A stretch of DNA of 64,000 nucleotides from Diospyros lotus (lineage: Eukaryota; Streptophyta; Magnoliopsida; Ericales; Ebenaceae). Positions 1 through 64,000 of the stretch are shown piece after piece; position 1 is the stretch's first letter; every line of letters starts with the position of its first letter. Under the pieces are notes generated by a model. The model was not told where the DNA came from. It was given only the letters and a program-made list of their open reading frames with translations, and did no database searches. Both the position numbers and the translations under genes were made by a program. The stretch lies in the NCBI RefSeq assembly GCF_014633365.1, contig NC_068338.1:9806616-9870615 (forward strand), given 5' to 3'.

Positions 1-122
1 GAATTTATATTTGTGCTACAACTACACTCACACACTGGTGAGTTTAAACCTCCTCACCATTTCAACACTGAACATCCAAACTGATTAAGGCTATTTAAAT
101 TGTAGGGTGAAGAGTGCAGCCA
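1..122 (+). repeat. 3' terminal fragment of an Athila-type LTR
   Basis: This is the reverse complement of the first ~120 bp of the LTRs at 37835 and 49098, with only a few differences. It ends in CAGCCA at 122, the same 3' terminus as those LTRs. No Asp-tRNA primer site follows, so it is the end of a 3' LTR or of a solo LTR on the plus strand. The rest of the element lies left of the window. It shows that the LOG-carrying Athila family has at least one more copy close by. Confidence 0.85.
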
Positions 123-533
123 AATGGCTATGCATTTGATCTTATGCTTTAATTGTTTAAATATGAGTGATTATTTTGAAAGATATAGATTGGCTCTGAT
201 ATGATCATGAGTATGCAATATGTATGAATTTTGTTTTGGCATCTCATGAGAAAGGTTTATGTATATGGCATGTGCTCAAATGTTGATATTAATAATGTCA
301 TCTTAAGGGGGAGCTATCTCTAGTTTTTTAAAACTATCTTTACTTAGTTATGTTTATCTCCAAATTCATTTCTATTGAAAAGATTTTGGTTTAAGCGGGA
401 GCCTCTTTTTTTTGCTCTCAGTATGTTCCAAAAAAAGGGGAGTATTAATCTTTTTGATTTTGACAAAAGGGGAAGATAAAATAAATGAATTAATTTTCAT
501 ATTTGGTTTTTTCATCATCAAAAAGGGGGAGAT
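123..533 (+). other. 3' non-coding tail of a Sirevirus-like copia element
   Basis: AT-rich sequence with no coding potential between the Athila LTR end and a polypurine tract. It reads into the 3' LTR at 534 and contains several purine runs, as expected for the region between the end of pol and the 3' LTR of Sirevirus-type copia elements. The assignment rests on the polypurine tracts and on the LTR's 3' end, not on protein. Confidence 0.6.
430..533 (+). promoter_or_regulatory. three polypurine tracts, the last abutting the LTR
   Basis: Purine runs lie at about 430-442, 463-476 and 520-533. The last (AAAAAGGGGGAGAT) directly precedes TG at 534 and is the likely plus-strand priming site. Multiple polypurine tracts near the 3' LTR are a reported trait of Sireviruses (from memory). 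Confidence 0.65.
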
Positions 534-832
534 TGATATTTTACTCTTGGATAATAAAATACTGGTTTTGATAATGACTATATGAAAATCAATCTCTATG
601 GATTATATGAATGAGAAAATAAATTTGTAATATAAAATCAATCTCTATGGATTATATGAATGGGAAAACAAATTTGTAATATATGAATTTTGAAGCAAGG
701 TATGAAATCCTATGGAAGAAATATTGAGTATGGTTGAGTGAGGTTTTGTTTCAAAATATACTTTTGATAATCTCAACTTGCTTTCAAAAGATCAAAATAA
801 GGATTTATTAAGTTTTCAATGTTTTCAAAAGG

Positions 833-1152
833 ATAGTCGACTATGTGGTTTAATGCTGTTGACTATGCCTAAAAATAGTCGACTATGTTATAAGGATAGT
901 CGACTATGCATAAGGATAGTCGACTATGCTGATTTGATCTGTCGACTATTTAAGGCATCTGTCGACTATTTTTGTTCATAAAATTCAAATTTCTCTTCAC
1001 ATTTTTTGCAATAGTCGACTGTGCATATGTGTCTGTCGACTATGGAATTTTTGTGTTATAAGATAGTCGACTATGCGTTTTTGTCTGTCGACTATGTTTT
1101 GTTTTATTTGTAAAAATAGTCAACTATGCATTTTTTTTCTATCGACTATATC
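833..1152. repeat. array of TCGA-centred palindromes (ATAGTCGACTAT)
   Basis: About 13 copies, several mutated, of two alternating words, ATAGTCGACTATG and CTGTCGACTAT, are spaced roughly 18-50 bp apart. The full word ATAGTCGACTAT is a perfect 12-bp palindrome. The array lies in the LTR upstream of the TATA box, where enhancer-like elements would sit. No function can be read directly. Confidence 0.9.
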
Positions 1153-1234
1153 TTTTATAGAAAGCTTCCAACGACTAGTTTTTCAACTCCAACGGTCACA
1201 AACGGATACATTTCTCTTCAATCTCTTGGAAAGC

Positions 1235-1244
1235 TTATAAATAC
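1235..1244 (+). promoter_or_regulatory. putative TATA box of the Sirevirus-like LTR
   Basis: TTATAAATAC lies about 85 bp downstream of the palindrome array in the LTR, a plausible core promoter. Motif match only. Confidence 0.4.
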
Positions 1245-1819
1245 AAGTCGTGGATGATCAAGAGAAGGCTAATGGATGGGAACGAGTTGATCTAAAGAGT
1301 TCAAATCATTTTTACTCGAGCTTATAATATTTGAGCTTTCACTGTTGTATTTTTTCTCCAAGGCTTTGTTGTTCTATCATTGTAAATTTATTATTAAGCC
1401 TTGTTTTCGTTATGAGAGAACTTGTAACTAAGAGTGTTAACTCTTAGCTTCTCTCTTTACATTTGTATCATTCTTATTTTCCTACCTTTATGCTAGAGGA
1501 CTTGCTCATTAAAGCAAGGGGCTGTTTTCCTAGCTTGTGTAGCTAGAGGGCCTACTTGTGTAAGTAGGAGGTTTTAGTGAATTGGTTCAAAATCCTTAGT
1601 GGGAGTTAAGGTAGTGGATTAGGCTTGGTTTAAGCCGAACCACTATAAATCCTTTGTGTCATTTATTCTTCTTGCTTTACATTTGTTATTTCATATGTTC
1701 TATGTTTTAAATCACTAAAACCTCAATTTGTTAAAAAGCTTTTCAAGTTCAATTAAGTTTTTAATTATACCAATTCACCCCCCCTCTTGGTGTGTTCCAA
1801 AGCACCTCCCGTTCCAACA

Positions 1820-2575
1820 TATCCAAATTTACATAGGTTCGCACATAAGCATACAACAACAGTAAATTAAACTTATTCTTCTGCTACCTCCTTTCCCTTA
1901 AAGCCGCTCGTCGAACCTGGAACGTTTGAATATTCCAAGGACATAGTCCAATTAGAAGATGAATCTTCTAGTGAGAAACTCCAAAAAACAATTTATATCG
2001 ATGCATGATCAGGTATAAAATGTATGGGAAGACAACGAGAACTACTCCGAAGTACCTCGTGAACACGTTAGCCTCCTCCAACGAGAGCTTTCTCAATGGC
2101 TCACGCATAGCGCCTCTCGAGAGGTCCCTAACCATGTCACTTTGGCCCGACTTCATAGCACTCATGCAAGCACCACATCCGTTGTTCCTTAAACTCACGG
2201 TCTTCCCATGAGAGCTTTCTCGATAACGCACGCATAACACCTCTCGGGGGATATCCGACTTTTTCCCTTGGCCAATAACAAATAGGTTCAACAGTATGGC
2301 CACACGAATTTTATAAATGCAACAGTTAAAAAGCTAATAGCATATAATTTTCAGAAAAATACATTTCATATATGCATCATGATTTCACGTAAGAGAATAA
2401 CAAGCGTTTATGTGTAAGAACTTCATGAAACACGTCTCATGCAATAGAAGTCTCTCATAAGAGAATAAAAAATAGGATTTGGAGTATAGGAGTCTCACCT
2501 TGTTGGTTTATCTCTTCGACGGTATAATTTCACAACAAACAGCCTAGGTTTCTGCAGAAAATACATGTTTCGGTA
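1820..2575 (-). repeat. gypsy LTR family V, left copy, first part
   Basis: Positions 1824-1912 match 19949-20060, including the phrases ATCCAAATTTACATAGGTTC and CCCTTAAAGCCGCT with few changes. This part and 4045-5133 therefore form one old LTR, cut on the left by the Sirevirus insertion and split by the solo LTR at 2576. Minus polarity is inferred from the LTR ends of the complete V insertion at 19649-28193. No coding sequence is seen; the open frames here are short. Confidence 0.65.
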
Positions 2576-2850
2576 TGATAAGTGTCTTTTATACACTTAT
2601 TTTGGTCTATAAACTTAGCATTTATACATTCAATGAGCATGATTTCTACTTGATTTGGTTCTATATATGGTTATGTAGATGTGGAGCATGTGTTAAAGCG
2701 GACATGGAGCAAAAAGAGTGATTTTGGTGCATTATGGAAGTGAAATAAAGCTTGGAGGCGTGGTCGGGTATCAAATTAAAAGAAAGCAAAAGAGTATCGA
2801 GAGCAAGAAGTTGAAAATGATAAAGCAAGAGGCTAAAGAAGAAAGCTAGC

Positions 2851-3090
2851 GATCTTACAGCGGAATGCATACCGCTGTAGGACCGCTATAAGGTTTAGTT
2901 TCTGGAGCTCACGGTCCTACAGCGGAATGCATACCGCTGTAGGACCGCTTTAGGAATTGCTTTCTGGAGCTCACGGTCCTACAGCGAAATGCATACTGCT
3001 GTAGGACCGCTTTAGGAATTAGTTTCTGGAGCTCACGGGTCTGCAGCAACAAGCATACCGCGGTAGGACCGCGGTAGGGATCAAAGCTTC
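2851..3090. repeat. 62-bp tandem repeat with hairpin cores, 4 copies
   Basis: Units start near 2851, 2912, 2974 and 3036. Each contains a stem such as CCTACAGCGG / CCGCTGTAGG around an 8-nt loop (AATGCATA). The last copy is more diverged, with loop-side changes and CCGCGG words. It lies upstream of the LTR TATA box. Only the structure is certain. Confidence 0.9.
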
Positions 3091-3178
3091 GGGAAAAGGC
3101 CGTTTTAAGCCCGTTTCAATCCAAATAAAAGAGAAATAGACTCCTTTAAGGTGCAGGACTTTGATAACCTAAAGAGGA

Positions 3179-3188
3179 CTATATAAAG
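3179..3188 (+). promoter_or_regulatory. putative TATA box of the solo LTR
   Basis: CTATATAAAG lies about 90 bp downstream of the hairpin array. It is a good plant TATA match in the expected position of an LTR U3. Confidence 0.5.
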
Positions 3189-4044
3189 ACTTATTCTTGG
3201 AAGATTTGAGAGTTTTTTGGGAGAGAAGAGAAGTGGGCAGAAGATTGAAGACTTTACTATTAGGTTGTATTTTTCTTTTCTTTTTCAATTCTTTGCTATG
3301 GATTCCAACTCTTTTCTTTTTCTTTTGATTGAGAGCATGCATAGCTAAGTGTTTATAGCTAGGGTGAATGATGAAACCTCGACTTCTAATGGTTTGATTT
3401 AAAGTTATTTGGTTTGCTATTTTCTTATCTATCCGGGTTGATTGTTTGTTATGTTTATAATGTTGTTTTGATGCTTGATCACCATTGAAACTTATTTTGA
3501 TTTGTATTGCTTTTGAGAGATTCAATACGGATTAGATATGGTAGCAAACAACGTAGGGTCCGATAATAGGTAGAGATACCGTTATGCCCTATGAAATCAT
3601 TGTGTGATGATCTCAGTGATTGAATGCATGTTTATATGTTCGAAGGTTGACTAGAGATAGTTAATCTCATATATATACATAAAACTAAATGACCATCGAG
3701 AGAGGCTTTTGGTTGTAATTGGATTATCGATTTTCAACCTAAGATAAGGAATAGCAGCACCCGAGTAATGAATAATTGAATCATAGAGGTCGACGGTGGA
3801 TTCACAAACCCTAGTGCCTTAGTCTTGTGAGTTTTAAATCAAAGCAATTATTTTGTTTGCATCTTTTATTCATAAATTAGTTTTCATTACAATTGAATTC
3901 TTTGTTAATGTGTGTGTTAGATTAAGGTTAGATCAATTAGAGTAAACGTCAAAAGTTAGTCCTCGTGGGTACGACACTCTATTCATCACTGTATTACTTG
4001 TCACGATCCGTCCACTTGCGGGATAGAATTAGCCGGACACGGTA

Positions 4045-5133
4045 AACCTAAACCCAAATATTTTTATACAGGATTGAAGGGTATTAAATTAGAGGCATAA
4101 CTGGAACATTTAATGGAAAAAGAACCCCTCACGCGCCCCAATAAGGCTAGCCACGCGCCCTCACGCGCAGCTATTATCTGGCGCATGTATCTCACGCGCT
4201 GCACAGCAGTCTCGGACTGCTTCACCTCTGGTTGGTATTTCGGCCATAACTTCCTCATTTTAACTCCGATTTGACCCCCGTTTAAACATACGCGACCCTC
4301 TCTTCCCCCTCTACAAGATTATCAAAAAAAAAAAATTGAACTTACCTCACTTTTTTTCTGACTGATTTTGGCGAATTCCGTCTAAGGCTCGCAACTCCGA
4401 CGAGGCTCGTTCTCCGCCGCTTTCTTCCTGCCTTCTTACTGAACTCCCTTCTCTCTCTCTAGAGAAAGCTCTTTCTCTTAGAGTGCTTCACTCCTCAAAC
4501 TTGGTTGGAATGATTTGAGAAGAACCCAAGGTGCCTTTTTATAGATTTCTCCAACCAATCACATTATGCCACTTGTCAAAATCTTAGCCATGGATTCCAA
4601 GACTCAAAGCCATAATTGAGTGGCTTTTGAAATCCAAAACTAGAATGAATTGATCTTTTGAAATCCAAGCTAAAACCCCAAACTTCTTTCAAATAACACT
4701 TTGGCCCTTATTTCAAGTCCTCAACTTCAATATTTTACCATATAAGCTCTTAATTTTATCCTTATTTCGTTTGGATAATTCTCTAATTACAATTACACCC
4801 TCAAACATCAAATTTATCGAGATACTTAAAATTTCAAAATTAATAACTCAAAATTATTCAATATATACGATTTTTCGGAAGCCCCTTACCATCATTCGAT
4901 CTTTTTAGGCTACAACTTAGCTTAACCGAAAACTATTTCTGATTTGATTTCTTTTAGCGTAATAAATCTCGCCTCGAGACGCTCGTCAAAAATATACCTT
5001 TAACCTTAGGTATCTAAGCTCTAGGGTACTCCCTACAACTAATTCGGTCACTCGTTGCCAATTCAAACATATTTTTGGTATTTTAAACTCACTTAAAATT
5101 TGTGGCATCTTCACAAAAATATGGGGTATTATA
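4045..5133 (-). repeat. gypsy LTR family V, left copy, second part
   Basis: From about 4080 to 5133 this matches 27140-28193 over its whole length, in the same orientation. Shared landmarks include GGCATAACTGGAA, GGCGCATGTATCTCACGCG, CGACCCTCTCTTCCCCCTCTA, CTCGCCTCGAGACGCTCGTCAAA and the terminus ATGGGGTATTATA. There is no coding sequence. The right terminus at 5133 is set by comparison with the TSD-defined end at 28193. Confidence 0.8.
4534..4544 (-). promoter_or_regulatory. putative TATA box of the V LTR (left copy)
   Basis: On the minus strand this reads CTATAAAAAGG. The matching place in the right copy (27593-27603) reads CTATAAATAAG. Conservation of a TATA word at the same place in two copies supports an LTR promoter firing on the minus strand. 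Confidence 0.5.
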
Positions 5134-5415
5134 GTGGCTTTTGTGAAGTCCCAGCTTGATTAGTAGGAAGTGGCCCTGAGCCAATGTTAAGTGGAAGTGG
5201 GACTGATTGGTTCCCCACCCGTTGGATGGGGGAAACGAAGCGATCACCTCCTTGTCGTTGAGCATTATGAGGGGGAGGAGGTGCTCCTTATTGCTGAGAG
5301 TTTCGTGGTGATAGGCGTGTTTCTATGCCTTGAGAGAGGGTTCGTCGATGTCCACGGGTGTTTGCCATTCTTAAGTTGACTTTTTTATCTTGCGTTTCCC
5401 ACAAACGTCGCCAAT
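5134..5415 (-). other. 5' leader and decayed primer site of a Tat-like element
   Basis: On the minus strand, just after the LTR at 5416-6395, lies a decayed primer-binding site (5396-5413). It resembles the TTGGCGCCGTCTGTGGGAA site common in Tat-lineage gypsy elements but has several substitutions. About 280 bp of leader follow before the sequence stops at the V LTR. The short open frames here match nothing I know. Confidence 0.5.
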
Positions 5416-5628
5416 TGTTGTTGCCAAAATATAACAATCTATTTTTAATTGCGGTCAGACGCAAGAGTCTTAGGAGTCGTGCTTTCATTGATGAGAATCT
5501 TGACTAGCAATTGGATCTAGTAGTGGTCTAGATCTGGTGATCCGATAGAGCTGATGGTCTGATAAGGCTGATGATCTGGTGGGTTGATGATCTGGTGGCC
5601 TAAAATGATCTTGTGGCCTAAAATGATC

Positions 5629-5778
5629 GAGTGACCTAAGGGTGACGAGTGGCCTTGTTGACCAAGTGACCTGAGGGTGACGAGTGGCCTTGTTGACCGA
5701 GTGACCTGAGAGTGACAAGTGGCCTTACTGACCGAGTGACCTAAGGGTGACGAGTGGCCAAGGTGACCGAGTGGCCTA
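5629..5778. repeat. 35-bp tandem repeat, about 4.3 copies
   Basis: Units starting with CGAGTGACCT or CAAGTGACCT begin at 5629, 5664, 5699, 5734 and 5769, each containing GGTGACGAGTGGCC. Copies differ by a few bases. The array lies inside the Tat-like LTR. Confidence 0.9.
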
Positions 5779-6071
5779 TAAAACGAGAGCACCGTTAGGA
5801 CGTGGGTGGGGGTCCCCCTACAAACCCTCCGATGCTTAAGTTAGATCTTGAGAGAAAATGAGAAAATTATACTTCAATTACTCAAAATTGCGTACCTTGT
5901 GATGAAGGCAGGGTCTCATATTTATAGCGAAGGAGAGAGAGAGAGAGCTCGCGATATTTTCGGCGAGAATCTCGTGGCCCATTCCGAGATTTTCGGAGGT
6001 CATTCGGTTGACGAGAGAGGGGGGCCACTCGGTTGGATCGGGAGATTTGCTCAAAAATTAGCAACCCCGGA

Positions 6072-6310
6072 GGGTCACTCGGTATGACCGAGTGACCCCC
6101 ACTTGGTTGCTCCCCCGAGTGGGATCCCTCAGCCTAACCAAGTGGACCCCACTTGGCTAGGCCGAGCTAGGGACGAGGGGCCACTCGGCACAATCGAGTG
6201 GCCCTCCACTCGGTTGCACCGAGCGGGGGCTCGGCCACTCGGGTAACCAAGTGGCACCCCACTCGGTTATGCCGAGTGGGGGTGTCCACTCGGCCCAACC
6301 GAGTGGGTCT
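6072..6310. repeat. cluster of CACTCGGT / ACCGAGTG inverted repeats
   Basis: The first is perfect: GGGTCACTCGGT (6072-6083), loop ATG, ACCGAGTGACCC (6087-6098). Further pairs of CCACTCGG and CCGAGTGG follow to about 6310, so the single strand could fold into several GC-rich hairpins. It lies in the 5' part of the sense-strand LTR. Confidence 0.85.
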
Positions 6311-6395
6311 TCCTCGACCCCCCGGCTTCATTTCATCCCAGCGAATTGGGGCCCATACTTGATCAGATATCCGCTTTGCCTTCCCAGGTACATCA

Positions 6396-8390
6396 TAAAT
6401 AAATGCAAAAGAAATGATTATTGGTCTTATAAGCATTTAATGAGAGGCATGATAGTGTTGGATTAAAGGAAAATCCAAAAAGAAATGAAATTAGTCATGC
6501 ATCAATGGTAGAAAATAGTCTCATTAAATTAAATGAGAAAGAAATGAAAATTCAAGGGATGAGATTAATTCTTGGATCTGGAAAGTGATCTAAGGGCCAC
6601 CATTAAATCTTAGAAGTTGGCATGGATTGCCAAATGGGTGGAGAGATTTTAAAGAGAGATGATTGGAAGGTGGAGATTTAATCTCCAAAATAAATCAAAG
6701 GCTAGCATTAAAACCTAGCAAAGCACATGGATTATGCTTCCTTTGGATGGCTAAGATCTTGTCTTATAAAGTGAAATAAAATCCAATGGTGGATATTAAG
6801 CAAGACTAAAAGCCATGGACTGTGTTAGTTTGGAGGGTGAGGATTTATTCTCACCAAATAAATCCAATGGCTAGGATTTATTCTTGAAGTGGAAAAATTG
6901 GGTATAAATTGGCAAGTAAGGAAGACTTGTCTTCCTTTGGCCATTTGAAGAAAGAAAGAAGAAATTGGAAGAAGCTTTCTAAGGAGAAAAAAAGAAGGAA
7001 AGGGAAAGAAGAATATCAAGAAGGTAAGTATTATTCCCTTTGGTAGTGTTAACTCTTTTATTTCTCTTGATGGGGGGCTTAGTTTCTTTAAAATTTGTAT
7101 CAAGGATCTCTTAAGAAGAAGAGTTGGAAGGAAGCTAGGAAGAGTTAAAAGCTTCAAGGAATGGAAAGAGGTAAGGGATGGCCCCATGGGAGGGTGGCCT
7201 TGTAATGTGTTGTAAGTATGGTTCATAAATGTGTATGTTGCATTTTGCATGTTCTATTGTGTACATGAGACCTATGGCCATAGGGTAGTTTGGGAACATG
7301 GTGGGAATGGTGGGTTGTGTGGGTAAAGAGACCTAGCCACACTTGCATGCATTTGGCATCATATAATCTTGTTATGTTCATATTTACTTTGCATTGCACC
7401 CTTATTGAGCTTTGAGCTCATGAGGTTTTCACCTCACATATAGGTTGCCAAGTAATGAGGAAGTGAGATTTTGGATGGAAAGCATGGAAGATGCATGGAG
7501 AGCACTTCAAGAAATGTATTTTGTTAGTTTTGGCTTGATTGAAGCCTAAAGCGTTAATGTATTCTTATTTTGATGTATGTTGTGTAATCATCAAGGTGGT
7601 TGTGTAAGCCTTATTTATGGAAAAATGGAGGCAAATTTGTATAATTGTTATGTGTATTTAATGTATTTATCTTCTGGAAAATAGGGGTTTAAAAGCCAAG
7701 AAAAAAAAATGTGAAGAAGGCAACAGCTACAGCAACCAGGGCCTGCAGGGGGCCACAGCAAGCAGAAGGTGCGCGCGGGCGCGCGAGGGGGCGGTAGCGT
7801 GCACTGGGGGGCGCAGGAACGGGCGGGTGCTAGAACGCGGGCGCCAGGGCGCACGCAGCTAGCCCCGCAGCCAATGTACCGCGGGGCCCTGGGCGTGCCA
7901 GCAGGCCCCGTTGGCCAATTTTTTTTAAAAATTTGGAATTTTTAGAAATTTTGGGCCATTTCTTAATTGGTTTTGGGTCCCAGAGGAATTTTCAAAATAA
8001 AGGAATTTTTCGAGCATATTTTTGAGATAAATGCCGAATTTATGAAAAATTAAAATTTTGAGTTTTTCCTCGAAAAATGTGTAAAAATAATGGGTTTATG
8101 AAAAGGTGATTTTTATGGAGCCGAATAGAATTCTTTGGAAGAGGAAGAATTAAAATAAATAAGAAAATGGCGATTGGGTATCTTAATGAGATTTTTTACC
8201 AAGTGCTATGTGGTTAAAACCCAATTCTGCTAGTGAATCCTTGGGTTGAGGGAACGGAATGACGAAGCCTAGTTCCCACCTAGTGTGTTTCATGTTGAAA
8301 CATAGTCCTCGCTTCACAAATGGTCGGGAAGGTGGGCAATTCAGGTAATTGTTCACGAGTGGCACCCGTAAGTGGGAACGAGGTGTCACA
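6396..8390 (+). repeat. long gypsy-type LTR, family Y, left copy
   Basis: This is homologous, in inverse orientation, to 29465-31089 plus 53031-53480. Landmarks are AAATCCAATGGTGGATAT near 6780, GATGGCCCCATGGGAGG near 7175, the GC-rich patch 7744-7915, and the end AGGTGTCACA at 8390. The 5' end is lost to the Tat-like insertion. There is no coding sequence; the 141-codon minus frame at 6825-7250 is a chance opening in purine-rich DNA. The GC-rich patch sits in otherwise AT-rich sequence. Confidence 0.75.
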
Positions 8391-9660
8391 TGAGAGTTAA
8401 TATTGGCCAATGTAGTGCATAGAGAAATGTTATGTTGGTTGTGAGCTTGACAATTCACGTAGATCTAATCGAGTGGATTAGATGGATGTGAGGGAGAATT
8501 TGAGATTTCACCAATAGGTAAGAAGAGCTTGAATGAGAAATTCATGAGGATGAGATTGGTTCCCATAAAGGGGGTTTAGGTGATGATTAGATCACCTGAT
8601 AGCTATGAGTGATACGGCTAGGGGGATGCCTTGGTTTGTGGGCAATTGATGAGAATTAACCTCGTGGTTAAAGGTTAATGGTTGTTAAAGAAAGCAGCTC
8701 GTGGGGATGATCAGTGGCCGACTGGGGGTGGCCGGCGATGGACGAAAGCGTCAATCAATGATATCGGCAACGACGAGCAACGGTTGGTCATGGCTGTGTG
8801 GTGTCTAAGGGTGGCCGGTCTGTGGTGCTAGTGACTTTGGAGTTGCAGTTGCGGCAACGAGTGACGACAGGAGGTCATCTTAGACCACGATGGTAGCATT
8901 AGAGCCAATGTGGCTGCTAACCAAATGATGTGAGCCTGATTGAAGTGAAAGGTATAAGAAGAATCCGGGAGAAGTCAGAGTTTCTCAAGGATTAGTAAGT
9001 TATTCAATGAATGGCAAAGTAATGAGGGAAAGGCTAATCCAAGATTGAGATCATGTTGGTTTAGACAACTTGTGAGGCTTAAGATGCAATGACCTTAGAA
9101 AGAGACTCATTGTTGTACTGGCGATGACATTGTCGAGGAGGACGGAGATAATCATTGTGCATGGTAGAATCTCAAAGCCAAGTGTCAGGTGTGAGTTGAG
9201 AGTTAAGTTGATTTGGGATGGCCGTGAAGTCTCGTGCTTTTGAGGGTGAGGTTGTGTTGAGGAATTATGGAATTCAAAAATGTTCCAATTGAATCTAGGT
9301 TGGTAAACTTGGCTAGAAGACCATTACAAGGGTGGTGATGTAACCATGATAGCTTGCGATAGTGGAGGTGGGACCCAAAGTCCTGGAAGCATACTACGGT
9401 GCGATGCAATCAGTGATGGACCTGAGCCATGCTGTTGGAGGCTAGTGTTAGGCCCCGATGTACCTGTATGGGAGCAACACAGTTGTGAGGGCTGGGTGTT
9501 GGCTCACCTAATGCACAGGGCAACACAATGATTATGCGGGAGGTTAAAGGCTAAAGATCTGTTGCGTGCACTGTAAGGGATGGCGAGGGCTATGGTTAAA
9601 GGTTCCACAACCTTAAAGCAAAATGGTAGGATCACTTACTTGGTGTAGGGTTTGACCACT
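8391..9660 (+). other. non-coding internal region of a large gypsy-like element (family Z)
   Basis: No gag or pol can be found in any frame. From about 9080 to 9660 the sequence is homologous, in inverse orientation, to 60860-61056 plus 63559-63760: GTAACCATGATAGCTTGC near 9340, TTGTCGAGGAGG near 9130, TAGGATC near 9628. Two diverged inverse copies without genes suggest a LARD-type non-autonomous retrotransposon (inference). The continuation is at 18707, after the copia insertion. Confidence 0.55.
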
Positions 9661-11113
9661 TGTTAGTGTAGGTGCTCTAGACCCAATCAGATTGGGCATG
9701 TTGTACACTGACAATTGTAATCATGTTATTATTTGAATAAGGAGTTATTCAAATTCACAAGAAGTCATTCTATTAGTTTCTTGTTATTATTGTAATAACC
9801 GAATGAAATTAGATCAATAAGAAGTTATTGATTCACTTTCTATTAAGTGAAGATATCCGAAAGACTGAAGAAAACTCATGTGATCATTATCAAGCAACAC
9901 ATCGCCATACTTGAGATCACATAAGATGCATTGACGAGAGGATCGTATTACACGGTAACCATGCTCGTGAAAGGTTATTTGCGGATTATGAATCCTTCTG
10001 AATAATTGGGTAGGCATGACGCCTTGCTAGAGGCCAATCTTGTCTTATGTGTTCGTACCGACACATTGCCAACATATTCGGAAGCCTAATGAGTCATACG
10101 CAATAGGCACGGTCCCTGGCTTAAACTAAGAGAGTGGACGTATGGTTAAGTGGGACACTTCGGCAAGAAGTTGTGCCGTCGTAGGTTCTCACGGGAAAAG
10201 AACAAATAGACGTAATGACGTCGATATGACGAGGAGTCGTCATAATGGAAAGAGTTTCCTAAAAATGGCATTTGATTAAATTAGGAAGGAGTTTCTAATT
10301 TAATGATTTTCTATTTGTTGGAGTGGCACATAGGAAATAAAATATTTTTGGGCTTAAGTTAATGTTTGGACTAAATTAGATTTGGGCCAAATATTAAATT
10401 AAATATTATATTTGGACTAAATTGGATTTGAGCCAAATATTAAAATAAATATTATATTTGGACTAAATTAGATTTGGGTCAAATATTAAATATTATATTT
10501 GGACCAAATTAGATTTGGGCCAAATATTAAATAAAATATATTTGGGCTTGAATTAGATTTGGGCCATAATATTTTATTTAACCTATAAAAGGATTGGGCC
10601 ATTTAATTATATTTCTAGTTGGACTAGAATAAGCCCACTTATGATTCTAATTAAATTAGAATTAATGGGCTAGCCCAATCCATTAGGGTTTTAGAAACCC
10701 TAGGATATTTCATTATAAATATCCTTTTATAGGTTGCCCATTATAGAGGTGATTTTTGGTGTCGTTTTTCAAGAGTTGAAAAACGCATTGCTGTTCACTC
10801 TTCCCCGTTTCTTTTGGCATCGATTTGAAACGTGGGTGTTCTTTTACCGTCCATACACAAGCCGCGCAAAGGAGAAGGAGCTAGCACTCCTATTCCGCTC
10901 TCCTTGCCAACGGACGCGTGCCGCGTATCACGAGTTAGAGGCCGGACGCTTGGACGGCTCGAATCCGCGAACGACTCGATAATCTAAAGGTTAGATTTAT
11001 TTATTTGTTTGTGAATGATTTGATTTCGATGTTGATCCAACGCCGGGATCGGGGTAAGGTTCAAAATTTTTAAACTACGCTGCTTGCCCCGTAGCGATCT
11101 TGCTTTACTTTCA
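9661..11113 (+). repeat. 5' LTR of the copia element, internally deleted
   Basis: Starts TGTTAGTGTAGG and ends TTTACTTTCA. Compared with the 3' LTR and the solo LTR at 54030 it lacks about 550 bp: after GAATGAAATTAGAT (about 9813) it jumps to CAATAAGAAGTTATTG. The rest is nearly identical to the other two. Reverse transcription normally makes both LTRs equal, so the deletion came after insertion. Confidence 0.95.
10583..10592 (+). promoter_or_regulatory. putative TATA box of the copia LTR
   Basis: CTATAAAAGG, identical at 18175-18184 in the 3' LTR and 55497-55506 in the solo LTR. Repeated TTTGGGCCAAATATTAAAT-like units lie just upstream in all three. Confidence 0.55.
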
Positions 11114-11114
11114 G

Positions 11115-11126
11115 TGGTATCAGAGC
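11115..11126 (+). promoter_or_regulatory. primer-binding site, initiator tRNA-Met
   Basis: TGGTATCAGAGC one base after the LTR end is complementary to the 3' end of plant initiator tRNA-Met. It marks the start of minus-strand DNA synthesis and fixes 9661-11113 as the 5' LTR. Confidence 0.95.
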
Positions 11127-13183
11127 CATCGTCGAAATATTTCAATTCCTTACGTGCAGATTCGGTTATGTTGTTATTTGTGAAATAATTAAATGATTGT
11201 TGCGTTTGTATTTTTGGATTGCAAAACGTTTTTGGGTGAAGGGCAAAAGATCGTGTATGACACGAAAAAGGGCAAAACGGGGTTCGGGGTGCATACGGAT
11301 GCACCGGGGCGTCGAAAGACGCGGCCGAGCGGGGCCCGCGTGCGCTGGGCAAGGCCTGGGGCGGCCTGGGCGCGCACAGGGCCCTGCCAGGCGTGGTCGT
11401 GCGTGCTGGGGCGCGGCCGTGCGCGCGCATGGCACGCCCAGGTGCAGCCGCGCGCGCGAGCATACGCCCCCAGGCGCGGCCGCGCGCGCGCAGGCCCCTC
11501 ATGCGCGGCCGCGCGCGCGCGCAAGGCGCGGTCTGGCGCGGGCGCGACCCGCGACCCGCGCGCGGTCCGCGGGTTCGACCCGCGAGCGGCCTTTTGCGAC
11601 CCGTGCGGCCCCCCAACTGCCCGCGCACAGCTTTGCGCGCCCCGCGCGGCCCCAGTGGGCCGCGCTCGCCCCCCAGCGGCCCCTGCCGCGCGGCCTAAGA
11701 GCGCCCCATGCGCGCCCAAGCCTAGCAGCATGTTTGAAATGCTGCCCAACCGCCTCTCGGCCCCTCCCGCTCCCTCGGGCTTCGGTTTGACCCTTCCCAG
11801 GGGTCCCTGTGAAGCACCCGGGTCGACCCTTCGGTGGCCTAGTGCGTTCCGTTCTCTTTGTGGGGGCCCGGCCAAATTGTTTGGCTATTTTTATTATTTT
11901 TATCCGATCCATGAGTGTATGACACTTATGGGCCGTGATTAAAAATGGGCCAGGGCCATTAATTAGGTTATTTATTAATTATTGGGCTACTAATGTATGT
12001 TTGACATACATTGGTTGATCCAAGGCCTATTGAGCCTTGTTAGTTAGACTAATGGATGGAGCCCAAGCCCAACACAATTAAAACAATTTTGTTTTTCCAA
12101 AATCATACAAATTTTTCAATTTATTGAAAGCGTTTCATTAAGATTGAATTAGATGCGACAATTAATTAACATAATCTAAATGAATCAATTAGATTGATTG
12201 CATGGGTGTATGGTATGGATCGAGTCGACCATTTATTTTATGTTGGGAATGAATGCTTGTAAATTTGGTTTTTGAAATAGGGCCTGCGTGTCCTGCCTCT
12301 CTTATACTCTGATGTACATTCTCTTCTCATCTCACTCCCCCCGAATGTAACTCGGGGTTTCTTATTTTATGTAATGTTCGTAGAATAGAATAGAGTAGCG
12401 ATAATTGTAGTTTGTATGAAGAGCAAGAGATGGAGCCAAATTGAAGACAAGATTCGAAGACCAATGATTGATTGAAGAATGTGCTTATGAAGCAAGATGT
12501 GATTCTTCACCTAGGTTTGACCCCCTAGCTTCCCTTCTATGGCTCGAGGGGGCTAGCCGTAGTTATCCATACCATACACCGGTTTGAGTCGTTTATTATG
12601 CATTATTAATTTGATTAATTGCATGTGATGAGACCTAAGTAAATAAATAATAAATCCCTCATTAATATTAAGCCAACTTGCCTTCCATCATTATGAAGCA
12701 TTAGGTTTCTAGCTGGCACTTGATTTGTTGAGTCACTCAAGGTCATGTGTCACCTATGATTCCTATGTTTCATGGGCCATGAGATGTCCCTGAATGGTGG
12801 GTCCGACTTAACTAGAAATGTGGGGTTTGTTGAGTCACTCAAGGCCTTACTGAGTATGGAGGCAAAGATTGGGAGTCACATAAGATGTGCTTGGCAAGGA
12901 GTTGTCAACCCAATGAATCTAGGAGTTGCATGGAGATGCAATTGGTAGCAAGTACCTACCTAATCGATCCTAGCACAATTTGTTGAGTCACTCAAGGTTG
13001 TGCGAGGGGAGATGGGATCCTAGCTCACTAGGAAATCTTCCAACAGGATTTCTCGAGTTATGTCTTGAGGGTGGCAAACTCGTAGAAAATAGTGGGAGCA
13101 ATCATAAAATGTTACTTCTTGCGATTTATGATTTTGTAATTCAATATGATTATAATAATATCTCTATCTGTTGTTGATCTAGA
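11127..13183 (+). other. long untranslated leader with a GC-rich block
   Basis: About 2 kb with no recognisable protein between primer site and gag. Positions 11280-11720 are extremely GC-rich, dominated by GCGCGC and CGCGGCC words, against AT-rich DNA on both sides. The long overlapping open frames there on both strands (up to ~250 codons, Arg/Ala/Pro/Gly-rich) come from base composition. Further on, GTTGAGTCACTCAAGG recurs near 12728, 12829 and 12980. No splice or IRES element can be claimed. Confidence 0.7.
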
Positions 13184-13870
13184 ATGTCTGGAAACATGTC
13201 GATAAGATCGACACTCGAGGGCAATTATACCTTCAATGAGACTAATTTCTATGACTGGGAGATCATCTTGAGGATAGTCCTCACGTATGATAAGATTCTT
13301 TATGCGATAGAGAGCTATCTTCTTACGAAGCCACCAGTTAAGGAAATAGTAGCACATGAGGCCTAGGCGATGTACATGGGTGATATGATCATCGCTTGAT
13401 ATATCGTTTTGGTTGCCATGACCCCGAAACATAGGTCGCCACATAAGAGTTATGATACCTATGAGATCATGGCTAGGCTCAAGGATCATCTGTTGAGAAG
13501 CATGTCATGGAGATGGTATGTTTTATCAATAGGTTGCCAGAGCTAAACTTGGGTATGGATGCAGAAACTTACCCCAGACTTGGTGCTACAGTCCCTCCAT
13601 AAAAGTTATGGATAAGACTCTTGGAGAGTAGCTGTCCATACTAAGGGAGACCGAGCTTAAAATTGATTATAGGCCAAGGGAAGTGTTCTCTTAGTTGAAG
13701 GGCCCAAGGCGCACAAGGGCAAGCCCAAGAGTAAGAAAGCCAAAAGGAAGAAAAGTTCTTCCATAGCGCAATTTGGAAAAGTCCAGAAGATCAAAAACCC
13801 AAAAGGGCAAAGAGGATGCAATTTATCTCCACCGTGATAAACCGAGAGGTGTAGAGTAAGAAGAGTTCTA
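13184..13870 (+). pseudogene. gag: copia gag, decayed
   Basis: The frame opens at 13184 with an N-terminus of copia-gag style (SIRSTLEGNYTFNETNFYDW...LRIVL, the W-x-x-x-LRIVL signature) and stops after 60 codons at 13366. Homology continues in other frames through a Lys-rich C-terminal stretch near 13700-13790 (KGKPKSKKAKRKK). No CCHC zinc knuckle can be seen. Stops occur near 13364, 13398 and 13628 among others, so no capsid can be made. Confidence 0.75.
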
Positions 13871-16692
13871 CTCATGACACTTCAGGTATTTATGTTATTG
13901 GAATTAATCTATCTACTTCTGATCAATCCACATGAGTATTAGATACTGGATCTAATGCTCATATTTACACTTTCGTGTATGGGCTTAGGAGTACGAGGAG
14001 ATTAATAATAGGAGAAGTGTACCTACATGTGGGAAATGGATCAAAAGTTGTTCCATTAGTTGTAGGGACCTATTTATTGGCATTGCCCACAGGACTTGTA
14101 TTGGAATTACATAACTGTTACTACAATCCTAGTTTGACTAGGAATATAATTTCTAATTCTTGTTTGACAAGGATGGATTTTCATTTTTATTTAAGGACAA
14201 CAATTGTTCGTTTTATAAAAATGAGTTGTTTTATGGTAAAACAATAGTACGTAACGGTTTGTATGTCCTTGATGTTGATACTCCTATCAATAACATAAAT
14301 ATTAAGCGACTTAAATCAGATGATTTAAATAGCACTTATTTATGGCATTGTTGCCTTGGCCATATAAATGAGACTAGCACATCCAACTTGTATAGAGATG
14401 GATATCTTAGCACATTTGATTATGAATCATATGGTGCTTGCGAATCTTATTTACTTGGCAAGATGACTAAGTCTCTTTTTAAAGTAAAGGGAGGCTACAT
14501 AAGTGCTAGGGTTTGTGCATATTGATGTGTGTGGACCCATGTCCACCCAAGTTAGAGGTGGATATATCTACTTCATAACCTTTACTGATTATAGATCATG
14601 TTTTGGTTATGAGACATAAATCTAAGGCTTTTGAAAAGTTCAAAGAATTCAGATTTGAAGTAGAGAAATAAACTGAGAAAAGTATAGAAGTACTTCGATC
14701 AGATCGAGGTGGTGAATACTTGAACAGTGAGTTTCTAAATCATCTGAAGCAGAATGAGATTCTCTCACAATGGACTCCACTTGGAACACCAAAGATGAAT
14801 GGTGTGTCTGAAAGGAGGAATATGACCTTGTTGGACATGGTCCAGTCCAGATGAGTCGCGCTAAACTCCTTATTTCATTTTGGGGATACTCACTCCTCAT
14901 CGCGATCTTTGTTTTGAACAGGGTTCCAAGTAAATCAGTTACTCAGAGTACTCCATATAAGATATGGAAAGGAAAGAAGTCAAATTTGTCTTTCCTTAAG
15001 ATTTGGGGTTGTCAAATTTATGTTAAACGTGTTGACATTAATAAGCTATAACCCAAATCGACGAGATATCTGTTTGTGGGATATCCAAGTGGATATTACT
15101 TTTACCACCCATGTGAACAAAAGGTGTTTTGTTGCCAAGCATGTGGTATTCCTTGAGAAGGAATTCTTAGATGCTGTGGCTAGTGGGAGGAATGTTAAGC
15201 TCGAATAAGATTCGAGGCGAACCACAAACAAATACTCCCCTCCAGGAACCCAAGAAAGATCACACACAAGAAGTTGTGTCAACTCCCCAACCTTCTACAC
15301 AAGAACCTCATAGGTCGATGAGGGTTCGTTGCGAGCAAGAGAGATATGGATTTCTCATCTCGGCACATGGAGATGTGCTTCTGGTTGTGAACGATGAGCC
15401 TACTACCTATGATGAGGCAATGTCTGACATTGACTCTGGGTTATGACAGATGGATGACAAATAGCTTTCCTTAAAGGAAACCTGGTCGAGGATGTGTATA
15501 TGACACAGCCTGACAGTTTTGTTACTCATAAACATGCAAATAAGATTTGCAACTTGCAAAGGTCCATTTATGGACTAAGGCAAGCATCCCGGAGTTAGAA
15601 TCAATGTTTTGATGAAAAGATCAAAAAGTTTGATTTTTCACAAAAGGGAAGTTGATCCTTGTGTTTACAAGAAGGTTAGTGGAAGCGTGGTGGTCCTTTT
15701 AGTCCTATATGTGGACAATATATGGCTCATAGGGAATTGTGTTCCCATGATGCAATTAATTAAAATATGGCTTTCAAAATATTTTCTCCATGAAGGATTT
15801 GGGAGAAGCAACCTATATTCTGGGAATAAGGATCTATAGAGATAGATCCAGGAGGTTGCTAGCACTCTCCCATAGCGTGTACATTGACAGGGTGCTAAAG
15901 AAGTTTAGCATGGAAGATTCTAGGAGGAGAAGTCTTTCAATGTCACATGGAATACATCTCTCCAAGGCTATGTGTTTAAAGACACAAGATAAGAGAGATA
16001 AGATGAGTCGAGCACAATATGCCTTGGCTATTGGCTCGATCATGTATGCCATGTTATGTACGGGGCCTGATATCGCATATACTTTGAGCATATGTAGTAG
16101 ATATCAAGCTGATCCAGATGAGAAACACTGGATTACTGTGAAAAACATTGTTAAGTACTTGTGAAGCACTAAAGATATGTTTTTGCCATATGGAGAATAA
16201 AAGCATACCATGAAGTTCATGGATGTCAGTTTCCAATTCGACCATGATGATTTTAAATCACGTATAGTCGAAATTCATATTCTGCCTATATGGCTGGGCC
16301 ATGAGTTGGAAGAGTTCCAACAAGAGATAGTGGCAGATTCAACAACTGAAGTCGAATACATAAACAACCTTCGAAGCAGCTAAGAAGGTTGTATGGATCC
16401 GTAAGTTCTCTGATGAACTTAAAGTGGTGTCCAGCATTGTTGATCCAATAACAGTTATTGGGACAACAATAGAGCCATCGCGTAAGCGAAGGAACCACGG
16501 TCTCATCAACGGACCAAACTTGTATTGCGGCATCACCATATGATAATGGAGATTATCAGCTGAGGTGACATATGTAGAGAAAGTATCGACGGATGACAAT
16601 GTCGTAAATCCCTTGACTAAAGCTCTGTCCCAGGAGAAACATGAAAGTCATGTTCGATCATCAGGTATAAGATACATGAATGATTGGCTCTA
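13871..16692 (+). pseudogene. pol: copia pol (protease-integrase-RT-RNase H), decayed
   Basis: Pieces in copia order over several frames. Protease core LDTGSNAH near 13941. GAG-pre-integrase with the H-x-x-x-LGH-like text WHCCLGHI and C-x-x-C remnant at 14340-14450. Integrase core with LRSDRGGEYL near 14697 and GTPKMNGVSERRN near 14790. RT with VLYVDN in place of the usual VDD near 15700 and MKDLGEATYILG at 15790. RNase H remnant from about 16200, ending PLTKAL...YMNDWL near 16690. Several stops and frameshifts, with no open frame above 124 codons. The element must have moved with proteins from elsewhere, or decayed afterwards. Confidence 0.9.
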
Positions 16693-16707
16693 GGGCAAGT
16701 GGGAGAT
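16693..16707 (+). promoter_or_regulatory. polypurine tract of the copia element
   Basis: GGGCAAGTGGGAGAT directly precedes TG at 16708. It is the usual plus-strand primer of plant copia elements and marks the start of the 3' LTR. Confidence 0.9.
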
Positions 16708-18706
16708 TGTTAGTGTAGGTGCTCTAGACCCAATCAGATTGGGCATGTTGTACACTAACAATTGTAATCATGTTATTATTTAAATAAGGAGTTATTCAAA
16801 TTCACAAGAAGTCATTCTATTAGTTTCTTGTTATTATTGTAATAACCGAATGAAACTAGATAGAAGTCCATATGATGTATACTGTGAATAATCTATAAAG
16901 ATGTGAGATGATGCATCACAGTTTATAGACATCATTAAACGTCCCAAGTCGTAGCAATGTCAAGAATGGACATTGACAATTGCGGTAAGACTTGTATGTG
17001 CTATGTTTTTGCTATGTGATAGCAATGGGGGTCTCACACCCATAGGCATGGGGATGCCTAGACAAGTACATAGGTGACCAATGTTAGAGAACGTGTCACT
17101 GGACATGACTCGCCATGAGAATCCATTTTGGTTATATGTTGATGAAATTCTCATACGAGATGGGTGTAACTAATCCTTGGACCTGAGGTTGTCACGGTCA
17201 TCTCATAAGAAGACTGGTATGCTTTGACATCGTTTCGATGGGCCTAGACAAAGGCTGCACGTGGGCGATCGTTGGGTATATCATGAGGCTTATGGAGATG
17301 GGTGCATAGCCAAGATGGGACTCGTCTATCCCTTGGTAGAGGATGATGTATCTAAGGCGACTTCGGTGGATATTCACTTTAAATCCATGGCCATGGTGAA
17401 AGAGATCAATAAGGAGTTATTGATTCACTTTCTATTAAGTGAAGATATCCGAAAGATCGAAGAAAACTCATGTGATCATTATCAAGCAACACATCGCCAT
17501 ACTTGAGATCACATAAGATGCATTGACGAGAGGATCGTATTACACGGTAACCATGCTCGTGAAAGGTTATTTGCGGATTATGAATCCTTCTGAATAATTG
17601 GGTAGGCATGACGCCTTGCTAGAGGCCAATCTTGTCTTATGTGTTCGTACCGACACATTGCCAACATATTCGGAAGCCTAATGAGTCATACGCAATAGGC
17701 ACGGTCCCTGGCTTAAACTAAGAGAGTGGACGTATGGTTAAGTGGGACACTTCGGCAAGAAGTTGTGCCGTCGTAGGTTCTCACGGGAAAAGAACAAATA
17801 GACGTAATGACGTCGATATGACGAGGAGTCGTCATAATGGAAAGAGTTTCCTAAAAATGGCATTTGATTAAATTAGGAAGGAGTTTCTAATTTAATGATT
17901 TTCTATTTGTTGGAGTGGCAAATAGGAAATAAAATATTTTTGGGCTTAAGTTAATGTTTGGACTAAATTAGATTTGGGCCAAATATTAAATTAAATATTA
18001 TATTTGGACTAAATTGGATTTGGGCCAAATATTAAAATAAATATTATATTTGGACTAAATTAGATTTGGGTCAAATATTAAATATTATATTTGGACCAAA
18101 TTAGATTTGGGCCAAATATTAAATAAAATATATTTAGGCTTGAATTAGATTTGGGCCATAATATTTTATTTAACCTATAAAAGGATTGGGCCATTTAATT
18201 ATATTTCTAGTTGGACTAGAATAAGCCCACTTATGATTCTAATTAAATTAGAATTAATGGGCTAGCCCAATCCATTAGGGTTTTAGAAACCCTAGGATAT
18301 TTCATTATAAATATCCTTTTATAGGTTGCCCATTATAGAGGTGATTTTTGGTGTCGTTTTTCAAGAGTTGAAAAACGCATTGCCGTTCACTCTTCCCTGT
18401 TTCTTTTGGCATCAATTTGAAACGTGGGTGTTCTTTTACCGTCCATACACAAGCTGCGCAAAGGAGAAGGAGCTAGCGCTCCTATTCCGCTCTCCTTGCC
18501 AACGGACGCGTGCCGCGTATCACGAGTTAGAGGCCGGACGCTTGGACGACTCGAATCCGCGAACGACTCGATAATCTAAAGGTTAGATTTATTTATTTGT
18601 TTGTGAATGATTTGATTTCGACATTGATCCAATCGCCGGGATCGGGGTAAGGTTCAAAATTTTTGAACTACGCTGCTTGCCCCGTAGCGATCTTGCTTTA
18701 CTTTCA
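16708..18706 (+). repeat. 3' LTR of the copia element (1,999 bp)
   Basis: TG...CA ends, full-length version of the LTR, nearly the same length as the solo LTR at 54030-56030 (2,001 bp) and highly similar. It contains the ~550 bp missing from the 5' LTR (about 16862-17405). The small open frames inside it (for example 17261-17506) are also present in the solo copy but have no known homology and are probably chance. Confidence 0.95.
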
Positions 18707-19643
18707 CCACTGGCGTAAGGCTTAGCATGGGATATGATCGTGGGGAAAATTAGGGTATGGGTGTAGAACATTTAAAAGGGGTTTCCCAATGAGAGTTCCC
18801 AAATGCAGGTAGTAACCCCAGTTGGCGAGTGGTATCGACCAATAAAAAAAAGAGCTTTAGTATCTTTATTAAGCATGGAAATAATCCCTAGTTAGGAGAG
18901 TTGTATGGCGCGTGCTTCGTTAAGCTCGAGGTGTGGACTCAGGTAGTGCACGTTATTGGTTAAAGCATGAAGTTACCCATTATGATTTATGGGTATGTGG
19001 GTTATGCTTAAGTCATGGCGATAAGTGGAGGTCAGCTGGTTAAGGTAACAGACCATGTGAGGAATGGTCGATTATGGTTAGAGAAGCCAGATGGTTGCTT
19101 CCCATATAGTGTGAGCATGGTTATAGTTGATCAATAATGAGTTGTTGCCATGGGGATCGACTTAAGCTATGGATGTGTGTGATTGATGACGACATGCCAT
19201 GGTGGAATGGGTGTCAGCCCGCTTGATGGGCATTAGAAGTGACATTACTATGATTGATCAGTGCTAAGACGTTGTTGTGTTTGATTAACGTAAAATCATG
19301 GCAATGTGTGATTGGCAAGGGAAACGTTGTCATGTGTGATCGGAATAAAATTGTTGTTGATTGATCAGTGATGCAATGTTGTTGAGTTTGATTGGCATAG
19401 TCACGTTTTGGTTTTGGTTGATATGGGAAATGGGAAGTTGACTACAATGTGATGCTTAGAGGCAGTTGAAATCCATCAAGAGGATGAACGTCATTGTGGT
19501 AGTCACGACTAGCTAGTAATTGTGGGATTTAGCGAAAGACCAAAGTGGCATCAGCGATAAAGTGGCAACCCTGAGGTGTTTCAGGTGGAATAAAGGTCTC
19601 GTGCAGGTGCAAGGATGAAATCGATATTCCTGAGTAAATGTTG
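18707..19643 (+). other. family Z internal region, continued, joining its LTR
   Basis: Continues 9660 after removal of the copia element. Homologous in inverse orientation to about 60040-60860: ATCAGTGCTAAGACGTTGTT near 19257 versus 60280, and CCATCAAGAGGATGAACGTC near 19471. From about 19550 it instead matches the inside of the family Z LTR (58060-58170: GGCAACCCTGAGGTGTTT, CGATATTCCTGAGTAAATG), so a deletion has fused internal region to LTR. No genes. Confidence 0.6.
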
Positions 19644-19648
19644 GTAAT

Positions 19649-20060
19649 TGTAACACCCCAAATTTCTTGAGCGTGTTATAACTTAGGATTTCGAGAATAT
19701 AAAAAGCTTTCATATCACAATAGCTGTCATACATCACACAATATCCCAAAAACCCTAATTTTTACCTTCTCAGCTTAACAAACCCAGTAATCGAATAGCT
19801 AAGATAGACGTTAAAATCTCAAATGCGAAAGCTAGATTGAACTTGATATGGTTGACAACCATAATGCGTTATTTATCATAAAATTGTTCTAGATGTCTAC
19901 AAAATATATTACATGGACATCATCTCTAGCAAGTGATAACTGAACATCTTAAACATATCCAAAATTACATAGGTTCGCACATAAACAAAAATATGCTAAA
20001 CATGCTACAAGTAGTAATTTAAGCTAATTCTTCAGCTACCTCATATCCCTTAGAGCCGCT
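19649..20060 (-). repeat. family V LTR, left part
   Basis: TGTAACACCCC start. Its last ~110 bp match 1824-1912. It ends abruptly at AGAGCCGCT where Athila RT sequence begins, with no LTR or TSD at the join, so the junction arose by deletion rather than clean insertion. Confidence 0.75.
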
Positions 20061-21920
20061 TGGTCTTTGCAATGCTCTAGGTACATTTCAGAGGTGCATG
20101 GTAAGTATCTTCTCCGACCATCTTGAGCATTGCATGGAGGTGTTCATGGACGATTTCTCTGTGTATGGGACCTCCTTTGATGACTGCCTAGTTAGTTTGG
20201 GTCGAGTGTTGGAGAGGTGCATTGAAAAGAATCTTGTGCTGAATTATGAAAAATGTCACTTCATGGTAGAGTAGGGGATTGTCTTGGGGCATGTAGTGTC
20301 CAAGAGGGGTATAGAGGTTGATAAGTCTAAGGTCGATATCATTTCTTCTCTGCCTTACCCCACCTCTGTGCGGGAGATTCGTTCTTTTCTTGGACATGCA
20401 GGATTCTACAGGAGGTTTATCCAGGATTTCAGCAAGATTACCCGTCCCTTGTCCAACCTACTCCAAAAGGATGTGGATTTCCAGTTCGACGAACATTGCA
20501 AGCAGGCATTTGATGAGTTGAAGAGACGCCTGACTTCCCCACCTATCATACAGCCACCCAATTGAGACTTGCCATTCGAGCTCATGTGTGATGCTTCCAA
20601 TTATGTAGTTGGTGCCGTTCTTTCACAACGAGTGGAGAAGAAGTCACATGTCATTGCCTATGACTCGCGCACCTTGGATGCTGCTCAAGCAAACTACACC
20701 ACGACAGAGAAGGAGCTTTTAGCTATTGTGTTTGCTTTAGATAAATTTCACTCCTATCTTCTGGGTTCTAATGTTGTCGTGTTTTCTGACCATGCAGCCT
20801 TGAAATACCTATTGAAGAAGCCCGATGCTAAGCCCGATACTTCAGGAGTTCAATGTTGAGATAAAAGATAAGAGTGGGGCCGAGAACCTAGTAGTTGATC
20901 ATTTGAGCAGGGTCCCTCCTTCTTCAAATTCCACAATCATGGGCTCACAGCCTATCCGAGATGATTTTCCAAATGAGTTCCTCTACCACATTCATGGTAT
21001 TGAGCCCTGGTACGCAGATTTGGTAAATTATTTAGTCGCTTCTGAATTACCTGCATATCTTAAGAAAGAGCAATTAAACAAATTTAAGAGTGAGGCTTGG
21101 TATTATGTGTGGGATGATCCCTATTTATGGCGCATGTGCAGTGACCAGGTGATTCGGAGATGTGTCCCTGACCATGAGTTTGCATCTGTCATTAATTTTT
21201 GTCATACACTTGCATGTGGTGGTCATTTCGGTCCCCAACGCACAGCGAGGAAAGTCCTAGATTCTGGATTATATTGGCCATCACTCTTTAGGGATTCATA
21301 TGAGTTTTGCAAGCATTGTTCACGTTGCCAACACACAGGCACTATCTCACATAGGAATGAAATGCCCCAGCAACCCTTGTTGTTTTGTGAGATATTTGAT
21401 GTGTGGGGCATTGACTTCATGGGTCCATTTCCTGTGTCGTTTGATTTTGTGTACATTCTTGTTGCTGTTGATTATGTGTCTAAATGGGTGGAAGCTAAAG
21501 CCACCAGGACTGATGATGCTTCTGTGGTTGCAGATTTTGTTCGTTCTCACATATTTTGCAGGTTTGGCATTCCCCGAGTGATCATCAGTGATCAAGGCTC
21601 TCATTTTTGCAATCGAAAAATGGCGACCCTCCTTCGGAAGTACGGAGTCTTGCATAAAATGGCGACAGCATATCATCCACAGACTAATGGGCAAGCTGAA
21701 GTGTCCAACAGAGAGATCAAGCACATCTTGGAGAAGACAGTCCAGCCCAATAGGAAAGATTGGTCCAAGAGATTGGAGGATGCATTATGGGCTTACCGTA
21801 CCGCATTTAAGACTCCCATTAGCATGTCCCCATACCGGCTTGTTTTTGGCAAAGCATGCCACCTGCGAGTGGAGATAGAGCATAAAGCATATTGGGCGGT
21901 AAAGAACTGCAACATGGATC
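20061..21920 (+). pseudogene. pol: Athila pol remnant: RT, RNase H, integrase core
   Basis: Begins inside RT at the FGLCNA motif and continues with the VFMDDFSVYG catalytic region (about 20142), thumb, RNase H ([37 protein letters not shown]) and integrase (H-C zinc region near 21208-21330, [10 protein letters not shown] near 21405, [11 protein letters not shown] near 21580, [12 protein letters not shown] near 21690). Lesions: TAG at 20272-20274, TGA at 20563-20565 (W to stop), and a ~20-nt deletion with frameshift near 20840. After that the frame is open to the solo LTR at 21921. The 5' LTR, gag, protease and first half of RT are missing. Best match is the Athila lineage, as for 43404-46256. 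Confidence 0.95.
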
Positions 21921-23408
21921 TGTTGGAAATGTATTCCCTAAAGACACGTTTTGTTTAATTTATGGTAATGATGTTTCTTTTATTCAGTTTATGGCACATA
22001 TATTATTTGAATTTAATTGTTGGAAAGGTGTCCATGCTATTAAGTAAGTGATTCATGTGATGGGTCATTCTTCACAGTTAGGCATGAATCATGGGTACTT
22101 AATAAGCAAGAAAATATAACTCTTGATCTTTTGATAGAACTGGGCATTCTATCATGATAAAATCATTGTGCAATAGATCCTAATGGAGGATGGCTTGCCT
22201 TAGCCAGTAAACAATCCGTTTACTCTAATTGTACAAGCGCATTTGGAATGCGTAGAGTGGACCTATGATAGAAGCTAATGACAAAGTACTAATTATCATG
22301 GAGCTAGTCTATCACTGCTACTACGTGGACGAGTACTCTAATACTTGAGTATTAGTTGGTGGTCTAGTGAACCTAGAGCTATATTCTTAGATTCATTGTA
22401 GGTGAGGTCTGTCAGAGATCAATATCCTTTTGAGTTGGGAGTATGGTTTCTAATTAGCTAAGACAGACTAATACAAGATAGTTTCTGTGATTCACCCCCT
22501 TGTGATTGTCCAAGAATAATCGAATAATCCAGGGCCCTGGGAACGTGACTTAAGAGTGTGTGCTTCTGGGTAGCTCCCAGTGATAAGCAAGTACATTCGA
22601 GTAGTCACGGATTATTGGACTAGTGATCTAAGGATGGTAGAAGTCATTTAAAAAGGTGTTAGTACATTATTCCTTTCTAAATGATGGGTGTTACGCAGAG
22701 GGGTATTTTCGTCATTACACTAGTAGGTCAAAGACATGGCATATGCAAAATTATTCGTGGGGTCAGTGTTACCATATGGTGATAGTTGGAACACTTAGAA
22801 TGACAAAATATAGCTACTAGGTAGCAGGGATATTTTGGTCATTTTAGTAGCCGTGAATAATTTGTCTTTTGGTCCCCGGGGTAGCTCGATGTAACTTATG
22901 TATTTTTTAATACATTTGGCTTGTTGGATGAATCACATTGAGAGAGAATTATTTTATTCAGAATGGTCCATTGGGCTAGAATAAAATAATAGTTCATTAG
23001 GGTTTTTAATTAACTAATTGGGCTAACCCAATTAGAAAATTAATTAAAAGATCTTGGCCCATTAGGGTTTGGCCCACTAGGGTTTTAACCCTAGGGTTCT
23101 CCCTATATATATCTCTCTTTAGTTGTTTTTTCATCTAAGTCGTTTTTCATTCTTCTTCATCGAAGAGAGGCCACGAGTTCGATTCATACTCCGGAAGATC
23201 GAAAGGGTGCGTTTGAGTTCTGATGCGACGAAGTCGAAGGCTAGCAGGACAGCCGTCGTCTCCACAACGCGAAGAAGCTCCCATCGCTCCATTCCATCCG
23301 ATAATCCGCCGTAAAAGTAAGTCTCCTAGATTCTTATCAATACGAGGAACGGTTTTGATTTTAAACCGCTTCCGCTGCATGCTTTGTTTCCTCGTTCATG
23401 ATCCTTCA
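21921..23408 (+). mobile_element. solo LTR inserted in the Athila integrase (1,488 bp)
   Basis: Starts TGTTGGAAATG and ends CCTTCA. Flanks are GGATC (21916-21920) and AGATC (23409-23413), a TSD with one mismatch. Removing it brings the integrase codons ...NMD-L-AHAG... together, with the conserved [10 protein letters not shown] block right after. TATA word CTATATATAT near 23104. Copia-like by its ends, but there is no internal domain to prove the lineage, and no genes inside. The strand is inferred from the TATA word only. Confidence 0.85.
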
Positions 23409-23413
23409 AGATC

Positions 23414-23792
23414 TGGCTCACGCAGGTGCCCAAGAAAGCTCCAACTTCAAGAGCTTGAGGAGATTAGGATGGACGCATATGAGAACTCACGCATCTACAA
23501 GGAGAAGACCAAGGCTGTGCATGACAAGCTTATTGTGAGGAAGACATTCGAAGTTGGCTAGAAAGTTCTGCTATACAATTCCCGTCTCAAGTTGATGCCC
23601 GGTAAGTTACGTTCCCATTGGACTGGTCCTTTCATAGTTACTCATGTTTTTCCCTTTGGTGCAGTTGCAATCAAGGACGAGTCCAATGCAAAGCAATTTA
23701 CAGTGAACGGGCAGCAGCTTAAGCCATTCTACGAGAGCTTTCAGGAGCATACTGTGGAGGAGTTGCATCTCCTCAACGTCGCCTACAATTGA
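23414..23792 (+). pseudogene. pol: Athila integrase C-terminus (continuation)
   Basis: Continues the integrase after the solo LTR, with [19 protein letters not shown], then [14 protein letters not shown], then the GPY/F-type block [12 protein letters not shown] and the ending [16 protein letters not shown] at 23559-23561 replaces a codon that is normally Gln. A one-base loss near 23431 puts the first residues out of frame. It stops at 23790-23792, close to the normal Athila pol end. Confidence 0.9.
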
Positions 23793-25138
23793 CAAAATCA
23801 GGTTGTTTCTCTCTCCCTAATCTTTTACATTTACTTGTCCTATTCTTGTTTGAAATTACATATTTACATTGAGGGTAATGCAAAGTTTAAGTGTGTGTGT
23901 GTGTGGGGGGGGGGGGGAAGCATTCTTATTTTAGCAGCATTTTCTTTATCTTTTCATATTTCTTTTTCCTTGGGTCTAGTTGAGTCTGTTTTGCGTGGAA
24001 ATGCAAGTTAAGCAATTAAGTCTAAAAGAACCCAACATGATTAGAACTTCAATCTTATCTTCCTTGGCAATGAGTTTGATTTGATAGATTGATTGGGTAG
24101 TCTACAGCCGTGAGGATTTTGAGCCTATTATCTTTCTTGTGTGTGCATTCACCTGTCATGATCTCCACTCTAGAACTTGTTTTGATTCTTGGTTGAGGCT
24201 ATATTTGTTCATGCATGACCCAAATATGATTAAGGCATTCTTTTCTTTCAAACCCATTCGGCCATTTGGTTAACCCAATTTAAAAAAAAAAAAAAACCAT
24301 TATTTTCCCTTTGCTTTCCCCTTTGAGCCATTCTTTTTACCCTTCATATTATTTTTTTTTCCTTTTGAGCCTTCCAATCTTAGGAAAAAGATATTAAATG
24401 CATTCTAGAGAGAGAGAGATTGAATTCATCAAGCAAGTCATAAGGTCAAAGGCCATTTGCATCTACGAAAAAAAAGAAAAGAAAAAGAAAAGCAGGAAAA
24501 AGGATAAAATGGTGAGAAGGAGCGCAAAACGCACTCACCTCTTTCAAAAAAAAAATGAAAAATGATGAAAAAAAAAATGATGAGAAAAAGAAGAAAGCAA
24601 AGTTGAGACGGAGCGTAAAATGCACTCAACCAAATAAAAATGCAAAGTTTTTCATAATGTCTATGCTTGGAAATTCTATCTCTTGATCTTGGAGTTGCAT
24701 GAAGTGTTTTTTCGACCTAAGGCATATTTTCCTTCATTGTTGTCTTTCCATTTCTTTCTTCCCCACATTACAACCCTTGAATAAAGTCCTTTTAATTTGT
24801 GGTATGCATGTGACATGGATAGTGGAGATTGAGAAGATAAACAAGCTTATGATAGTGGAATTGTGATTGGGTGAATTTGAGCGAAATAGTTACCACCACC
24901 TCTTGAGAGATTTGAGAGCATACACTTGTCCTGTGAGAGACTGCTTCTTTTGATTTGTCCTATTGAATGAATTGCCATACTACTTGTTTTCTTGGAAGTT
25001 TAGGAGAGATGATATTTGAAAGCTGAATTCTTGAAGACTTGCCTCGCATGTAACTTTGCACCATTCCACATCTTTGGTTTTGAATCATAGAGTCTAGTGT
25101 TTTGCCCAGGAGTGCAAAAGTCTAAGTGTGGGGGAATT
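23793..25138 (+). other. Athila 3' non-coding region and polypurine tract
   Basis: 1.35 kb between pol and LTR with no env-like gene. It holds a (TG)n run followed by a G-run (about 23892-23919), poly-A and poly-T tracts, and two purine-rich stretches (24460-24610). At 25124-25137 the polypurine tract AAGTGTGGGGGAAT precedes the LTR. Contrast the other Athila element, which has 4 kb and a captured gene here. Confidence 0.75.
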
Positions 25139-26100
25139 TGATAGAGCGCATATTTTCATATTATTTAGCCCTCATATTTAGTCTTTTTGCACGTTAGTTG
25201 TGTCATTTTATTCATCTTGATTTTGTTTTGTTTTATTTTATAGGAATTGAGCTTCACACTATTTTATTTTATTTTGGACAGATTTGGGCTTCCTGGGTCA
25301 AGAGGAATTTTGATGGCAAGAAGGGAAACAAGGAGATTAGAGACAAAGAAGCAAAAGTGTGCTGACAAATTTGACCTTCTGTGCTTCCTTCAAATTTTTG
25401 GCCAAGTTATAATCCCATAACATGAATTATGTCTTCAGAGATATTGTAGAGGACTTCTTGGGATTTCTGTAATGGTATGGTTTGTCCAAATCCGAGTTCG
25501 TTTGGGCCTCCAAACATCGCTTCAAAGTTGGGTTAAATTAGGAAAGCTGCACAGACGCTGAATCTTTAAAAGGCCATAACTTGCGCGTCCGATATCCAAA
25601 TCAAGTGATTAAAAATCCAAAATTCATATACTCTTCCTGATCTACAATTTTTATGAAGGGGCCGAAGCCCAATACATAGGATATCCTATTCGAAATCAGC
25701 TATGAAGTTTCAGTAACCTAGGGTTTCCTCCCTAAGCTCTATTTAAGCACATTAAGAGGCCATTAGGGGAGGATTATTCTTTTCTCACGTGAACAGTAGC
25801 CAATTTTCCCTTTCTCCATTGTTCTTGTCAAGATGGAAGGCTAAGGATTTTGTAACCGGTTGCATGCCATACTCCTTATCCGGTTTGAATCTTTGGATGT
25901 TTTTGTATATCTGTTTTCATCTTTAATCTTATGGTTTTGTTTCTTTGCTTCTTCTCAAGTGTGTATGTATTTTATGCGATCGTATGAATGCATGCATGAT
26001 GCTTGGGAAGATTTGACTAACAGGCTCGATTGGGGTATTGGTTTTCAAGAAACAACATAAACTTAGTGGGCGATTGTTCATGTCGGTTTCAGATCTGTGT
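25139..26100 (+). repeat. 3' LTR of the truncated Athila element, 5' part
   Basis: Starts TGATAGAGCGCATATTTTC and matches the inverse solo LTR 58208-59510 along most of its length (CATATTATTTAGCCCTCATA; CATTGTTCTTGTCAAGATGG near 25817). Homology ends near 26100 at a hairpin, whereas the solo copy continues about 450 bp further, so the LTR's 3' end is lost. Confidence 0.85.
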
Positions 26101-26140
26101 GCTAAAAAAATTGAAACACACAAGTTTCAATTTTTTTAGC
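26101..26140. repeat. perfect 17-bp hairpin at an LTR break point
   Basis: GCTAAAAAAATTGAAAC (26101-26117), loop ACACAA, then its exact reverse complement (26124-26140). It lies where homology to the complete LTR stops. It could be a scar of fold-back repair or the end of another element. Confidence 0.9.
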
Positions 26141-27139
26141 AATCGTCGAAGACTAAATCGAAACAAATTTGAATAATTAAAAAGCACTAGCATTAAAATT
26201 TGAATTTAAATCTCTTAGCATGGAGAATGCATTAAACAAATGATAGAGAAGCATTTAGATAAATACAAAATTGCAAAACAAATGCATCTCGATTTTTAAA
26301 TGATCTGCTAACAGAATGTCAGAGGTTTTGAAACATGAAATGATAGGTTTCGAAACATGACATGATAGGTTTCGAAACATACCTCTCTGGAAATGATGTT
26401 TCAAAACATGATGCATATAGGTTTCGAAACATACCTCTTTGGAAATAAAGTTTCCAAACATGATATGGAGGTTTCGAAACATAGTTAAAAACCTGAATTG
26501 AAAACACATACATTGCATAGATGTTTTGAAATAGCATACACTGAAAACATTGAAAACCTTTTCAAAGGGGTTTCGAAACATGCATAGGAACATGACAGAT
26601 ATTCAGAAACATTTGCATGAAAGCACAATCCACAGCATGTATACATCACAGCTTATTTACATTTCTTTATTTTAAGTAAATGTCCTCATTTTATTTTATT
26701 TATATTTTACCTTCCATTTACTTTAATACATAAATGTAAATAACGAAGTACCCCTATTTGGATTCAATAAAAATACTTAGAAAATCAAAATCCAAATAAA
26801 TAAGAAAGTAGATTTTGGGTTTTAGTACAAACTCAAGTTTTAGCAATAATACCACCTCCAAAATATATACTTTCTATTTAATGAAAAATTCATTAAAAAT
26901 CATTTTAACACTAATGAATATTAGATATCAAATTACCGGGAGTTAGTTTTCTAAAAAGAAAACATTTTCTTATATGTCTCCTTATAAGGTGCTAACCTTC
27001 CAAACTTAGTCATTTCACAAAGTGATACTTGATATTGAAATTGATATATGTTGAAAACCACACACTTGACTCATGACTTAGGGATTAAAGCAATATATGT
27101 TTTTCATCATTAAAACTAATGTACAAAAAGTACAACAAC
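26141..27139. other. unassigned kilobase between Athila LTR and V LTR
   Basis: AT-rich, no coding sequence. It matches neither the V copy at 1820-5133 nor the complete Athila-2 LTR at 58208. It holds the GTTTCGAAAC array and may be part of a further LTR whose ends I cannot place. Confidence 0.4.
26324..26582. repeat. array of TCGA-centred palindromes (GTTTCGAAAC)
   Basis: About nine copies of GGTTTCGAAACAT or close variants in 260 bp, spaced about 20-50 bp. The 10-bp core is a perfect palindrome. The minus-strand frame 26255-26593 is open only because the repeat lacks stops in that phase. Confidence 0.9.
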
Positions 27140-28193
27140 ATTAAAGTAGGGGCATAACTGGAAAATTTCATGGAAAAATGACCTCTCACGTGCCCCAGGA
27201 AGGTGGCCCACGCGCCTTCACGCGCAGCCACTTCCGGCGCATGTATCTCACGCGTTGCCTACCAAATTCGGACAACATTACTTCATTTTCGTATTTCGGC
27301 CATATCTCCCTTGTTTTAACTTTGATTCGACCCCCGTTTGGACTTACGCGACCCTCTCTTCCCCCTCTACAGGATTATAAAAAAAGGGACTTACCTCGAT
27401 TTTTTCTGACTGATTTTGGCGAACTTCAACGAAGACCCGCAACTCCGACGAGACTCGTTGTTCGCCGCTTCTCTGTCGCTTTCTTCCCGCCTTCTTGGAG
27501 AACTTTCTCCTCTGTCTCTAGAGAAAGCTCCTCCACTTAGAATGCCTCAACTCTCAAAGCTTCCTTGAATGACTTGAGAACAACCCATGGTGCTTATTTA
27601 TAGATTACTTAAACCAATCATATTATGCCACTTGTCACAATCTTAGCCATGGACTCCAAAGACTCAAACCTATAATTGAATGGCTTTTCAAATCCAAAGC
27701 TAGAATGAATTTAAGTTTTGAAATCCAAGCTAAAACCCTAAACTTCTTTCAAATGACATTTTGGCCCTTATTTTAAGTTCTCAACTTCAATATTTCACCA
27801 CATGAGCTTATATTTTCATCCTTATTTCATTTAAATAATTCTCTAATTACAATTACACCCTCAAATATAAAATTTATTGAGATACCTAAAATCTCAAAAT
27901 TATTAACTCAAAATTACTTGATATATATGATTTTCGGGAAGCCCTTACCATCATTCGGTCTTTTTAACCTACAACTTAGCTTAACCGAAAACCGTCTCTG
28001 ATTTGATTTCTTTCAGCGTCATAAATCTCGCCTCGAGACGCTCGTCAAAGATATACTTTTGTCCTTAGGTATCTAAGCTCTAGGGAACTCACTGCGACCG
28101 ATTCGGTCACTTGTTGCCATTTCAAATATATTTTTTGGTATTTTAAACTCATTTAAAATACGTGGCATCTTCACGAAAATATGGGGTATTATA
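27140..28193 (-). repeat. family V LTR, right part
   Basis: Matches 4080-5133 throughout, ending at the TSD-defined terminus 28193. On the minus strand a TATA word (27593-27603) is kept. No genes; the 120-codon plus frame at 27178 is not shared by the left copy as a protein. Confidence 0.85.
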
Positions 28194-29459
28194 GTAATTA
28201 ATTTTTGAGAAATCAAGTTACTGTGAGACTTTGTGGTATTTAATTTCAAGTTTGGAGGCGTCAAGTGCTATTATCAAAATTCTTAAGTAGAATTAAAAGA
28301 CTAAGAAGGATTAAATGTGTAATTTATGTGTATATATGTACTCGACAGCTTACTCTCTAAGTTTTCAACAATAGCCTTTAATTTGAATCTAATTTTTGTC
28401 TCTAATGGAGCTATTTGGCCAAGAGTAAGAGTATATCAGAGAGAGATCGCGCGCGCAAGAGAGAGAGAGATGAGGGCTCGGGAGAAAGTAGAGAAATGGA
28501 AAGATCAACAAAAAGATGGCTGATTGGTGGCCTGCTGAGGCGACCCTCAATAGCGGCCATGGCTGCTAGACGATGGAGGTCTAGTGGCTGCGGGGGTTAG
28601 CGGAGCAGAAGTAGGTGAGGTAGCGATGGTGCTTGTTATGGTGTCCAGAGGCTGCGACAACCTAAGGCGATTGTGGTGGCCACAAGCCGCAATCGGTGGT
28701 CGGCCAGAGATGGCCATGGCGGTTGTGGCGTCGGGCGGTGCTTCGAGCAACAGGGAAAGCAACTGATGGCAATCGCGGCGTGTAGTGGTTGAGGCGACGC
28801 CTAAGGCTGTGGCCGGCCACTGCTGAAGTGGTGGCTTGAAGGAGTGACATTGGTCATGGCAGCAACGAGCATAAGGGAGGCCGGTGCTAGCAGCGGGTTC
28901 GCTATGGTTAGGGGCGGCGTGGTGTGGTCCACGGTGGCGGAGCCGACAGCGGGGGTGTTCAGCAAGGGCTGGTGATGCGGTTGCATGCAAGTGGCCGTGT
29001 GTCGTGAGGAAGAAGAAGGCGCGGGGAAGAGGAAGTCATGCAAGGAAGAAGATGCAATGGAGAAGAAAAAAAAAAGAAAAAAAAAGGAAAAATGTGGAAA
29101 ATAAGGGAAAAATAGGAGAAAAATGCCAAAATTTTTTAGAAAAATTGGAGAAAATTCTGGATATGAACTTGGGGCTCGAGGAGTGTGCCAAAGGCTCGAA
29201 AATTGGAATTTGGGTGCGAGGTGGCAACTCAAGAGGCAACGCCGAGTGGGCATGTTTTTTATTTCTCCTCCAAATTGATCGAGGTAAATAAATCATTTCT
29301 TCTTGAATTATTTGCATTAATCAAGATAATGTAGAATAATTATTTGTTTGATTACACCTTTGGTTGGGGTTGGTTGATAGTTTTTGTCAAGTGGTTTTGT
29401 AGTGTATGGCGAAAACGAAGGCCTTGGTTTAATGTCTGATTGTTCACTTTCATGTGACA
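28194..29459 (+). repeat. family Z LTR fragment, plus orientation
   Basis: Continues 19643 after the V insertion and matches, in inverse, about 56760-58060 of the second Z LTR: AATCAAGTTACTG at its start, a GC-rich block at 28540-28990, an A/G-rich tract at 29040-29150, TTGGGGCTCGAGGAGTG at 29170 and TTGGTTGGGGTTGGTTG near 29361. The long open frames on both strands (135-150 codons) fall in the GC-rich and purine-rich parts and have no homology. It stops at family Y (29465). Confidence 0.7.
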
Positions 29460-29464
29460 TCTAG

Positions 29465-31089
29465 TGTGACACCCTGCTCCCACTTTTGGGTGCCACTTGT
29501 GAACAATTATCTGAACTACTCACATGCCCGACCATTAGTGAAGGGCGGATTATGTTTCGATACGAAATGCCCTAGGTGGGAACTAGACTTCGTCCTTCCC
29601 TTCCCTCAATCTCAGGATCGACTAGTAGATTTGGGCTTTAACGATACCACACATGGCTAATTAATTTCCATTAAATTTGTCAAATCATCATTTTATTATT
29701 TTTATTCTTCATCTTTCCAAGATTTCCACCGGGCTCCATATATATTCCAAAATTCCAAACAACCCATTGAATTTACCAATTTCAAGGAAAAACTCATATA
29801 ATTTAATTTTCCACAAATCTTGCATTTTCTCTAAAAGTTCCTTTTATTTTGAAAATTTCTCCGGGGCCCAAAATTAATCAAGAAATGCCCCAAAACTCCC
29901 CATTTTTTTTTGAATTTTTTTAAAAATATTGGCTGATGGGGCCTACTGGCGTACCCGGGGCTCGTACGGGGCCCTGCGGTGTGCTAGCCGTGCCTACGCC
30001 CGAGCACCTTACCTATTGCCCGCGCGTCTGCTGCTCACCTTGGTCCCCTATGGGCCACCTAGTGGCCCCAGCTGCTGCTGCTGCTGCTGCCTTCACTCCA
30101 TTTTCTTTGTTTTCTTTTTTCCACTTGGGCTTTCTAACCCAAATTTTTCTAGCTTTCATACACATCATACATACATAAAAAATACCCACTTTTTCCACAA
30201 AAAAGTTGACAAAAAAAAAATAATACTCTTTACACCCACTCATGGTGCTTATTACAACATAAATCAAAAATAACAAAAATAGGCTTCCTTAAGCCATACA
30301 ATGATCTTGAATCTTCATTCCCATGCATCCACAAACTATACCATCTCTGTCTTGACTTTCCCCATGCCTTGACAACCTATATGTGAGGGTAAAAACCTCA
30401 TGAGTTATGAAGCTTAGTAAGGGTGCAATGACAATAAGCATGAACATGAAAATAAAATGTGATGCCAATTCATGCAATAAAACATGGTTAGGGCTCCCAC
30501 ATCCTCACAACTACCTTGGTATGAGGCTTATATCTAGTCTATCCCACACAACATCATGGCCATAGGTCCTTGAAACTAAACAACATGCCAATGCACACAT
30601 AAAAATTCATGAACCATACTTACAACCTTACTAGCCACCATCCCATGGGACTATCCCTTATCTCTTTCCATTCTTTAAAGCTTCAAGAACTACCTAACTT
30701 CATTTCCAACTCTTCTCCTTAAGAGATCTTTGACACAAAATTTAAAGAAGCTAAGCTACAATTTAAAAGAAACAAAAAGGGATTCACACAACAAGGCAAT
30801 GAAGACTTTCCCTTATCTTTCTCTTCTTCCCTTTTCTTTTCTTCCTTTCATCTTCCATTCTTTTCTCTCTACAAGATGAGAGACTTCTACAATTTCTCTC
30901 ACTAAACTTTACTAAAAGGATTAGGGTTTCCATATACTAGCACCTAATCCTTCAAGAATAAATCCTAGCCATTGGATTTATTTGGTGAGAATAAATCTCA
31001 ATCACAAAAATAGCTTAATCCATGCCACTTAATCTTGTGAAATATCCACCATTGGATTTTATCTCACTTTACAAGATTAGATCTCAACC
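29465..31089 (-). repeat. family Y LTR, right copy, first part
   Basis: Plus-strand start TGTGACACCCTGCTCCCAC. Homologous in inverse to 6740-8390. The GC-rich patch is at 29935-30065, with GTGCGGTGTGC-type words as in the left copy. It ends at the Tekay insertion; the sequence resumes at 53031, and the joined text ATCTCAACC + ATCCAAAG matches the undisrupted left copy near 6745. No genes. Confidence 0.8.
30071..30090. repeat. CTG microsatellite
   Basis: Six to seven GCT/CTG triplets in a row, next to the GC-rich patch of the family Y LTR. The left copy has only a short trace (ACAGCTACAGCAACC near 7724). Confidence 0.95.
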
Positions 31090-33736
31090 TGTAACACCCC
31101 CTCTCCTAGAACTGCCCGTGAAGAGGTGCTACGGGGAAAATAAAATAAAACTAACTGATAAACTGAAATCTGATACCATAGCTGAACATTCCAATCAACT
31201 AGAATGAAAACTCTGAGTCAATATAGACTGAAAAACACAAACTCTGTCTAAGGGACAATCCCTCAACTGAAATATAAAATAAGATCTAAACTGAGAAGAC
31301 ACTATAAAACTTAACAGACTCCCAGACATCTTTTATCTTGAGCGGCTCCACGTACACACACTACTGAACACTGCTGCTAGGCCCCACATCTGATACTCCC
31401 CTGCTAGAACCTAGAGGGGTGAAGAGTACAAGGTGAGCTATAAAAGCTCAGCAAGTAATAAGCTAGAAAGAATATTGAAGCTGAATCGAAGAATATCGAT
31501 ATTGATAAATAATTGACTGAACTTGTACTGTATAATCACTGTCTGATTGCATTCATAAAAATGTAATGCACATAAACTGTAAACTAAATACAGGTATGCA
31601 ACTTTGGCTCATAGGCCCACATAATCTGATTATACATACCTGTCTGAACTGAAACCTGCATACATAAAAACTGTAAGCACATACTGTGGGCAAAGCCCCT
31701 AGCCCCCTGGTTGCCACCAGGCGAGCAACTCATAAACTGAGCTGAAATTGAAACTGATGGGATCCCCGCGGACAAGCCGCCTGGCGCGCATAATGCAATG
31801 CAATGCTCACATAAATGCTAACACATGATATGTAGTGCTCCATATAAAGTCATGCTCAATGCTCATATCAGAATGTATGCACATAATCTCACAAAATAAT
31901 GCTGGTCATGCCATAATTAACTGCTAAACATGGTATATGATTTTTTACCAGCTATATTGAGATACAAAGATTTTGAAATTTCTGAGTATAGGCATGGCAT
32001 ATTGGATTTTATCATATCTTGGCATAATAATTCAATATTTGAATAATTGAATATTTATATTAAATTTAAGACTTGAATCAAGAATTTATTGGAAGCCATT
32101 CGGATGCCATATGATACTATTTGGATGACTGAGGAAGCAAAAGGAAGCAATTTGAATGAAAAAGTAGCCCATTCGAATGAAAAAAACGGATTTCAGCAAG
32201 CTCATTCGAATGGCAGAAAACTCATTCGAATGACAAAGGCTCATTCGAATGACTGAGGGCTTATTCGAATGACAGATGATATATAACAAAGGCTATTCGG
32301 ATCTGATCAGGGACTCATTTGAATGACTCACAAATTCATTCGAATGAATTTTGAAAATTTCTAACTTTTGAACTGGCAAAAAACGACTCATTCGAATGCT
32401 ACAGTACCCTTATTCGAATGAATTTTGGGGTACTCACGGGTCATTCGAATGACAAAGAGACTCATTCGAATGCTAGACTATACAAAGCAACAGCTTACTC
32501 ACATCTTCAAGGACTCATTCAAATGACAAGAAAACTCATTCGAATGACAGACCAAAAACACATACGAATGACTGATACATTATAAGGGAAAAGCTTACGA
32601 TAACACTGAAAACTCATTCGGATGCCTCAAAACTTATTCGAATGACACAAGACTCATTCGAATGACTGGAATCTTATCAGACATAAAACTCACGATAACA
32701 GAGATGATATCTTGAATTACAACTCAACATTACTACACCATTCCAAAAGAAATCTTGGGAAAACAATCCCAATTGATATAAAATAATCTCAAGATGTATT
32801 AAATCAATCGCTTATGAAAGAAAACGCTGAAAGGGATTATGCATAGCTTAACATAACTCACTGGTTAATGATATACCGCATGAAAATATGTATATATACA
32901 TGAACATTCTGATTGATTAAACTGGAAACCCAAAACAAGAGTCTTGGTATTCTAAGATCACTGCTAATATTATTTGAAGATCATATTTAAAAGATTTACT
33001 ATAAAGAATCACACATACTTCCTCATGCACTCACTGCTCTACGCATACATATATATATATACACTGTAACTGATATAAATCTAAGAACTCAATGAAGCGC
33101 TCGAATAAACCGAGAATGAACTAACTTGAATCTGTAATGAAAGGAATTACAGATAGGATACTTGCCTTTCAATCGTTTTTGATCGATTCTAATGACTTCA
33201 CGAGAACCTTCTATGCAACACTTTGAAACTGTGGCTCATTCTTGGCTTTTCTGTTCTTCATCCATGCGGCGTGAGAAGCTCCTTGCTATGACTATAAATA
33301 TATAGAAAAAAAAGAAGCCCTAAAGCCCACTTCTCCTTCTCCTAATGCAAATAGGAGACTTCTCAATCCCAATCCTATTCACGTATGGATATCACAATCC
33401 TCCTTTCATATGGATTCTTAATCCCTTAATCATAATAACTCCATTTAATAATTAAATGCTAATATCAAATCCTTAAATGACCAACATGACCTTGCATTTA
33501 ATTTTCATAATAAATAAATGCCTTTAAATGCTATTTTCTCAATTAAAAATTACTAGATTGCCACATTAGCAAATCCCTTTAACTCCAACATTAAATAGAA
33601 ATAAATGTTATAAAGTCCTTCAAAATCTCTAAATTGCCACATTAAATAATTAATTGAAAAAATCTCTTAATCAATACTTCAATAATTAATTAAATCATTC
33701 TTGAATAAATACTGGGCCCTCTAATGGGTCGTTACA
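31090..33736 (-). repeat. 3' LTR of the Tekay element (2,647 bp)
   Basis: Complete, with TG...CA ends. About 300 bp longer than the other LTR because it keeps the block 32010-32380, which is missing there. On the minus strand a TATA-like CTATATATTTATAG lies at about 33291-33304. It carries a CATTCGAATG array. No genes. Confidence 0.95.
32095..32665. repeat. array of TCGA-centred palindromes (CATTCGAATG), ~21 copies
   Basis: CTCATTCGAATGAC and variants repeat about every 20-25 bp, with larger gaps at 32270-32330, 32470-32510 and 32570-32610. The 10-bp core is a perfect palindrome. The sister LTR has only about 13 copies (51598-51950), so copy number has changed since insertion. Confidence 0.95.
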
Positions 33737-33751
33737 ATTTCTCCCCTCCTT
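33737..33751 (-). promoter_or_regulatory. polypurine tract of the Tekay element
   Basis: On the minus strand AAGGAGGGGAGAAAT ends exactly at the 3' LTR start. It is the usual plus-strand priming site of Tekay/Del elements. Confidence 0.9.
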
Positions 33752-36700
33752 AAAAGAATTTGGTTCTCCAAATTCATACCTGGTTACTCAACAACGAGGG
33801 GTAAAGACTCCTCATCTCTTCTTCTTATTCTCACGTCGCCTCTTCTGACAAGTGACATTACTATTGCACTTTCATGAGAGGAATTGATCGGTTCCTCAAA
33901 ATCTTTTCTTTACGCTCTAAAATACTGATAAAAATCTCTTCATAGGACACATTTTCCCTAACTTCAAGATTCTAAAAATCAATCACATGCTGAGGATCTG
34001 GCACATAATTCCTCAACATCGAAACGTGAAACACATTATTAACATGGGACAACTGAGGTGGCAAAGCTAACTCATATGCCAAAGTCCCTATCCGTCTCAA
34101 AATCTCAAATGGACCAATGTAACGAGGACTAAGCTTCCCTGTGACGCCAAATCTGCACACCTTTAATAGGCATGACTCTCAACCAAACATGGTCGCCTAC
34201 CTCAAACTTGAGATCTCGTCGCTACTTGTTTGAATAGCTTTTCTGTCTGTCTTGGGCTGTTTTTATTCTAACTTTGATCACTCGGATCTGTCGTCTGCTC
34301 AACAATTTTCAAGACCTAATAAAGCCCTATCACTAATCTCTTCCTAAAATATCGGCGATCGACATGGTCGCCCATACAAAGCCTTATGCGGACATTCCAA
34401 TACTTGAATGGAAACTATTATTGTAGGCAAATTTCACTAAAAGTAAATGCTCATCCCAACTACCTTGGAAATCTAGAACACAAGCTCTCAACATGTCCTC
34501 AAGAGTCTTGATAATCCTCTCTGACTGACCATCTGTCTAATGATGAAATGCTGTGTTGAACTTCAACTGAGATCTCAATGCATCAAGCAAAGCTCCCCAA
34601 AAATGAGAAGTGAAATGAGGATCTCGATCTGATACAATGCTAGATGGAACACCGTGTAACTTCACGATCTCCTCAATATAAATTCTGGCAAATTTATTCA
34701 ATGGATAAGCCTTCTTAATAGGTAGAAAATGAGTTAATTTAGTCAGCTGTCAACAATCACCCCTATAGCATCATAGCCTCTAGTCATCCTGGGTAAAACC
34801 CATCACAAAATCCATAGTAACATTATCCCATTTCCACTCTGGAATAGGTAATGGAAATAATAAACTTGTGGGTTTCTGATGTTCTGCTTTAACCTGTTGG
34901 CATATTGAACACTGTGAAATATATCTGGTTATATCTTTCTTCATACCACTCCACCAATACTATCACTTAAGGTCGTGGTACATCTTTGCAACACTTGGAT
35001 GAATAGTGTAACAACTCTTGCGTGCTTCATTCAAAATCTCCTGCTTAAGATTTCCATCATTGAGTATACAAATACATCCCTGAAATAGGAGTATACCATC
35101 ACTCCATAAAGTATATCCCAAAAGAGAAAATTTCTCAATATCTGCTAAAATCTGTGCCAACTTTCATTTTTTTATTGTTGGTCCTTGATTAAATCAAATA
35201 ACTCGGGTTGCACCCTCATATAAGCGCAACTCATCATTGTACTATCCTCTAGGGATGAAATAGATAAAACACTTAATCGGTCCAATAACTTCTATTCTTG
35301 AACCATCATCGTAGCTATAGAAACTCCTCGCCGACTCAAAGCATCGGCTACTACATTAGTCTTTTCTGGATGGTATAGAATCTCATAGTCGAAGCCCTTA
35401 AATAACTCGACCCAATGTCTTTACCTCATGTTCAATTCTTTCAGGGATAGAAGATAATGTAAACTCTTATGATCTGTATAAATCTCAATCTTCTCACCAT
35501 ATAAATAATGTTGTCATATCTTCAATGCAAATATTACTGTTGCCAACTCCAAATCATGAGTAGGGTAGTTCACCTCGTGTTTCTTCAATTGTCTGGAAGC
35601 ATAAGCATTAACTCAACCTCGTTGCATCGATACGTAACCCAAACCTGAATGGGAAGCATTACTATAGATGAAATATTTCTCTCCACTTCTTAGTATGGCT
35701 AAGACTGGTGCGATGGTCAACTTTTGCTTTAATTCTTGGAAAGCATGTCCACATGCGTCATTCGATTCCAACTTCTCTCATTTTCTTGTTATCTTAGTCA
35801 TAGGGGAAGATAACGAACAAATCTCTCAATGAATTACCTATAATAGCTTGCAAGACCTAGAAAACTACGTATCTCTTTCACTACCGTCGGCCTCGGCTAA
35901 TCCATAACTACTTTAGTCTTGTTTGGATCTACTGAAATGCCATCTCCAAACACCACATGGCCTAGAAATCCAATCTGAGTGAGACAAAAACTCACACTTA
36001 CTAAACTTGACATATAATTGCTTCTCTCTAAGCCTCTATAGTACCAAAGTAAGATGCTCTGTATGCTCCTCTACATTAGGTGAGTAATTAGAACTCGATT
36101 CATTCAATCCATGAAAATAGCTGGAGCATTCGTTAACCCAAATGGCATCACCACAAACTCATAATGTCCATAGCGAGTCCTAAAAGCAGTCTTTTTGAAT
36201 ATCATCATCGCTAACTCGCACTTGGTGGTATTCTGATCTCAAATCTATATTTGATAACACTTTAGCTTCTCGTAACTGGTTTAATAAGTCATCCACTCGA
36301 GGTAAAGGATACTTATTCTTCACTGTCACCTAATTGAACTTGCAATAATCTATGCACAACCTTAAAGATCCATTTTTCTTCCTCACGAATAATACTGGTA
36401 TGCCCCGTAGGGATGAACTGGGTTGGATAAAACCCTTTACTAATAATTCTTCTAACTAGGCCTTCAACTCTTTTAGCTCATCAGGTGCCATTAGATATGG
36501 AGCCTTAGAAATAGGTTGTATACTAGGTAATAACTCAATAGTAAACTCTGTTCCCCTTCGAGGAGGTAATCCTGGTAATTCTTTAAGGAAACATCTGAGA
36601 AATCTCGTACTATTGGCACCTCAAACAACTTCTTCTTGCTTCCCTCATCTGAGGGAACAAAAACTAGGTAAACTTTACTTCCATCACGCATCAACTTCTC

Positions 36701-37010
36701 TAATTTCATTATTGAGATAATTGGAATCATAGCCATAGGCTTGACTCCTCTATATATCTTAACCGGCTATCGAGGTAGATCAAAGTCTATAATCTTCCAT
36801 CAACAGTCAACTCTTGCATAATGTCGTGACAACCAATCCATGCCAAGGATCAAATCAAAATCCCTAACATCAAGAATTTCTAAGTCTTCCAAATAACTTC
36901 TTATCATGTACCTCGATCTCACAATTCTCAAACATTTCTCTTGATAGCATACTCTTGCTAAACTACCGTGGCATAATCCACACTCTGAGCTCTTCCAAAA
37001 GCGTGGCAAA
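33752..37010 (-). pseudogene. pol: Tekay pol (protease to chromodomain), decayed
   Basis: Read right to left. Protease end FDLILGMDWLSRHYARVDC (36800-36870). RT remnants about 35900-36480 (the [15 protein letters not shown] block near 36150). RNase H about 35300-35700. H2C2 zinc region around 34963-35100 (ARKSCYTIHPSVAKMYHDLK). Integrase core 34200-34900. Integrase tail KLSPRYIGPFEILRRIG (33972-34160), then a chromodomain (about 33790-33960; VSYEEI, KILRNRSIPLMKVQ, EEAT) whose Trp codon has become TGA. Chromodomains are thought to steer integration to heterochromatin. No frame exceeds 81 codons, so it is dead. Confidence 0.85.
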
Positions 37011-37800
37011 TATCAGCACGCAATCCTCTCTGAATTTAACAACCTTTTTAGCTTCAGTGGACACCAACTCTGAGGCCTATATAGTCAAGACTATAAACTC
37101 TGCCTCACCTTGGGCCACTATCTTGGTACCTTACACCAACTCAACGAACTCAAAAACTTTCTGGTCCTTAACCCATGCTGAATAATAAGCGTCATTTAAC
37201 ACTTCCTAAGACTCGACCCATGCGGGTTCTTGATTACCAATCTCTAGCGGACAGTCTTTCACCATCTCTTGGCTTCGCCTCTAAACAAGAATGTGCTAAG
37301 TCGCACTCGGCGATCGACCGTACAATCTATAGCATCCAATTCTCAACTGCTGCTGCATCTGTGCCTTCATGGAACACTGGTGGTCGGAGGGTGATGAAAT
37401 CCTTTAATAGCTAACTCCCTGTATCTACCTCCACAACTAGAGCTATTAAAGTGACTGGCTTATTGCCACTACTACCTCCTACTTCTTGGGGAACTAGTGA
37501 TTCCCTTACCTAATTAGTAACTAGGGTATCTATCACGCTTATCAATCCTGCTAACATACCTCACATCTCGACCATTCCCTATCGTAGATCGCGACTAGAC
37601 TCTCTTAGTGAGCCTGGTGTGGATACTGGAACCTCGTCTTGCATAGAATCAGCCTGACTGCGAGTACGGGGTCATCCACCTATATTACTCATCTTTCTGC
37701 ATCACCACTTAGGGTTAGAATACTGCTAATTAGGCCAACATGTCTAACTGACGAACACAAGTCCTAACTCTACCCAACATCCTATGTATACGGGAGACTC
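37011..37800 (-). pseudogene. gag: Tekay gag region, strongly decayed
   Basis: About 0.8 kb lies between the protease and the primer site, where gag should be (usually longer than this). I see no intact capsid or CCHC knuckle. The short plus-strand frames here are antisense shadows. Assigned by position only. Confidence 0.5.
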
Positions 37801-37811
37801 CTTAAAACACT

Positions 37812-37823
37812 GCTCTGATACCA
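37812..37823 (-). promoter_or_regulatory. primer-binding site, initiator tRNA-Met (Tekay)
   Basis: The plus strand shows GCTCTGATACCA, the 3' end of plant initiator tRNA-Met, so the minus strand carries the complementary primer site 4 bases after the LTR end at 37828. It proves that the few bases 37828-37834 are the end of the 5' LTR. Confidence 0.95.
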
Positions 37824-37827
37824 ATAC

Positions 37828-37834
37828 TGTAACA
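37828..37834 (-). repeat. tip of the Tekay 5' LTR left by the Athila insertion
   Basis: TGTAACA. The last five bases TAACA are repeated at 50686-50690 as the Athila target duplication, and the LTR continues from 50691. The Athila element thus landed within 7 bp of the LTR/internal junction. Confidence 0.95.
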
Positions 37835-39423
37835 TGGCTGCACTCCTCACCCTACAATTTAAATAACCTTAATCAGTTTGGATGTTCAGTGTTGAAATGG
37901 TGAGGAGGTTTAAACTCACCAGTGTGTGAGTGTAGTTGTAGCACAAATATAAATTTCGGACAAGTCCGGGTCGATTCACTGGGAGGTTTATTTAACAAAA
38001 GAATTGTTCATTCAGGTTGATTTATCCAAAGAGAGCTAAGTTTTCTTGATTGTGAAAAGGTTTTTTTTTTTGGAATATTAAAAAGGTCTTGGGTTGGGGC
38101 GAGTTCAGAACCAATGCCTAATAAATCTCTTATAGCAATTTAAACAGCAACATTAATCTGAAATAAACAGAGGATCATTTGGTAGTTATAATTCAAGATA
38201 CGAGTGATTCTCAGCTAAGCAACCCTCATACATGATATGATGGTTCTAGGTTAAGATGTCACTGTAAATTGTATTATACTACAGACTATGATTTGATTGT
38301 CTGAGCTTGGGTATATCTCATCTCCAATTCTAGCAACTCTCATACATGACATGAGAGTTCTAAGTTAGGATGATTACCCAATCCAAACTCACAAAACCAT
38401 TTACACACTCAACTCAAGTTTAACTTAGATAAATCTTGCATTCATCGAGGTTTGGCTTATCTTGAGATTCAAGAACATTGGACACTGTCCTCGCCTTAAC
38501 CCAAGATTAGATTTAGCTACTCATTTCCATTTAAAAGTTAATTGACAATAATTTAAATTGCGTAATTTAAATAACAGAATTTAAATGACAAGAATTAAAA
38601 TAACATAAACTAACCGGCCATTTAAGCGGTGGATAATTAAAAGACAAGAATTAAAATTGCAAAAATTTAAAGGCAGTAATTAACCGGCCATTTAGGCGGT
38701 GGATAATAAAGTAATAATAAATAACATAAGAATTTAAATAAAGAAATAAAGGAAGTAATATTACAAAAGAAAACAAGAGAGGGAATAAGAGCAATTCTCT
38801 AAGAGAAATTCTAAGAACAAAACTAAACTTTGATTCAAGTAATAACAACTCCCTTACAAATGCACCAAAGTGAGCTATTTATAGCTCATAAGATGCAATA
38901 CAAGCCACACAATTATTCAACAAAACATTCACCTAACTAGTGGAAGAAAATTAGGTAAAAGACAAAAAATACAAAAGACTTTGTGTGGTGGACTTCTCAT
39001 AAGAATACAAAAGACTTTAGGTGGTGGACTTCTCATAAGAATACAAAAGACTTTAGGTGGTAAATCACTTATAAAAAAAAATTACAAAACAAAGAAAAGT
39101 CTTCTACAAATTGGGCTTTGTTGGGCCTTTGATTGGTTTTGGGCCTTTGGTTGATCTTGGGCATTTGGTTGGATTCCATTTGATAGTTGGGCCAAGTGCA
39201 CTTGAAACATCCTCTAGCCTCCATAATTGGCCTTTGAATTTGAGCAATAAAAAATGGGTAATCCAATGTCTTCGATTACGCCCCTAATTAATTTTAGAAG
39301 TCAACTTCCTTGCTTCATCCTGAAATAATATGTAATACGAATAATTATTTATTTTAAGCATATTTATAAACTCAAAATGGGGATATAGTTCATTAAGATT
39401 TAGGAAATATTAACCCCTCATCA
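37835..39423 (-). repeat. 3' LTR of the Athila element
   Basis: Plus-strand ends TGGCTGCACTCC and CCCTCATCA. It contains the TATA region GAGCTATTTATAGCTC near 38873 and three copies of a ~33-bp unit (AATACAAAAGACTTT...GGTGG) at about 38968-39062. No genes. Confidence 0.95.
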
Positions 39424-39437
39424 CACCCCCCAACTTG
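39424..39437 (-). promoter_or_regulatory. polypurine tract of the Athila element
   Basis: Minus strand CAAGTTGGGGGGTG, ending at the LTR start. Two similar tracts occur further inside at 40867-40881 and 43086-43097. Confidence 0.9.
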
Positions 39438-41029
39438 AATATTGCTAGTCCCTTAGCAATCGGATTATACACCAGCCATGGTTTAATCGCAATACTTGCA
39501 TGAATATAAAAATTTCAAATTCGAAACTAAAATGCGTAGAGTAGAACATTCAAAATAAGTCGAACATTCAAAATTAGATTTATGGTTAAAGGTCATACAA
39601 TCTTAGAAATGACAATCAGGATAATCAATACACAGATTTACTCCCTCGAAGTTTTGACTTAAAACCTTACCATAGATTTTCCCTCCAATAAAAACGATTC
39701 TTTAGGTGTACACACAAAGGGTGCACCGTTATAAGAGTAAATGTAAAACAAGTTCAAACTCGGTGTCATCCCAAATACAAAGAACGTATTTTCATGAAAG
39801 AACGGGGAAATTAACATAGCTTCATGATTGGAATAATGCCATAGATAAATAACTTTTGAATTTAAACATAATTCCTTGCTCCAAATTCGAATCATGAGAT
39901 CACATGATTTATAGCATCAAGAGGGACCAAACTGGGTTGTAATGGGGCTATGAGGTTAATACGGGTTGTCAAAGAAAATGGTAAAGTGTGCAAATGGTGT
40001 GTTAGGTTTTTTTTTTTTTTTACACTAATCTCAAACTGGATATAATGTTTTCTTCAGCATTTGTTTTGAAACACTTATTCTGAATAACTAAGAGAACTTC
40101 CCCTTTTTTTTTCTTTTTCTTTTTTTTTATATGAAAATACTGAGATAAATTGATTCCTAGAAACACACCAGATTGGACAAACTTCATATGGTTACAGGTT
40201 TAGACGAAGGTAAGGAAACAAATTGTGCTAAGAATAGCTCAAATGGGCTAGCAAGTGAGGCTAATGTAAAGAAAGAAAAAGGTTAATAGGCCCAAATTGA
40301 AAGTAATTGATCCCCCTATCATACTTCTACAAAACAATGTTACTCAGTCAACTAATTCAGAGTTTGAAACTAGCCAAATTCATCCGCTATCATAAGACAT
40401 TCAAAGCAAATTGATGTTTTGAAGCTATTGAAAAGATGAGATAAACAATAAAGCATATTTAGAGTAAGTGTTATTTCACTCAGAAGTAACGATTATTAGG
40501 CTCAAACACTCACTTGGGTAATAGTCTCTACTTCTGTTGAGCGATCATGCAGTGTGCTAATCAGCTAATTACCATTGCCTTTGACTTTATGACCGATAAA
40601 CCAATTTCTAATTATTGAACACCCGATGCATGCAAATCATCTATTCTAATTCCATACATATACGTTTTCAAATAAGAAATTAATGCATTCATGATTCATA
40701 TTGCAAATTCAACTGGATATCAGTGTATAATTTCAAAGCTTTAGGGATAGCATTATTTAAAGCACACACATTCTTTTTCTTCTTTTTTTTAATTCACACA
40801 AAACTACAAGCATGCAATTGCAAATTCACAGTTAAACATAGACCAGATAATTCATAAATATACCTTACTCCCCCCAACTTGAATTGCAGTAATAAAATAG
40901 GGTTGTTAGGAATACCTGTAACTCCATAAGTCCATAAATTTACTATGAACTGCTAAAACTCAAACAAACAAATGAGCATACCATATATATATATTTTTAT
41001 ATTTTCACACCAAAATAAAAATTTCATGC
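39438..41029 (-). other. Athila 3' non-coding region
   Basis: AT-rich with long T-runs (about 40006-40020, 40104-40130, 40783-40790) and no recognisable protein; the 78-codon frame at 39659-39895 has no match I know. A second polypurine-like tract followed by ACTTGAATTGCAG lies at 40867. Probably the remains of the env-like region plus 3' untranslated sequence. Confidence 0.6.
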
Positions 41030-41238
41030 AAGTCATAAGATAAACAAAATGCGTCTCAAGAGTACAAAGTACTCCTTACTCAGCCATCTTATCATAGACT
41101 CGCCTAACAACATTCCACAGTTTTTTTTTTTTTTTTATTTTAAGAACACAAGAAAAGAAATTTTGTACAAGTCATAGGAGATGCGTCTCAAGAGTACAAA
41201 AAGTACTCCTTACTCAGCCATCTTATCATAGACTTGCC
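41030..41238 (-). repeat. two direct copies of a ~90-bp unit next to the LOG gene
   Basis: Copies at about 41030-41108 and 41165-41240 share ATGCGTCTCAAGAGTACAAA, GTACTCCTTACTCAGCC and ATCTTATCATAGACT. A third, diverged relative lies inside the 144-codon ORF at about 42220-42290 (ATCTCAAGAGTC, GACTCCTTACTCAGTCCATC). The two copies therefore look like duplicated pieces of that ORF's 3' end, placed after the LOG stop codon. Confidence 0.8.
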
Positions 41239-41937
41239 TTACAGGGATAATTCTAAATTAATCGAACCTTTTTGCTGCTTGTTTTTGATTGCCTTAGACC
41301 AATCTATCTGAGGCTCATAAGGATCGTGCTGTGGAACATAAGTATGTAATTTCTCTAGCAGCTCCTCAATGGTGGATGCAGAAATAAGAATCTTTCTTGC
41401 TGAAGGAGAAATGAACTGTTGGTCCACAGCCTGATCAATGAAAGAGAGCAACCCATCGAAAAAATGGTTAACATTTAAAAGTCCAATGGGTTTGGTATGC
41501 AGATCGCTCTTGGCCCAAGAGATTATACAGAAGATTTCTTCAAGTGTACCAAAACCTCTTGGTAAAGCGATGAAAGCGTCTTATTGATAAATTTTACAAG
41601 CCATGCGCTTAGACATAGAAGTCGTTTCTACAAGTTGACCGCGTGTAATCCCAGAAATACGTGGTTCAGCCAAAGGGATTGGCATTACACCTACCACATA
41701 TGATTTTCCAAAAAGTGCAGCTTGTGAAACATAACCATTCAACCCACGACTTCCCCCTCCATATACCAAATTAATCTTTTTCTCTCCTAATTTTTGGCCT
41801 AGTTCGCTTGCTGCAAGTGCGTAACAAATATCACTCTCAAGTTGAGAGCCACAAAGTACACATATGGTTTTGATTCGACGAACTAACTGGCCTTCCATGT
41901 TTGTTTCTTTTGTATGCCCTGGAAAGAGGTTTCGCAA
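41239..41937 (-). pseudogene. LOG: captured LONELY GUY (LOG) cytokinin-activating gene, intronless, one stop
   Basis: LOG enzymes cut ribose-5-phosphate from cytokinin ribotides, releasing active cytokinin bases. The frame reads from TICVLCGS through INLVYGGGSRGLNGYVSQAA, the M-x-x-R block (MSKRM), DAFIALPRGFGTLEE, ISWAKSDLHTKPIGLLNV, LLSFIDQAV, FISPSARKILISA to a C-terminus of normal length. From the likely native Met (41898) it would be 219 codons, like known LOGs (about 210-220). Two faults: a TAA at 41581-41583 just before DAFIAL, and Arg for the first Gly of the PGGxGTxxE motif. Plant LOG genes have several introns; none are here, so it came from a spliced mRNA. It sits in element sense, in the env position. 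Confidence 0.93.
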
Positions 41938-42176
41938 TCAAAAGTAGCTATACAACAATTCAACAAGAAATAAATACAAACAAAAATCATGCGTATGTAC
42001 AAGTAGTTATGATTGTGGCTCACATCTTCCTCTGGTTTTACGTCCAGAAATAGCTTAAACACTTTCTATGAAGCGAGGATAAGCTTCCCATCCAATTTTC
42101 TTATAGATTGGCAAATAGGGTCGTTTTTAGTTAGATTCCCAAGACTATAGCGTTGGTGGTCACTTATGAACTGGGT
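41938..42176 (-). other. spacer between LOG and the upstream ORF
   Basis: 240 bp with no recognised motif. It may contain the LOG 5' untranslated sequence and the 3' part of the other captured transcript. There is no polypurine tract or LTR here, so both genes belong to one element. Confidence 0.5.
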
Positions 42177-42611
42177 TCATAAAGCAAGAAATTCTCTTTG
42201 CACTATTCCACATGGATGCATCTCAAGAGTCAATCGGATATCATCCAATGACTCCTTACTCAGTCCATCCTTTATGAAACTAATTTTATCTTCTCGATTT
42301 ACGGACGTAAACCCCACAGATTTGCATCGAGTGTTACAGGTCCAACAAGCACACTTGTGACAACCATTCACTCTTTTAGCTCTTTGTTTCTTCGCAAAAC
42401 TACTCTTCCCTAAGCTCGGGAAGTGCTTAAAACTAGGTGAAGTTTCGCTAGCTAATCGAACTTTTGCTTCGATCAGCCAACGAATATCTTCAGGGATGTT
42501 ATTACGCATCAAAAGCCTAAGTCTTTCACACCTAGCAGCATAATTTTTTTTTAAATCATTCATTGGGAGAGATGGATAGTACTTGTGAATTTTTGATAGT
42601 TGAAGATCCAT
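42177..42611 (-). CDS. unrecognised 144-codon ORF, possibly a second captured gene
   Basis: An intact frame from ATG at 42611 to a stop at 42177, in element sense just upstream of LOG. Its protein is basic, soluble and non-repetitive, with no signal peptide or membrane span. The N-terminal half is helical in style (LKKNYAARCERLRLLMRNN, IPEDIRWLIEAKVRLASE). A central cysteine cluster C-x2-C-x-C-x2-C-x3-C (CHKCACWTCNTRC) could bind zinc. I do not recognise the family. It does not resemble gag, pol or a membrane envelope protein. Its balanced composition suggests a real former gene; a host origin is inferred only from its position beside LOG. Confidence 0.55.
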   Translation of the reverse strand: MDLQLSKIHKYYPSLPMNDLKKNYAARCERLRLLMRNNIPEDIRWLIEAKVRLASETSPSFKHFPSLGKSSFAKKQRAKRVNGCHKCACWTCNTRCKSVGFTSVNREDKISFIKDGLSKESLDDIRLTLEMHPCGIVQREFLAL

Positions 42612-43403
42612 ATTTTTTTTTTTTTAAAGAAAACTCTAATACAAAGAAAGTAAAGAATTATAAACTTTACAAAAGGGATGAGAGTACCTGATCGGAGAAT
42701 AACACAAAGGAGAGAAGATTGAGCTCAAGAAGGGTGGCTTGCCTCATATAGATTTGGAGTCTCTTTTAGAGCAATGGGCATCACTATTCGACACTTGGCT
42801 CGAGGCATGCCATAATTGCACCGTCAGGCTTGGTGTCGTTTAGCGTCTCATTTTTCAACATTTGGCAGTGTGCCTCTTTCTTTATAGGGCAGTGTGATTG
42901 CATTGCCCGAGAAGAATGGCTACCACCAGCGTCAATTCTGTCTCTCGAAATTTTTTTTTTTTTTGTTTTTTTTTTAGGGGCCTAATAAAATCATATATAC
43001 CACACAAAATAATATTATCGAGTCAAACAAAATTATTTGCACAATAGATCAAATTCAAACACCAATAAATGACTAAGTACACCTTACCCCCCAACTTAAA
43101 TTGCGCATTGTCCTCAATCGGCAATAAAAGAATAGAAAATAGGCATACCTAGCGGTCTTCAATGCATGAACTCGTATGCAAAATTTTTATTTAGACTGCA
43201 CACAGAGAAACACTATTGAAGTAATGCAGAAAAGAAACAAATTTTTTTATATTCTTTTTATTTATTTATTTAATTTTTTTTTATTATTATTATTATATAT
43301 ATATTTTATTATTTTTATATTCGAATTCCAAAGACATCCATTTAACCTAAATGGAAAGGTGGTCTTTTAACGTCAGATTCCCAGACGAATGTGTTCCTAA
43401 AGG
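42612..43403 (-). other. non-coding region between pol and the captured genes
   Basis: T-rich low-complexity DNA at 42955-42976 and 43235-43320, and a third polypurine-like tract (minus strand AAGTTGGGGGGT, 43086-43097) followed by AAATTGCGCATTGTCCTCAA. No coding sequence. The tract may be an internal plus-strand primer, or the scar of an earlier 3' end. Confidence 0.6.
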
Positions 43404-46256
43404 TCACTTAACCACTGACGGTGGATCACCCAACTCCACCATCTCGTCATTTCCTTCAACAAGATCTTTCTCAGCTATGCCTAGATATGGTTTCAGCCTT
43501 TGACCATTCACTTTAAAACATTGTCCAGACTCTTTGATTTCAATTTCTATTGCCCCATATTCTGATATGGTCTTGATTGTATAGGGTCCTGTCCATTTTG
43601 ATCTCAACTTCCCTGGGAACGAATAAAGCCTTGAGTTGTAGAGAAGCACCTGCTGACCAACATGAAATTTTTTTCTGTTGATATGTTGGTCATGCAACTT
43701 TTTCATATGCAACTTAGACAATTTGGCATTTTCAAATGCCTCATCCCTAAGTTCTTCAAGTTCATTAAGTTGCAATTTCCTATTGAGGCTCACTTCTGTT
43801 GATTCCTCATTAATCTTCCTAATGGCCCAGTAGGCTTTGTGCTCTATTTCAACTGGCAGATGACATGGCTTGCCATATACCAACCTATAGGGAGACATGC
43901 CTAGACTGGTCTTGTATGCAGTTCTATAGGCCCAAAGTGCATCAATCAACCTCAAGGACCAATCCTTGTGGTTAGAATTGACTATTTTCTCTAAAATCCT
44001 TTTTATCTCCCTATTGGCCAATTCAGCTTGGCCATTGGTTTGAGGGTGATATGGGGTTGCAACCTTGTGGACTACTCCATATTTTCTCATTAATTCAGCC
44101 ACTGGTTTGTTGCAGAAATGAGAACCTCCATCACTTATGATGACCCTAGGCATTCCAAATCTACTAAAAATATTTTCTTTCAAAAACTTCATTACAACCC
44201 GATGATCATTTGTTCTTGTTGGGATTGCTTCTACCCACTTGGACACATAGTCAACAGCTAACAAGATGTACTCGTGTCCACCTGAATTAACAAATGGTCC
44301 CGTGAAGTCTATTCCCCAACAATCAAAAATTTTTAACACTTGAATGGGTTGCAAGGGCATCATATTCCTCTTGGTTAGGCTTCCTAGCCTTTGGCATCTA
44401 TCACATGAGCTACAAAACTGATGCACATCTCTAAACATGGTAGGCAAAAAGAATCCACTTTGTAAGATCTTGGCCAATGTTTTTCTTGTGGAGAAATGAC
44501 CTCCACAAGCAAGAGTATGACAAAAATTCAAAACACTCTGTTGCTCATGCTCAGGGATGCACCTTCTTAAAATTTGGTCAGCACAATACTTATACAAGTA
44601 AGGATCATCCCAAAAATAAGTCCTAACCTTCCAAAAGAATTTTTGTTTATCTAGCTTGGTCCAATGATTTGGAATTAGACCGGTGGCTAGATAGTTGGCC
44701 AAATCTGCATACCATGGTGTAACAGAGGTTGAGGTATCATTGATAAGGAAGAACTGTTCATCTGGAAAGATGTCCCTGATTGGTTCCTTGTCTAGATTAA
44801 GGTCTTGGCATGGAAGTCTAGACAAATGGTCTGCCACCACATTTTCTACTCCCTTTTTATCTTTGATTTCTATGTTGAATTCTTGGAGTAACAAAATCCA
44901 CCTAATAAGACGCGGTTTGGCATCTTGTTTGGTGAGCAAGTATTTCAAAGCAGCATGGTCAGTGAAAACAATGACCAATGACCCCACCAGATATGATCTG
45001 AACTTCTCTAATGCAAAAACTATTGCCAATAGTTCCTTCTCAGTTGTTGTGTAATTTTTTTGGGCTTCATTGAGGGTTTTACTGGCATAGTAGATGACAT
45101 AAGGTTTTTTATCTTTTCTTTGCCCTAGGACTGCTCCTACAGCATAATCACTTGCATCACACATGAGTTCAAAGGGCAATAACCAATCTGGTGGTTGAAT
45201 AATGGGGGCTAAGATGAGAGCATTTCTTAACCTCTCAAAAGAAGTTTGACAAGATGATGTCCACTCAAATGGGACATTCTGGGAGAGCGAATTACACAGA
45301 GGTCGGGCTATGCTGCTAAAAGATGCTATGAATCTCCTATAGAACCCAGCATGCCCCAGGAAATACCTGATGTCCTTAACACTCTTAGGGACTGGTAATT
45401 TTTGGATGGCTTCTATTTTGGCTTTGTCCACCTCCATTCCCTTAGCAGAGACAATATGCCCTAGGACTATACCTTGTTTGACCATGAAATGACATTTTTC
45501 CCAGTTAAGCACAAGGTGGGTTTCTTCACAACGAGCTAGAACTCTCTCTAAATTCTCTAAACATGCCTCAAAACTAGCTCCATAGACAGAGAAATCATCT
45601 ATAAAAACTTCCACAATGTGTTCTGTCATCTCACTAAAAATACTTATCATACACCTTTGAAAGGTGGCAAGGGCATTGCATAGTCCAAAAGGCATAAGTC
45701 TATAGGCAAATGTCCCAAATGGACATGTGAAAGTGGTCTTTTCCTGGTCCTCTAGGGCAATGTCAATCTGGTTATATCCTGAATAACCATCAAGGAAACA
45801 ATAGAATGCTTGCCCAACTATTCTTTCAAGGACTTGGTCCAAGAATGGCAATGGAAAATGGTATTTTCTAGTCATTGCATTGAGTTTTCTGTAATCGATG
45901 CACACTCTCCATCCGGTTTGGATGCGAGTAGGGATCAATTCATTCTTTTCATTTCTCACCACTGTGACTCCAGACCTTTTTGGGACCACTTGAGTGGGGC
46001 TGACCCACTTTGAATCCAAGATGGGGTATATAATACCCGCATCCAGCAACTTTAGCACTTCTTTCCTAACCACCTCTTTCATGTAAGGATTGAGTCTCCT
46101 CTGCATTTTCCTAACAGGTTTAGCATCCTCCTCTAGAAATATCCTATGAGTGCAAGTCAAAGGGCTAATTCCATGCAAGTCTAAGATGGTCCAACCTAAG
46201 GCTTTTTTATGAGCTCTCAGAATGTTTATCAGTTGAATTTCCTGTTGGGATGTCAA
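43404..46256 (-). CDS. pol: Athila pol: RT, RNase H, integrase (950 codons, open)
   Basis: Copies element RNA to DNA and inserts it. In order: RT with CIDYRKLN (~120), MPFGLCNA (~190) and the catalytic FIDDFSVYG (~217); RNase H with [12 protein letters not shown] (~366), [15 protein letters not shown] and TDHAALKYL; integrase zinc region H-C-C (HTLACGGHF...CSSCDRC, ~580-625); core residues in WGIDFTGPF (~653), [10 protein letters not shown] (~720) and NREIKRILE (~760); C-terminal WTGPYTI block. All catalytic residues are present. The first codon listed is a TTG inside a longer polyprotein: a one-base loss upstream near 46265 breaks the link to protease, so this part would not be made normally. 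The lineage is Athila by near-identical wording to 20061-21920. Confidence 0.95.
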
Positions 46257-46270
46257 ACTTGAAGAGATGA

Positions 46271-47434
46271 CTACGGGAGTGTGTTCTCATCACCTAGAAA
46301 TGCATATTTTAACTCACTTGGCAAAGGTTTCATTTCAGGTGTGGGCGAGGTGTTATCAGATTGTGACTCCTCATTGTTCAGAAAACCCAATGGTTCTGAT
46401 TTGGGAATCCATTGAGCCACAGGCATTGCTTCTTGCTCCCTAGTGTTCTCCAATTCTTTTAACTCTCTCTTTTCTTGATCTTCTTCCATAGATTTGTTCA
46501 AAAATTCTTTTGCAAAATAGTCCTCAGCTAATGTTTGAACCAAATCTACTTCCTCCACCTCATTCTCAGCTATGTGTTGTTTGGAAACTCTAAAGATATT
46601 CATCTCTACAGTCATGTTTCCAAATGATAACTTAAGTATTCCATTCCTACAATTAATTATGGCATTTGAAGTTGCTAGGAATGGTCTACCAAGAATGACT
46701 GGAACAGGGGGTTGAGGGCCTTGATGGGGTTGTGTGTCCAAGACTATAAAATCAACAGGGAAGTAAAATTTATCCACCTGCACTAATACATCCTCCACTA
46801 TCCCCCTAGGGATTTTGATTGACCTATCAGCAAGCTGTAGGGTAACTCTTGTTGGCTTGAGTTCTCCTAAGCCCAATTGCTGATATACATTATAAGGAAG
46901 CAAGTTGACACTTGCTCCTAAATCTAAGAGTGCTTGGTCCACCCTCTGGCTTCCAATTATGCAAGAAATGGTTGGGCTACCAGGGTCTTTGTACTTATGA
47001 GGTGTTTTAAGTTGCAGGATGGAACTCACCTGTTCAGTTAAGAATGCTTTCTCATGGATGTTGATCTTTCTTTTAACAGTACACAAGTCTTTTAAAAATT
47101 TTGCATAAGATGGTGTCTGTTTGATTGCATCAAGGAGAGGAATGTTAATCCTCACCTGCTTGAACACTTCATAAATATCAGCATTTTGTTTTTCCCTCTT
47201 TGTTTGAGTAAGTCTTTGAGGGAATGGTGGTGTAGGGTTGCTCTTGAATTCTTCCACCTTATTTTTTTCTTTAGCTTCCTTTTTTTTGTTTTCAAGTTTT
47301 TCCTCCAAAGTTGGAGCATTGTCATTTTTTATATTTTCATTTTGTTCTTCTTCTTGTGCATTAGGTTGGCTTGTCCTAGTATCATCTGGTTTGTCAATTA
47401 TTTTTCCATTCCTAAGGACAGTAACTGCTTGCAC
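46271..47434 (-). pseudogene. pol: Athila gag C-terminus and aspartic protease
   Basis: A 387-codon open piece of the polyprotein. The first ~90 codons are Glu/Lys-rich and disordered. Protease follows with DLGAS at ~171 (the active-site triad in its Athila form), ADRSIKIPRGIVEDV, and the flap/C-part VILGRPFLATSNAII. It is entered after an in-frame TAG (47435-47437) and ends at a TAG near 46271 created by a one-base loss; one base later the frame runs into RT. The polyprotein would be cut by this protease in the virus-like particle. Confidence 0.85.
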
Positions 47435-48019
47435 CTACTCATAATTATTGTTCCCACTATTTGATGATTCCACTTGATTTATTTGCCTCACGAGGTTGGG
47501 ATTTGGTTGAGAAGGGAATTTCCCAAGTTCTCTCACAGTCAAAGTTTGAGTTAGCTTGGTTAGCTGACTCCTCATATCCTCAATTGCCCTATTTGTTTGC
47601 TCCTGGAATTTTGCTACCTGAGCATTGTTCCCCATCTACCCTTGCATAAATTGTTGTAGAGTATCCTCTAGGGATCTCTTATGCGGTGGCTGATATGAGC
47701 CAGATGGTCCTTGGTTAGGCTGGTAGGGCTGTGGCTGAGGTTGTGGCTGTGGTTGTGAGGGAAATGGTTGGTGTGGCTGAGATGCTGAGTCATTTCTCCA
47801 AGAGAAATTTTGGTGGTTCCTAGAATTTGGATGATAGGTGTTTGAGTTTGGGTTGTACCCTTGATAATTTCCACCCTGGTTTTGGTTTTGGTATATCCTA
47901 CCCTCTGTTTGCCTTAGTTGTGAGTTTGAAGTTTGGCCATACAGCACTTCTTTGAAAGCAGGGAGAGTTGGACACTCCTCTGTTCTATGGCTATTGGCTT
48001 CACACACTACACAATGCAC
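47435..48019 (-). pseudogene. gag: Athila gag nucleocapsid part, interrupted by TAG
   Basis: The first 127 codons carry a CCHC knuckle CVVCEANSHRTEEC (C-x2-C-x4-H-x4-C), the RNA-binding nucleocapsid signature, then a Gln/Pro/Asn-rich linker (HNHSHN-like in another frame). A TAG at 47636-47638 is followed in frame by 66 codons with a coiled-coil-like AKFQEQTNRAIEDMRSQL, then another TAG. The two TAGs are in the same frame as protease, so readthrough would give one protein. Confidence 0.85.
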
Positions 48020-48021
48020 CT

Positions 48022-48982
48022 CTACCTCATTGACAGCCTTCTTTTTTTTTTCATCTCCAATTCTTCCATTTTCTTTGTCAACAGAGCTAATCTAGCACTG
48101 ATGTCATCAGTTTCATTTAAATGGAGTTTTCCCTTTGGTTGTGGATTGTATTGGTCTCTCAAATCTCCCATGGTTAATGGTCCAACTTCCCAACTTCTAG
48201 AGTTTTCAGCTACATGGTCAAAGTATGCAACAGCCTCTTCAGGAGTTTTTTCATAAAAATCACCATTACACATGGTGGACACCAGCATTTTCAAATTAGG
48301 AGTTAAGGCATTAAAAAAGAAACTAACTACCCGCCATTGCTCAAAGGCATGGTGTGGGCAAGAATGCAAGAGGTCCTTGAAACGTTCCCAAGTTTGAGCA
48401 AATGTTTCATTTGGTTTACAAATGAAATTCATCATTTGCCTTTGGAGTGATGTTGTTCTATTAGCTGGGAAGTATTTTTTTTATAAATTTTGTTTGCATC
48501 TCCCTCCAAGTTCCTATTGATCTAGGCTCCAGAGTCCCTAACCACATTTTTGCTTTATCCTTGAGTGAGAATGGGAAGAGCTTTAGTCTAACAGTGTCCT
48601 CATGAATATTTTGATCCCCACAAGTACCACATACCTCTTCAAAATCCCTCATGTGTGTATATGGATTTTTAGAATCCATACCATGAAATGTGGGGAGCAT
48701 TTGTATGGTACCTGGTTTAAGGACAAATCGATGATGGTTTATTGGTAGGATTATGCAAGAGGGAGTGGTTTGCCTTGGAGGATGCAAATAATCCCTGAGG
48801 GGTTTAATCTCATCACCATCCAAGGGATCATGTCCTCCATGATCACTCCCGTGAGCAGATAGGTTTTCAATTTGTTGAGACATTATGGATTGTAAAAGCG
48901 ATATTTCAGTCTCTGATAAAGAATCTATAGAATGGTTTGACTCAGTTTGATGGCTTAAGATTCTACCAGATCTAAGTCTCAT
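48022..48982 (-). pseudogene. gag: Athila gag capsid part, two homopolymer frameshifts
   Basis: Starts at ATG 48982 (MRLRSGRIL). Contains MDSKNPYTHMRDFEEVC and LRLKLFPFSLKDKAKMWL, then KFIKK...YFPANRTTSLQRQMMNF, FAQTWERFKDLLHSCPHH and EEAVAYFDHVAENSRSW, the usual Athila capsid signature. The frame breaks at a run of eight A (about 48475-48482) and again at a run of ten A (about 48040-48049). One base removed from the first run, and a similar change in the second, would join the pieces. Such breaks are common mutations but also common sequencing errors. Confidence 0.9.
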
Positions 48983-49074
48983 GCAATTTGAATAATATGC
49001 AAACAGCTAAGAAAGAAAAAAAAAATATTAAGAACAAAGTTACCCGTGGAGTGAATTTTTTCTTCTGTTGCACC
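48983..49074 (-). other. short untranslated leader of the Athila element
   Basis: About 90 bp between the gag start and the primer site, including an A-rich run (49016-49030). Packaging signals would be expected here but none can be named. Confidence 0.6.
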
Positions 49075-49092
49075 TCCCCGGCAACGGCGCCA
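49075..49092 (-). promoter_or_regulatory. primer-binding site, tRNA-Asp
   Basis: The plus strand shows TCCCCGGCAACGGCGCCA, equal to the 3' end of plant tRNA-Asp(GUC), so the minus strand is fully complementary to it over 18 bases. It lies 5 bases from the LTR end at 49098. Use of tRNA-Asp is known for Athila elements. Confidence 0.95.
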
Positions 49093-49097
49093 AAATT

Positions 49098-50685
49098 TGG
49101 CTGCACTCCTCACCCTACAATTTAAATAACCTTAATCAATTTGGATGTTCAGTGTTGAAATGGTGAGGAGGTTTAAACTCACCAGTGTGTGAGTGTAGTT
49201 GTAGCACAAATATAAATTCCGGACAAGTCCGGGTCGATTCACTGGGAGGTTTATTTAACAAAAGAATTGTTCATTCGGGTTGATTTATCCAAAGAGAGCT
49301 AAGTTTTCTTGATTGTAAAAAGGTTTTTTTTTTTGGAATATTAAAAAGGTCTTGGGTTGGGGCGAGTTCAGAACCAATGCCTAATAAATCTCTTATAGCA
49401 ATTTAAACAGCAACATTAATCTGAAATAAACAGAGGATCATTTGGTAGTTATAATTCAAGATACGAGTGATTCTCAGCTAAGCAACCCTCATACATGATA
49501 TGATGGTTCTAGGTTAAGATGTCACTGTAAATTGTATTATACTACAGACTATGATTTGATTATCTGAGCTTGGGTATATCTCATCTCCAATTCTAGCAAC
49601 TCTCATACATGACATGAGAGTTCTAAGTTAGGATGATTACCCAATCCAAACTCACAAAACCATTTACACACTCAACTCAAGTTTAACTCAGATAAATCTT
49701 GCATTCATCGAGGTTTGGCTTATCTTAGATTCAAGAACATTGGACACTGTCCTCGCCTTAACTCAAGATTAGATTTAGCTACTCATTTCCATTTAAAAGT
49801 TAATTGACAATAATTTAAATTGCATAATTTAAATAACAGAATTTAAATGACAAGAATTAAAATAACATAAACTAACCGGCCATTTAAGCGGTGGATAATT
49901 AAAAGACAAGAATTATAATTGCAAAAATTTAAAGGCAGTAATTAACCGGCCATTTAGGCGGTGGATAATAAAGTAATAATAAATAACATAAGAATTTAAA
50001 TAAAGAAATAAAGGAAGTAAGATTACAAAAGAAAACAAGAGAGAGAATAAGAGCAATTCTCTAAGAGAAATTCTAAGAACAAAACTAAACTTTGATTCAA
50101 GTAATAACAACTCCCTTACAAATGCACCAAAGTGAGCTATTTATAGCTCACAAGATGCAATACAAGCCACACAATTATTCAACAAAACATTCACCTAACT
50201 AGTGGAAGAAAATTAGGTAAAAGACAAAAAATACAAAAGACTTTGTGTGGTGGACTTCTCATAAGAATACAAAAGACTTTAGGTGGTGGACTTCTCATAA
50301 GAATACAAAAGACTTTTGGTGGTAAATCACTTATAAAAAAAAATTACAAAACAAAGAAAAGTCTTCTACAAATTGGACTTTGTTGGGCCTTTGATTGGTT
50401 TTGGGTCTTTGGTTGATCTTGGGCCTTTGGTTGGATTCCATTTGATAGTTGGGCCAAGTGCACTTGAAACATCCTCTAGCCTCCATAATTGGCCTTTGAA
50501 TTTGAGCAATAAAAAATGGGTAATCCAATGTCTTCGATTATGCCCCTAATTAATTGTAGAAGTCAACTTCCTTGCTTCATCCTGAAATAATATGTAATAC
50601 GAATAATTATTTATTTTAAGCATATTTATAAAGTTAAAATGGGGATATAGTTCATTAAGATTTAGGAAATATTAACCCCTCATCA
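49098..50685 (-). repeat. 5' LTR of the Athila element
   Basis: 1,588 bp, same ends as the 3' LTR. The promoter is probably at GAGCTATTTATAGCTC (50134-50149), which on the minus strand gives CTATAAAT. It would drive gag-pol and, in one transcript, the captured genes. About 20 substitutions and one 1-bp indel separate it from the 3' LTR. Confidence 0.95.
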
Positions 50686-50690
50686 TAACA

Positions 50691-53025
50691 CCCCCTCTCC
50701 TAGAACTGCCCGTGAAGAGGTGCTACGGGGAAAATAAAATAAAACTAACTGATAAACTGAAATCTGATACCATAGCTAAACATTCCAATCAACTGAAATG
50801 AAAACTCTGAGTCAATACAGACTGAAAAGCACAAACTCTGTCTAAGGGACAATCCCTCAACTGAAATATAAAATAAGATCTAAACTGAGAAGAACAGACT
50901 CCCAGACATTTTTTATCTTGAGCGGCTCCACGTACACACACTACTGAACACTGCTGCTAGGCCCCACATCTGATACTCCCCTGCTATAACCTGGAGGGGT
51001 GAAGAGTACAAGGTGAGTTACAAAAGCTCAGCAAGTAATAAGCTAGAAAGAATATTGAAGCTGAATCGAAGAATATCGATACTGATAAATAACTGACTGA
51101 ACTTGTACTGTATAATCACTGTCTGATTGCATTCATAAAAATGTAATGCACTTAAACTGTAAACTAAATGCAGGTGTGCAACTTTGGCTCATAGGCCCAC
51201 ATAATCTGATAATGCATACCTGTCTGAACTGAAACCTGCATACATAAAAACTGTAAGCACATACTGTGGGCAAAGCCCCTAGCCCCCTGGTTGCCACCAG
51301 GCGAGCAACTCATAAACTGAGCTGAAACTGAAACTGATGGGATCCCCGTGGACAAGCTGCCTGGCGCGCATAATGCAATGCAATGCTCACATAAATGCTA
51401 GCACACGATATGTAGTGCTCCATATAAAGTCATACTCAATGCTCATATCAGAATGTATGCACATAATCTCACAAAATAATGTTGGTCATGCCATAATTAA
51501 CTGTTAAACATGGTATATGATTTTTTACCAGCTATATTGAGATACAAAGATTTTGAAATTTCTGAGTATAGGCATGGCATATTGGAATGCTACAGCGACT
51601 CATTCGAATGCCAAAAAGCGACTCATTCGAATGCTACAGTACCCTTATTCGAATGAATTTTAGGGTACTCACGGGTCATTCGAATGACAAAGAGACTCAT
51701 TCGAATGCTAAACTATACAAAGCAACAACTTACTCACATCTTCAAGGACTCATTCGAATGACAAGAAAACTCATTCGAATGATAGACCAAAAACACATAC
51801 GAATGATATGATATCACATGACTTATTCGAATGACAAGGGACTCATTCGAATGACTGATACATTATAAGGGAAAAGCTTACGATAACACTGAAAACTCAT
51901 TCGGATGCCTCAAAACTTATTCGAATGACACAAGACTCATTCGAATGACTAGAATCTTATCAGTCATAAAACTCACGATAATAGAGATGATATCTTGAAT
52001 TACAACTCAACATTACTACACCATTCCAAAAGAAATCTTGGGAAAACAATCCCAATTGATTTAAAATAATCTCAAGATGTATTAAATCAATCGCTTATGA
52101 AAGAAAATGCTGAAAGAGATTATGCATAGCTTAACATAACTCACTGGTTAATGATATACTGCATGAAAATATGTATATATACATGAACATTCTGATTGAT
52201 TAAACTGGAAACCCAAAACAAGAGTCTTGGTATTCTGAGATCACTGCTAATATGATTTGAAGATCATATTTAAAAGATTTACTATAAAGAATCACACATA
52301 CTTCCTCATGCACTCACTGCTCTACACATACATATATATATATATATACACTGTAACTGATATAAATCTAAGAACTCAATGAAGCGCTCGAATAAACCGA
52401 GAATGAACTAACTTGAATCTGTAATGAAAGGAATTACAGATAGGATACTTGCCTTTCAATCGTTTTTGATCGATTCTAATGACTTCACGAGAGCCTTCTA
52501 TGCAACACTTTGAAACTGTGGCTCATTCTTGGCTTCTCTATTCTTCATCCATGCGGCGTGAGAAGCTCCTTGCTATGACTATATATATAGAGAAAAAAAA
52601 AGCATCCCTAAAGCCCACTTCTCCTTCTCCTAATGCAAATAGGAGACTTCTCAATCCCAATCCTATTCACGTATGGATATCACAATCCTCCTTTCATATG
52701 GATTCTTAATCCCTTAATCACAATAACTCCATTTAATAATTAAATGCTAATATCAAATCCTTAAATGACCAACTTGTCCTTGCATTTAATTTTCATAATA
52801 AATAAATGCCTTTAAATGCTATTTTCTCAATTAAAAATTACTAGATTGCCACATTAGCAAATCCCTTTAACTCCAACATTAAATAGAAATAAATGCTATT
52901 CTTTTCCCTCAAAATCACTAAATTGCCACATTAAATAATTAATTGGCAAAATCGCTTAATCAATACTTCAATAATTAATTAAATCATTCTTGAATAAATA
53001 CTGGGCCCTCTAATGGGTCGTTACA
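50691..53025 (-). repeat. Tekay 5' LTR, main part
   Basis: Continues from the 7-bp tip at 37828. Net LTR length is 2,342 bp versus 2,647 for the 3' LTR. It lacks the block corresponding to 32010-32380, lacks ~14 bp near 50890, and has a small extra block with CGAATG repeats near 51800-51850. Other differences are about 2-3% by eye, more than between the Athila LTRs, consistent with the nesting order. Confidence 0.9.
51598..51950. repeat. CATTCGAATG palindrome array, 5' LTR copy (~13 units)
   Basis: Same motif as 32095-32665 with fewer units. The first two units (51598-51625) join across the deletion point. Confidence 0.95.
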
Positions 53026-53030
53026 CAACC

Positions 53031-53770
53031 ATCCAAAGAAAGCACAATCCATGTGCTCTAGCCTTCTTTAATCTCATCCATTAGATTTCATTTACTTTCC
53101 AAGAGAATATCTCAACCATTGGAACAAGCACAATCAAAGTGCTTTACTAGGATTTAATCCCAGCCTTCCATCTTCTTAACCCATGATCTCCACCATCCAA
53201 AATCAGTTTAAAAAAGATTTCTTAAATGAGTTGGCAATCCATGCCAACTTAAAGGATTTTATCTCATCCCATAGATCACTTCTCACTTTTAAGAATAATC
53301 CTTCACCCTTGGATCATCTTGAATTTATATTTCCTTTCACATTTAATTAAATTCTCATATTTTCCAGGGCATTAATGGTGACTAATTACCATTTTCTTTT
53401 GGATTTTCTGTAATTCACCATAATCATGTCTCTCATTAAATGCTTACAAGACCAATTTCTCTTTTCTTTTGAAATTATTTAATTCCACCTTTCTCTTGGA
53501 GGAGAACTTGCCAAGTGTCAAATTTAGACATAAGCGTTTGCCTCCAAGCTTCCATCACAACCATCCATATGGCATCACCACATTGAATCACCAATTTAGG
53601 AAAAATCAATTATTTTCTCTCATAATTGAATATTCTCTATTGTTCCCATTCTCCATAATTTAATTCTTTTATGGAATTTTACTCCAAATTACTAAAATGC
53701 CCTTTGTGAATTATTAATCCCATTTATCTCCACATAAATACAAAAATGGAAAATTAATTCACTTCCATAC
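53031..53770 (-). repeat. family Y LTR, right copy, second part
   Basis: Continues 31089. Homologous in inverse to 6396-6745 up to about 53480 (TCTCATTAAATGCTTACAAG, TTTCTTTTGGATTTTC); beyond that the left copy is lost, so 53480-53770 has no partner here. No genes. It ends where the second family Z LTR starts. Confidence 0.7.
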
Positions 53771-54029
53771 TGTAACGACCCGCTCCCACTTACGGGTGCC
53801 ACCGGTAAACAATCGACCGGACTACTCACCTGACGAACCACAACTGAAAGGTCAGACTATGTTTCAACAGGAAATGCCCTAGGTGGGAACTAGCCTTCGT
53901 CCTTCCCTTCGCTCCACTCGGGAATCGGTCCCAATTCAAACAAGAAAAACCCAGCGGACCGAGACCCGAAACTCGAGTGAGCTTTACCTCTCTTCAGCTC
54001 GCCCCATAGCAAGCCAGAGGTAACCCAGG

Positions 54030-56030
54030 TGTTAGTGTAGGTGCTCTAGACCCAATCAGATTGGGCATGTTGTACAATGACAATTGTAATCATGTTATTA
54101 TTTGAATAAAGAGTTATTCAAATTCACAAGAAGTCATTCTATTAGTTTCTTGTTATTATTGTAATAACCGAATGAAACTAGATAGAAGTCCATATGATGT
54201 ATACTGTGAATAATCTATAAAGATGTGAGATGATGCATCACAGTTTATAGACATCATTACACGTCCCAAGTCATAGCAATGTCAAGAATGGACATTGACA
54301 ATTGCGGTAAGACTTGTATGTGCTATGTTTTTGCTATGTGATAGCAATGGGGGTCTCACACCCATAGGCATGGGGATGCCTAGACAAGTACATAGGTGAC
54401 CAATGTTGGAGAACGTGTCACTGGACATGACTCGCCATGAGAATCCATTTTGGTTATATGTTGATGAAATTCTCATACGAGATGGGTGTAACTAATCCTT
54501 GGACCTGAGGTTGTCACGGTCATCTCATAAGAAGACTGGTATGCTTTGACATCATTTCGATGGGCCTAGACAAAGGCTGCACGTGGGCGATCGTTGGGTA
54601 TATCATGAGGCTTATGGAGATGGGTGCATAGCCAAGATGGGACTCGTCTATCCCTTGATAGAGGATGATGTATCTAAGGCGCCTTCGGTGGATATTCACT
54701 TTAAATCCATGGCCATGGTGAAAGAGATCAATAAGGAGTTATTGATTCACTTTCTATTAAGTGAAGATATCCGAAAGATCGAAGAAAACTCATGTGATCA
54801 TTATCAAGCAACACATCGCCATACTTGAGATCACATAAGATGCATTGACGAGAGGATCGTATTACACGGTAACCATGCTCGTGAAAGGTTATTTGCGGAT
54901 TATGAATCCTTCTGAATAATTGGGTAGGCATGACGCCTTGCTAGAGGCCAATCTTGTCTTATGTGTTCGTACCGACACATTGCCAACATATTCGGAAGCT
55001 TAATGAGTCATACGCAATAGGCACGGTCCCTGGCTTAAACCAGGAGAGTGGACGTATGGTTAAGTGGGACACTTCGGCAAGAAGTTGTGCCGTCGTAGGT
55101 TCTCACGGAAAAAGAACAAATAGACGTAATGACGTCGATATGACGAGGAGTCGTCATAATGGAAAGAGTTTCCTAAAAATGGCATTTGATTAAATTAGGA
55201 AGGAGTTTCTAATTTAATGATTTTCTATTTGTTGGAGTGGCAAATAGGAAATAAAATATTTTTGGGCTTAAGTTAATATTTGGACTAAATTAGATTTGGG
55301 CCAAATATTAAATTAAATATTATATTTGGAGTAAATTGGATTTGGGCCAAATATTAAAATAAATATTATATTTGGACTAAATTAGATTTGGGCCAAATAT
55401 TAAATATTATATTTGGACCAAATTAGATTTGGGCCAAATATTAAATAAAATATATTTGGGCTTGAATTAGATTTGGGCCATAATATTTTATTTAACCTAT
55501 AAAAGGATTGGGCCATTTAATTATATTTCTAGTTGGACTAGAATAAGCCCACTTATGATTCTAATTAAATTAGAATTAATGGGCTAGCCCAATCCATTAG
55601 GGTTTTAGAAACCCTAGGATATTTCATTATAAATATCCTTTTATAGGTTGCCTATTATAGAGGTGATTTTTGGTGTCATTTTTTTCAAGAGTTGAAAAAC
55701 GCATTGCCGTTCACTCTTCCCCGTTTCTTTTGGCATTGATTTGAAACGTGGGTGTTCTTTTACCGTCCATATACAAGCCGCGGAAAGGAGAAGGAGCTAG
55801 CACTCCTATTTCGCTCTCCTTGCCAACGGACGCGTGCCGCGTATCACGAGTTAGAGGCCGGACGCTTGGACGGCTCGAATCCGCGAACGACTCGATAATC
55901 TAAAGGTTAGATTTATTTATTTGTTTGTGAATGATTTGATTTCGACGTTGATCCAATCGCCAGGATTGGGGTAAGGTTCAAAATTTTTGAACTACGCTGC
56001 TTGCCCCGTAGCGATCTTGCTTTACTTTCA
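54030..56030 (+). mobile_element. solo LTR of the 9661-18706 copia family (2,001 bp)
   Basis: Perfect TSD CCAGG (54025-54029 and 56031-56035). Starts TGTTAGTGTAGG and ends TTTACTTTCA. Closely similar to the copia 3' LTR over the full length. The TATA box CTATAAAAGG is kept at 55497. It proves that the copia family has been mobile more than once in this small region. Confidence 0.97.
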
Positions 56031-57159
56031 CCAGGCACAAAGCTAGCATACAAACACTTCGCTGAGTATTGGGAATTTATGAGAACATACCTCGTTGATC
56101 TTTACTTGGCCCGAAACTCGGCTTGTCCAACTAAGCCATATTCAACAAGCAATCTCACAATCATCTATCACACTATGATGATTACAACAAGTAAATACCA
56201 CTAGTGCTCAATAACGTTTACATTCGAACACGCGAATACATATAAGAGAATACAAGAGAATACATATCCACACATCTCGGGCAATGATGCTAGTTGCCAC
56301 AACAGTCTCCCGGCAGCATTCCTGCTTGCATTTGGGTTTGCATCATCTACAACACGAGGTAAAACCTCATGAGTCATAAGACTCAATAAGGGTCCAATGC
56401 ATGTAAATATGTATATAAAGATGTTTATGTATGCCCAATGCATGCAAATGAGGCTAGGCCCACACATCCCCACAACCTACTAAGGTTTGAGGCATCAACC
56501 TATCAGCCCTCACAACACTAGTCCTCTATATGGCCACAGGTCCACTAGATCTCGCATCACGCAAGTATTAACCACAACATGCAATGCAACATAAAAATAT
56601 TAGCAGACATATTTACCAACTTGCAAGGCCACCTCCACATGGGGCCATCCCTTACTTGGCTCGAAGCTTCATCTCTGCCTCGGCACGAATTCCAACCTGA
56701 ATCTCAAGTTCCTCTAGGATCACTACCTTCCCGGTCGAACCTAAAGACAAACAGACAAAACCCCACCATATCAAAAATTAACCAACGCCTTCATTTTTGC
56801 TTGCATCGTAAAATCACCCATCAACACTATCTCCAAACAACACTAACCACGGCATACACCAGCCGTCAATAAATTCCAAACAACCCCAACCCAAGGTTTA
56901 ATCCAACAATTAATTACTCTACACAATTCAATACCTCACATAAGGGAAATATTCTGTAAAGAATTAATTTACTTACCTCAGTTAATCAGGAAGAGAAAAT
57001 CGGCTAATCGCCCACATTAGCATCACCTATTGGACCACCATAATGCCCTCGGATTCCCAAATCAAACCTCCGGCCCACTCCTCGAGCCCCAAATTAATTT
57101 CCAGGGCTTTCCCCAATTTTTCTGGATTTTTCAGCTATTTTTCCTTATTTTTCCTCCTT

Positions 57160-57790
57160 TATTTCCCTTTCTTTTATTTTCTCTTTTTTTCCTTTTTTTT
57201 TCTTTTATTTTTCCTTCTTCCCTGTTTTCTTCTTCCCGCGTGGCACTATTCATTATCTTCTACCTCGCACGGCCGCACCTGCTCACGCCGCTGGCCACCA
57301 CTGGCCTTGCCTTCGCCGGCCTCCCGCGCCTCCAACCATCACGCACAGCGCCGCCGTTAATAGCCGCCACCACCTCAAGCTCGACCTCACACTCAGAGCA
57401 ACACCAGCACACGGCCACCGCGCTGTCTTCAGCCATCACTTGCACTCCCTGTTGCCGCTGGACGCCGCGACCCTCGTCAACCGCCTCTTCCCATCACCCT
57501 CGATCACCACCAGCTGTCGGGTCGTCGCTTGAAGTCGCCGAGTGCTGCCATGGCTGCTGCAACAGCAGCTTCGCAGCTGCCATGGCCACACCTCCGGCCA
57601 TCCCCATTGCTTCTGAGCGCCTCCTCACGCTCTCACCGACTGCCCCGCGCTTGCTGCATTTGTCATACCCATCACGGCCACTAATCGCGTTGCTGCTGAT
57701 CGCTCGGCCATGGCCAGCATTGCGGCTGCTTCAAGCCGTGGCCATGGCCGAGGCTGCTTGCTTTGGGCTGCCTTCAATCGAACAGCTTCT
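57160..57790 (-). repeat. pyrimidine tract plus GC-rich block of the Z LTR
   Basis: 57160-57230 is nearly all C/T; 57240-57790 is GC-rich with many GCC and CCG words. The same pairing (purine tract next to GC-rich block) occurs, in inverse, at 28540-29150 and 61880-62420. On both strands it yields long but unconserved open frames. It is a structural trait of this LTR group. Confidence 0.7.
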
Positions 57791-58207
57791 TTCTTCCATT
57801 GATCTCTCTTCGCTCTCACGATCTCTCTCAAGCTTGGCTCCCTACTCTCAGCTCCCTCGCAATCTCTCTTATCCCTCTCTGTTTTTTTCATTTCAAATTT
57901 TGAAATCTTCCCAGCAACTCACGCTCCCTCATATATACATATATATATATACACATAAATTTACTTATTAATCCCTCTAATTTTTCCATAATTATACTTA
58001 AGGGAAAATAATTGCACTAGCTTAATTTAACTTTCAATAAACCACTTAAATTCTTGATTTTCCAAAAAGTAATAACCGACACTTACTTGGGAATATCGTT
58101 TTCGTCCCTGCGCCTACATGGGACCTTCATTCCACCCGAAAACACTTCAGGGTTGCCTTATTCTCAAAACCGGACCACTCCTAGGGTCCCCTCAGCTTCC
58201 AAGACGT

Positions 58208-59510
58208 TGCAACCCAAAGTCGTCTCCCAACGAACCTCAAGCGGATCTGTCAAAACAAGGCTAAACGGGGGGGGGGGGAAGTTTTTGATGAAAAACAGAA
58301 AACTAAATAAGTAAAAACACTATAAATCGAGATGCAATTAGTTACAAACCAACCTTCTATCCCAGTTTTCATCGCCTTCTCAATAAACAATTTGTTTAGT
58401 TTTAATCCTCAAATCAGAAATCACAAAAATCCTTTAACAACCGCCAAAGATTGGAAAGAAAACCAATAAACAGATTTCAGAAACCTCTTAGTTCAATCTA
58501 TCAGTTTTGATTCCCCTTATTGCACAGATTCGAGATTGATTGAAATACCATCCAAACAGGTTGTTCTTGCTTCCAGTTAAAGGCTCAACCGAGCACAAAA
58601 ACCTTGGATTCTCAAACAAAGACAATGCATGCATTCATCCAACCGGTATCAACACATACACAGATTTAAGAGAGAACAGAAACAAGAGAACAACAAAGTT
58701 AAAACTAAAAAATGATTTCCATTAAAACCAAAGACTCAAACCGGGAATAAGGGTGGTATTGCAACCGATTACAGAATCCTTAGCCTTCCATCTTGACAAG
58801 AACAATGGAGAGAAGGAAATTTGGCTGCTGTTCACGTCCTTCCAAAGAATACTCTTTTAATGGCCTCTTAAGGTGCTTAAGTAGAGCTTAAGGAGGAAAC
58901 CCTAGGTTACTGCCACTTCAAAGCCGATTTCTGATAGGTTAACGTGCGTTATGGGCTTCGGCCTCTTCATAATAATTGTAGATCAGGAAGATTAGATAAA
59001 TTTGGGCTTTTTAATCACTTGATTTGGATATCGGACGCCCAAGATATGGCCTTTTAAAGAATCAGCATCTGTGCAGCTTTCCTAATTTGACCCAACTTCC
59101 TAGCCCCGACTTTGAAGTGCTGTTTGAAGGCCCAAACGAACTCGGATTTGGACAAACCATACCATTACAGAAAGCCCAAGAAGTCCTCTACAGTATCTAT
59201 GAAGACATCATCTTCATTATAAAATTTTATCTTGGCCAAAATACTGAAGGAAGTGCAGGAGGTTAAATCTGCTAAAATTGCCCTTACTTCTCTATCTCCA
59301 ATTTCCAAGATATCTCATTGCCATCAAGATGTCTCATGCCCCATCTCATGCTCCCATAGCCCTAAACTTGGAAAAATAAAGTAAAATAGTGTGAAGCCCA
59401 ATTCCTATAAAATAAAATGAAATAAAATCAAGATGAATAAAATGACACAACTAATGTGCAAAAAGACTAAATATGAGGGCTAAATAATATGAAAATATGT
59501 GCTCTATCAG
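58208..59510 (-). mobile_element. solo LTR of the second Athila family (1,303 bp)
   Basis: Perfect TSD GACGT (58203-58207 and 59511-59515). On the minus strand it starts TGATAGAGCACATATTTTC and ends GGGTTGCA, and it matches 25139-26100 over most of its length. It includes a run of 12-13 G (58266-58278) and supplies the complete LTR model for the truncated element at 20061. No genes. Confidence 0.95.
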
Positions 59511-59805
59511 ACGTCCCCTATGACTATTCGGTATTGGCACCCACTCGGGCTTATATAGAATTTATTCTGAAAATTATTCCCGGTCGGACCGCTTCCAGCG
59601 TCATTATCCTCACCTTGAGACGCTCATCAATCTCTTGCCCTCTTCCCTGGACATCCAAGTCTTGGGGCACTCCCTGCCATCAATTCGGTAATTTCATTAA
59701 TTAATTTCTCGAAACTGACTCTTGGGGCTACCCGGACCACTCAAGATCCTTTCAAAATAATCAAAAATTATTTATTTTCAATACCATGTAATACTGGGTA
59801 TTACA

Positions 59806-61056
59806 TTCCATCCCCTTAAAGAATTTCGTCCTCGAAATTCACTTTGCCTTACTTTTCTGTCCAAGACGATCACATTCTCAAGCTACTCTCCGAATCCCCT
59901 ACTCGAGAATCTCGTAGCTGAACCATTTCTCAGCCTTCACCTTGGGTTATTCCCACCTTAAGGCTTCGCTTAGGCTTTTGGTCCTCCACCTCTCGAGGAC
60001 ATTCACCAACTGGGTATCGCCTTGGCCTCCAGCCAAATCGTGCCACTGGTCGTTGGTCATGCTTACTGCAATGATATCCATCTCTTGATGGATTTTCTCT
60101 ACCTCGAAGCATCGTTTTGCAAGTTTACTTCCCATTTTTCCCATCAATCGAAATGAACTCTCACTAACATTTCATCACTGATCAGTCTACCACGATTTTA
60201 TGCCGATCACACACGGCAACGTTTCCCACTGCCAATTACACATGGCCACGATTTTATGCTGGTCCAACCAACAACGTCTTAGTACTGATCATCAGCCGCA
60301 ATATCTCTTTTAGTGCCCACAAGACACTCTAACACCCATTGCACCATGGTATACTGCCATTAATCACACGCATGCAATGATTGAGTCGATACTCATGGCA
60401 CCCTCTCATTACCGATCAACTAACTCTGCTATCACTACATAGGAAGCATACATTTGGCCCACCTAGCCAATTTCGACCATATCATAAATGTCCTACTACT
60501 TTGACTAGCCGACCCTCATTTATCGATACGATTATGCATAATCGACAAACCCAACACCATATCAGGTAATTTCACATTTCAACCATACGTGCACTACCCG
60601 AGTCCACCTCGAGCTTGGCGATGCACGTCTCATCACACTATCGCCTCGAGCTTAACCATGTTCGGGCCACCACCTTCTCCCAACCAAGAGTTCTTCGCAT
60701 AAGCACATAGAGGTACTTTGGCCTTTCTTACTGGCCGATATTGCACGCTAGTAGGGGTCTCATACCCATACTAAGGAACTCTTCACTGAGCAACCCCCTT
60801 CAATTCTTCATCCCATTTCAGTTTTTACAATTATGTCCCATGCTAGGGCTTACCTTGACTGTTTAACCCTACCACAAGTCAGGGATCCTACCATTGCGTT
60901 TAAAGGCTTGGAACCATTAATCGACCCTCGTCATCACCCACGGTGCGTGGCACAAGTGATTGGCTTATTACCATCTGCACAATCACTTATTGCATCGCAC
61001 CTATAGGATAACTCGTGCCTTTGGTCCGCACCGCAGCAAGCTATCATGGTTACACC
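59806..61056 (-). other. family Z polypurine tract and non-coding internal region
   Basis: The minus strand has CTTTAAGGGGATGGAA (59806-59820) abutting the LTR, followed upstream by sequence without gag or pol in any frame. 60040-61056 is homologous in inverse to 9340-9660 and 18707-19530. The 60-66-codon minus frames at 59930-60147 are unrelated to known retroelement proteins and broken in the left copy. Confidence 0.65.
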
Positions 61057-63558
61057 TGTAATACCCAAGAATGATTTAAGGCTATAAATAATATTTAATG
61101 AAGGGTATAATTGGAATTTGTGAAAAAATGAGACTTTAGGGTACACTGACGCAGCTTTGGACGACTGAATTAGTTAGAGAGAGTACCCCGGACCCTAGAG
61201 AGCCAAAGAAAATGGTACAGTGTCGACAAATAATTCGAATTATGATTTTTAGTGATGAAAGAAATTGGATCGGGAACAGTTTTTGGTACAGCTAAAATGC
61301 AGCTGTAAATTAGGCTTAGAAACTGAATTGATATGGGAGACTTCCGGGAAGTCAACAGAAGCCTAAGGGGGCTCCGATTTTTCATAAGAAACAACCCTTC
61401 AGTGGTTTTGGAATGAAACAATAGCCCGATGAGGACTCTAGGGCAAAATCGTCATTATCGACTAACTTTGAAGTTATTAATTTTGCGTTTTCAGTATTAT
61501 AATGCAAATTAATTTGAGGTTTAAGGATGTAATTGCAATTAGAGATTTACCCAAGTGAAATAAGATGAAAATTTGGGGGTTAAAGTGTAATTTGTTTATA
61601 TAAATAGAGTAATATATAGTTATATATATATATACTCATGTGCGTGTGTGCGTAGTAGCTTCTGTGAAGCTTCTGGGAAATGGCCGAGTGGAAGGGTGGT
61701 GGCCAAGTTTGCTTGGAGTAGTGGCCAAGTTTGGATGCAAGAGTGGTGTCCAAGGCGCCTAAGTCGGTGGGTTCGCTATAAATGGGTGAAAAGATTGAAG
61801 GGAAAAATGGAAAATAAATGAGAAATGTGGCCGAGAGTTGCAGCGAGGGAGAGAACGGTTGAGAGCTTGAGGGATCGAGGGTGAGTGCTAGGAGCGATGC
61901 CGGTGATCGGAGGCAGCCTCAAGAGAAGCCAAAATGGTAATCGAAGCTGTTCGCAGCAGGCAAACAGCATCCATGGCCGCAAGCCACGGCCATGGCAGCA
62001 TGTTTGGGAGCTGGAGCAGCCGCGAAGAGGCTGGTTTCGACCATGGCAATGACCGACGGGCTTTCAGGTGGTCGTAACAAGCAGCATCCAAGGCGAAGGT
62101 GGCCGGGGAGTGGCTAGCAGTGACCGGCGACGCTGCTGTGTGTGTTGAAGTAGTAACCAGCGGCCATGGTTGGCCACAATGGAAGTTGGCCATACGGGAG
62201 TCCAGCGCGGAGGCTCACGTCGGGGGCGGTACGACAGCAACCAACAAGGCTGGGAGAAGCCAGCAAGAGCGGTCGCGGCCAGCGTGAGCGGCGGCAAGGC
62301 CGGCGGCCATGGAGCCCTATTCGTGCACGGGTGCTGGGGCAAAGAACAGAGGAAGAAGATGAATAGTGAAAAAAGAAAAGAAAAAAAAAAAAAAAAAGAA
62401 AATGAAGAAAAATAGGAAAAATTAGAGAAAATTCTCAAAAAAATCCCAGAAAATTCTGACGATTAATTTGAGGCTGTGGGAGCATGCCAAAGCTAGAAAA
62501 TTACTCAAACGTGCATTTCAAGGCTTAGCACGCATTACGAGGCAAAAAATTAACTTTTCACATAAGGTGAGTGGTCTGACTCTAGTTTTACCTTTGTTTT
62601 TGGATATGTCTTGGTGTGAGTGTAGTGAGTTTAGGTGAATGAGTGACACGGTAGGGCACTCGAGACCAGAACTCGGGATGCTATGCTTATACGTTTTATT
62701 CATATATATATATGGCATCATTTGCATATTAATCATGTGGTATATTGCATCAACTGTTTTTACTTGCAAAAGAGTCAGTGCATGGCGTGTGATTTTCATA
62801 TCATCGGGGTATTGATTTTCATGTCGTTATTGGGTCCATATGGGACGGGATGGAGTCTTCTTGAGAATGGGACAAGATTAATCCTGGTGAACGAGTGACA
62901 CGGTAGGGCACTCGAGAGATTAAGTATGTCGCGGCAAGGTCAACCCCAACGGTGTGTGGAAGGTGTTTTCCACGGGAGGTTGAGTATGTCTGGGAGATTT
63001 CTCAAGATAGACGTGTTTGCATGTCGTTTTGTCTGTGTATGCCATGCTCATATATTTATTCATGTATCATGTAAACTGTTTCATGCCGTCACTTAGATGT
63101 TTGTCATCTAACCTGGGTTATGCCCCTGGAACGTTCAATGTTCCAGTCAGGGACTGCTGCGAGGGCAAGGACATGTCCGGTTGAAGGTCAACGGTGCTTA
63201 GATTGATAGTTGTTGTAAACTTTGGGGTTTTAGTATGTATTTCAGCTTGTATAAGAATAGTTGTACGATAACGTTGTTATCATTTGGTTGTCTGTAATAT
63301 GTATTTGTTGTGGAAATACTATGTAAGAATCACGGTGTTTGATGTTAATATATCCGCTGCTTTATGATATGTCTCGTTTAGTTGTTAAGATTATTGATCT
63401 TGTTTAGTTAAACGGACAAGACTGGGGCTTTCGGGATCTTGTGTGTGCATGTGAAGGTCGTTCATGAAGCACCGCGCGTGATGATGTAGATAAAAAAAAA
63501 AAAAAAGATTCCCGGAAATACCCTTATAGTGACACGCCCGGCGAGGCAGGGTGTTACA
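61057..63558 (+). mobile_element. solo gypsy LTR (2,502 bp) inside family Z
   Basis: Perfect TSD ACACC (61052-61056 and 63559-63563). Starts TGTAATACCC and ends GGTGTTACA. The filled site matches the undisrupted copy near 9340 (GGTGATGTAACCATGATAGC in inverse). It contains a GC-rich block (61880-62340), an A-rich tract (62360-62420), TA microsatellites (61613-61634) and an exact 25-bp direct repeat. It belongs to the same broad LTR group as Z. The overlapping 60-100-codon frames in the GC-rich block are not genes. Confidence 0.93.
62641..62917. repeat. exact 25-bp direct repeat, 252 bp apart
   Basis: GAGTGACACGGTAGGGCACT plus CGAGA occurs at 62641-62665 and 62893-62917 inside the solo LTR. 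The DNA between is unrelated to the motif. It may be the remnant of a longer duplication. Confidence 0.9.
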
Positions 63559-64000
63559 ACACCCCCCACTCTTGTAGCAGTTTTCTAGCCAAATTTACTT
63601 GCCCAGCTTCAATTTTATTGGGACTTTTCAAATCTCATCGTTTCTCAACAAAGCCTCTTACTCTTGAGGCACTACACTTTCAACCATCCTAAATCAGGTT
63701 CATTCTCAATCTGCAATAAACACCTGATTTAAACCATGCATAATGGTTCCCTTTCTCCTCCTCGACAAGGACAACACCATGACATTAACGAATTCCCTGA
63801 CAGCGACGATGACACCACCATATCATCTCAAAAGACTCGTTACTCCTTGAATCTTACTGGTCATCGCAACCAGCACGCCCCCACTCTTAGGCCGCCTTCC
63901 TCATATCACTTTGCTATGCTGATAGCAGCCAGCTAATTCCCTAAGAGGCTTTGGCTTCTCCCGGATTCTACTTATACCTTTTGCTTCAATTGGCTCACAT
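63559..64000 (-). other. family Z internal region, continuing beyond the window
   Basis: After the solo LTR the homology with the left copy continues (63580-63760 versus about 9080-9330 in inverse: TTCTAGCCAAATTTACTTG, CTCCTCGACAAGGAC). The 66-codon plus frame at 63736 is antisense to the element and has no homologue I know. Confidence 0.6.

Follow-up and report, generated by a model that had tools for sequence, protein, structure and literature searches.

LOG-type and carlavirus-type genes in the env slot of a decayed Ty3/gypsy retrotransposon of Diospyros lotus, and their relatives among flowering plants

How does a plant gene of the LONELY GUY (LOG) family come to lie, free of introns, inside a retrotransposon, and what could such a gene do for the element that carries it? 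The question is raised by a stretch of 64,000 nucleotides from contig NC_068338.1 of Diospyros lotus, referred to here as the window, whose numbering is used throughout. An original prediction, made from the letters of the sequence, held that an Athila element had taken up a spliced LOG mRNA in place of its env-like gene.

The window element and the genes of its env slot

The window holds a decayed Ty3/gypsy LTR retrotransposon that reads on the minus strand. Self-comparison pairs its 3' LTR (37835..39423, minus strand, in element sense) with its 5' LTR (49098..50685, minus strand) at 98.7% identity, with 20 mismatches and one gap over 1589 columns; the LTRs have TG...CA ends, and inspection of their flanks shows the target-site duplication TAACA on both sides, at 37830..37834 on the left and 50686..50690 on the right. 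The primer binding site (49081..49092, minus strand) matches at 12 of 12 positions a string taken as the complement of tRNA-Asp, and a polypurine tract (PPT), placed by motif position at 39424..39436 (minus strand), adjoins the 3' LTR. The internal region, also on the minus strand, comprises a broken gag region of three open frames (47636..49006), the first of which matches Retrotrans_gag (PF03732), an aspartic protease ORF (46271..47434; PF13650), and pol (43404..46286), in which the Pfam domains of reverse transcriptase, RNase H and integrase stand in the Ty3/gypsy order. The LTR pair, the target-site duplication, the primer binding site, the polypurine tract and this domain order are thus all present. 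Membership of the Athila lineage is likely, as the element fits features of that lineage; PF03078, presumably the ATHILA family, is absent from the Pfam matches of the window element.

The element was inserted in another repeat, a second copy of which reads through the insertion site; the repeat pair 31092-33736 / 50686-53025 represents this recipient sequence. Other repeats lie nearby. Positions 1-125 are a fragment of the same LTR in opposite orientation (97.6% identity), so that another copy stands at the window edge, and 20728-23671 on the plus strand is a second Ty3/gypsy pol region, to which three pieces of the pol of a further element (L021, described below) match with DNA identities of 64-71%. 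An Rfam match to snoR71 at 48344-48443 on the plus strand (42.2 bits, cut-off 40) lies antisense within gag and is perhaps due to chance.

Between pol and the 3' LTR lies the gene for a LOG-type phosphoribohydrolase (41239..41898, minus strand), identified by Pfam, by a structure-database match and by alignment to a relative. Its coding sequence runs from 41898 to 41242 in element sense, with the stop at 41241-41239, as a single frame without introns that ends in the C-terminal residues LELSL. The Lysine_decarbox/LOG profile PF03641 matches with an E-value of 1.4e-30 (106.6 bits against a cut-off of 27), and the best solved relatives are Arabidopsis At2g37210 (2e-51) and At5g11950 (2.8e-45). 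An intact relative from Diospyros lotus (P0001) aligns with residues 1-219 at 85.8%; the closest LOG that bears an organism name, at 86%, belongs to Diospyros lotus. The intron-less LOG frame that had been proposed within 41239-41937, in element sense and inside an LTR element with target-site duplications, is therefore borne out by the profile match, by the 219 aligned residues of P0001 and by the pairing of the LTRs.

The same prediction took the window copy to be dead on account of one TAA and one Gly-to-Arg change, and both lesions are seen: the in-frame TAA is at 41583-41581 (codon 106), and Gly114 is replaced by Arg in the PGGxGTxxE motif, which together with Arg98 we take to have a catalytic role. 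The window LOG lacks the intact form of this motif and, because of the substitution and the in-frame stop, is to be regarded as a broken derivative of the LOG family; as read from its sequence, this copy is dead. Arg114 is common to a database relative that is 89% identical to the window LOG (P0003), so the change is maybe older than the window copy.

Directly upstream of LOG, between it and pol, lies a second cargo gene, which encodes a carlavirus-type cysteine-rich nucleic-acid-binding protein (Viral_NABP; 42066..42611, minus strand; PF05515, E 1.2e-7). It too is broken, by a premature TGA at 42179-42177 (codon 145 of 181). A protein search with this virus-type protein returned 350 relatives, and the organism names among the 120 best listed are all plants. 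PF05515 was found in 18 of 19 aligned members and PF01623 in 16, and the members share a basic run followed by conserved cysteines; the assignment to the carlavirus-type family is based on these profiles, above their cut-offs, and on the cysteines. No solved structure matches the virus-type profile at E 1, and the predicted model of the protein is poor (pLDDT 56). The relative P0147 represents a 90% cluster of 566 virus-type retrotransposon proteins, larger than every LOG cluster among those listed.

Both ORFs of the env slot thus match Pfam families other than env-like ones. The proposal that LOG replaces env stands in so far as LOG does lie in that slot; it had missed the carlavirus-type protein, which shares the slot. 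Two further stretches on the minus strand are likely remnants of the virus-type gene: one at 41181..41243, which abuts the LOG stop and is 93.7% identical to the second, at 41049..41109, identified by self-comparison and alignment. The first has a local alignment score of 39 with the window virus-type gene, where none of 300 shuffles exceeds 33, and a weaker score of 37 with that of L021 (shuffle maximum 35). PPT-like motifs occur on either flank of the cargo, between pol and the virus-type gene at 43087..43100 (one mismatch) and downstream of the cargo at 40870..40883, both on the minus strand; with the tract beside the LTR they make three matches in the window, a number reached in 0 of 100 shuffles.

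Relatives of the cargo genes and the origin of the LOG cargo

Relatives of the window LOG were collected by two protein searches. A single-sequence search found 420 proteins, of which the best 120 were listed, and a profile search, built from 25 mostly tail-bearing rows, gave 7978 matches at E 1e-30 among 7999 candidates scored, of which again the best 120 were listed; matches beyond these will include ordinary LOGs. The two listings together comprise 211 LOG rows. Removal of 18 rows for length left 193 rows of 190-245 residues, which with the window LOG and the two Arabidopsis chains formed a tree of 196 rows. A single split divides it into 172 element-type and 24 other LOGs (SH-aLRT 99), and a careful tree of 106 rows likewise shows a single split of 82 against 24 (100/98); the set of 24 was taken from the 106-row tree, so that the 196-row tree tests the added rows only. 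In a tree of 38 rows with bacterial outgroups, the 20 element-type rows all group together in one clade (100/99), whose junction with plant LOGs has 95/84; the branch that sets off the plant LOGs has 92/91, which is under the strict mark. Of four element-type LOGs scanned, all four score above the cut-off of TIGR00730 and all four fall short of that of NF058542, the equivalog model for bacterial cytokinin LOGs. Element-type LOGs share family, catalytic motif and near full-length alignment with the plant LOGs At2g37210 and At5g11950; they differ from them in forming a separate clade, in being intron-less in the window, and in the basic-LxLxL tail that many of them bear.

The window LOG is one leaf of an element-type group that extends across rosids and asterids. 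The group includes 13 named taxa (Diospyros lotus, Xanthoceras sorbifolium, Melia azedarach, Rehmannia glutinosa, Paulownia fortunei, three Orobanche, Reevesia pubescens, Diplodiscus trichospermus and three Populus), and the orders looked up for five of them are Ericales, Lamiales, Sapindales, Malvales and Malpighiales. Copy numbers can be high, with a 90% LOG cluster of 328 members represented by a sequence from Orobanche minor and at least 28 LOG loci over 13 chromosome names in Reevesia. Direct evidence of residence in an element comes from the window copy alone, and for the other relatives, most of which are seen without their genomic context, the links are indirect. In Xanthoceras, two LOG models include a peptide that resembles the protease ORF of the element (two-sequence comparison, E 3e-10 and 7e-10), and two consecutive Xanthoceras locus tags are a LOG (ACOSQ2_032186) and a virus-type gene (ACOSQ2_032187). 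When 25 LOG and 44 virus-type rows from non-NCBI contigs of at least 2 kb were compared, two LOG/virus-type pairs agreed in source and size of contig, where jitter gives an expected 0.08 and reaches two in 14 of 5000 sets; such agreement is not proof of one contig. Viral contigs, scanned with P0001, with the LOG profile and with that of the virus-type protein, yielded no plant element; the 20 LOG loci from one of these scans are weak matches of 27-47% identity to parts of the query.

A scan of genome contigs gave one relative, L021, out of 418 pattern matches. This contig (DAIEQH010000041.1) is labelled as a Candidatus Nomurabacteria metagenome-assembled genome (MAG), and because its pol and virus-type gene match those of plant elements, it is apparently a plant retrotransposon contig that contaminates a bacterial assembly. 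Its pol shares 65% protein identity with the window pol and is followed by a virus-type gene that is 67% identical to that of the window over 180 codons and 71-77% identical to database relatives; dN/dS between the window and L021 genes is 0.28 over the 180 codons, by one method. No LOG was found within 983 bases after the L021 virus-type gene. Two distant elements therefore have the virus-type gene in a corresponding position, with LOG in one of them, and the wider lineage can apparently do without LOG. Similarity between the window and L021 runs about 100 bases past the virus-type stop and ends at 41969, 70 bases 5' of the LOG ATG; the stretch upstream of LOG at 41899..41968 (minus strand) is not common to L021 in their alignment. 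The shared segment (42065-41969 on the minus strand, about 2348-2446 in L021) is conserved though apparently non-coding, and is possibly an RNA element.

Since 172 rows over rosids and asterids split once from other LOGs, one ancient capture is likely, and on these trees it is the simplest reading; horizontal spread among plants could also give a single split. The donor may well have been a spliced plant LOG transcript, taken up once, anciently, through a template switch next to the virus-type gene, a route that fits the virus-type remnants at the LOG stop and the PPT-like motifs that flank the cargo. After capture, LOG would have passed on mainly by descent with the element. A spliced-mRNA donor, as first suggested, remains plausible for an intron-less gene that is sister to plant LOGs (95/84), though no donor gene came to light, and the capture itself is to be placed earlier than this element.

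The account that we favour, and consider probable on the sequence evidence as a whole, is that of a decayed Ty3/gypsy element, likely Athila, whose env slot holds two broken genes, one virus-type and one an intron-less LOG, and whose intact relatives encode LOGs that would release cytokinin and likely dock TOPLESS by way of an EAR-type tail.

Conservation of the enzyme and of its C-terminal tail

Intact sister copies, whose existence had been no more than suggested, are numerous. The residues P-G-G-x-G-T-x-x-E and Arg98 are kept in 133 of 171 relatives, and the other 38 lack one or more of the catalytic residues that were checked. The mean number of changes is 13.7 for the core and 5.9 for ten columns of the active site and GGG, a mean that 7 of 10000 random draws matched or undercut; conservation is biased upward here by the preference of predicted-protein databases for intact frames. 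The least changed columns include Glu121 (3 changes), Thr118 (0) and Gly117 (2), while Arg98 (16) and Pro113 (14) are no better conserved than the core. Intact element LOGs are thus predicted to be able to release active cytokinin.

A rather unlikely alternative, though the strongest of those considered, is that LOG was captured once and has since ridden as a passive passenger on successful elements, bringing them no benefit and decaying copy by copy. The dead window copy and the 38 defective relatives agree with it, many of the losses being Pro-to-Leu/Ser or Arg-to-Cys/His/Gln changes such as methylated-CpG decay may produce, and so does L021, with its 983 LOG-free bases after the virus-type gene. 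What speaks against it is that, in a group spread over rosid and asterid orders, most catalytic columns change at well under the core rate, which is hard to maintain without selection, and that the leucine spacing of the C-terminal tail is kept as well.

In its typical form, this C-terminus consists of a Trp, a linker, a basic patch and LxLxL, the pattern of the EAR motif, which the LELSL of the window LOG fits. The LxLxL-type EAR motif is described, in passages of two papers, as a plant repression motif that acts through corepressors (PMC9956375; PMC6283911). A strict terminal LxLxL is present in 114 of 171 relatives and in 0 of 22 other LOG database rows. By listing, it is found in 30 of 81 rows from the single-sequence search and in 84 of 90 seen only in the profile search, of which the former is the less biased, the profile having been built largely from tail-bearing rows and so favouring them. 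A basic patch of three or more K/R directly precedes LxLxL in 110 of the 114 strict rows, and shuffled tails yield the LxLxL pattern in 157 of 22800 cases. The LxLxL leucines show 7.3 changes, about one third of the 21.5 at intervening sites, with 20.6 in the linker. Non-strict tails comprise 32 rows with an Orobanche pattern (xDxFLSL), 5 with KKRRLA (Xanthoceras), 5 that are relaxed, and 15 that are other or truncated. AlphaFold2 models of 25 rows have a pLDDT of 82 with low confidence in the tail, as for a disordered tail. From this pattern, docking of the tail to the TOPLESS corepressor is predicted and seems likely.

It would be possible to go further and regard the enzyme fold as a mere scaffold, with selection acting on a nuclear EAR tail that represses host defence or silencing of the element and with little role for cytokinin. 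The conserved leucines and adjoining basic patch, absent from all 22 other LOG rows, are what such moonlighting predicts; a scaffold would not need Glu121, Thr118 and Gly117, which are among the least changed columns, and the Orobanche-pattern and Xanthoceras rows keep the enzyme body without the strict tail, so that we judge this unlikely. Lower still in our estimation, and improbable, is that EAR-tailed LOGs form an ordinary plant LOG subfamily that has been overlooked and from which some copies entered elements: LOGL10 is the annotation of several of them in Diospyros and Populus, and most rows come without visible context, but the dispersed Reevesia loci and the clusters of hundreds of members misfit a small gene family. 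A chromosomal LOG pseudogene caught between elements would be expected to look similar from one window alone, but we set this hardly credible reading aside on LTR pairing and phylogeny, since the gene is enclosed by paired LTRs with a matching target-site duplication, it is closest to the high-copy LOG group and not to the plant LOG group, and Xanthoceras LOG models bear an element-like peptide.

A proposed role for the cargo and its relation to known elements

Under the favoured account of an element-borne, cytokinin-releasing LOG with a TOPLESS-docking tail, LOG is predicted to be expressed from a spliced env-like RNA, for which the sequence TTTCCAG/GG at 41919/41918, 20 bases 5' of the LOG ATG, offers a candidate splice acceptor. 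Release of cytokinin would favour dividing or meristematic cells, a route for a retrotransposon to the germ line, and the tail would recruit the corepressor. For the virus-type protein, a role as a silencing suppressor or a transcription factor is predicted, as in carlaviruses; viral proteins of the Viral_NABP family are reported, in part of one source, to be silencing suppressors, and one of them a transcription factor that causes hyperplasia (PMC12172455). The element protein resembles carlavirus cysteine-rich proteins in PF05515, PF01623, the basic run and the cysteines, a likeness of sequence, and differs from them in being encoded by a retrotransposon. Taken together, these predictions lead to a bolder proposal, which we advance tentatively and as doubtful: an ancient retrotransposon lineage of flowering plants may carry a two-gene cassette for host reprogramming, in which a protein of virus type, a silencing suppressor or a transcription factor, would act with a TOPLESS-tethered cytokinin-activating enzyme to push the cell to division and leave it open to transposition.

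LOG as cargo of Gypsy elements is already known, and the earlier suggestion that it would be a new kind of cargo if other copies keep it open does not hold for LOG cargo in itself: passages of a 2022 paper report that Gypsy elements of Citrus sinensis and C. clementina and, without a filter, of Populus trichocarpa contain the YgdH domain, which that paper assigns to the LONELY GUY family, in agreement, as stated there, with Steinbauerova et al. 2011 (PMC9289625). These elements share with ours a LOG-family domain inside a plant Gypsy element and probably belong to the same family. Where those passages give the presence of the domain, the present analysis adds the virus-type partner, the EAR tail, the single split and the members from Ericales, Lamiales and Malvales, and what is new relative to the known LOG cargo is accordingly the partner, the tail, the likely age and the spread. 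Among the open-licence papers listed in literature searches, we recognised none that describes a virus-type partner or an EAR tail for LOG-bearing elements; Steinbauerova et al. 2011 may hold more.

The Athila-type env-like elements described in parts of a 2020 review (PMC7264820) resemble the window element in having gag-pol and a sense ORF between pol and the 3' LTR; the window slot differs in being occupied by a cysteine-rich protein of virus type and by an enzyme whose relatives are known, and by no recognised env-like protein. As far as those parts of the review go, antisense additional ORFs have no clear database similarity and the role of env-like ORFs is controversial (PMC7264820). The Gypsy elements of Phalaenopsis that encode an AlkB m6A demethylase likewise represent a plant Gypsy lineage with an enzyme fixed as an additional ORF; according to passages of PMC9289625, theirs is another enzyme, in two Phalaenopsis species, with activity shown in vitro, whereas the LOG considered here is known from sequence.

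If intact copies work, a mobile element would itself make an active plant hormone, providing a testable case of a transposon that steers host development. For two of the additional ORFs found in plant Gypsy elements, both in the present one, sources also become recognisable, namely a plant enzyme and an RNA-virus-type protein. In addition, counts of LOG genes in plant genomes may be inflated by element copies, as the LOGL10 entries of Diospyros lotus, Populus trichocarpa and P. nigra (P0001, P0259 and P0302) are LOGs of the element type.
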